34,922 nucleotides of DNA from Campylobacterales bacterium. GTDB lineage: Bacteria; Campylobacterota; Campylobacteria; Campylobacterales; Sulfurimonadaceae. Position numbers and translations under genes: made by a program. The notes under the pieces were generated by a model, which was not told the origin of the DNA, made no database searches, and saw nothing but the letters and a program-made list of their open reading frames with translations. Where the stretch lies: the NCBI GenBank assembly GCA_026390165.1, contig JAPLGM010000001.1:1-34922 (forward strand), read 5' to 3'. Positions 1-34,922 of the stretch are shown here, one piece after another (within the stretch, counting starts at the first letter, position 1; each line of letters begins with the position of its first letter).

Positions 1-285
1 AAACGTCGTTACGCAACAGTAGGTGATGTTATCATCGCTTCTGTTAAAAAAGCGACTCCAACCGGTAAAGTAAAAAAAGGTCAAGTAGTAACAGCAGTTG
101 TTGTTCGTACGAAAAAAGAGATTCACCGTGAAAACGGTTCTCTTATCCGTTTCGATGAAAATGCAGCCGTTATTCTTGATAAAAAACGTGAGCCTGTCGG
201 AACACGTATTTTCGGACCTATCGGACGTGAAGTTCGTTACGCAGGTTTCATGAAAATCGTATCCCTTGCTCCAGAGGTTGTATGA
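1..285 (+). CDS. rplN: 50S ribosomal protein L14 (5'-truncated by window edge)
   Basis: The open frame runs from base 1 to the TGA at 283-285 and gives 94 residues. It lacks roughly the first 28 residues of the usual 122. The end of the family is clear: the [16 protein letters not shown] stretch, [23 protein letters not shown] and the C-terminal [11 protein letters not shown]14 binds 23S rRNA at the subunit interface and forms bridges to the small subunit. The stop overlaps the start of the next gene (ATGATGG), so the two are translationally coupled in the spc operon. Confidence 0.97.
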
Positions 286-1031
286 TGGCAAAATTTAATT
301 TCAAAAAAGGCGACATTGTTGAAGTGATCGCCGGTGATGATAAGGGTACTAAGGCAGAATTGCTTCAAGTTATGCCTAAGAAAAACAAAGTAATCGTTAA
401 GGGTGTTCGTGTTGCGAAAAAAGCGATCAAACCTACCGAGCAAAATCCACAAGGCGGATTCTTGAACAAAGAGATGCCTGTTGATGCATCCAATGTCCGT
501 AAAGTATATTTGGCTCTTAAGCCTGAGCTTCAAGCAGCTCTTGGTATTGCCAATACTATGCAGACTCCGAAACTTGAAAAAGTGATCATCTCTGTTGGTT
601 GTGGCTTTGCTATGAAAGACAACAAATTGATCCAAAGTATCCAAGATACGATCAGCAATATCGCGGGTCAACGTGCATCTGTTGTTGTTGCTCGTAAATC
701 AGTTGCTGGATTTAAAGTACGTGAAGGGATGCCAGTTGGTGTAAAAGTTACACTACGCGGCGCTCAAATGTACGATTTCTTGGATAAACTAATTAGCGTA
801 TCTCTTCCTCGTCAAAAAGATTTCCGTGGTATTCCACGTAATGGTTTCGACGGTCGCGGAAACTACAACTTCGGTTTGACCGAGCAGTTGATTTTCCCCG
901 AAGTTGATTATGATTCAATTATGCAAATCCACGGGATGAATATCACCGTAGTAACAAGCGCTACTGCTGACCGAGATGCTTTCAAGCTTCTTGAGATGGT
1001 GGGTATGCCGTTTGCAAAAGGAAGAGAATAA
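285..1031 (+). CDS. rplX-rplE: fused ribosomal proteins L24-L5 (single ORF)
   Basis: This single 248-residue frame contains two ribosomal proteins that are normally separate. Residues 1-74 are L24: the KOW-type start [18 protein letters not shown], then the C-terminal [14 protein letters not shown]. From residue 75 on it is L5: [67 protein letters not shown] and MPFAKGRE. The expected L24 stop, the L5 start and about 10 N-terminal L5 residues are absent. The junction lies near base 507. No internal start with a ribosome-binding site is visible; the next in-frame ATG at 558 would remove more of L5. I chose ATG 285 because the family begins MAKF; 282 is also in frame. This may be a real fusion caused by a deletion of about 40-50 bp, or an assembly artefact. 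Confidence 0.9.
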
Positions 1032-1216
1032 TGGCTAAAAAGTCAATGATCGCTAAAGCGGCTCGCACACCAAAATATGCGGTTCGCGCGTACACTCGTT
1101 GTCAGATCTGTGGTCGTCCACACTCTGTTATCAGCGATTTCGGAATTTGTCGCATATGCTTTCGAAAGATGGCAAATGAAGGGTTACTCCCAGGCGTAAG
1201 AAAGTCAAGCTGGTAA
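1031..1216 (+). CDS. rpsZ: 30S ribosomal protein S14, zinc-binding type
   Basis: At 61 residues this is the short S14 form. It carries four zinc-ligand cysteines at 24, 27, 40 and 43 (CxxC-x12-CxxC) and the usual C-terminus [12 protein letters not shown]14 assembles late into the head of the 30S subunit near S3 and S10. Its ATG overlaps the preceding stop by one base (TAATG), which indicates coupling to L5. The zinc form is normal for Campylobacterota. Confidence 0.97.
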
Positions 1217-1257
1217 TCCCAGCTCGATACTGCTTACGATTTAGATAAGGAAAATAA

Positions 1258-1653
1258 ATGATTAATGATTTGATCGCGGATTCGTTGACTCGTATCCGTA
1301 ATGCTGCAATGCGTCGTTTGGATTCAACTACACTAATGCACTCTAAGACTGTAGAAGCTGTGGTTGCTATTTTGGCAGACAAAGGGTACGTTGAAAGTTT
1401 TAATGTTATTGAAAATGGCGTTAAAAAAACTATCAACGTAGTATTAAAGTATGATGTTAATGGTCGTACAGTAATTAATGAAGTAAAACGTATTTCTAAA
1501 TCAGGACGACGTGTTTACAAAGGTGCAGGCGAGCTTAAACGTTTCAAAAACGGTTATGGTACGATCATTGTCAGCAGTTCAAAAGGGGTTCTTCCTAACG
1601 ATAAAGCATTCGAGCTTGGCGTTGGCGGTGAAGTCCTTTGTACAATTTGGTAA
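1258..1653 (+). CDS. rpsH: 30S ribosomal protein S8
   Basis: The 131-residue product has the S8 hallmarks: the start [16 protein letters not shown], the central SKSGRRVY, and the C-terminal [32 protein letters not shown]8 binds the central domain of 16S rRNA (helix 21) and in many bacteria represses its own operon. A good Shine-Dalgarno (AAGGA) lies 7-8 bases before the ATG. It follows rpsZ by 41 bases and precedes rplF by 9. Confidence 0.97.
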
Positions 1654-1662
1654 GGGGATAAG

Positions 1663-2199
1663 ATGTCACGTATTGGAAAACTTCCTGTTTCTATCCCAGC
1701 TGATATAACTGCAACTCTTGATAATGGAGTAATCACTTTTGTAAAAGGTGAAACGACTCATACTCTTGATACTCGTGGGAATTGTGGTGTAACACTTGAA
1801 GATAACACTTTGAGCTTTGCTACAAATTCTGACCAACGTGCGGATCGTGCTTTTTGGGGTACATACCGTGCATTGGCACAAAATATCATCGTTGGTTTAA
1901 CAACTGGTTTTGAGAAAAAACTCGAAATCAATGGTGTTGGTTACCGTGCTGCTGTTGAAGGCGCTATTTTGAAATTGCAATTGGGCTTCAGCCATGATAT
2001 TCTTTTTGATATCCCCGCTGGTGTTGCAATCGCAGTTGAGAAAAACGTTATCAGTATCAAAGGTAGTGATAAGCAACAAATCGGACAAATTGCAGCGGTT
2101 ATTCGTTCATTCCGCCCGCCTGAGCCGTATAAAGGTAAGGGTGTTAAATACTCTGATGAGATTATCCGACGTAAAGCCGGTAAGACATCTAAGAAATAA
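1663..2199 (+). CDS. rplF: 50S ribosomal protein L6
   Basis: At 178 residues this is normal length for L6. It begins [13 protein letters not shown] and ends with the conserved [20 protein letters not shown] segment, which contacts 23S rRNA near the sarcin-ricin loop. Two L6 repeats are implied by the length. The ATG follows the ribosome-binding site AAGGGGAT, and the gene lies in the spc operon between rpsH and rplR. Confidence 0.97.
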
Positions 2200-2210
2200 G
2201 GAGCGATGAT

Positions 2211-2567
2211 ATGACAGCTAAAACACTTAAAATTAAAGCGGCAAAACGTTTACAACGTAAACGCCGTATTCGCTCTAAAATTTCGGGATGCGCGACATTG
2301 CCTCGTATCTCAGTATTTCGCTCTAACCGCTTTATCAGCGCACAAGCGATTAACGATGAGCAAGGGACGACTCTTGCAGCCGTACATTCAAAAACTTTGG
2401 GTCTTAAAGCCAATATGGAAGATGCTGCTAAAGCGGGCGCTGTATTTGCACAAACCCTAAAAGATGCTGGGATTAATGAAGTAACGTTTGATCGTAACGG
2501 ATTTTTGTACCACGGTGTCATAAAAGCATTTGCCGAAGCACTTCGCGCGAATGAAATCAAGTTTTAA
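2211..2567 (+). CDS. rplR: 50S ribosomal protein L18
   Basis: This 118-residue protein matches L18, which binds 5S rRNA together with L5. Visible marks are the basic N-terminus KRLQRKRRIRSKISG, then PRISVFRSNRFISAQ, and the C-terminal FDRNGFLYHGVIKAFAEALR. The SD sequence AGGAGCG is 5-6 bases upstream of the ATG. Its partner L5 is the protein altered by the fusion at 285-1031, so 5S RNP assembly is the step most likely to feel that change. Confidence 0.97.
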   Translation: MTAKTLKIKAAKRLQRKRRIRSKISGCATLPRISVFRSNRFISAQAINDEQGTTLAAVHSKTLGLKANMEDAAKAGAVFAQTLKDAGINEVTFDRNGFLYHGVIKAFAEALRANEIKF

Positions 2568-2574
2568 GGGCTGA

Positions 2575-3021
2575 ATGATGAATCCTATTAATAGAGAAGA
2601 ATTTTCAGAAGCGATCGTAAATATCGGTCGTGTAACCAAAGTTGTAAAAGGTGGACGACGTTTTCGTTTTACCGCACTTGTGGTTGTTGGTAACAAAAAA
2701 GGGACTGTCGGTTACGGTGTCGGTAAAGCCAAAGAGGTTCCTGATGCTATCCGTAAAGCAGTCGATGAAGCGTTCAAAAATCTCACAGTTGTGAAGATCA
2801 AAGGGACTACTATCGCTCACGATATCGAAGTAAAATACAACGCAAGTCGTATGTTGCTTAAACCAGCATCTGAAGGTACAGGGGTTATCGCCGGCGGCGC
2901 TGCTCGTCCTGTTCTTGAGCTTGCTGGAATCCAAGACATTCTTACGAAGTCTTTGGGTTCAAATAATCCAAACACCGTGGTTCGTGCAACAGTTGATGCA
3001 CTTTCACGTATCAAAGGATAA
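2575..3021 (+). CDS. rpsE: 30S ribosomal protein S5
   Basis: S5 is recognised by [33 protein letters not shown] and the C-terminal [20 protein letters not shown]. The product is 148 residues from the first ATG, or 147 from the second ATG at 2578; the sequence is ATGATG and both are possible. S5 lies at the mRNA entry channel and contributes to decoding fidelity. The next gene, rplO, starts 3 bases after the stop, so no rpmD (L30) lies between them, as is usual in Campylobacterota. Confidence 0.96.
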
Positions 3022-3024
3022 GGT

Positions 3025-3423
3025 ATGGCACTCGAAAATTTAACACCTGCAGCAGGGTCAACACACCCTACAAAACGTCTTGGACGTGGTGCCGGTAGCG
3101 GTACTGGTAAAACTTCAGGGAAAGGGCACAAGGGGCAAAAAGCTCGTGGAGGTTACAATGAAAAACGTAACTTTGAGGGTGGACAACAACCTCTTGCTCG
3201 CCGTTTGCCAAAAATTGGATTTACATCACGTGTTGTAAAACCAACGATCATCAATGTTGAAAAAACAAATGTAATCGCTGAACTTGAAGAGATTACTATG
3301 GAAACAATCCGTAGTGTACACCGTTTGAAAAAATCGGTTACACAAGTTAAACTCGTTGGCGCAACGGCCAAAGATTTAGCATCTAAAATCAAAGACGAAA
3401 ACGTTACAACTACTGGTAAGTAA
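3025..3423 (+). CDS. rplO: 50S ribosomal protein L15
   Basis: This 132-residue L15 has the glycine- and basic-rich N-terminus ([21 protein letters not shown], then [13 protein letters not shown]) and a shortened C-terminal domain typical of Campylobacterota. L15 binds 23S rRNA during 50S assembly. Its stop overlaps the secY start by one base (TAATG), so the two are coupled. Confidence 0.96.
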
Positions 3424-4685
3424 TGAACCAGCAACTTGTAAACAAGATCTTAATAACGATCGGTTTTCTTTTTATCTTCCGTCTACTGGCCTACGTGCCG
3501 GTACCGGGTGTTGACACGGCAGTTATTGCTTCATTTTTTGATCAACATCAAGCAGACGCTTTAGGCCTTTTTAATATGTTTAGCGGTAACGCCGTAGAAC
3601 GCCTCTCCATTATCTCTCTTGGTATTATGCCTTACATCACCGCCTCCATTATTATGGAATTATTAGCAGCCACTTTCCCTAACTTAGCGCAAATGAAAAA
3701 AGAGCGTGACGGTATGGTTAAATATATGCAAATTATCCGTTATGCTACCATCGTTATTACCATTGTTCAGGCAATCGGTGTGAGTGTTGGATTGCAAAGT
3801 ATGACGGGTAAAGATGGTGCAAGTGCAATCTTGGTAGATCATTCAACCTTTATGTTACTTGCTGTCGTTTCTATGTTGGCAGGAACGATGTTGTTGATGT
3901 GGATTGGAGAACAAATTACCCAAAGCGGTATCGGTAATGGTGTTTCTTTAATCATCTTCGCTGGTATTGTTTCGGCGATCCCCAGTGCATTTTCTCAAGC
4001 AATTACAATGGTAAATACAGGTGCAATGAGCTTTATCTCGGTTTTGGGAATTGTTGCCTTAGTCATTGTGACGGTGTTGGTCATTATCTATGTCGAGCTG
4101 GGTGAGCGTCGTATTCCTGTCACCTATGCGAAAAAAACAATGCTTCAAAATCAAAACAAACGGGTTATGAACTATATCCCTGTCAAAGTGAATCTTTCAG
4201 GAGTTATTCCTGTTATCTTTGCATCGGCAATTTTGATGTTTCCGATGACGGTTTTATCAAGCAGTACGAATCCGACGATTCAAGCGATTGCGGATGTACT
4301 GAATCCAAATCACTATTTCTTTAACTTTTTGACCTTCGTATTTGTTGTATTTTTTGCATTCTTTTATGCGTCTATTGTATTTAATGCCAAAGATATTGCG
4401 GATAACTTAAAACGTCAAGGTGGATTTATCCCTGGTGTTCGCCCCGGCGAATCAACCAAAGCGTTTTTGAATGAGACGGCAGGACGTTTGACCATTACGG
4501 GTGCTATTTATCTCGGATTGATCGCGACGTTGCCGTGGGTTATTGTTAAAGCGATGGGAGTCCCTTTCTTCTTCGGAGGGACGGCAGTTCTGATCGTGGT
4601 ACAAGTAGCCCTTGATACGATGCGTCGTGTTGAAGCACAAGTGTACACGAGCAAATACCAAACTCTTAGTGCGGTTGGTCTTTAA
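3423..4685 (+). CDS. secY: protein translocase subunit SecY
   Basis: The 420-residue polytopic membrane protein is the channel subunit of the SecYEG translocon. It has about ten hydrophobic segments, the plug region near residues 45-70, the cytoplasmic loop VELGERRIPVTYAKK, and the C-terminal loop IADNLKRQGGFIPGVRPG that contacts SecA and ribosomes. The length is in the usual range of 420-440. It sits at the end of the ribosomal-protein genes and directly before map, the standard order in this phylum. Confidence 0.98.
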   Translation: MNQQLVNKILITIGFLFIFRLLAYVPVPGVDTAVIASFFDQHQADALGLFNMFSGNAVERLSIISLGIMPYITASIIMELLAATFPNLAQMKKERDGMVKYMQIIRYATIVITIVQAIGVSVGLQSMTGKDGASAILVDHSTFMLLAVVSMLAGTMLLMWIGEQITQSGIGNGVSLIIFAGIVSAIPSAFSQAITMVNTGAMSFISVLGIVALVIVTVLVIIYVELGERRIPVTYAKKTMLQNQNKRVMNYIPVKVNLSGVIPVIFASAILMFPMTVLSSSTNPTIQAIADVLNPNHYFFNFLTFVFVVFFAFFYASIVFNAKDIADNLKRQGGFIPGVRPGESTKAFLNETAGRLTITGAIYLGLIATLPWVIVKAMGVPFFFGGTAVLIVVQVALDTMRRVEAQVYTSKYQTLSAVGL

Positions 4686-4687
4686 AA

Positions 4688-5446
4688 ATGGCCATTGCAC
4701 TACGTAAACATGAAGAGATAGCGAAACTTCGCTCTGCGAATAAAATCGTAGCGGGAACGTTGGAACTATTGAGAGCTCATGCAAAAGTGGGTGTCTCTTT
4801 AAAAGAGTTAGATGCAATGGGGGAGGAGTATATCCGTTCCCACAATGCTAAACCCTCTTTTAAAGGGCTCTACGGTTTCCCCAGTGCGGTATGCACCTCT
4901 CTCAATGACGTCATTATCCACGGTATCCCTACAGACTATATTCTTCAAGAAGGGGACATTGTCGGCTTCGATGTGGGAACGGAAAAGTCGGGTTATTTTG
5001 GAGATGCTGCTATTACGGTTGGTATTGGAGAAATATCGAAGGAAGATGAGGCATTGATCGCGTGTGCGAAAGATACCCTCTATCATGCCATTGAGATTAT
5101 CAATGATCGTATGCGCTTTAAAGAACTCTCTCATGAGATGGAAAAATTCATCCTCTCACGCGGTTTTGTCCCCTTACGCAGTTTCTGTGGACACGGTATC
5201 GGTAAAAAACCGCATGAAGAGCCTGAAATCCCCAACTATCTTGAAGGGGATAATGCCAAGTCTGGACCAAAGATAAAAAACGGAATGGTTTTTTGTTTGG
5301 AACCGATGATTTGTCAAAAAGAGGGTGGATCCAAGATTCTGACCAATGGTTGGGATGTGGTGAGTACAGACGGGCTGCGAGGCTCTCATTACGAGCATAC
5401 GGTTGCGATTATCAACGGTAGAGCTGAAATATTATCAATCGTATAA
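4688..5446 (+). CDS. map: methionine aminopeptidase, type I
   Basis: This 252-residue enzyme removes the initiator methionine from nascent proteins. The metal-binding residues of the pita-bread fold are visible: Asp in VGFDVGTEKSGYFGDAAITVG (two aspartates), His in FCGHGIGKKPHEEPEIPN, Glu in VFCLEPM and Glu in YEHTVAI. The substrate-side His is in IIHGIPTDY. It starts 2 bases after the secY stop and precedes infA, so it is co-transcribed with the translation machinery. Confidence 0.98.
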   Translation: MAIALRKHEEIAKLRSANKIVAGTLELLRAHAKVGVSLKELDAMGEEYIRSHNAKPSFKGLYGFPSAVCTSLNDVIIHGIPTDYILQEGDIVGFDVGTEKSGYFGDAAITVGIGEISKEDEALIACAKDTLYHAIEIINDRMRFKELSHEMEKFILSRGFVPLRSFCGHGIGKKPHEEPEIPNYLEGDNAKSGPKIKNGMVFCLEPMICQKEGGSKILTNGWDVVSTDGLRGSHYEHTVAIINGRAEILSIV

Positions 5447-5455
5447 AGGAATTTT

Positions 5456-5674
5456 ATGGCAAAAGATGATGTCATCGAAGTTGATGGAAAGATTGTTGAA
5501 GCACTACCGAACGCAACGTTTCGTGTGGAGCTTCCAAATGGGCATGTGATTTTATGTCACATCGCTGGTAAAATGCGTATGCACTATATCAAGATTCTAC
5601 CGGGTGATACAGTTAAACTTGAACTTACCCCTTATAGTCTTGATAAAGGGCGTATTACATACCGTTACAAGTAA
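5456..5674 (+). CDS. infA: translation initiation factor IF-1
   Basis: The 72-residue S1-type OB-fold protein is standard IF-1: [20 protein letters not shown], then [17 protein letters not shown] and [21 protein letters not shown]. It binds the A site of the 30S subunit during initiation. The SD AAAGGA is 6 bases upstream. It is the last gene of the operon here; rpmJ and rpsM, which follow infA in many bacteria, are not in the next stretch. Confidence 0.98.
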
Positions 5675-5687
5675 GTTCACTTTTGTC

Positions 5688-5752
5688 ATCCTGTACTCGA
5701 TACGGGATCCATATTTGAATTGGATTCCGTGTCGTGGCACGGAATGACGACA
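5688..5752. repeat. imperfect palindromic repeat between infA and ppnP
   Basis: About 65 bases form an imperfect inverted repeat. The left arm starts GTCATCCTGTACTCG and ends ACGGGATCC; the right arm starts GGATTCCGTGTC and ends CACGGAATGAC. The arms pair over about 26 positions with a few mismatches and one extra base around an AT-rich centre. It lies between the 3' ends of two convergent genes, so it may act as a bidirectional terminator. Its shape and GTCAT...ATGAC ends resemble dispersed intergenic palindromes known in other Proteobacteria. Confidence 0.7.
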
Positions 5753-5754
5753 AA

Positions 5755-6069
5755 CTACTTCACAAAACTACAGCAATAATCACTTACCGTTTTAACTTTT
5801 AAATGAAATGCACTGTTAGCAGGGACATCGAAACTTTGTGGTCCTACGATAGTGATCCACTCTTCTGACGCTGGGAGTAAAACCTCCATCTCACCCGACA
5901 TAATCTCCATAATCTCTTTATCGCCTGTGTTAAATGTGTATTCACCTGGTAACATAATCCCCAGTGTTTTGAGTGTACCATCTTCGAAATGAAGGGTACG
6001 ACTGGTAACTTTTCCATCGAAATAGATATTGGCTTTTTTATCTGCGGTGACGTTGCTGAATGATGACAT
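5755..6069 (-). CDS. ppnP: pyrimidine/purine nucleoside phosphorylase
   Basis: The 104-residue product is a small single-domain cupin of the PpnP (YaiE, DUF1255) family. Conserved segments are [61 protein letters not shown] and the terminal DYCCSF. Members phosphorolyse several nucleosides to base plus ribose-1-phosphate for salvage. It is about 10 residues longer than the E. coli protein at the N-terminus. It is read convergently to infA and divergently from the ATPase at 6165; a TATAAT-like -10 on this strand lies at 6097-6102. Confidence 0.92.
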
Positions 6070-6096
6070 AGGTATCCTTTAAAAAAATATGGTGTG

Positions 6097-6130
6097 ATTA
6101 TAGCTAATTGTCCGTTTTTTACGTTACAAT
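6097..6130. promoter_or_regulatory. divergent -10 elements for ppnP and ATPase gene
   Basis: The 95-base gap between ppnP and the gene at 6165 holds a minus-strand TATAAT (6097-6102) and a plus-strand TACAAT (6125-6130). The second is preceded by a T-run, as is usual for sigma-70 promoters of Campylobacterota, which often lack a clear -35. Confidence 0.5.
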
Positions 6131-6164
6131 GCCCGTGGTTGAGTCGAAAAATAGAGTGATTTAA

Positions 6165-7229
6165 ATGAACATATTATTAGAAGAGTACTATCGTAACGAC
6201 ATCCATCAAAGTGGTTTTATTGAGCGTAAGGCATCACTGAATGAAGAGAGTGTATGGCTTTGTGGTATTGCCCAGTCGGGAAAAACGGCGCTGATTAAAA
6301 ACTATTTGCTTTCCCATAAAAAATCAACCTATCTTTATCTTGATTGCCGTGATATTCGGCTAGAGATTCGTAAGCTTAATGAAATACTTGAACCGTTTTG
6401 TCGTGAGAATAAGATCAAGATATTGGCTCTTGACAATTATCGTGAGGAGATAAACCTTTTTGATATGGGGCAGATTATCCTCTCCTCTGAGTTTCAAAAC
6501 CCCACTGATTTTGAGATGTTAACCCTTAATCTTCTTGATTTTGAAGAATTTCTCGCCTTTGAGCCAAAATATGATTCCACTGCCTTAAACCACTTCTTTT
6601 TGCTAGGTGGTTTTCCCGCAATGCAAAATGTTGTATTGGAAGATCGTCCCCTCTATCTCCAAAGAACGTTAAGTAATGCTCTCAATGAGATAGAACTTTC
6701 CCTCTTGATCCAAGCTACCAAGATGGTTACTCAGAAAGTTTCTGCTTATACTCTCTATGAGCGACTCAAAGAGGAGCGAAAGATTTCGAAAGACAAACTT
6801 TATGCCTGCTTTCGGTTGATGCTGGATAAACGGTATCTATATGGATGTGAAAAGTTTAACCACCCCAGTGCGATTAAAAAGCTTTATCTGTGCGACATCG
6901 CTATTAAGCATGCTCTAACCCTTCAAAAGCATTTTGGAAAAGTGTTTGAAAATCTAATCTTTTTGGAGCTTATTAAACATGAGATAGAGTGTTATTACGA
7001 TGAGGGGATTGACTTTTATCTACCACAGAGAAATCAGATTATCTTGGCATCAGCGTTTGCGAATGAACATGCCCTCTTTAAAAAGGTAGAAGCGTTAGAA
7101 GGATTTATTATTATGTACCAAGTCAAAGAGATAGTTGTCGTGACGATGAATTTGGAAAGTACCCTCTCTCATCCGATTGCTCGAATAGAGCTGATCCCTT
7201 TTTCCCAATGGGCATTGGGAGAGGAGTAG
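6165..7229 (+). CDS. P-loop ATPase of unknown role (AAA-type, DUF4143-like)
   Basis: The 354-residue protein has a Walker A motif GIAQSGKT at residues 34-41 and, after YLYLDCRDIRLEI, a weak Walker B-like ILALDNY. The later LLGGFPAM and the helical segments that follow resemble ATPases of the AAA_14/DUF4143 group, in which a P-loop domain is joined to a winged-helix and nuclease-like C-terminal part. No substrate can be named. It is separated from ppnP by a divergent promoter region and its stop adjoins the stop of the convergent outer-membrane gene. No strong SD precedes the ATG. Confidence 0.6.
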   Translation: MNILLEEYYRNDIHQSGFIERKASLNEESVWLCGIAQSGKTALIKNYLLSHKKSTYLYLDCRDIRLEIRKLNEILEPFCRENKIKILALDNYREEINLFDMGQIILSSEFQNPTDFEMLTLNLLDFEEFLAFEPKYDSTALNHFFLLGGFPAMQNVVLEDRPLYLQRTLSNALNEIELSLLIQATKMVTQKVSAYTLYERLKEERKISKDKLYACFRLMLDKRYLYGCEKFNHPSAIKKLYLCDIAIKHALTLQKHFGKVFENLIFLELIKHEIECYYDEGIDFYLPQRNQIILASAFANEHALFKKVEALEGFIIMYQVKEIVVVTMNLESTLSHPIARIELIPFSQWALGEE

Positions 7230-7883
7230 TTAGAAGGTATACCCGAGACCGACAAACGGCCCTTTAAAGTTTGCATCTGCTTTTATATCAAAACGATTAT
7301 CCAACTTTAATGCCTCATAGCGGTACCCTGCGTGCACTTGTAGACCTGCAACAATATCCAATGCTGCTTTAATCCGCGCGTCGGTAAATGAATCGCCACT
7401 AAAGCTGATGTATTTTACACTTCCCTCAACATTAAACCCTGTCCCTGGTACCATAACAGCTGCACCGACATATCCCATAGGGATAACGGCATTGAAAGTC
7501 TCTTCTGTGTTTCCCTTTGTTTTTCCACTAATAGTTTTTGCGGTAACTCCGATGTCAAGATCGACGATATTATCGAGAATTTCATAGTACGGGGTAACAT
7601 CCAGCTGGTTCAAAGAAACATTATTATTTGATCCGCTAAACGTTACATCCGACGTGTAATCAAGACGGAGATTAGGGACAAGAGGGATAGGATGCTCTAA
7701 ATAAGCTCCGATTTGATAACCCCTTTCGGTAGTGCCGTTAAAGGCAATGGCTGTATTATTGTATTTAAAATCCCCTGTTGCTGCTGGTGCCAAATAATCG
7801 GCTTCCACTCCAAACCCAAGTATCATTGCTGCTGATGCGTTGGCCGCCATTAGGCTCAACGCTAATAAAGCTGATTTTTTCAT
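7230..7883 (-). CDS. outer-membrane beta-barrel protein (TIGR04219-like)
   Basis: The 217-residue protein starts MKKSALLALSLMAANASA, a standard Sec signal peptide with cleavage after ANASA. The mature part is made of alternating amphipathic strands and ends in aromatic YTF, the usual barrel-insertion signal. The wording of the repeats (GFGVEADYLAPAATGDF, NLRLDYTSDV, FVGLGYTF) fits the small outer-membrane family TIGR04219. I chose the Met at 7883 because AGGAG precedes it and the signal peptide begins there; the frame extends 17 residues further upstream. Function is unknown. It is divergent from rnhB. Confidence 0.75.
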   Translation of the reverse strand: MKKSALLALSLMAANASAAMILGFGVEADYLAPAATGDFKYNNTAIAFNGTTERGYQIGAYLEHPIPLVPNLRLDYTSDVTFSGSNNNVSLNQLDVTPYYEILDNIVDLDIGVTAKTISGKTKGNTEETFNAVIPMGYVGAAVMVPGTGFNVEGSVKYISFSGDSFTDARIKAALDIVAGLQVHAGYRYEALKLDNRFDIKADANFKGPFVGLGYTF

Positions 7884-7949
7884 GAAGACTCCTTTTTTAT
7901 GTATGATACCGAATTTCACGATAAAATACCCCATTATAAAGGAGAGGAT

Positions 7950-8498
7950 ATGCGATTTTGTGGTATTGATGAAGCGGGGCGGGGACCATTAGCGGGAGCA
8001 CTCATGATAGCAGGGGTTATTCTCCATCAACCGATAGAAGGATTAAACGATTCAAAAAAGCTGAGTGAAAAAAAACGGGAGGCTCTTTTTGAGAGTATCA
8101 TCACCCATTCAACCTATCACATTGCCCGTTTTGATTCGGACCAAATAGACACATTGGGACTCTCGGCATGTTTGGCGGCAGGATTACGGGAGATTATGGA
8201 GGTGATCGGTGAGGCGGAGTACCTTTATGATGGTAATTCGACATTTGGTGTGAGTGGACTCACAACGCTTGTCAAAGCCGATGCGACAGTTCCTGAAGTG
8301 AGTGCTGCCTCGATTCTTGCCAAAGTAACTCGGGATCGAGAGATGGTCAAGCTTGCGGTTCTTTATCCCGAATATGGCTTTGAGGGACATAAGGGGTACG
8401 GTACAGCGGCTCATGTCGAAGCGATCCGAAAATATGGCCATTGCCCACTTCATCGCAAAAGTTTTAAACTAAAATCATTGCAAACGTCGTTGTTTTAG
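7950..8498 (+). CDS. rnhB: ribonuclease HII
   Basis: The 182-residue enzyme cleaves the RNA strand of RNA-DNA hybrids and removes ribonucleotides from DNA. The active-site segment GIDEAGRGPLAG near the N-terminus gives the first Asp and Glu. LNDSKKLSEKKRE is the second conserved block, and VKADATVPEVSAASILAKVTRD supplies further acidic residues. GHKGYGTAAHVEAIRKYG completes the family signature. The start at 7950 follows the strong SD AAAGGAGAGGAT; an upstream in-frame ATG at 7899 would overlap the divergent gene's promoter region and is unlikely. Confidence 0.95.
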   Translation: MRFCGIDEAGRGPLAGALMIAGVILHQPIEGLNDSKKLSEKKREALFESIITHSTYHIARFDSDQIDTLGLSACLAAGLREIMEVIGEAEYLYDGNSTFGVSGLTTLVKADATVPEVSAASILAKVTRDREMVKLAVLYPEYGFEGHKGYGTAAHVEAIRKYGHCPLHRKSFKLKSLQTSLF

Positions 8499-8538
8499 AA
8501 TCGCATCGGTATAATCACTTAAAAAAGGGATAGACACT

Positions 8539-8766
8539 ATGGTATCACTCACCCATCTTGAAGCGGCACTGGCTGCTGTTGATGTTGAAGTTAAAGCGTT
8601 GCTGTATAACCAATCACTCTCATTGAGTGAAAAAGATGAAAAGATGTTGCCACTATTGCGTGAGAGCAAAGTTCTCAAACAAGCGCACGAAGATTTGTGC
8701 TATTTACGAGACAATCCGCCAAGTTCGCTGACGGGGTGTAAAGCAGGAAGCTATCGGGAGGAGTAA
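8539..8766 (+). CDS. small conserved-looking protein of unknown function
   Basis: This 75-residue, mostly helical, charged protein has no motif I recognise. It is probably real: an SD AAAGGGAT lies 8-9 bases before the ATG, a TATAAT -10 is at 8510-8515, and it has a start, length and composition like its neighbours. A region LLYNQSLSLSEKDEKMLP and a Cys-containing tail are the only features that stand out. It lies 40 bases after rnhB. Confidence 0.6.
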   Translation: MVSLTHLEAALAAVDVEVKALLYNQSLSLSEKDEKMLPLLRESKVLKQAHEDLCYLRDNPPSSLTGCKAGSYREE

Positions 8767-8881
8767 TCCTCTTTATAGGCGATTAGCCACCGATTTACCG
8801 AAAAGATTTTGAGGTATTTAAATTAAGTAAGTATAGAATAGGTTAAAATAGCATATTATTTTTTATGACAAGAATGAAGAA

Positions 8882-8991
8882 GAAAGACTCCCCATCAGAT
8901 ACCTGCGGCACAAAGTAGGTCTAGGTGTGCTGCTGTATTCCTACCCTGACACGATGTCTAAGCATACCTTTGCACAGGTCTAATGAAGAGA
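8882..8991 (-). ncRNA. ffs: signal recognition particle RNA (4.5S, small bacterial type)
   Basis: On the minus strand the segment 8950-8929 reads GTCAGG, then GTA-GGAA-TAC, then AGCAGC. This is the SRP helix-8 signature: a GGAA tetraloop closed by three pairs above the symmetric CAGG/AGCA internal loop that binds Ffh. The flanks pair: CUCUUCAU (8990-8983) with AUGGGGAG (8895-8888), then AGACCUG with CAGGUAUCU, and CAAAG with CUUUG. A minus-strand CATAAT -10 at 9003-8998 places the start near 8990. Ends are estimated from pairing. Confidence 0.85.
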
Positions 8992-9065
8992 ATTCGCATT
9001 ATGCCTACCTTTAGCTTATGATACAATTAGGGCAAGAGAGAAAATACGAATACGGGAGAGCTATT

Positions 9066-9374
9066 ATGATCGATTTAGGTGTCGATGAGTGGACGCAAAG
9101 GGAGTATTTAACGGCCAAAAATATGTTAGAATCACGAGGGGTGAGTGTCGTATTGGTGGATACTATTCTCAATCCAATAGAGGGGGTGGAGACACTCCTT
9201 TTTAACCCTCCCCAGATGCGTGAATATCCACAAGGGAGCGTGTTCGTCTTTTATTGTTATAGCGGTAAAGGGACGCTTTCACGATTAGAGGAGTTTCGTA
9301 AAAAATTTCCTAACCATGTGTGTATTAGTTTACGAGGGGGGAGCGGGTATTGGCGCAAGAATTATCATTTATAA
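9066..9374 (+). CDS. rhodanese-like domain protein (tentative)
   Basis: The 102-residue protein has a possible rhodanese fold. YCYSGKGT resembles the active-site loop that follows the catalytic cysteine in sulfurtransferases, and the C-terminal CISLRGGSGYW matches the usual last strand and loop of that domain. It is shorter than a typical single-domain rhodanese and lacks an obvious Arg in the loop. I chose ATG 9066 because GGGAGAG precedes it; the in-frame ATG at 9018 has no SD and overlaps the ffs promoter region. The next gene overlaps its end by 25 bases, suggesting one operon. Confidence 0.55.
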   Translation: MIDLGVDEWTQREYLTAKNMLESRGVSVVLVDTILNPIEGVETLLFNPPQMREYPQGSVFVFYCYSGKGTLSRLEEFRKKFPNHVCISLRGGSGYWRKNYHL

Positions 9375-9688
9375 CGCAGGCGTGTGAAGCGTTTTTCCTC
9401 TCTCTCAATGAAGAGCGTTATTACGATGCCCATGAGGATTTAGAGGCACTTTGGTTTCCCAGACGTTTTGAGGATGACGACGAGGTGAAGCTATGGAAAG
9501 GGTTTATCAATGCTGCGGTGTGTTTTGAATTAATCAAAAAAGGTCGTCAACAAGCATCCCAGACCGCATGGAAAACTTATTTAAAATATAGCCCCCTTTT
9601 AGAGAACCTTGTTACTCCTCATAAAGAACTATACGTTAGAATAAACGAACTTATTCAAAATCGGAGAATACAATGTCCCAATTCCTAG
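9350..9688 (+). CDS. DUF309 family protein
   Basis: The 112-residue helical protein carries the DUF309 core YYDAHEDLEALW (H-x3-E-x2-W pattern) followed by KLWKGFINAAVCF, a segment shared by the family. Biochemical role is unknown. The start is TTG at 9350, preceded by GGGGGAGCGGG, and overlaps the previous gene by 25 bases. The nitroreductase start at 9673 overlaps its end by 16 bases, so three to four genes here appear coupled. Confidence 0.75.
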   Translation: MAQELSFITQACEAFFLSLNEERYYDAHEDLEALWFPRRFEDDDEVKLWKGFINAAVCFELIKKGRQQASQTAWKTYLKYSPLLENLVTPHKELYVRINELIQNRRIQCPNS

Positions 9689-10293
9689 AAGCGATGGCGT
9701 TTCGTCACGCGTGCAAGCAGTTTAATAGTGAAAAACAAATCCCCAGTGAGCAGTTTGAGTCTATGCTAGAGGTAGCACGAACCTCCCCCTCGTCGTTTGG
9801 AATGGAGCCGTGGAGACTTATTATTGTCAGGGATCCGAAATTGCGCAAAGCCCTCAAATCCTCTTGCTGGAACCAAAGCCAGATCACAGAGTGTTCCGAA
9901 CTTGTTATTTTCACCACCGACAATGATATTGTCCGAAGCGACTCTCCCTACGTGCGTAAAATGTTTGAGCGTCGGGGGATGAGCAGTGAAATAGTTGATG
10001 CCTATATGGGGGTTTATAAAAACTATCTCTCTCCTATAGAAGCGGATGAGGAACTGCTCGAAAATTGGACAGCAAAGCAGTGTTATATCCCCCTTGCCAA
10101 TATGATGACATTTGCTGCGACCCTCGAAATCGACAGCTGTCCGATCGAGGGGTTTGACAAAGAGGGTGTTGAGGCTATTTTGGATCTCGATTATGGTCGA
10201 AGTGTGGCGGTGATCTGTGCCTTTGGGTATCGGGTAAACCCTCAAAGTGAACAAAAACGGCTTGAGTTAAAACAAATCGTTGAATACCGTTAA
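9673..10293 (+). CDS. NAD(P)H-dependent nitroreductase family protein
   Basis: The 206-residue protein is a nitroreductase-fold flavoprotein. The N-terminal FRHACKQFNSEKQIP and RTSPSSFGMEPWRLIIV blocks form the FMN-binding start, QCYIPLANMMTFAATLEIDSCPIEGFD is the central family signature, and AVICAFGYR is the late strand. It is similar in outline to the oxygen-insensitive NfsB/RdxA group. The likely reaction is two-electron reduction of nitro compounds or quinones with FMN; the physiological substrate cannot be read from sequence. Confidence 0.88.
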   Translation: MSQFLEAMAFRHACKQFNSEKQIPSEQFESMLEVARTSPSSFGMEPWRLIIVRDPKLRKALKSSCWNQSQITECSELVIFTTDNDIVRSDSPYVRKMFERRGMSSEIVDAYMGVYKNYLSPIEADEELLENWTAKQCYIPLANMMTFAATLEIDSCPIEGFDKEGVEAILDLDYGRSVAVICAFGYRVNPQSEQKRLELKQIVEYR

Positions 10294-10306
10294 GAGTTGG
10301 CTTAAT

Positions 10307-11131
10307 ATGATAGTTCAAAAAATGGAGCATTATACCGATCTCATACTACAGTATAGTACAGAGTATGGATTAAAAATTTTGGGTGCAATTGCCATCTTTT
10401 TTATCGGAAAATGGATCGCCCGCAAAGCTATTTTTCTCATGGGCAAAGCCATGGAGAAAGCGCATGTCGATGCAACCCTCATCTCTTTTTCCAGTAATGT
10501 TGTTTATGTTGCCCTTATTCTCGCTATCGTCGTCGCGGCAACAAGTAATTTAGGGGTTAATACTTCCTCCTTTATTGCCATATTCGGAGCAGCTGGTTTG
10601 GGAATCGGACTTGCCCTTAAAGATACCCTTGCCAATGTCGGAGCAGCGGTGCTCATCATCTTTTTCCGCCCTTTTAAAGTGGGGGATTCGATCGAAGTCT
10701 CTGGAGTCATGGGGACGGTACACGCTATTAATCTCTTCTCTACCACCCTCACGACTGCTGATAATCGCTCTATTATTATCCCCAATGGGACGTTGGTTGC
10801 GGGAAACATCATCAATAATACGGGAAATAAAGAGCGTCGTATTGATATGACGTTTGATATTGACTATAAAAATGATCTCAAAGTGGCAAAAGAGCTGATT
10901 ACGCACGTGCTTGAAGGACATCCAAAAGTTTTAAAAGAACCTATTTTTACGGTTGCTGTAGGGGCGTTGGCTCCGACCTCCGTTCAACTATATGTGCGTC
11001 CATGGGTGCTTACCGAAGAGTATTGGGAGGTCCGATTTGAACTGATTGAAGCGATAAAACTGGAATTCGATAAACACGGGATTAGCGTCCCTTTCCCACA
11101 AATGGTTACTCATGTGAAGCAGGATGGGTAG
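10307..11131 (+). CDS. small-conductance mechanosensitive channel, MscS family
   Basis: The 274-residue protein has three N-terminal membrane segments, a glycine/alanine-rich TM3 (FIAIFGAAGLGIGLALKDTL) that lines the pore, then the beta domain (FRPFKVGDSIEVSG, IIIPNGTLVAGNIINN) and the C-terminal FDKHGISVPFPQMVTH. It opens under membrane tension during osmotic downshift. ATG 10307 is preferred over the TTG at 10280, which lies inside the nitroreductase gene. A second, broken copy of its C-terminus lies 2.7 kb downstream at 13862-13927. Confidence 0.92.
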   Translation: MIVQKMEHYTDLILQYSTEYGLKILGAIAIFFIGKWIARKAIFLMGKAMEKAHVDATLISFSSNVVYVALILAIVVAATSNLGVNTSSFIAIFGAAGLGIGLALKDTLANVGAAVLIIFFRPFKVGDSIEVSGVMGTVHAINLFSTTLTTADNRSIIIPNGTLVAGNIINNTGNKERRIDMTFDIDYKNDLKVAKELITHVLEGHPKVLKEPIFTVAVGALAPTSVQLYVRPWVLTEEYWEVRFELIEAIKLEFDKHGISVPFPQMVTHVKQDG

Positions 11132-11157
11132 AAGTATACGTATTAAACGCTATGTTT
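11132..11157 (-). pseudogene. remnant of the 3' end of the MFS transporter gene
   Basis: Read on the minus strand this stretch encodes IAFNTYTST, close to the C-terminus IAFRAYTPK of the intact MFS gene at 13920-15008. At nucleotide level GTATACG and TAAACGCTAT are shared in the same spacing with 13930-13948. It lies just past the stop of the intact mscS gene, as the MFS 3' end would if the two genes had once been directly convergent. Confidence 0.55.
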
Positions 11158-11268
11158 GAACATAAAAGGTTATACAATAAAAATTAACAGTTTTATTTTT
11201 ATATAGTTTAATAAAATTTTATGCTTAAAATCAATACAATAAGATGATCTTTATGATAGGAATTTAAT

Positions 11269-12657
11269 ATGAATACTTCAATTATCTTTTCAGTGGTAAC
11301 TTTTTTGTTGTTGACAGGCTGCGGAGGAGGAGAAAGTGGAGCAGCACCGCTAGCAGCAATTCAAATTGCCAAACCTCTCTCTTCTGTCTGTGCTGGGGTA
11401 TTTCCCGATGTCCTCTCCTCTGAGCATCTGATTCGGTTTGAAGAGACAGCTAAAATCGAAGGCTCAGGTGCAGATCTCAGAACCCCTATCCTCGAAGGGG
11501 CTCAAGGGAAGGCACTGTGTGAGAATAAGGAATGCAAGGCGGGTATTCCCGCTCCCAGTGCTTTAGCTATCTCTTCATTTGTAACAAGTTCACGGACAGA
11601 GATTCTCTCTGTTACCCAAAGCACGACGTTCACCGCTTCTGATCTTCCGAATATTATCGTTGGGGCAGATAATCTGACTCTTACATTTGACGCTCCTCAG
11701 GCTGATTATTGGAGCTTGGCTCTCCAAAAGATTGCATCGATCACCTTAAATGGAAGAAATACCCATTTGATTTTTAAAGGGGGGGACTATCAGGTTGGCT
11801 CCCTGTCAGTAGTGATTCCTGCTGGCAAACCATCGCTGCGTAGCACAACATCGATAACTGCTGAAGGTCCTGTCAAACTACTAATCCGTGATACCCTTTC
11901 ACTAAAAGACTTATCTCTTCCCTCAGCCGATGCTGCACTTACAATCAATACCTCCTCATCACGAAAAGACATCCCAGATCCCTCCAAACTGCTGATCTAT
12001 GTTGGCGGAGAGACAGTAGTTAAGATGACAGGAGGATATGAGATCAACGCACTGTTATACGGTTATAAATCGGTTAGTATTGATGGAGACAGCCGTAGTA
12101 TTCTACGCGGTGCCGTTCACGCAAAGGGCGACCTGATTGTCGGAGACAGTAAACCGGGCGGGATGTCGGGGAAATTTATATATGATCTATCAAGTGTTGA
12201 AAAACTCTATAAAGATGTCGGGCAATGTTCAATCCTCCCTGATGATCCGGGTGACGCGGGGATGCAAACTCTAATAGGAATCGATGCAAACCGTAACGGA
12301 GTAAGAGACGATGTTGAGATTTACATCTTAACAAAGTACAGTAGTGAGAAGGAACAAAAAGCGTTGATTCAGTATGCGAAAGTATTACAAGCATCTAATT
12401 TTGTATCGACACAAGAACAAAATAAACCAGTGCTTGAATCTTCATGGAAAGCAATTAATTGTGTAGGCGCAACTATAGGAAGGCAAGATAATAAGAGTTA
12501 TATTGCTATGGATGATATTGATGCAAAACATTTTAATACTGAAAACCGTCTTCTGCAACAGGATAGACTCTCTGATTTGGCTAAATACAGTGTTTTCCAT
12601 GCGAAGAAATATGGAATTGACGCTTGTATTATCGATCCTGTAACATTGAGCGAATAG
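11269..12657 (+). CDS. secreted lipoprotein with EF-hand-like loop, unknown function
   Basis: The 462-residue protein has a lipoprotein signal peptide with lipobox LLTGC (Cys18) followed by a GGG spacer. Residues about 100-320 are strand-rich and repetitive (IIVGADNLTLTF, LIFKGGDYQVGS, KLLIYVGGETVVKMTGGYEINALLYG), which suggests a beta-helix or stacked-strand domain of the kind found in pilus and surface proteins. A calcium-loop-like IDANRNGVRDDVE follows. I cannot name a function. AGGAA precedes the ATG, and the 130-base upstream gap is very AT-rich. It is followed 9 bases later by a secreted hydrolase, so the two probably form a unit; both lie in an apparent insertion. Confidence 0.7.
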   Translation: MNTSIIFSVVTFLLLTGCGGGESGAAPLAAIQIAKPLSSVCAGVFPDVLSSEHLIRFEETAKIEGSGADLRTPILEGAQGKALCENKECKAGIPAPSALAISSFVTSSRTEILSVTQSTTFTASDLPNIIVGADNLTLTFDAPQADYWSLALQKIASITLNGRNTHLIFKGGDYQVGSLSVVIPAGKPSLRSTTSITAEGPVKLLIRDTLSLKDLSLPSADAALTINTSSSRKDIPDPSKLLIYVGGETVVKMTGGYEINALLYGYKSVSIDGDSRSILRGAVHAKGDLIVGDSKPGGMSGKFIYDLSSVEKLYKDVGQCSILPDDPGDAGMQTLIGIDANRNGVRDDVEIYILTKYSSEKEQKALIQYAKVLQASNFVSTQEQNKPVLESSWKAINCVGATIGRQDNKSYIAMDDIDAKHFNTENRLLQQDRLSDLAKYSVFHAKKYGIDACIIDPVTLSE

Positions 12658-12666
12658 GAGGAAGTG

Positions 12667-13836
12667 ATGAAGAAATTATTAATCATACTTTTCCTATCTT
12701 TAACGATAACAGCAAATATATGGGGGATTGATTATAACCATTGCCGAGCAATTGTCCATATTAATGGGATTACAACTTCTGCAATTGATGCACAAAAAAA
12801 TTTAGATAAATTAATGTTTGTTTATCAGTCAGATACTGAAACCCTAGAATATTTTCTTGCCTATAACCCGACGAAAGGGTTTATCGGCGATGTGATTGAT
12901 GTTATCAAGCAGAAACTTTCGGAAAATCCTACATTGATGATCGATGGAAAAAATCTTGATTTCGAGATGCTTGTGCGGGCGGTCGTCTATCATCAGCAAG
13001 AAAGCGTTGATAAACTGACAGCTAAGGGGGTGACGGTCACAACGGAGCTTGAAACGTTAACGAAAAAAGCTTATGCCCAGAGCATGAACGACGATCCTGA
13101 TCTAGCTATTGTTAAACAGAATTTTGAAGCAGAGTTGGCAGCTACAGAGGCAGATATAGGCAATAAGATTAAATCGCTTGTCCTCGTACCCCACTCCCAA
13201 GGATCGATTTATGCCAATAAGATATATCAGCTTTTCGGCGCGACACTGCCTACCGCCCGTATCGTTGCCGTCGGGACACCCGCATCATTTGTTGCCGGAA
13301 ACGGTGATTATGTTACTAGTTATGAGGACAGTGTAATCGGGGTTGTTAGAGCAGTAGCATCTGCCTTGCAGTCGAATGCGCACGGCTATCGTAGCGGAGA
13401 TTTTATGGGGCATAATTTTATGTCAATCTACCTAAGTGCAGATGAGACTCGTATACAGATTGTCAATAAAATTACGGTAGCACTAAATACTTTACCGATA
13501 TGCAATCCTCTTCTCCCAGGGCACAACTGTAGTGACTTCCTTCCTGAGGGTTTAACGGCGCCCGTCGGACGGCTTTATGATAATGTCAAAGGATGTGCCA
13601 GTAGTGATATTCCTGAGGGGTATATCACATTTTATCGCTATAACGGTACTAACGGATGTGTTCCAAACTATACGTTCGCCTATAAAAATGCAGAGATATA
13701 TACCTGTCAAAGTTCATCAAATTTTACTATGATTGGATCGATGAAAGTCGATGATTTCTTTAAAATTGCAACCTATACAGGCAATACTACGGTTTGCGGT
13801 GGGACAAATAGTCATTGGATACGTTATGTACCGTAA
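12667..13836 (+). CDS. secreted alpha/beta-hydrolase-like protein
   Basis: The 389-residue protein starts with a Sec signal peptide (KKLLIILFLSLTITANIWG). VPHSQGS around Ser177 is a nucleophile elbow of the G/P-x-S-x-G type, preceded by a hydrophobic strand (SLVLVP). GTPASF and GHNFMSIYL could supply the later parts of a triad (His in GHNF). The C-terminal about 100 residues are Cys-rich and may form a separate disulfide-bonded domain. A lipase or esterase role is plausible, but the substrate is unknown. I chose the ATG at 12667 following TAGGAGG; a GTG at 12664 is adjacent. Confidence 0.65.
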   Translation: MKKLLIILFLSLTITANIWGIDYNHCRAIVHINGITTSAIDAQKNLDKLMFVYQSDTETLEYFLAYNPTKGFIGDVIDVIKQKLSENPTLMIDGKNLDFEMLVRAVVYHQQESVDKLTAKGVTVTTELETLTKKAYAQSMNDDPDLAIVKQNFEAELAATEADIGNKIKSLVLVPHSQGSIYANKIYQLFGATLPTARIVAVGTPASFVAGNGDYVTSYEDSVIGVVRAVASALQSNAHGYRSGDFMGHNFMSIYLSADETRIQIVNKITVALNTLPICNPLLPGHNCSDFLPEGLTAPVGRLYDNVKGCASSDIPEGYITFYRYNGTNGCVPNYTFAYKNAEIYTCQSSSNFTMIGSMKVDDFFKIATYTGNTTVCGGTNSHWIRYVP

Positions 13837-13861
13837 AAATTTTAAAGATACAGTCAATTGA

Positions 13862-13927
13862 GTAAAATATCAGCAACAATTTGACAAATATGCCATTACA
13901 GTTCCCATCCCACACATGGTTACTTAG
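13862..13927 (+). pseudogene. remnant of an mscS 3' end
   Basis: In one frame this stretch reads VKYQQQFDKYAITVPIPHMVT then a stop, with another stop just before it. It aligns with the end of the intact MscS channel gene (IKLEFDKHGISVPFPQMVTH). It is diverged at both DNA and protein level, so it is not a recent exact duplicate. Its last bases overlap the 3' end of the convergent MFS gene. Confidence 0.7.
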
Positions 13928-15008
13928 GGGTATACGCTCTAAACGCTATCCCAGCCCCAAGTGCAGCAATCGCTCCCCCAGCGAACAGATAGTCGGGGGT
14001 ATACTGATACAACATACCAGCCCCCAATGCCCCCACAAAGCCCCCCAATCCGTAGGATATACCGAAGAAAAATTGCTGAGAGAGACGACGTGCACTATAG
14101 AGGGAGAATAGGGCACTAATTGCGGCGGTATGAAAAAGGGCAAAACTAAAGGCATGGAGGGTTTGGGATAGAAATAAAAGGGGTAGAGATGTGGGGAAAA
14201 GATCGACTATCAGCCAGCGTACTACGGTGACAAAGGCGGTAAGTTGAAGGATTTTCCATAGATTTCTTCGTAATAGAGGGCCTTGAAAATAAAACATCAA
14301 AATTTCGGCTACAACCCCAAACCCCCACAGCCAAACGGTTGACTCTAACGATATGCCATGATCGGTTGCGTAAATGGTAAAGAAGTTGTAAAACGGCCCG
14401 AAGCTCACCTGCATCAAGAAAAATCCGATCCACAGGGGAAGATGGGGCAAAGGGTTAAACGAACTCTCCTCTTCACCCTCAGATGGGTGTTTTTGGTGGT
14501 GCATTCCGATAACAGCCCCAAGAATCAACGTCCCTATCGCCATAGCAATCAAAAAACCGATTCCCACCTGAGGTGAGGTGAGCCATCGTACCAGTACTAG
14601 CGAGACGGCAATAAAGCCGATGGATCCAAAGAGACGGATTCTTCCGTAACGTTCCCGACCGATACGCTCTAGGGCAATTACTTCGACGTAAGGGAGGACA
14701 AGGGCAATACCGATACCAAAGAGGATGTTCACCCCCAACAACGCCAAAAAATGCTCCAGTGAGGGATAAAATCCCACTGCCCCTATCATCATCAATGAAA
14801 GTGCGGTATAAAAGGTTCGTTGATCGAGCTTGAATCCCCGTAAAAATAAAAAGGGAATCCCAAACCGAACCAGTGGAGCGCACGCAAGAATAACGCCTAT
14901 CTCCATCGAATTCATTCCACTCATAGAGAGGATTTTAGGGACAAAAATAACATGGACTCCGATAAGGGCAAAATAGAAAAAATAGAAGAGGGCGACGAGA
15001 ACGATCAC
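13920..15008 (-). CDS. MFS transporter (MFS_1-like)
   Basis: The 362-residue membrane protein has about twelve hydrophobic segments and resembles the MFS_1-like group, which includes the 3-phenylpropionate and nucleoside transporters. The segment ALERIGRERYGRIRLFGSIGF is the typical conserved loop of this group. Substrate cannot be predicted. The start is GTG at 15008, only one base after the stop of the upstream RDD gene, so the two are co-transcribed. Confidence 0.85.
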   Translation of the reverse strand: MIVLVALFYFFYFALIGVHVIFVPKILSMSGMNSMEIGVILACAPLVRFGIPFLFLRGFKLDQRTFYTALSLMMIGAVGFYPSLEHFLALLGVNILFGIGIALVLPYVEVIALERIGRERYGRIRLFGSIGFIAVSLVLVRWLTSPQVGIGFLIAMAIGTLILGAVIGMHHQKHPSEGEEESSFNPLPHLPLWIGFFLMQVSFGPFYNFFTIYATDHGISLESTVWLWGFGVVAEILMFYFQGPLLRRNLWKILQLTAFVTVVRWLIVDLFPTSLPLLFLSQTLHAFSFALFHTAAISALFSLYSARRLSQQFFFGISYGLGGFVGALGAGMLYQYTPDYLFAGGAIAALGAGIAFRAYTPK

Positions 15009-15009
15009 G

Positions 15010-15516
15010 CTACAAGACGCGAATCACGGCCGTACCGCTGAGAAGATCGTGAAGGGTTCGTTTATCACGGCGTAGCAGACCGATAAAAAAGCCAACAAGG
15101 GTGATAAGGGAGATAAAATAGCCGATAAAACGGAGAATAAGTTTCCAATAAGGGGCATTTTGCAGGGTATGGGCATCGACGACGCGTGTATGTGCCATCT
15201 TTTTCCCTGGGGTTTGACCACTTTTATGCCACATCACGACCGTAACAGACATAAACAAGAGGAGCTGTGTCAGCGAACCAAGGGGATTAGGGGGATTTTT
15301 GAGTGCTTCTTTATTTTGCATAAGTACATCCATCCCCCCTGCTGTATGGGTTTGATCATAGCCGAAGAGAAAGATGATGATGAGGGAAATAGGTAATCCA
15401 ATCATAAAAATATCGGTGATTAATCCTAGTGCACGTGACCAAAAAGGGGCGTAAGCAATTTTTTGAGGAGCGGATAGGGATATTTTTTTATTTTTTTTAA
15501 GGGTTCGATGTCGCAT
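15010..15516 (-). CDS. RDD family membrane protein
   Basis: The 168-residue protein has three to four membrane segments and the family marks: an Arg in FWSRALGLITD, then KSGQTPGKKMAHTRVVDA, and the C-terminal RRDKRTLHDLLSGTAVI. RDD proteins are integral inner-membrane proteins, some linked to ion exchange, but no specific role can be assigned here. The gene ends one base before the MFS start. Confidence 0.88.
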   Translation of the reverse strand: MRHRTLKKNKKISLSAPQKIAYAPFWSRALGLITDIFMIGLPISLIIIFLFGYDQTHTAGGMDVLMQNKEALKNPPNPLGSLTQLLLFMSVTVVMWHKSGQTPGKKMAHTRVVDAHTLQNAPYWKLILRFIGYFISLITLVGFFIGLLRRDKRTLHDLLSGTAVIRVL

Positions 15517-15638
15517 AGTGTAATTATAACGGGATTACTATTCATTTACTAAAAAGTTGCATAATTATGATATCCCAATTGGTCGCAGCAGCCAACGGGG
15601 AGTTTTCATTTTTTCGATACTCCTTAAGATCAAAGCGC

Positions 15639-15660
15639 TCAGGCTACTCCTCCTGAGCAA
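15639..15660 (-). terminator. hairpin downstream of flgE (possible terminator)
   Basis: GCTCAGG and CCTGAGC form a 7-bp stem with a loop of about 8 bases, placed about 20 bases after the flgE stop on the minus strand. There is no long T-run on that strand, so termination would be weak or factor-assisted. Confidence 0.4.
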
Positions 15661-15675
15661 CTTCCCCTTTAAAAG

Positions 15676-18147
15676 CTACCTTTTAATACCAAGTAATGTT
15701 TCCAAGAGGGTATCCGCCGTGGTGATTGTTTTGGCATTTGCTTGATATCCCCGTTGGATAACGATGAGATTCGTAAGCGATTTTGACAAATCGACGTTGG
15801 AACCTTCAAGTGCTGAGGATTGCATAAATCCGCGTCCTGCTGTTGCTGCTGTACCGATGATCGGGTCACCAGAGTTGGCCGATTGGAGAAAGACATTGCC
15901 CCCGTCATTCATAAGCCCCTCGTTGTTGGTAAACTTTGCCATTGAAATTTGTGCCAAACCAAAAGAGCGACCATTGGTGAATGATCCTATTAGAGTACCG
16001 CTTTGGTCGATTCGTATCCCGACCAAATCCCCCCCTGGATAACCATCTTGAGAGATACCGCTGGTCCCTGAGGGGTTATCGAAGCTGGTGATACCGTCAA
16101 ATCCATTAATAGTACCAAAATTGAGGTTTACCGTTTGGTTGGGGGCTGATCCATTGTTGGCGGTATAGGTGATACTAGGGATGGTTGCATTCGAAAGTGC
16201 TCCCGTATTCGTAAAGCTGATACGCCCTGCATCAATATTAGTTAACTCATTAGGGTTTATAGAACCGCCGATGTTTCCTGGAGCAGGAACGCTAACCTCA
16301 TACGTCCAAACGGTTCCGCCCGTTGAAGAGAGCTCGCTTTTACGGAAATTGAGTTGCAACGTGTGTTTGGTCCCCAAAGAGTCGAAGACATCTATGCTGG
16401 CCGCGTGGGTGGCCGCATTAAATGCTTGGCTCGTGCGTGTAATGGTTGAACCGGCGGTTAGCGTCCCTGATAGTGTTTGAAAGTTTTGAGTGAAACGGGT
16501 ATTTTCGACAACACCCGGACCTGTGAGCCCTGTAACGGAAAGACGGAGGTCATATTCATCGCTACTGGAACTTCCTGGATTTTTGATTTCAAATTGCCCT
16601 AGGGCATTGGTATCTACGGTGATTTTACCATCTAAAATACCGTTCCCCGTAATGCTGCTTGACGCAGTGAATCCAGCCCCTGCACTAGCATTTTCCGTTA
16701 CGGTAAATTGTCCATTTGCCGTAGCTGCTGCCGTAACTCCCAAGCCAGCACCCGTAACAGCAGCGGCAAGTCCTATTGCCACTTGTACACTTGTATCACC
16801 TGCAACAGAGGTATAGCTGACAGTGGTTCCGTTGATGGTTGCATTATATATCATTCCCACATCGATAGGTTTACTATCGGGTCCGGCATCAAACGTGCTG
16901 ACTTGTGAAATTCCTGCGGCCGCAGCCGTTGTGATCGCACTGCCAAAAGGGGTAGAATTATGAGCATCTCCTACAAGATTGGCATCCAATTGCATTTGTG
17001 CCCGTAAATCTTCGGTTGTCGTAAATGTTCTTGCTGTTATTGACGGAGTGGGCTCACTCACCGGAACGGCACCGGAATTAGTAAACACGTATTGAAATGC
17101 CGTAATATCTTTGCCATTTGTCAACCCTGTTATAGCAGTATCGGAAACTACTGAGAGGTCAATATTTTTAGTGGAGGCCGCTGTCCCTCGTGTATTGTCA
17201 TTGGTAAGGACTAGTATAGCAGGATTACTCGGATCAGCTGTTGCACTGACTCCCGTTGTAGCCGTATTGGCATTGATTTTTGCTGCGATAGCACTCGTCG
17301 CTTGTGTAGCTGTTTCGCCACCTGCAAAGGATACAGACATGTCGACGTTATTGAGGGTAAATGAGACAGTGCCACCGAGCGCTGATGGAGCGGCAATCGT
17401 ATTGCGGAGTATAGATGGGGTATAGCTGGTCCAGTTGCCTTGACCGTTTTGAAGATTGAGTGAATTACCGCTGGCATCAAAAAGAACGTTGAAATTTTCA
17501 GGGCGGTCATCATCGGAAGTTGCCGGTAACCCATCAATTCCATTGGTATTTGCTTGGATTGTGTCTAGGGTATAAATAGGTTTAAATTGCGTTACCGTAT
17601 CCCCTGCACTTAAATTTGCTTTGATGTCCACTTTACTTGTTGGACTAGCGGGTGTCGTTAGTCCAGGTGCGATCTGAATATTGGTGATTGGTGTCGTCGC
17701 ATCGACGAGACCAGTCTTTTTGTCTCGTGTCCACCCTTGGACGATAAAGCCGTTGTTGTCAACGAAATTACCAGCAGCGTCAAATTTAAAGTCGCCCGAA
17801 CGGCTGTATTTATAAGTGCTTCCCCCATCGCTGGAGACAACGAAAAACCCGTCCCCTTGAATTGCGACGTCGGTATTTTTATCGGTATTTTGGATAGAGC
17901 CTTGGGACATAATTTTTGTGACGGAATTGACGGTTGCTCCTAATCCGATTTGAACCGCATTTTTCCCTCCAAGTGCACCTTGAGGAGCTGTTGCGATTTG
18001 ACTTGTTTGTGCCAATAAATCGGAGAAATTGGCGCGTGAATACTTATAACCGATGGTATTAACGTTGGCAATATTGTTAGATTCAACGTCCATTGCAATC
18101 TGATGCGATTGCAAACCGCTGACGCCAGAGTCGAGTGACTTCATCAT
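15676..18147 (-). CDS. flgE: flagellar hook protein FlgE (large form)
   Basis: The 823-residue protein has the axial-protein ends needed for hook assembly: N-terminal MKSLDSGVSGLQSHQIAMDVESNNIANVNTIGYK and C-terminal SNVDLSKSLTNLIVIQRGYQANAKTITTADTLLETLLG. The inner FlgE domains lie between (GDGFFVVSSDGG, YSRSGDFKFDAAGNFV, IDVFDSLGTKHTLQLNF). The long central region with Ala/Thr/Gly-rich repeats is the surface-exposed part and explains the large size, which is close to the main hook protein of Campylobacter. It has its own sigma-54 promoter at 18184-18201. Start is ATGATG after AAGGA. Confidence 0.95.
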   Translation of the reverse strand: MMKSLDSGVSGLQSHQIAMDVESNNIANVNTIGYKYSRANFSDLLAQTSQIATAPQGALGGKNAVQIGLGATVNSVTKIMSQGSIQNTDKNTDVAIQGDGFFVVSSDGGSTYKYSRSGDFKFDAAGNFVDNNGFIVQGWTRDKKTGLVDATTPITNIQIAPGLTTPASPTSKVDIKANLSAGDTVTQFKPIYTLDTIQANTNGIDGLPATSDDDRPENFNVLFDASGNSLNLQNGQGNWTSYTPSILRNTIAAPSALGGTVSFTLNNVDMSVSFAGGETATQATSAIAAKINANTATTGVSATADPSNPAILVLTNDNTRGTAASTKNIDLSVVSDTAITGLTNGKDITAFQYVFTNSGAVPVSEPTPSITARTFTTTEDLRAQMQLDANLVGDAHNSTPFGSAITTAAAAGISQVSTFDAGPDSKPIDVGMIYNATINGTTVSYTSVAGDTSVQVAIGLAAAVTGAGLGVTAAATANGQFTVTENASAGAGFTASSSITGNGILDGKITVDTNALGQFEIKNPGSSSSDEYDLRLSVTGLTGPGVVENTRFTQNFQTLSGTLTAGSTITRTSQAFNAATHAASIDVFDSLGTKHTLQLNFRKSELSSTGGTVWTYEVSVPAPGNIGGSINPNELTNIDAGRISFTNTGALSNATIPSITYTANNGSAPNQTVNLNFGTINGFDGITSFDNPSGTSGISQDGYPGGDLVGIRIDQSGTLIGSFTNGRSFGLAQISMAKFTNNEGLMNDGGNVFLQSANSGDPIIGTAATAGRGFMQSSALEGSNVDLSKSLTNLIVIQRGYQANAKTITTADTLLETLLGIKR

Positions 18148-18183
18148 AGCAAATCCTTTTTATTTATATAAATTAGAAATTAT

Positions 18184-18201
18184 AAGCAAAAAATGATCCA
18201 A
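18184..18201 (-). promoter_or_regulatory. sigma-54 promoter for flgE
   Basis: On the minus strand the sequence TTGGATCATTTTTTGCTT has the invariant GG and GC dinucleotides separated by exactly 10 bases. It lies about 40 bases upstream of the large hook gene, in the short gap after the flgE-like gene. Sigma-54 drives the hook and rod genes in Campylobacterota. Confidence 0.8.
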
Positions 18202-18204
18202 CAA

Positions 18205-19545
18205 TTAGCGGTGCATTTGCAGTGCTTTTTGGATCATCTCATCGACAGTCGTGATTGTTTTTGAATTAGCTTCATACGAACGTTGCATAACGATCATATC
18301 AGTTAATCCAACCGCTAAATCTACATTTGACCCTTCTAAATAACCGCTTCTGACCTCTGCCCCGCTAATCGCATTTCCCGATTTGTCGGTCCAAAACACG
18401 GGTTTCCCGCTGTTGTCACTTGCTGAGTAGTACGTCCCCCCCTCACTGGTTAAGCCTTGGTCATTTTGGAAATGGTATACCGCAACACGGCCGATAGCAC
18501 TTTGACGACCGTTGGAAAAATCGGCAATGATCGTACCCTCAGAATTGATCTCGTATTTCGTCAGTGTTCCTCCTGATATACCGTCTGACATTGAAGAGCC
18601 GCTCACCCCAACTCCGTCGGTAGAGATAACACCGCTGTAGTTCGTCCCTAAATCGACCGAAACAGGTGTCCCATTGTTATTGACAGAGGGGATGTTAAAA
18701 CTACTGAGTGCTCCGGACGTACTAAAAATTGCTTGACCGTTTTGAGTATCGTAGGTTTTAGTTCCGTCATTGGAAGTTACCGTAGCGACAACATCCCATG
18801 CAACTCCATCTGATGGTTGCGTTGCACTTTTGGTAAAGGTGAGCTTTAACGTATTTTTTTCGTTGGAGCTGCTAATAACATCGCTGCTGATTGTGCGCGA
18901 TTCATCCGTTATTCCGAGATTGCCGGAAAAATGGGTTTGGGTTGTCGGTGTGACGGGATAGGCAAGCCGTGTTGGAAATTCTAACGTACTTTGTTTACTG
19001 ACTCCTGCCAAGGGGACATCACTTGTCGGATTATTGAGAACATAAGCTCCGACAGCTGCGTTTGTTGTTTTATCCCCATAATCAAATTCTCCGTTATAGG
19101 CGAAATTGGTGAGCATTGTCCCTGTCACATATTGACCATCGCCTGTGGTAAGGCGTGCCGTAGAGGAGTTGACATCACCACTCACTTTTTGAGAGGTATC
19201 AAATACAAAACTGCCATCGCGAGTATAGGAGGTTTGATTGTTAGAGACAACCCCAAACCATCCATTCCCTTGTAAAGCGAGATCGTTAAATCGATCGCTT
19301 GCCATCAGTGACCCTTGCTTGAATTGAATACTCGCTGCTTGCAACCTCACCCCAACTCCTAGATCATCTGACGTGGGGGAAGAACCATTACTGCTAACGA
19401 TTGCTTGCGTAAAAAGATCGGCAAATTCTGTCGTTGAACCTTTGTAGGCAGTTGTCGATACATTGGACAAATTATTTGTAAGAACGTCTATACCAGATTG
19501 ATTGCTCAGAACTCCTGATATTCCCGCATAGTACCCCTGTGTCAT
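18205..19545 (-). CDS. flagellar hook-basal body protein, FlgE-like (small form)
   Basis: The 446-residue protein is a second FlgE-type axial protein. The N-terminal TQGYYAGISGVLSNQSGIDVLTNNLSNVSTTAYKG and C-terminal YLEGSNVDLAVGLTDMIVMQRSYEANSKTITTVDEMIQKAL are the D0/D1 parts. The central NGWFGVVSNNQTSYTRDGSFVFD and ISGGTLTKYEINSEGTIIADFSNGR are FlgE-type blocks. It follows flgD by only 4 bases, the place held by the smaller hook-type gene of Campylobacter. It may form part of the rod-hook region; its exact position in the flagellum is not evident. Confidence 0.88.
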   Translation of the reverse strand: MTQGYYAGISGVLSNQSGIDVLTNNLSNVSTTAYKGSTTEFADLFTQAIVSSNGSSPTSDDLGVGVRLQAASIQFKQGSLMASDRFNDLALQGNGWFGVVSNNQTSYTRDGSFVFDTSQKVSGDVNSSTARLTTGDGQYVTGTMLTNFAYNGEFDYGDKTTNAAVGAYVLNNPTSDVPLAGVSKQSTLEFPTRLAYPVTPTTQTHFSGNLGITDESRTISSDVISSSNEKNTLKLTFTKSATQPSDGVAWDVVATVTSNDGTKTYDTQNGQAIFSTSGALSSFNIPSVNNNGTPVSVDLGTNYSGVISTDGVGVSGSSMSDGISGGTLTKYEINSEGTIIADFSNGRQSAIGRVAVYHFQNDQGLTSEGGTYYSASDNSGKPVFWTDKSGNAISGAEVRSGYLEGSNVDLAVGLTDMIVMQRSYEANSKTITTVDEMIQKALQMHR

Positions 19546-19549
19546 AGGA

Positions 19550-20227
19550 TTATCCTCCTGTTATCTCTTTGATAGTGCTGAAATCCACATAGCCAGAACC
19601 GAGTTTAGCATAGGTTGTGCCACTGTCAAATTTGATCGATTGAATCGGATAGACTCCGACGCGTGTTGTACCAGCGGTGCCGTCTATTTTTGTATAGGTG
19701 GATTCAGCGTAATAGGTTCCTGCCTCCAGCTTTGCCCCGGTATTATCAGTACCGTCCCAGCTGTATTGGGCAACTCCTGCATCGGTTGCTCCGATGGGCA
19801 GTGTCTTAAATACTTTACCATTAACATCCATAATATTAACATTACCACTTGCAGCCGCACTTGGAAAATACATTTCAAAATCAGTTGTTTTTCCAGCTGC
19901 TAAGGTGATCGCATTACTCCCCGTATCGGCGATTTTACCAATGGCGGCAATGCCGGCATATTGCGACGATGAGGAGAGTGAAGTTGCCAGTTTTGTAAGA
20001 GCAGTATTGGTGTTTGTGGCGGATTCCAACGTCGCGAGTTGGGAGGTTTGGGAAAGAATTTTTTCCGTATCCATCGGAGCGGTAGGATCTTGATACTTTA
20101 GTTCCACCATGAGAAGTTTCAAAAAGTCGTCTTTCCCTAAGACACTATTAGGGTTGGTTACACTTGATGGTGCTGTCGTGGTGGCTGTCGTGGACGTTAA
20201 TGTATTTCCAAATGCGTCAATTGCCAT
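19550..20227 (-). CDS. flgD: flagellar hook assembly (capping) protein FlgD
   Basis: The 225-residue protein contains the FlgD N-terminal block LGKDDFLKLLMVELKYQDPTAPMDTEKILSQTSQLATLES and a C-terminal FlgD Ig/tudor-like domain (SWDGTDNTGAKLEAGTYY). FlgD caps the growing hook so that FlgE can polymerise. Its start is 16 bases after the fliK stop, and its end is next to the flgE-like gene; the order fliK-flgD-flgE is typical of the phylum. Confidence 0.95.
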   Translation of the reverse strand: MAIDAFGNTLTSTTATTTAPSSVTNPNSVLGKDDFLKLLMVELKYQDPTAPMDTEKILSQTSQLATLESATNTNTALTKLATSLSSSSQYAGIAAIGKIADTGSNAITLAAGKTTDFEMYFPSAAASGNVNIMDVNGKVFKTLPIGATDAGVAQYSWDGTDNTGAKLEAGTYYAESTYTKIDGTAGTTRVGVYPIQSIKFDSGTTYAKLGSGYVDFSTIKEITGG

Positions 20228-20242
20228 AATAAACTCCTTAAA

Positions 20243-21943
20243 TTACGCGTAATGCGGTAAGATGATTTCAAGAGCACTTAACTGCTCGCCACTCGATTCC
20301 AACTCGGAAAGTGATTTATACGCTTGAAAACGGTTTTGCTGTTGTTGTTGTTGCTGTGGATTAGGATTTTGAGATTGATTTTCCCCCCCCGACATAAAAT
20401 TCATTGTGCTATTCATAACCCCTTGCGCTGTCAATTGAGTACGCAACTCCATGGCATTATGGGCAAGAAATGCAACACTGCTTGCATTGGCGGATTGAAT
20501 GTTTACGTGAATATTATTACCTCGTTGAACAAGTGTTACTTCCACCTCTCCCAGCTTTTCAGGATTAAGCTTCATTGTAATACGTGTAAAAGGAGGCTTA
20601 TAATTTTCTGCTGCCTCTTTGAGATCGGTGCTGAAATGACGTAAGCTTTGTACCGCCTCTTTAGATTTTACTTCAAGAGAACCCTCTGTATGTACTTGTG
20701 GAAGTTTGGGTGACTCTTCTCCGGATGGACTCTTCTCTTTGATTTTCTCTAATTTTTCTACGTCATTATTCCCTCGCAGCAATGTTCTCAAAACATCCGT
20801 AGAAGTAATTGTAGCTGTTTTTGGTATTTGTTTCAAAATTTCTTGTTCTGCCATCGTTGGCACTGCTTGCGTTGGAACCGGTTGAACGGGCACTGCTTGC
20901 GCTGGAACCGGTTGAACGGGCACTGCCTGCGCTGGAACCGGTTGAACGGGCACTGCTTGCGCTGGAACCGGTTGAACGGGCACTGCTTGCGTTGGAACCG
21001 GTTGAACGGGCACTGCTTGCGTTGGAACCGGTTGAACTGGTACTGCTTGCGTTGGAACCGGTTGAACTGGTACTGCTTGCGCTGGAACCGGTTGAACGGG
21101 CACTGCTTGCGTTGGAACCGGTTGAACGGGCACTGCTTGCGTTGGAACCGGTTGAACTGGTACTGCTTGCGTTGGAACCGGTTGAACGGGCACTGCTTGC
21201 GCTGGAACCGGTTGAACTGACCCTGCTTGCGCTGGAACCGGTTGTACTGGTATATCGGCTGTTTTAGCTAGTTCTTTAAGCAATGATTGCAACGGTTGTA
21301 CAGCCGCTTTGATTGGCATTGGCTCCGTTTGCATCCCTTTTGTTTGCGTTAAAAGTTGCGTCATCACGTCAAGGGTTTTTGGCGTTGCTGAGGTTTCTGT
21401 TTGCGGAGACTTTTTTAACTCGATCACACTTTTAGATAGCAATGATGCAGGCAGTTCCTTAGAGAGAGTTTTTGTTGAGTCGTCAAGGGTCGAGAGGGTG
21501 ATACTACTCATATCTATCCCTATCTTGTTTGCCATTTCTACAAGTCCCATAAGCGTCTTAGGGAGTGCTTTTACGTCGATTTTATACTCAGGTGCTTTCG
21601 CGGTAATTTCGTTTTTTAGATACTCTTTCGCTTTTTGTATGAGGGTACGTACTTGGTCATTGCTCAACACGGTGACCATATCATTAGGGATCATTTTGGT
21701 TTCTTCATCACTTAACGGATCTTCAACTGTTTTTGTACTTAATGTAACCGTCTCGTTACTTTTAGGAGCTTTTGGATCAACCATAGCTCCGAAACTTTTT
21801 TCCCCTTTTACGGGAATATTAAGGGATGCTAACAATTGGGCAAACGTATCAGTCGTTTTAGCCGTTTTGTTTTTAACACCTCCCCCCAATAGATCAATAA
21901 GGGATGAAGGGGTTTTGTTCTCAGTACTTTTAACAACCATCAT
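20243..21943 (-). CDS. fliK: flagellar hook-length control protein FliK
   Basis: The 566-residue protein has the FliK C-terminal domain at about residues 445-525 (PPFTRITMKLNPEKLGEVEVTL, NIQSANASSVAFLAHNAMELRTQLTAQG), which switches export specificity when the hook is complete. The N-terminal part is variable and export-like. Residues about 233-362 consist of 13 tandem copies of a ten-residue unit (VQPVPAQAVP or VQPVPTQAVP), a proline-rich extended ruler. A short Gln run lies before the C-terminus. It opens the operon fliK-flgD-flgE-like and is preceded by a sigma-54 promoter. Confidence 0.92.
   Translation of the reverse strand: MMVVKSTENKTPSSLIDLLGGGVKNKTAKTTDTFAQLLASLNIPVKGEKSFGAMVDPKAPKSNETVTLSTKTVEDPLSDEETKMIPNDMVTVLSNDQVRTLIQKAKEYLKNEITAKAPEYKIDVKALPKTLMGLVEMANKIGIDMSSITLSTLDDSTKTLSKELPASLLSKSVIELKKSPQTETSATPKTLDVMTQLLTQTKGMQTEPMPIKAAVQPLQSLLKELAKTADIPVQPVPAQAGSVQPVPAQAVPVQPVPTQAVPVQPVPTQAVPVQPVPTQAVPVQPVPAQAVPVQPVPTQAVPVQPVPTQAVPVQPVPTQAVPVQPVPAQAVPVQPVPAQAVPVQPVPAQAVPVQPVPTQAVPTMAEQEILKQIPKTATITSTDVLRTLLRGNNDVEKLEKIKEKSPSGEESPKLPQVHTEGSLEVKSKEAVQSLRHFSTDLKEAAENYKPPFTRITMKLNPEKLGEVEVTLVQRGNNIHVNIQSANASSVAFLAHNAMELRTQLTAQGVMNSTMNFMSGGENQSQNPNPQQQQQQQNRFQAYKSLSELESSGEQLSALEIILPHYA
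20858..21247 (-). repeat. 13 tandem copies of a 30-bp unit inside fliK
   Basis: On the minus strand the unit encodes VQPVP(A/T)QAVP; the first copy has AGS in place of AVP. The units differ mainly by single synonymous changes or the A/T codon, with stretches of identical neighbouring units. The length is a multiple of 3, so copy-number change keeps the frame. The plus-strand open frames seen over this stretch are artefacts of the repeat. Confidence 0.95.
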
Positions 21944-21975
21944 CGATCCTTTTTTGGAGACTAATTAGTGTTATA

Positions 21976-21994
21976 AAGCAAAAAACATTCCAAA
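21976..21994 (-). promoter_or_regulatory. sigma-54 promoter for fliK-flgD-flgE-like operon
   Basis: On the minus strand TTTGGAATGTTTTTTGCTT shows GG and GC spaced by 10 bases and the TTGCTT end usual in Campylobacterota. It lies about 32 bases before the fliK start. On the opposite strand the same gap must hold the typA promoter. Confidence 0.82.
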
Positions 21995-22036
21995 TGCTAT
22001 TGTAATCACTTAAACCATCCTTAACTTTCTTTTCGA

Positions 22037-22042
22037 TAGAAT
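22037..22042 (+). promoter_or_regulatory. -10 element for typA
   Basis: TAGAAT preceded by a TTTTC stretch lies 36 bases before the typA start. No clear -35 is visible, as is common in this phylum. An alternative is the TATTAT near 22052. Confidence 0.4.
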
Positions 22043-22077
22043 TCGCGAAAATATTATGCTTCCCACAAGGACATTCA

Positions 22078-23883
22078 ATGCAAAAAATTCGTAACATCGC
22101 CGTCATCGCACACGTTGACCACGGTAAAACCACTTTAGTTGACGGATTGCTCAAGCAATCTGGAACGTATGGCAGCCACGAGCAAGTCAACGAAAGAGCA
22201 ATGGACTCTAACGCCCTTGAGAAAGAGCGCGGGATTACCATTCTATCAAAGAATACCGCAATTCGCTACGGCGATCACAAAATCAACGTTATCGATACTC
22301 CGGGCCACGCCGATTTCGGTGGAGAAGTTGAGCGCGTATTGAAAATGGTTGACGGAGCATTGATTTTGGTCGATGCGTACGAGGGTGTTATGCCTCAAAC
22401 CAAATTTGTTGTTAAAAAAATGTTAGCGCTTGGACTCAAGCCAATCGTTGTCATTAACAAAATCGACAAACCTTCCGCTGATCCTGAGCGCGTAGTCGAC
22501 GAAGTATTTGACCTTTTCGTAGCAATGGACGCAACGGAAGATCAACTCGATTTCCCAATCATCTATGCAGCAGCGCGTGATGGTATGGCAAAACTAAACA
22601 TGTCTGATCCTGATGGTGACTTCACATGTTTGTTCAACACTATCTTAGACAAAGTGCCTGAGCCTACCGGTGATGTTGAGAACCCAACACAATTACAAGT
22701 TTTCACATTGGACTACGATAATTATGTTGGTAAAATCGGTATTGCCCGTATTTTTAACGGACGCATTTCAAAAGGGGATAATATCCTCCTTGCAAAAGCA
22801 GACGGCGAAATGGTTAAGGGTAAAATCTCTAAACTTATCGGATTTATGGGCCTTAACCGTACAGAAATCCAAACGGCAGAAGCGGGCGACATCGTTGCCC
22901 TTGCAGGTATCGAAACCGTAGATGTTGGGGACACCATTTGTGATCCTAACAATCCTATGCCTTTGGATCCTATGCACGTTGAAGAGCCTACGTTGAACGT
23001 ATTCTTCTCGGTTAATGATTCTCCACTTGCAGGTCAAGAAGGAAAACATATCACGTCAAACAAAATTCGTGAGCGTTTAGAAGCAGAAATGAACACCAAC
23101 GTTGCAATGCGTTGTGAAGTCATCGGTGAGGGTAAATTCCAAGTTTCAGGACGTGGAGAACTTCAAATTACTATTCTTGCTGAAAATATGCGTCGTGAGG
23201 GCTTTGAGTTCGGTATCGGACGTCCGGAAGTTATCATACGTGAAATCGAAGGGGTCAAATGTGAGCCGTTCGAGCACCTCGTCGTAGATCTTCCTCAAGA
23301 GTTTGCAGGAAGCATCATCGAGCGTCTTGGTCGTCGTAAAGCAGAAATGACAGCGATGGTTCCAATGGGTGAGGGCTTTACACGTGTAGAGTTCGTTATC
23401 CCTGCGCGTGGACTTATTGGTTTCCGTGGACAATTCTTGACAGAAACCAAAGGAGAGGGTGTTATGAACCACTCATTCCTTGAATTCCGCCCATACACGG
23501 CAAGTGGTGTTGAGAGCCGTCAGTACGGAGCATTAACCTCTATGGAAGACGGTGTTACCTTGGCATTCTCCCTTGCAAACTTGCAAGAGCGTGGAGTATT
23601 GTTTGTTAATCCTCAAACAAAAGTATACAAAGGGATGATCGTTGGTGAGCATAGCCGAACCAATGACCTTGACGTTAACCCGATCAAAGGAAAAGCGCAA
23701 TCAAACGTCCGTTCATCAGGAGCAGACGAAGCGATCAAACTCGTACCACCTCGTGATATGAACCTTGAGCGTGCATTGGAATGGATCGAAGATGATGAAC
23801 TTCTTGAAGTAACTCCTCTTACTATCCGTATCCGTAAAAAATGGTTGGATCCAACCGATCGTAAACGTTACGCAAAAAAATAA
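22078..23883 (+). CDS. typA: translational GTPase TypA/BipA
   Basis: The 601-residue protein has the translation-factor GTPase domain: G1 [10 protein letters not shown] (residues 10-19), G2 RGITI, G3 [15 protein letters not shown]4 NKID, followed by EF-G-like domains. The C-terminal part ([36 protein letters not shown]) is specific to TypA/BipA. It binds the ribosome and helps 50S assembly and stress or low-temperature growth. The length is normal. SD AAGGA precedes the ATG, and a hairpin follows the stop. Confidence 0.97.
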
Positions 23884-23907
23884 GTAAGTGCGCTTTCGCG
23901 CTTACTT
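23882..23907 (+). terminator. hairpin after typA (likely terminator)
   Basis: AAGTAAGTGCGC, loop TTTC, GCGCTTACTT form a stable stem beginning inside the typA stop region. The following sequence is only moderately T-rich, so strength is uncertain. The right arm overlaps the stranded flavoprotein 3' end described next. Confidence 0.5.
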
Positions 23908-23956
23908 CCCCATCTCTTTTCCCGCAATCATTCCGCTAGCCCATGCAAAGTTGAAA
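23902..23956 (-). pseudogene. remnant of the 3' end of the flavoprotein gene (baiN type)
   Basis: Read on the minus strand this encodes DFNFAWASGMIAGKEMGK and a stop. The intact gene at 25560-26780 ends NFNFAWASGLIAGKEMGK. Over about 50 bases only a handful differ, mostly at synonymous sites, then similarity is lost. The intact copy starts 1.6 kb to the right, so the remnant marks the left edge of an insertion. Confidence 0.8.
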
Positions 23957-23978
23957 TCTTCTATTTGAACTCTTTCGC

Positions 23979-24080
23979 TATAATACCCCTAAAAATAATA
24001 TTTATGAACCCGAATAATGGAGCAATTTTGTTAATGTAATCGCAAAAGCAAGAAATCGCATTTGCTCAAACCTAATTAGG
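23979..24080 (+). promoter_or_regulatory. promoter and perfect palindrome before the toxin-antitoxin-like pair
   Basis: A TATAAT -10 lies at 23979-23984. The 10-bp perfect palindrome CCTAATTAGG at 24071-24080 overlaps the SD (TAGGAAAG) of the gene at 24088. This is a plausible site for autoregulation by the DNA-binding protein, but it is not proven. Confidence 0.4.
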
Positions 24081-24087
24081 AAAGAAT

Positions 24088-25101
24088 ATGACTAAAAATT
24101 TAACATCATCAACGGTAAGCAGACAAAATATTTTAAATAATCATTACGCAGTGGGAGAGATAGAATCTAATCTATCCCTAGGCGGTATTTTTTGGAGAGA
24201 TGCGAATGTGTTTACTAAAGCGCAAGTAGCTAATTTACTAGCTATAGATGAGCGGACTATTGATAGATATTTAGAAAGTAATAAAGAAGAACTTCTTAAA
24301 AATGGATATAGAGTTTTAAAAGGCAAAGATCTAAAGGATTTTAAAGCTTATGTCGACGACATTGATGTCGTCGACATATCTAAAGCTCCGTCGTTAGGGG
24401 CGTTTTCTTTTAGAGCAGTACTCAACATTGCCATGCTCGTTACCGAAAGTGAAAAAGCAAAAGCCATAAGAAGTAAAATTTTAGATATTGTCATTGATGT
24501 AGTAGCGCAAAAAGCAGGCGGGCATACCAAATACATCAACCAAAGAGATGAAGAGTATTTATCTTCCTCCTATAAAGAACATAGCTATCGAAAAGAGTTT
24601 ACCGATGCACTTGACGATTATCTTAATATGGGAAAATGGAAATACGGAGTTTATACCAATAAAATTTATAAAATTGTTTTTTTAGAAAATGCGGAAGAAT
24701 ATAAGAAAATCCTCAATCTTGCCGAAAAAGACAAAGCAAGAGAGACTATGTATGCTGAAGTTCTTAATGTGATTGCCAGTTTCGAGAATGGTTTGGCGGT
24801 TGAGATGAAGCAAGAGTATGAGCAATTAGGGAGAAAATTAACTGCATCTGAACTTGACAATCTCATCATAAAAGCATCTGAAAATCCTTATTTAATACCA
24901 CACATAAATGATGCAAGAGTAAAAATGGCAAGCCGTGATTTATGCTTTAGGGATGTCCTTCATCATAAGCTAGAGAGCCATATTCAATCAGTGCCACAAG
25001 GTGATTTTGATAAATTTTTGGGCGAAACAAGTAAATCCTTGGAAGAGAGGCTATCTGACCCCGAAACACTAGCTGTTTTGAAACGGTTAAAAGATCGATG
25101 A
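24088..25101 (+). CDS. DNA-binding protein, putative antitoxin partner of Fic/Doc toxin
   Basis: The 337-residue protein has a helix-turn-helix-like N-terminal segment (FTKAQVANLLAIDERTIDRYLE, residues about 42-63), then FSFRAVLNIAMLVTESEKAKAIRSKILDIVIDVVAQ, resembling the RhuM-like or phage-type DNA-binding proteins that often precede Doc-type toxins. The C-terminal half is helical and charged. The stop overlaps the toxin start (ATGA), showing coupling. An unusual 30-bp perfect palindrome flanked by 7-bp direct repeats lies inside the gene and encodes residues 88-97 (YVDDIDVVDI). Antitoxin function is inferred from arrangement only. Confidence 0.6.
   Translation: MTKNLTSSTVSRQNILNNHYAVGEIESNLSLGGIFWRDANVFTKAQVANLLAIDERTIDRYLESNKEELLKNGYRVLKGKDLKDFKAYVDDIDVVDISKAPSLGAFSFRAVLNIAMLVTESEKAKAIRSKILDIVIDVVAQKAGGHTKYINQRDEEYLSSSYKEHSYRKEFTDALDDYLNMGKWKYGVYTNKIYKIVFLENAEEYKKILNLAEKDKARETMYAEVLNVIASFENGLAVEMKQEYEQLGRKLTASELDNLIIKASENPYLIPHINDARVKMASRDLCFRDVLHHKLESHIQSVPQGDFDKFLGETSKSLEERLSDPETLAVLKRLKDR
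24342..24387 (+). repeat. 30-bp perfect palindrome with flanking 7-bp direct repeats, in a coding region
   Basis: TATGTCGACGACAT and ATGTCGTCGACATA are perfect 14-bp inverted arms with a 2-base centre (24349-24378). TAAAGCT occurs immediately before (24342-24348) and just after (24381-24387). The period from one direct repeat to the next is 39 bases (13 codons), so an insertion of this unit would keep the frame. Confidence 0.85.
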
Positions 25102-25538
25102 TAATACTTCAAATTTTCTACTTTGATACCAAACATGCTATTGCGGTTCATGACTGGATTATAGAAAATAGTGGCGGACTTCATGGGTATCGTGAGATAG
25201 GATTGCTTGATAGTGCGCTAGAACATATACAAAATGATATGTATTATCCGTCATTCGAGGAAAAGCTTAAACATTTAGTTTACGCCGTCAACAAATTTCA
25301 TCCTTTTTCAGACGGAAATAAGCGCTCTAGCCTAACGCTCGGAGCTTATTTCTTGGAGCTTAATGGCTATGACTATTGTGTAAAAAAGTTTGTTCAAGAA
25401 ATGGAAAATATCGTTGTTTGGCTAGCTGAGGGTAAAATCAAGGATGATCTATTACTCGACATTATAAAATCGATTATAGAAGAAGATGAGTATTCAGAGG
25501 AACTTAAATTCCGTATTTATGTAGCAGTAAGTGAATAG
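25098..25538 (+). CDS. Fic/Doc family toxin
   Basis: The 146-residue protein carries the Fic core motif HPFSDGNKR at residues 68-76, matching HxFx(D/E)GNxxR. It starts with a Doc-like N-terminus including GLHGYREIGLLDSALEH. Doc phosphorylates EF-Tu, while classical Fic proteins AMPylate proteins. The fully canonical DGN rather than DAN favours AMP transfer, but this is only suggestive. It is coupled by ATGA to the DNA-binding protein gene upstream. The pair sits in an insertion between typA and the flavoprotein gene. Confidence 0.85.
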   Translation: MIILQIFYFDTKHAIAVHDWIIENSGGLHGYREIGLLDSALEHIQNDMYYPSFEEKLKHLVYAVNKFHPFSDGNKRSSLTLGAYFLELNGYDYCVKKFVQEMENIVVWLAEGKIKDDLLLDIIKSIIEEDEYSEELKFRIYVAVSE

Positions 25539-25559
25539 GAAAAAAAGGAAATATGCACC

Positions 25560-26780
25560 TTACTTCCCCATCTCTTTTCCCGCAATCAATCCGCTAGCCC
25601 ACGCAAAATTAAAATTATAACCTCCACGTCGACCCACAATATCCAAAACTTCACCCGAAAAATAAAGCCCCTTGATAAGCTTTGATTCCATCGTTTTATT
25701 GCTTACTTCTGCCGTAGCCACACCGCCACCGCTTACCTCCGCATGTTTAAATCCATGGGTATCGGTAACCTCAAACTGCCAGTTTTGGAGGAGATGAGTC
25801 AGTTTTTGAATCTCTTTAGCGGTAACTTTAGAGACAATCGTGGAGCGTTCCATTCGAGCCTCTTCGAGGAGACAGGGGAGTGTTTTCGTCGGTAAAAGGG
25901 TAGAAAGGAGAGTTTCAAGTGTGTGGTGGGGGACAGAAACAAAAAGTTTTTCGAGCGTATCGCCTAGGGATTGGGAGTCAAAATGGGGAAGCAAGTTGAT
26001 TGCAATCGTAACCCGTTGCTTTTTCATTAAAGCATACGATGCCATCTGGCTAATATCCAAAATCGCTAACCCCGAAATACCATAACTAGCAAAAAGAATA
26101 TCCCCTTGAACTTTTAGTATCGATTTGGTATCAATGATAAGTGTCACCTCGGCAAATGTTTTTACCCCTGCCATTTTGGGAGGATGTTTGGAGTTGAGAT
26201 GGAGTTGCACGAGTGAGGGATACGTGGGGATGATCGTGTGACTGAAACTTTTGGCAAAACTATACCCATCTCCTGTTGCTCCTAGTTGGGGTGCTGCTTC
26301 GGAGCCTGTGGCAATTAGCACTTTATCGTATGATTTCTTTTCTCCATCACAGACAACGATAAAAGCCTCTTTCTCTTTCGTGATTGAGGTCACTTTTTTT
26401 TCGGTGAAGATTTCCACCCCAGCTTCTGCAACGGCACTTTTAAATGCAATTAACACCGCTTTTGCTTCATTGGACAACGGATAACATCGTCCATCCTCTT
26501 TGACATCAAGGAGTAAACCAATCGAGTGACAAAACGTTTCAAATGCTGAAAAAGGGAGTTGTTGAAGGGGGTAGGTTGCAAAGTGTGGATTCTTCCCTGC
26601 ATAATCAGCTACAGAGGCAGTTGTATTGATAATATTGCAACGACCATTGCCTGAGGCTAAAATCTTTTTTCCAACGCTGTTATTGTGCTCATAAATCGTA
26701 ACATCCGCACCTTCTCTAGCTGCAATAATTGCCGCCATCATCCCACTTGCACCACCACCGATAATTGCTATTGTATTCAT
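25560..26780 (-). CDS. NAD(P)/FAD-dependent oxidoreductase, HI0933/BaiN family
   Basis: The 406-residue flavoprotein opens with an FAD-binding Rossmann fold (NTIAIIGGGASGMMAAIIA, then EHNNSVGKKILASGNGRCNI). It ends with the family block GGGVATAEVSNKTMESKLIKGLYFSGEVLDIVGRRGGYNFNFAWASGLIAGKEM. HI0933-like enzymes are FAD oxidoreductases; the physiological substrate is uncertain. The Met at 26780 is chosen because the Rossmann motif starts there; the frame runs 14 residues further up into the dgt end. It lies 16 bases after dgt, so they are likely co-transcribed. Confidence 0.9.
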   Translation of the reverse strand: MNTIAIIGGGASGMMAAIIAAREGADVTIYEHNNSVGKKILASGNGRCNIINTTASVADYAGKNPHFATYPLQQLPFSAFETFCHSIGLLLDVKEDGRCYPLSNEAKAVLIAFKSAVAEAGVEIFTEKKVTSITKEKEAFIVVCDGEKKSYDKVLIATGSEAAPQLGATGDGYSFAKSFSHTIIPTYPSLVQLHLNSKHPPKMAGVKTFAEVTLIIDTKSILKVQGDILFASYGISGLAILDISQMASYALMKKQRVTIAINLLPHFDSQSLGDTLEKLFVSVPHHTLETLLSTLLPTKTLPCLLEEARMERSTIVSKVTAKEIQKLTHLLQNWQFEVTDTHGFKHAEVSGGGVATAEVSNKTMESKLIKGLYFSGEVLDIVGRRGGYNFNFAWASGLIAGKEMGK

Positions 26781-26796
26781 GAAGGAATTATAGCAC

Positions 26797-27897
26797 CTAT
26801 CCCTCCCTCCCATACAGCTCATTATAAAGTTTCATCGCGTACCGATCGGACAAACTCGCGATATAGTCACTGACAACACGATGCTGATTACGAAGTTCTA
26901 ATTGATTATAGAAATAGGGGGGCAACATTTTTGGCTCTTCCATCAAGGCATTGAACACTCCGATAATCGCCTGCTTTCCTGCGAACATTTTACGGACAAT
27001 ATCTTTATGCTGATAAAGCGTTTGAAAGAGAATCTTTTTGAGTTTCTTGATTTGCGTTTCCAGTTCGGGTGCAAACCCGACAGGGATAGCCTCTTTGGAA
27101 TCAATAACAGAAGCTAACACTTGTGTGTTATCGATTTTATCCCGTGAATATTCCAAGAGAGAGTAGACCAAATGGTTGATAAGATGGGAGCTAAAACGGT
27201 AGCGAAACATCTCATCTTCATCTTCACGTATCCCCTCAGCGACCACTTTTTGTAAAATTGTTTGAATCAGTTCGCTTGATTTGAGAGAGTCAAACGTGAT
27301 CAGTCCCGACGCAACACCATCGTCAATATCATGTGTGATGTAAGCAATTTCATCCGCACGATCAACGATCATCGCCTCAATGCTGGGATGGGTATCGAGA
27401 TCAAACGAATTACGAACTGTTAAGGGTAAAAATGACTTATTATAAGGATAGGAGTGTTTTAAAATTCCTTCAAGGGTCGCGTAGGTGAGGTTTAACCCCA
27501 AGAATGCTTTATAACGCTGTTCCAATAGTGTTACAACCCGAAAACTTTGAAAATTATGTTCAAATCCATGCTCAAAGCCTTTTTTTTTCAAACACTCATC
27601 AAGCGTATCCCCACCAATATGACCAAACGGAGTATGTCCCAAATCATGAGCAAGGGCAATCGATTCAGCAAGAGACTCTTGAAGTCCAAGATGAGAACAA
27701 ATGGAGCGGGCGATCTGACTTACCTCAATACTGTGGGTGAGACGGGTACGAAAAAAGTCCCCTTGAGAGTTAAGAAACACCTGCGTTTTGTATTCAAGAT
27801 GACGAAAACTTCCTGAATGGATAATTCGATCACGGTCACGGGCATAAGGGGAGCGGAAATCATCACTAACAGTAAAAAATCGTTGATCAGGACGCAT
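26797..27897 (-). CDS. dgt: deoxyguanosinetriphosphate triphosphohydrolase-like protein
   Basis: The 366-residue HD-domain protein has the dNTPase signature: RHLEYKTQVF, then RLTHSIEVSQIAR (His55), AHDLGHTPFGHIGG (His84-Asp85), and the later DRADEIAYITHDIDDG that completes the metal site. These enzymes hydrolyse dNTP to deoxynucleoside plus triphosphate and help control nucleotide pools. It is a shorter dgt-like type, not the E. coli 505-residue form. It heads the operon with the flavoprotein. Confidence 0.92.
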   Translation of the reverse strand: MRPDQRFFTVSDDFRSPYARDRDRIIHSGSFRHLEYKTQVFLNSQGDFFRTRLTHSIEVSQIARSICSHLGLQESLAESIALAHDLGHTPFGHIGGDTLDECLKKKGFEHGFEHNFQSFRVVTLLEQRYKAFLGLNLTYATLEGILKHSYPYNKSFLPLTVRNSFDLDTHPSIEAMIVDRADEIAYITHDIDDGVASGLITFDSLKSSELIQTILQKVVAEGIREDEDEMFRYRFSSHLINHLVYSLLEYSRDKIDNTQVLASVIDSKEAIPVGFAPELETQIKKLKKILFQTLYQHKDIVRKMFAGKQAIIGVFNALMEEPKMLPPYFYNQLELRNQHRVVSDYIASLSDRYAMKLYNELYGREG

Positions 27898-27990
27898 AAA
27901 AAACCTTTATTATAGATGTTTTACACATATCATAGCCATTTTTGATACGTTTTAAGATATATTAGATACAATTACATTCTTCATTATCAT

Positions 27991-28078
27991 GGACAGTTGG
28001 CCGAGTGGTCGAAGGCGCACGCCTGGAACGCGTGTATAGGGCAACCTATCTAGGGTTCGAACCCCTAACTGTCCGCCA
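27991..28078 (+). tRNA. tRNA-Ser (GGA)
   Basis: The 88-base sequence folds as a class II tRNA with acceptor arms GGACAGT and ACTGTCC, discriminator G and encoded CCA, anticodon loop containing GGA, a long variable arm, and a T loop GGTTCGAACCC. The anticodon reads serine UCC/UCU codons. Its 3' end is part of the attL repeat of the genomic island that follows. Confidence 0.97.
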
Positions 28079-28111
28079 TCATACCCTTTAACCCCCTCTA
28101 ATACAGTCTAA
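28073..28111 (+). repeat. attL of the island (39-bp direct repeat)
   Basis: The 39-base segment starting CCGCCATCATACCC and ending ATACAGTCTAA covers the last six bases of tRNA-Ser plus 33 bases beyond. It is identical to 32717-32755. Similarity extends a little on both sides with one gap or mismatch. Together they bound about 4.6 kb that contains an integrase. Confidence 0.93.
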
Positions 28112-28202
28112 ATAACCTCTCAAAACTCCATAAAATAGGCACTTTAACCCCTAATTACCCTCTAATAGCGTCTAATCCCATTTAATACAATCCACTTTCT
28201 TA

Positions 28203-28262
28203 ATGTAGTTTTTTATGTAGTTTTGTAATAATGACCTCTAATGTAGTTAAAATAACCTACAT
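28203..28262 (+). repeat. ATGTAGTT repeats near attL (possible integrase arm sites)
   Basis: Three direct copies of (A/T)ATGTAGTT and one inverted AACCTACATT lie between attL and the integrase start. The same repeat occurs twice near attR (32638-32660). Pairs of short direct repeats at both island ends fit arm-type integrase binding sites. The intervening DNA also repeats CTCTAATA-N2-GTCTAA. Confidence 0.55.
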
Positions 28263-28277
28263 TGCAAAAGGGATAAT

Positions 28278-29570
28278 GTGGCTAATAAAAAAGTATCACC
28301 GCTTACCGATACCGAAATCAAGAACGCAAAACCAAAAGATAAAAAGTACACTCTATCCGATGGGAACGGCTTACAGCTCCTTATTAAACCCGATGGTAAG
28401 AAGATATGGGAGATACGCTACACCATTGACGGGAAACCAAAAGCTACTACAGCAGGAACCTACCCGACCGTATCCCTCAAGCAAGCAAGAGAAAAGCGTG
28501 ACGAACTCAAAGTAAAAGTTTCCACAGGTGTTGACCCCATCCAAGAAAAAAAAGAGATCAAGGCAATTGTCAAACTTGAAGAGGAAAAAATCGAAGCGTT
28601 AGAAAATATGCAGTTTCATAAAATAGCCTATGAGTGGTTATCAACTCTCACAGTGGTGGAAGTTACCGCTATAAAAAAGAAGAGAGACTTTGAGCGTGAT
28701 ATTTTCCCCTATTTTTGCACGTATGACGAAAACCATAATCTCATCTCTTCCAAACAAATAGGGGAGATCACACACGGTGAGCTAATGAGAGCCATTACCC
28801 AAAAAGCGAAGACGACAGCCGACACCGCTAAACGTCTCTTTGCTGATTGTGTGAGGTTGTGGACGTATGCAGTGAGTCACGAATACGCCGACATCAACAT
28901 CACCCACAAAATAGATAAAAGCGTTGTCCCTAAAACTGAAAAAAAGAACTTTGCAAAAATAACCGATGAGAAAATATTAGGGGAACTTTTGAGAGCCATT
29001 GAGGTTTACAAAGGAGACGGGGGAATAATCGTTAAAAATGTTTTACGCTTCGTGACGTTGCTACCTTTGAGAGCTGAAAATCTTTGTACTCTCAAATGGG
29101 AGAGTGTGAATTTTGAGAAAGCGATTATCACGATACCACGCTCAGAAATGAAAGTGAAAAATAAAAACTTATCCGATTTTATCCTCCCTCTCCCTCATCA
29201 AGCAGTATCTATTCTCAAAGAAATCCAAGCAATAACGGGATGGGGCGTGTGGGTATTTCACGGGGCTAGAAATAATAAAGTACACGTCAACAAAGAGTCT
29301 GGAAACAAAGCACTGCGCATAATGGGTTTTGTCGATGAGGTAAACGGACGTAAACAAACGTTACACAGCTTTAGGGGTACATTCCGATCATTGACCGAAA
29401 CATACGCCACACAACACAAAGCGTCCTTTGAAGTAAGAGAGCGTTGCATAGATCATAACGAACGAAACGAAGCAGTAAGAGCCTACACCCACAAAGCCGA
29501 TTACACCGAACAAATGAGGGAATTATTGCAATGGTGGGCGGATTATTTGGATGGGGTAAAAAAAGCATAA
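28278..29570 (+). CDS. tyrosine site-specific integrase (P4/DUF4102 type)
   Basis: The 430-residue integrase has the N-terminal DUF4102 arm-binding domain (LTDTEIKNAKPKDKKYTLSDGNGLQLLIKPDGKK...), a SAM-like core-binding domain at about 105-205, and the catalytic domain. The catalytic Arg is in LPLRAENLCTLKW, HSFRGTFRS supplies the HxxR box, and DHNERNEAVRAYTHKADY contains the second His and the nucleophile Tyr. Such integrases insert islands into tRNA 3' ends. It begins with GTG at 28278, after AAAGGGA, 200 bases from attL. Confidence 0.95.
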   Translation: MANKKVSPLTDTEIKNAKPKDKKYTLSDGNGLQLLIKPDGKKIWEIRYTIDGKPKATTAGTYPTVSLKQAREKRDELKVKVSTGVDPIQEKKEIKAIVKLEEEKIEALENMQFHKIAYEWLSTLTVVEVTAIKKKRDFERDIFPYFCTYDENHNLISSKQIGEITHGELMRAITQKAKTTADTAKRLFADCVRLWTYAVSHEYADINITHKIDKSVVPKTEKKNFAKITDEKILGELLRAIEVYKGDGGIIVKNVLRFVTLLPLRAENLCTLKWESVNFEKAIITIPRSEMKVKNKNLSDFILPLPHQAVSILKEIQAITGWGVWVFHGARNNKVHVNKESGNKALRIMGFVDEVNGRKQTLHSFRGTFRSLTETYATQHKASFEVRERCIDHNERNEAVRAYTHKADYTEQMRELLQWWADYLDGVKKA

Positions 29571-29923
29571 AAGCTATTTATACGTTTAAGTTTCGGACTT
29601 TAAAAAGAGCCATATACATCTAATAAACCCTAATTATAGGGGTTTATATTCAATTAGACTACATTATAATATTCAGCTATAATTATCTTCTTCATTTCAC
29701 CATTTTATTACATAGGTTATTGAAACCAATTCACATGCAACGTAACAGAAATTAGATCAATATTTCAATGCCAAAAAAATTGGCGAAATATTCAGGCGTG
29801 GAATTTTCCACATACTGACTAATTGGCAAAAAAATGTAATTATGGTGAAGACCTATTTTCTAATATTTTGAGCCTTTATTTTTAGTCTAATGCGTTTAAC
29901 ACAACGCAATAGGAGTTAATACA
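29571..29923. promoter_or_regulatory. non-coding region with nested inverted repeats
   Basis: This 353-base AT-rich gap between integrase and the AlpA-like gene has no credible ORF. It contains an outer inverted repeat (TTCACCAT...ATTACAT at 29696-29713 with 29834-29849), an inner hairpin (AATATTTC...GCCAA with TTGGC...AAATATT, 29759-29792), and a short dyad GTGGAA-TT-TTCCAC at 29798-29811. TGCGTT/AACGCA forms a small stem just before the AlpA SD (29891-29908). It is probably a regulatory switch region or origin; this is inference. Confidence 0.5.
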
Positions 29924-30106
29924 ATGGAAGAATTTAAACGAGTGGACGGAGTGTCCGATTATCTGAAAGTATCCCCCGCTACAGTTTGGCTATACAGCAA
30001 GCAGGGGAAAATCACCCCTATTAAATTATCACCACGTGTGACCGTATGGGCTAAATCTGATTTAGACGCATTTATCGAACGTGCAGTTATGGGGGTTGCG
30101 GTATGA
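29924..30106 (+). CDS. AlpA-family HTH protein (excisionase/regulator)
   Basis: The 60-residue protein has a winged helix-turn-helix: VSDYLKVSPATVWLYSKQGKITPIKL then VTVWAKSDLDAFIER, the pattern of AlpA and MerR-like excisionase regulators found with P4-type integrases. It probably controls integrase expression or acts as recombination directionality factor. SD TAGGAG is 8 bases upstream. Its stop overlaps the next start (ATGA). Confidence 0.85.
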   Translation: MEEFKRVDGVSDYLKVSPATVWLYSKQGKITPIKLSPRVTVWAKSDLDAFIERAVMGVAV

Positions 30107-30348
30107 AATGCAAAGATCAATTATTGCTCATCCTTGAATTACAAAATGAGATAGACGTAGCAAAGATACTCGATCATCAGGATGCTATCCCGACATTCAC
30201 TATGATACAAAACCGTATCTTTACAGTACAAAGCGTTATCCCAAACGATAGTACGTTTTGCAAAATCCTCGATCATTTAGGGGGAGACATTCAAGCGATA
30301 CAAGATGAGTTATGCAAGAACCTCAAATGGGATGGAATTCAGCTATGA
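30103..30348 (+). CDS. small island protein of unknown function
   Basis: The 81-residue protein is acidic, largely helical, and lacks any motif I recognise. It overlaps its neighbours on both sides (ATGA at 30103 and 30345), which strongly supports translation as part of a three-gene unit with the AlpA-like and winged-helix-like genes. Confidence 0.65.
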   Translation: MKCKDQLLLILELQNEIDVAKILDHQDAIPTFTMIQNRIFTVQSVIPNDSTFCKILDHLGGDIQAIQDELCKNLKWDGIQL

Positions 30349-30608
30349 GTACAACACACAAAGCGAAAATTCTCTCAACTATCATGCAATCAGGGGCAAA
30401 AACAGCGGCGAATTTTAATATCTCCAATGGGAACCAATACATGATCGAATTGGAAAAAGAGGGAATAATTTATAGCTACTGGATGCAAGACGGAAAAAAG
30501 CGTTTTAAGCTCAGAGATATTTTTAATCATACCAAGGCAAACGCATTTTTAAAAAAATATCGTGAGTCTCAACAAGATCAAGTGAAAGCACCCGATGATA
30601 CCAAATAG
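30345..30608 (+). CDS. small winged-helix-like island protein
   Basis: The 87-residue protein, from ATG 30345, has a possible winged-helix outline: AKILSTIMQSGAKTAANF, NGNQYMIELEKEGIIYSYWM, then a wing-like DGKKRFKLRD. It could be a DNA-binding regulator. The start is fixed by the ATGA overlap with the previous gene; an upstream ATG at 30312 in this frame lies inside that gene. No specific function can be assigned. Confidence 0.6.
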   Translation: MSTTHKAKILSTIMQSGAKTAANFNISNGNQYMIELEKEGIIYSYWMQDGKKRFKLRDIFNHTKANAFLKKYRESQQDQVKAPDDTK

Positions 30609-30617
30609 GGATAATGA

Positions 30618-30690
30618 ATAATCACTCCATTTCGGGGTGATGAAACTCTCAAAAACGCCTCTTAAGGTTCAAAAAAGTACACGGTATAAT
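30618..30690 (+). promoter_or_regulatory. hairpin after the alpA operon and a following promoter
   Basis: ATCACTCC and GGGGTGAT form a stem at about 30618-30637 after the last gene of the operon, with no T-run. A TATAAT -10 at 30685-30690 could begin a leader for the gene at 30894; a short 20-codon ORF in that leader (start 30750) has no convincing SD. Confidence 0.4.
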
Positions 30691-30893
30691 AGAGTCTAAT
30701 ACCATCTAAACGTTGGATGAGGTTAAGGAGTAAAAGAGATACCCAAAAATGAGCCTCTATCCACGGTGGGACTGGGTTTTGTTTGAGGTCGTGAAAATGC
30801 CGAAATAATGCACTTTAAGAAAACCCTCCCGTAGTGTACCCCTCTAAGAATTATAAAATCTAATATCAAGAGAAAAGAAAAAGTGGGTCGATT

Positions 30894-31547
30894 ATGCGAA
30901 AAATACTCGAAGAGATAGAAAATTTCCTCAATGATTTTAACCAAGATCACGGGATAGATTTTGCAATCGACACCATCCGTATTCAATTCAATAAAGAACA
31001 CAAATTGAAACATCTTCAAAAATTAGGTGCGTGGAATAAGATCACCCTATCCTCTAACATTTCCTCAAAGCTCAAAAAGAGACTCAAAGAGGATGAAATC
31101 ACATCAGCCTATCAGCTCAACAAAGAGAATGTTTACTATTTCAATAGCAATATTGACCGCCCTCGTTACAACATAGCAGTAATGGTTATCTTCGGAATGA
31201 AACAATACACCTCAACACCTCCAAACAATGCCACCATCAAAAGCATTGTAAGCACTCTAAGAGACGTTTCAAGTATTGACGTATGTTACGACACGCCAAC
31301 ACCTCCAACGCTTGAAGAGCTATCAAAGCGGTTTAATCTCACTCACTTTAAAGATAGTGTGTACATCAACACACCCAACATTTCAATGATTGAGAAAATA
31401 ATCGTCTACAACAAAGCAATCAAGAACGGGTTAATCGCTCCATTGTGGCGAATAGAGTTCACCATCTCGATACCAAACGTCAAAGTCTTAGCGATACCGC
31501 TCCACGATATGAAAGAGATCATAAACACCATCAGGGGGAACCAATGA
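30894..31547 (+). CDS. island protein, possible replication initiator (tentative)
   Basis: The 217-residue protein has no certain family. Its order of segments, IDTIRIQF near the start, SIDVCYDTPTPP in the middle and VYNKAIKNGLIAPLWRIEFTI near the end, resembles phage and plasmid Rep_trans/RstA-type initiators, which share an IDLA(F/Y)D-like strand, a YDK segment and an RxE strand. The catalytic His and Tyr motifs are not clear, so the assignment is weak. It is followed immediately by repeat-rich DNA that looks like an origin. A weak SD lies upstream. Confidence 0.4.
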   Translation: MRKILEEIENFLNDFNQDHGIDFAIDTIRIQFNKEHKLKHLQKLGAWNKITLSSNISSKLKKRLKEDEITSAYQLNKENVYYFNSNIDRPRYNIAVMVIFGMKQYTSTPPNNATIKSIVSTLRDVSSIDVCYDTPTPPTLEELSKRFNLTHFKDSVYINTPNISMIEKIIVYNKAIKNGLIAPLWRIEFTISIPNVKVLAIPLHDMKEIINTIRGNQ

Positions 31548-31660
31548 ACAGCAAACAGCGCAAAGCACTCGAAGCCAAAGCACAAAAGAAGATCAAGGCG
31601 ATAATGAGACAATACCCATTATTCAAAGATACGGCGATCACGGTCACTTTTAAGCAATAA
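31544..31660 (+). CDS. 38-aa basic protein, unknown
   Basis: The short lysine- and alanine-rich peptide (MNSKQRKALEAKAQKKIKAI...) begins with an ATGA overlap to the preceding gene and has GGGGG upstream, so translation is plausible. It has a basic helix followed by a short hydrophobic tail. No known family. Confidence 0.5.
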   Translation: MNSKQRKALEAKAQKKIKAIMRQYPLFKDTAITVTFKQ

Positions 31661-32480
31661 AGATACAACAACAAAAAAGACACACTTAAACCCCGTAATT
31701 ACTGTACTTTATAAACGAAAGGACACACTTAAAAAGCAACAGCAGAATTCAACAGTAACCGAACAAGCAAAGCCCCTCTACGACGAGATTAAGACAAGTT
31801 TCCGAACAAGGAATTCAACACCTATAAAAGAAAAAACAACGGCAAGATTACGGCAAGGGTTTGAGACTTTTAACCCTAAGGGAGAACGGTGAGGTTACGG
31901 TTAGGGTCAAAAGAAAAAGGGAACACAAAAGGAAACACTAAAAGGGAACAGCAAAATATGGGCGATATTATGAACACAAAGCGAATGAGCAAAGCCCGTC
32001 CATGAGGAGATTATCAGAGATAGTGAATAGCCAAATGAACACGTTAATGGGCATATAAAAATCCGATAAAAGTCCGATAGAAAATTCACGAGTTATGGGA
32101 AACTCAAAACCCCATTATGACGGGATTAGTAAGGGTTTCGGGTAAAAAAATTCACACCTAAAAAGGAGAGCGAAATTTTCCGCCGTCCGATAATTCACCA
32201 TTAAAGAGGAGACCGCCCCAAGTTTGGGGAGAGTGTAAAACATCAGAATTTTAATATCAGGATGATGCGCACAATTCCGTGCTTAAGTATTCCATAGAGA
32301 TAAGCGGGGAAGGAATCACAAAATTGTTAATTGTAAAGAGCGAAGTCTTGATTTAACTCTCCCTCACAGCCCCTACAAAGCCCGAACGGGTAACGGGGCG
32401 AACATTCCCACCTTTTGACGCTTTATATCCTCTCACATCACCCAAAAGAAAGCAATACAATCTAAAAATAATATGGTACA
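31661..32480. other. repeat-rich non-coding region (origin-like)
   Basis: No credible ORF. GACACACTTAAA occurs at 31679-31690 and 31722-31733. Three iteron-like 12-mers (AAAAGG(G/A)AACA(C/G)) lie at 31915, 31927 and 31940. A strong inverted repeat (CTTTTAACCCTAA with TTAGGGTCAAAAG) spans 31867-31913, and a CCCCA/TGGGG hairpin is at 32217-32229. Three related stretches (near 31775, 31998, 32111) share a GCAAAGCCC or AAAACCCC start and a GAGATTA or GGGATTA end. This fits a replication or transfer origin or a decayed region; it is unproven. Confidence 0.5.
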
Positions 32481-32482
32481 AT
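32477..32482 (+). promoter_or_regulatory. -10 element of the small RNA
   Basis: TACAAT preceded by TATGG lies about 7 bases before the predicted start of the RNA gene. No distinct -35. Confidence 0.6.
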
Positions 32483-32487
32483 TTCGA

Positions 32488-32569
32488 CGTATTCAAGATG
32501 CGACACTCTTTCCGTCTGATTAACGGATAGAAGAAACGGCGGTGGCTTAAGTGCCCCGCCTTTTTTTTT
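32488..32569 (+). ncRNA. island-encoded small RNA with intrinsic terminator
   Basis: A sequence of about 80 bases follows a TACAAT promoter and ends in a textbook terminator. It contains an inner hairpin (TCCGT...ACGGA) and then a terminator stem GGCGG, one bulged T, GGC, loop TTAAGT, GCC, CCGCC (32538-32560), followed by nine T. There is no ORF with SD. It lies near the right end of the island, close to attR. Family unknown to me; an antisense role in replication or phage interaction is only a guess. Confidence 0.65.
32538..32569 (+). terminator. intrinsic terminator of the small RNA
   Basis: An 8-pair GC-rich stem with one bulge and a six-base loop is followed by TTTTTTTTT. It is the strongest intrinsic terminator in the window. 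Confidence 0.85.
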
Positions 32570-32637
32570 GGCTAATTTTTAGCAGGTAGTAATCACCCCC
32601 GTGCTATCATCTTCAAAATTAGAGTCACTTTGACGCT

Positions 32638-32660
32638 AATGTAGTTTTTAATGTAGTTTA
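32638..32660 (+). repeat. ATGTAGTT direct repeats near attR
   Basis: Two copies of AATGTAGTTT are spaced 12 bases apart, about 60 bases inside attR, matching those near attL. They are candidate integrase arm sites. Confidence 0.55.
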
Positions 32661-32716
32661 TTTTTTACTACACCTCTAAAACCTCACAAAACAGGGCTTA
32701 GATGGGAGACTAACTG

Positions 32717-32755
32717 CCGCCATCATACCCTTTAACCCCCTCTAATACAGTCTAA
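32717..32755 (+). repeat. attR of the island (39-bp direct repeat)
   Basis: Identical over 39 bases to the attL segment at 28073-28111, which covers the 3' end of tRNA-Ser. Here the preceding TAACTG is the only further tRNA-like sequence, with one base missing relative to attL. It marks the right boundary of the island. Confidence 0.93.
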
Positions 32756-32781
32756 TTAACCTCATTTGCCTCTTTGTGACA

Positions 32782-34437
32782 TTATTTAGGCGAGAAAAAA
32801 TGAATCTTATTCCTGCCCGACTCTTTGGCGGCATACATTGCCGTGTCGGCATTCTTGATTAAATCAACGGATGTACTTGCGTCGTCAGGGAATATGGCGA
32901 TGCCAACGGATGCTCCTACATGGAGCACTTCACCGAGAATTTCCATAGGTTCATTGATCGAGCTGACAACACGGTTGGCGATATACGCAATTTCGTCTTT
33001 TTCTTTCGGATTGTTGAGGACGACTATAAACTCGTCGCCGCCTACGCGGGCCACGGTATCGGACTCCCGCACCAGAGCCAGGAGCCTTTTCGCCACTTCC
33101 TTTAACAGATCGTCTCCGACGTTGTGTCCAAAATGGTCGTTGACGAGTTTGAATCCGTCAAGGTCGATAAACATCAGTACCAAAGTGTACTGTTCACGAT
33201 TGGAATTGATAAGTCTTTGGTTTATCCGATCCATCAGCAAGATACGATTCGGCAAGTCGGTCAAGGCATCGTGAAAAGCCAAATGCTTTATGTGTTCATC
33301 TTTACGCCAAAGAGTGGTAATGTCGCTGAATATCGATACATAGCGGACAGGTTCACCGTCCGCGTCGCGAACCATGCTGACGGTCATCCGCTGAAGGTAA
33401 AGATCTCCGTCTTTACGTCGGTTCCATATCTCTCCTCTCCACCGCCCCTTCGTTGCTATCTCCGTCCACATTGAAGCATAAAATGCCCGATCGTGCTGAT
33501 TGGATTTAAGAATGTTGGGGTTATGTCCGATAGCCTCCTCCCCCGAATAGCCAGTTATCTCGGTGAAAGCTGGATTGACCGACAGAATGATCCCATTGGC
33601 ATCAGTGATGAGGACACCATCGAGGGTGTTCTTAAAGACGCATGCGGCCAGTTCGAGTTTCGCCTCGGTTTCTTTGAGAAAGGTCACTTCGCTGGACTGA
33701 ATCGCAAATCCTTTGACCGTACCATCGACATCGAAATGGGGGATATAGTGTCCGATGATATGACCTACGTTTCCATTAGCTTTGTTCAAAGTCCGTTCAA
33801 AACGCTGTTGTTCTCCGGCCAGAACTCGGTGAATATGCGGTTGATTCAGAGCAAACAGCTGCTCACCCACCAGATCCATAAACGTGATACCGATAATCTC
33901 CTCGGGCGACTTTCCGAACCACTCACGGTAGGCATTGTTGGCATAGCGGCAACGTAGGTTCCTGTCCCAATAGCCGATCATATTGGGTATATCATCAACG
34001 ATGCTCCGGATGAATTGTTCGCGTTCGCTACTTATCTTCGATGCTGATTCGGCCTGCATGAGTCTCTTGTGCATACGCCGCATGGCTTCAACAAGGTAGG
34101 CAATAAAACCGGAGGTGATGGCAAAAATAGCCATTTCTAGAAGGTCAAAACGGTTCTCGATAAAAGGGTGTATAGAAAATAGAGGCCACAGAAATGCGAC
34201 TGAAATACAGGCAAGCACGGTTGCCAGCAACCCGGTATAAAGTCCCGCATAAAGTGCAACGGCAATCACCGCAGGATAGAATGTTACCCATGCGAGCTCC
34301 GACCCTAACACTTGTAGCGGCCACACCCTCAAGCCGGCGGCCAAGCTTACCAGTACGAGTGCCGCGAGAAAATGTTGGAGGCCTTGTACGACCGTTGCTT
34401 TATTGAGCCACTGAGCTTGTTTCGTTGGGAGATTCAT
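32782..34437 (-). CDS. membrane diguanylate cyclase (DUF4118-PAS-PAS-GGDEF)
   Basis: The 551-residue protein has several N-terminal membrane segments resembling the KdpD-type DUF4118 sensor (residues about 18-115). A PAS domain (about 145-255, MIGYWDRNLRCRYANNAYREWFG) and a second PAS/PAC (about 262-380, TLDGVLITDANGIILSVNPAFTEITGYS) follow, then a GGDEF domain (DALTDLPNRILLMDRI ... ARVGGDEFIVVL, GGDEF at about 466-470). The intact GGDEF and the upstream RESD inhibitory site indicate active, product-inhibited c-di-GMP synthesis. There is no EAL domain. The gene looks GC-richer than its neighbours, which suggests transfer. It is convergent toward the island's right end. Confidence 0.9.
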   Translation of the reverse strand: MNLPTKQAQWLNKATVVQGLQHFLAALVLVSLAAGLRVWPLQVLGSELAWVTFYPAVIAVALYAGLYTGLLATVLACISVAFLWPLFSIHPFIENRFDLLEMAIFAITSGFIAYLVEAMRRMHKRLMQAESASKISSEREQFIRSIVDDIPNMIGYWDRNLRCRYANNAYREWFGKSPEEIIGITFMDLVGEQLFALNQPHIHRVLAGEQQRFERTLNKANGNVGHIIGHYIPHFDVDGTVKGFAIQSSEVTFLKETEAKLELAACVFKNTLDGVLITDANGIILSVNPAFTEITGYSGEEAIGHNPNILKSNQHDRAFYASMWTEIATKGRWRGEIWNRRKDGDLYLQRMTVSMVRDADGEPVRYVSIFSDITTLWRKDEHIKHLAFHDALTDLPNRILLMDRINQRLINSNREQYTLVLMFIDLDGFKLVNDHFGHNVGDDLLKEVAKRLLALVRESDTVARVGGDEFIVVLNNPKEKDEIAYIANRVVSSINEPMEILGEVLHVGASVGIAIFPDDASTSVDLIKNADTAMYAAKESGRNKIHFFSPK

Positions 34438-34840
34438 GTTTTATCTTTATACATAGTCTTTCAAGCTCCGATACGAGTCTATGGCAGCCATTTGGCTAAC
34501 TGACATGCAGGTTTCAGCATGTCAGACTGTACTGCTATTCAAAAACGGATCAAGCGTTGAAAATATACTTATTTTTCTGACGTAGGGTTTAAATACCTGA
34601 CCATTTTTTTTATTATATCGGAATTAATGGACTTCGATTAAAATTGTTGTGAAGTATTCGTCATCATCTTTGTTAAATGGATTTGCGGTTGCAACTATCT
34701 TTGAATAATACGACAAATATAATTTCATAATTGGGTTAAAATTTGCTAGTGTTGATTGTGAAGATAACAGATAATGGCGTTTAGTAGCCCATTCCGATAC
34801 TAAGAACATTTATTGCTTATAGACCCTAAAAAGGCTAAAA
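34438..34840. other. intergenic region with a hairpin, no supported gene
   Basis: Between the diguanylate cyclase and the last gene I see no supported gene. A 9-bp inverted repeat (CTGACATGC, loop AGGTTTCA, GCATGTCAG) lies at 34500-34525, and a small AGCC/GGCT stem lies nearby. A minus-strand 61-codon frame (34809-34624) ends ANPFNKDDDEYF...IEVH and has no SD; it might be a gene fragment. Confidence 0.5.
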
Positions 34841-34922
34841 ATGACCAGAGATTTATTGACAATATTCCAAGAAGAGATATCAGAACAAGCACGAGAACAG
34901 GCAAGATCATATAGCTTACCAG
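34841..34922 (+). CDS. start of an unidentified gene (truncated by window edge)
   Basis: An ATG after AAAAAGGC opens a frame to the window end with 27 codons (MTRDLLTIFQEEISEQAREQ...). The short acidic, helical N-terminus is not enough to identify it. Confidence 0.5.
   Translation, partial: MTRDLLTIFQEEISEQAREQARSYSLP

Follow-up and report, generated by a model that had tools for sequence, protein, structure and literature searches.

What kind of mobile element is the 4.6-kb island inserted at a tRNA-Ser gene of a Campylobacterales bacterium, and how could it replicate and spread with only six genes? The window in which it lies, that is, the whole stretch of DNA analysed, comprises 34,922 nucleotides of contig JAPLGM010000001.1, and its features are on the forward strand unless indicated otherwise. 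The integration target is a tRNA-Ser (GGA) gene at 27991-28078, identified by ARAGORN and by Rfam (RF00005), for which this tRNA is the sole credible match in the window. The precise boundaries claimed in the original prediction are borne out, as the attL (28073-28119) and attR (32717-32763) copies of a direct repeat, 4,644 bp apart, are identical over their first 39 bp and at 46 of 47 positions over the longer match. This repeat overlaps the tRNA gene by 6 bp only, and to the left of attR the sequence CTAACTG-CCGCC corresponds to the tRNA 3' end minus one base. A second repeat pair of 96% identity (family D5) at 28201-28223 (TAATGTAGTTTTTTATGTAGTTT) and 32637-32659 looks like a set of integrase arm sites. 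When congener genomes were searched, the tRNA query was matched in 39 of 41 and the left flank was present at many of the fetched loci; a strict empty-site junction was found at none of these loci from other genomes, since none had the same right neighbour beside the left flank. Terminal overlaps marking circular contigs were likewise absent from the 11 loci tested (representing eight different complete contigs, two of which appeared under two names, and the partial contig of L050), so that these short contigs offer no evidence of an extrachromosomal form.

The first gene, int (28278-29570), starts with GTG and encodes a tyrosine recombinase of 430 aa whose domains PF13356 (1.3e-25), PF22022 and PF00589 (2.5e-7) are all above the Pfam cut-offs and which matches phrog_1 (2.7e-47). 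It is followed by alpA (29924-30106), encoding a 60-aa HTH_17 regulator or excisionase-like protein (PF12728, 4.1e-7, above cut-off; phrog_66, 1.3e-5), and by two small backbone genes. An 81-aa ORF (30103-30348) overlaps the alpA stop and has DNA-level homology in the related locus L104 as well as profile matches in L038 and L040, which also served as seeds of that profile. Its own stop is overlapped by an 87-aa ORF (30345-30608) with profile matches at the same position in relatives; this gene, otherwise read as 98 aa, is better started at 30345 because of the ATGA overlap with the preceding stop. Its product is perhaps a winged-helix protein, and no Pfam or PHROGs family was found for it above chance. 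The set is completed by rep and by a conserved 38-aa ORF (31544-31660), which overlaps the rep stop (ATGA) and follows rep in 17 of 27 relatives. In the ORF list of the window the backbone genes are all open, in keeping with the earlier plan of int, AlpA and small genes at tRNA-Ser, and a PADLOC scan of 10 proteins for defence systems gave no match.

The replication function of the island is best read in rep (30894-31547), whose 217-aa product is missed by Pfam, PHROGs and PDB sequence searches. Its AlphaFold2 model (pLDDT 89.7, pTM 0.86) displays a TBP-like curved sheet with initiator topology, and in a PDB fold search the best six matches are Rep_trans initiator chains from three entries (E 1.5e-7 to 8.5e-6). 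The corresponding VIA Z scores are 8.6, 8.4 and 8.1, while the next matches, mostly TBPs, reach at most 7.3; the likeness of Rep_trans to TBP was known already (PMC4797284). Viral fold matches include one named Inoviridae Rep. Identity to Rep_trans initiators in these fold alignments is 12-15%. Using the catalytic residues described for RepDE (PMC4797284) as reference, residues were matched according to motif spacing and the order of strands rather than by superposition: D46, D142, D146 and Y178 of RepDE correspond to D26, D129, D133 and Y157 of Rep, and Y191, K193, R212 and E214 to Y172, K174, R186 and E188, each being invariant in 25 of 25 sequences. Rep thus retains a D/D/E metal triad (D26, D129, E188), a nucleophilic tyrosine (Y172), a lysine (K174) and an arginine (R186). 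Four other RepDE positions, R140, R189, G180 and E196, are unconserved in the Rep family, with S/N/E in place of R140 and I/V/T/C/Y in place of R189. The Rep_trans profile PF02486 matched neither Rep nor 15 family members, and over 120 genomes of the order it gave three weak matches below cut-off, none in the host genome. Nor did any Pfam family come above cut-off for the Rep family; a HUH initiator missed by its profiles is thus conceivable, although the structural match points in another direction. No relatives of Rep were retrieved from phage records, plasmid records or IMG/VR, the latter in pattern-limited scans. On the best reading of the model, the 217-aa protein would be a Rep_trans-fold initiator with the core catalytic residues, from a new family missed by sequence profiles. 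The "possible initiator" of the original prediction is hence supported by fold matches and invariant residues, and its statement that no protein besides the first two is recognised is overturned.

If Rep is an initiator, where would it act? Upstream of rep, alignment of 22 sequences delimits a conserved intergenic region (30654-30893) containing a promoter-like box (TTAAG...TATAAT), TCTAA repeats, a hairpin and a second TTTAAG box, which is a candidate origin and rep control region. With a mean z of -1.2 and a window z of +0.7, the hairpin is weak and, as a nick site, is kept as conjecture only. A consensus promoter scan of the window returned 10 sites, against an expectation of 12.8, and the box before rep was not among them; taken by itself, the TTAAGNTTNAAAAAA pattern does not exceed chance in the window.

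The TCTAA repeats form direct-repeat boxes (TCTAATRNNRTCTAA) that a pattern scan located in attL (box 1, 28097-28111), before int 64 bp beyond box 1 (box 2, 28161-28175), upstream of alpA on the reverse strand with one mismatch (box 3, 29654-29668), at the rep promoter, where boxes 4 (one mismatch) and 5 overlap (30685-30709), and in attR (box 6, 32741-32755). The island has these six boxes and the remaining 30 kb of the window none, and six were reached in none of 100 shuffles, for a pattern picked after the window had been seen. The 64-bp step between boxes 1 and 2 recurs in L041 and L055, and box enrichment is weak or absent in 12 of the 16 elements scanned. In L037, a second box class (TTCCTTACAATTCC) is present at rep and absent from the att sites; the idea that boxes track AlpA type was unconfirmed.

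Beyond the 38-aa ORF, the island is non-coding, with no ORF of more than 60 aa open wholly within 31661-32716. The stretch 31661-32489 includes two alignment blocks (31672-31735 and 32237-32351). At its place L103 and L104 carry a TerS-like gene with a partner, L103 also having a 451-aa gene, and this TerS-like pair is flanked by blocks which in the window are separated by only about 19 bp. Repeats of AAAAGGGAACAC occur at 31915-31955, for which iterons are an idea only. Further downstream, an sRNA-like block with a terminator (32490-32575; fold z -2.8) has diverged copies elsewhere in the host genome; related copies lie at L095, L096, L097 and L106. The peptide ORF that accompanies it in L095 and L096 is lost in the window copy, and the block looks like the remnant of a multicopy module of sRNA and hydrophobic peptide that is more complete at other sites in the genome. 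With the small genes recurring as part of the relatives' backbone and the sRNA block an apparent module remnant, a new function carried by either, as had been suggested, finds no support.

The search proposed earlier as a check, for this gene set at tRNA loci of other Campylobacterota, gave a positive outcome. Among 29 related loci, the 27 with a rep ORF were counted, and the module of int, alpA, small genes and rep recurs in them, with int in 26, alpA in 26 and both in 25. Of 25 relatives examined, 10 have a 15-30-bp direct repeat that begins in a tRNA or tmRNA 3' end and spans 4.3-10 kb. In a sample of 81 genera of the order, the family was met in 14, with 20 genome hits of which three are weak, and the host genome itself has several related elements. 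The 4.6-kb island is one of a family of such islands, apparently not described before, that occurs in many relatives of Campylobacter; among open-licence PMC papers, a literature search found no account of phage satellites from Campylobacterota.

Do these relatives connect the island to phages? In nine of the 27 loci, rep is followed by a small HTH gene counted as TerS-like by profiles. PHROGs supports a terminase small subunit (E < 0.01) for three of these nine, through phrog_309 matches in L043, L047 and L048 (2.7e-4, 9e-4 and 1.5e-3), and the gene could be a terminase small subunit in some relatives. This identity stays weakly supported because the AlphaFold2 model of one such protein (pLDDT 55.8) was too poor for a fold search. 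Judged from sequence, the HTH class of L039, L049 and L060 may equally be a regulator, the L039 protein matching GerE (LuxR-type HTH) above cut-off. Relatives of the TerS-like proteins were found neither in phage records, searched with three queries, nor in IMG/VR, where pattern-limited scans likewise used three. L049 also carries a Sie-like gene (phrog_8545, 1.8e-15). In the host genome, phrog_2 finds just a 41-position terminase fragment, and hence no resident helper phage is seen.

P4-type satellites carry a tyrosine integrase at a tRNA, and psu is one of their gene types. An AlpA/Vis-type protein (Vis) is, from the descriptions available, common to them and the island; in contrast, neither Pfam nor PHROGs identifies an alpha-type primase-helicase in the six window proteins, and no sid/psu-type gene was recognised. 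The phage-inducible chromosomal minimalist islands (PICMIs) of Vibrionaceae resemble the island in being very small, with a core of int, AlpA and one replication protein and with large non-coding parts (PMC10803314). As described there, PICMIs use a primase, integrate at fis, number at most one per genome and were found complete only in Vibrio, whereas the window element lies at tRNA-Ser and its family has a predicted Rep_trans-fold initiator, varied tRNA or tmRNA sites, several related elements in one genome and hosts in Campylobacterota. Gram-negative PICIs are described with successive zones for integration (int, AlpA), variable genes, replication and late genes, sometimes with terS (PMC6092414; PMC10111431). 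The island shares this zone order, its leading zone containing both int and alpA, and DUF5906 replication genes also occur in its sister elements. It differs from the PICIs of these accounts in size (4.6 kb vs 10-20 kb), in a rolling-circle initiator that replaces the primase and in the absence of a late gene from the window copy. Primase-type genes, as DUF5906/VapE helicase-primases, were seen in sister elements of the same genome only, the window element having the Rep_trans-fold protein instead.

Rep itself shares fold, strand order, metal triad, tyrosine, lysine and arginine with the Rep_trans initiators described in PMC4797284 (pT181-family RepD/RepDE, RepSTK1 and filamentous-phage Reps). 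It departs from them in escaping PF02486, in the changed R140, R189, G180 and E196, in its location in an integrative island and, compared with RepDE as described there, in a length that leaves no room for a separate DNA-binding domain. Another Rep_trans-like family visible by structure only is the Rep-Arvir of archaeal viruses, which, according to its description, is larger, has other partners and has its origin hairpin downstream of rep (PMC13107129).

Taken together, the tRNA-targeted integrase, the AlpA-type gene, the Rep_trans-fold initiator, the precise att sites and the backbone common to many relatives form the sequence-level basis on which the island is probably a minimal phage-satellite-like (PICI/PICMI-like) integrative element, packaged by a helper and equipped with a rolling-circle Rep. 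Of the two possibilities first raised, that of a minimal self-replicating element, whether satellite or integrative, fits well, its gene set also being present at tRNA loci of relatives; that of a carrier of a new function finds no support. In the proposed mechanism, a helper phage would raise AlpA, which would bind the TCTAA boxes in attL and attR as well as those preceding int, alpA and rep, triggering excision and rep expression together. Rep would then nick an origin in or beside the conserved region before rep, and rolling-circle replication would produce concatemers for the helper machinery to package, in some sister elements perhaps with help from the TerS-like protein absent here. For the PICMI prototype, rolling-circle-like concatemers are reported and no TerS was found (PMC10803314).

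Part of the same evidence can be read differently. The island may be a decayed satellite, once packaged by a helper and now incapable of spreading by itself after loss of the TerS-like pair and cargo, as suggested by the L103/L104 pair lying between blocks nearly adjacent in the window and by the sRNA block lacking its peptide ORF. This is a sub-case of the helper-packaged satellite, with which its odds overlap, and appears unlikely, as the backbone genes are all open, the att sites near-identical and the arm repeats kept, and as PICMIs are described to spread without TerS (PMC10803314). A little less probable still is an integrative mobilizable element, in which the Rep_trans-fold protein would be a MOB_T-like relaxase and the circle would be mobilised by a conjugative element instead of being phage-packaged. 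MOB_T relaxases are indeed Rep_trans relatives (PMC11389934), Rep was found on no viral contig, no resident helper prophage is seen in the host genome and TerS support is weak. However, MOB_T is described as combining an HTH domain with a Rep_trans-like domain (PMC11389934), whereas in the Rep model the Rep_trans-like fold appears to fill the protein from around residue 20 to its C-terminus; no plasmid record matches Rep, and the DUF5906/VapE sister modules, the Sie-like gene and some TerS-like genes favour phages.

The least probable of these readings is a rolling-circle plasmid or filamentous-phage-like replicon that acquired an integrase, replicates itself and moves without specific phage help (by natural uptake, vesicles or generalised transduction). 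The predicted fold of Rep would suit it, matching pT181-type plasmid Reps and an Inoviridae Rep, as would the lack of a TerS-like gene in the window copy and the absence of any coat or plasmid-stability gene recognised by Pfam and PHROGs. Against it, the order of AlpA, int and rep at tRNA sites follows the PICI-type plan as described, and no terminal overlap marks a circular contig.

The helper-packaged satellite remains the preferred reading. With slightly less than even confidence, it can be extended to a family of rolling-circle satellites, so far seen in Campylobacterota only, with a profile-missed Rep_trans-fold initiator family, AlpA acting on 10-bp-phased TCTAA repeats to couple excision and initiation, and a replication zone swappable with a primase-helicase cassette within one genome. 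If this is true, a tailed-phage satellite can use a plasmid-type rolling-circle initiator as its replication module. Such an initiator would account directly for head-to-tail concatemers for packaging, and an initiator family missed by sequence profiles would be gained. With its six genes, the island offers a small system for testing the minimal requirements of a satellite.

The direct repeats, the tRNA-Ser gene, the integrase and the AlpA-type gene of the original prediction were all found at the places it had stated. The two repeat copies at the tRNA-Ser(GGA) gene (attL, 28073-28119; attR, 32717-32763) lie 4,644 bp apart and are identical at 46 of 47 bases, the first 39 bp being exact, and the left copy begins within the final six bases of the tRNA. 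An additional repeat pair close to both ends looks like candidate integrase arm sites. The island is a bounded, oriented element targeted to a tRNA, which carries int (28278-29570), alpA (29924-30106), rep (30894-31547) and a 38-aa ORF (31544-31660).

Searches of Pfam, PHROGs and PDB sequences returned no credible match for the 217-aa product of rep, and its family is not a member of the PF02486 (Rep_trans) profile. An AlphaFold model built from the window protein and 24 relatives reached a pLDDT of 89.7 and a pTM of 0.86. In Foldseek against the PDB, the top six chains belonged to three entries of Rep_trans rolling-circle initiators (E 1.5e-7 to 8.5e-6), and the next row (E 2e-3) came from an RNA polymerase III initiation complex. 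VIA gave Z scores of 8.6, 8.4 and 8.1, middling taken alone, and then values of at most 7.3, mostly for TATA-binding proteins, a resemblance stated to be a property of the Rep_trans fold in the available excerpt of PMC4797284. The same excerpt gives Y191 as the nucleophile of the initiator RepDE, D46, D142 and E214 as its metal ligands, and R140, A144, D146, T176, Y178, G180, R189, K193, E196 and R212 as conserved, these residues sitting on strands 6, 9, 10 and 11 and one helix (PMC4797284). The window Rep motifs follow the same strand order with equal internal spacing. Paired by motif order, spacing and strand, RepDE D46, D142, D146, Y178, Y191, K193, R212 and E214 correspond to D26, D129, D133, Y157, Y172, K174, R186 and E188, which are invariant in all 25 Rep sequences. 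At position 155, 24 sequences have T and the window protein has S; the places of G180, E196 and A144 are taken by N159 (N in 23, K in two), K177 (25) and C131 (C in 24, S in one), and no counterpart of R140 or R189 was found in the 25-sequence alignment. From the model and these residue pairings, we conclude that the protein represents a divergent family with a Rep_trans fold and its core active site.

Relatives of this protein (protein search, E<=0.01) occur in 20 of 298 genomes and 14 of 81 genera of the order, own genome included, three of the genome matches (E 4e-4 to 3e-3) being possibly false. A single degenerate peptide pattern scanned over an 84,980-species collection yielded 29 loci (fetched loci are designated by L-numbers), all from Campylobacterota by label or membership except one MAG labelled Mollicutes, which is taken for a putative mis-binning. 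A rep ORF is present in 27 of them (not in L063 and L064), with int upstream in 26, alpA upstream in 26 and both in 25, counts that are partly circular because the module-gene profiles were seeded by eye from the same loci. For int, the exception is L044, whose contig ends 1.7 kb before rep; L059 lacks alpA and its rep is broken. Among the divergent members, Pfam confirmed all seven integrases and all three alpA genes that were checked, one alpA match falling under cut-off. The 38-aa ORF is found behind rep in 17 of the 27 loci. In the Rep tree, one group (support 99/98) places L047 (Sulfurimonas) among reps of Sulfurovum and unplaced Campylobacterales, which is consistent with transfer; the window sequence has a long branch and an unsure placement.

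Among 25 relatives with an int, ten, including L061 and L062, both labelled Campylobacter concisus, have a 15-30-bp repeat starting in a tRNA or tmRNA 3' end and span 4.3-10 kb. Two further ones have a 26-27-bp repeat at another site, three have shorter or arm-like repeats alone, and for ten no repeat of at least 13 bp was found. Downstream of rep, YefM/YoeB toxin-antitoxin pairs (L052, L053, L058), a nucleotidyltransferase/HepT pair (L042) and a protein that is Sie-like in PHROGs and tRNA_anti-like in Pfam (L049) are encoded. At a tmRNA gene, one rep element is flanked by two integrases (L056:5252-12759), probably tandem elements. A large terminase gene (L050:9393-10676, minus strand; phrog_3717, 3e-66) lies some 4 kb away from a rep that belongs to the window family; this locus is a putative phage adjoining a satellite-like element.

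Packaging genes in rep loci are suggested by sequence matches. Nine of 27 loci have a small HTH (TerS-like) gene after rep, and these genes fall into four sequence classes. The class L043/L047/L048 matches phrog_309, a terminase small subunit (2.7e-4, 9e-4 and 1.5e-3). In the class L039/L049/L060, L039 has a GerE match above cut-off and sigma-factor-like PHROGs, L060 matches phrog_3218 (terminase small subunit) at 0.019 at best, and L049 gave no match of note in PHROGs or Pfam; the classes L041/L056 and L037 have no terminase match. The genus relatives L099 and L103 match the N-terminal part of phrog_3746, a terminase large subunit (3.7e-4 and 0.015). The predicted model of one TerS-like protein was too poor for use.

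Searching the own genome and the genus with the non-coding part 31548-32716 retrieved sister elements. One in the own genome (L095:5528-12335) lies at the tmRNA gene, with an int 79% identical and a second tyrosine recombinase at 8825-9940; no Rep was recognised in it. Two others on own-genome contigs (L098, C14; L099, C4), near tRNA-Met and tRNA-Leu, share end sequences with the island and encode a DUF5906/VapE helicase-primase directly before a TerS-like gene. The contig end of the window (34783-34920) is identical to L098:5-142, the start of another contig, a repeat that probably caused the assembly break. Two congener elements (L103, L104) carry int, rep and a TerS-like pair; L104 also has an alpA-type ORF, and L103 has alpA-like DNA. 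In both, the blocks flanking this pair correspond to window 31653 and 31671/31672, so it is precisely the TerS-like pair that the window copy lacks. The sRNA/terminator block (32490-32575) is multicopy, with diverged copies at three own-genome places (L095:11880-12335; L096:150-680; L097:8080-8330); a further copy lies in a congener. Behind the L095 and L096 copies come a Shine-Dalgarno-like sequence and a 20-codon ORF encoding a hydrophobic peptide; the window block is without this ORF, and its copy appears to have lost the peptide. The block looks like part of a putative type-I-toxin-antitoxin-like module.

An alignment of the 240 bp preceding rep covers 22 elements (the window, three congeners and 18 of 27 loci; the nine left out include L045, where the stretch is coding). 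It contains 15 invariant columns, of which two belong to the start codon. The region shows a TTAAG box with TATAAT/TACAAT behind it at roughly the spacing of a promoter, in many elements TCTAA repeats, a hairpin (C-rich/G-rich), and a second TTTAAG box. A consensus promoter scan did not list the box before rep. Hairpin energy is weakly better than in shuffles (mean z -1.2; below -2 in six of 22; window +0.7). We infer that this region is a candidate origin. The box TCTAATRNNRTCTAA (at most one mismatch) has six copies in the 34.9-kb window, none of which lies outside the island: they are at attL, 64 bp onward, before alpA, as an overlapping pair at the rep promoter, and at attR. Shuffles gave a mean of 0.23 with 0 of 100 reaching six, a result overstated because the pattern was picked after viewing the window. 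A looser form occurs 12 times in the island versus three in 30 kb of flank. An att-side pair spaced by the same 64 bp recurs in L041 and L055, as does a box at rep (5 vs 0 and 4 vs 0, inside vs outside); L103 has six inside and three outside, with a different step. Enrichment is weak or absent in 12 of 16 scanned elements (L037, L038, L042, L049, L052, L053, L056, L057, L061, L095, L104 and L109). AlpA may bind these boxes; in an E. coli PICI satellite, AlpA is described as an activator required for induction (available excerpt of PMC6092414).

No helper phage was found, a search of the own genome with phrog_2 retrieving a single 41-position fragment. Decay of the island, mobilisation by conjugation and a plasmid-like life are each less likely than the satellite account given below, with slightly falling probability in this order. 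Open-licence PMC literature yielded no description of Campylobacterota satellites or of a satellite with a Rep_trans-type initiator; a structure-only, Rep_trans-like archaeal family is a recent parallel (PMC13107129, in part). In the simplest account, a satellite life, a helper would raise AlpA, excision would be coupled with rep expression, rolling-circle replication would generate concatemers and the helper would package them. The closest functional model is that of PICMI satellites, described in the available part of PMC10803314 as minimal, without a recognised TerS and packaged as concatemers.
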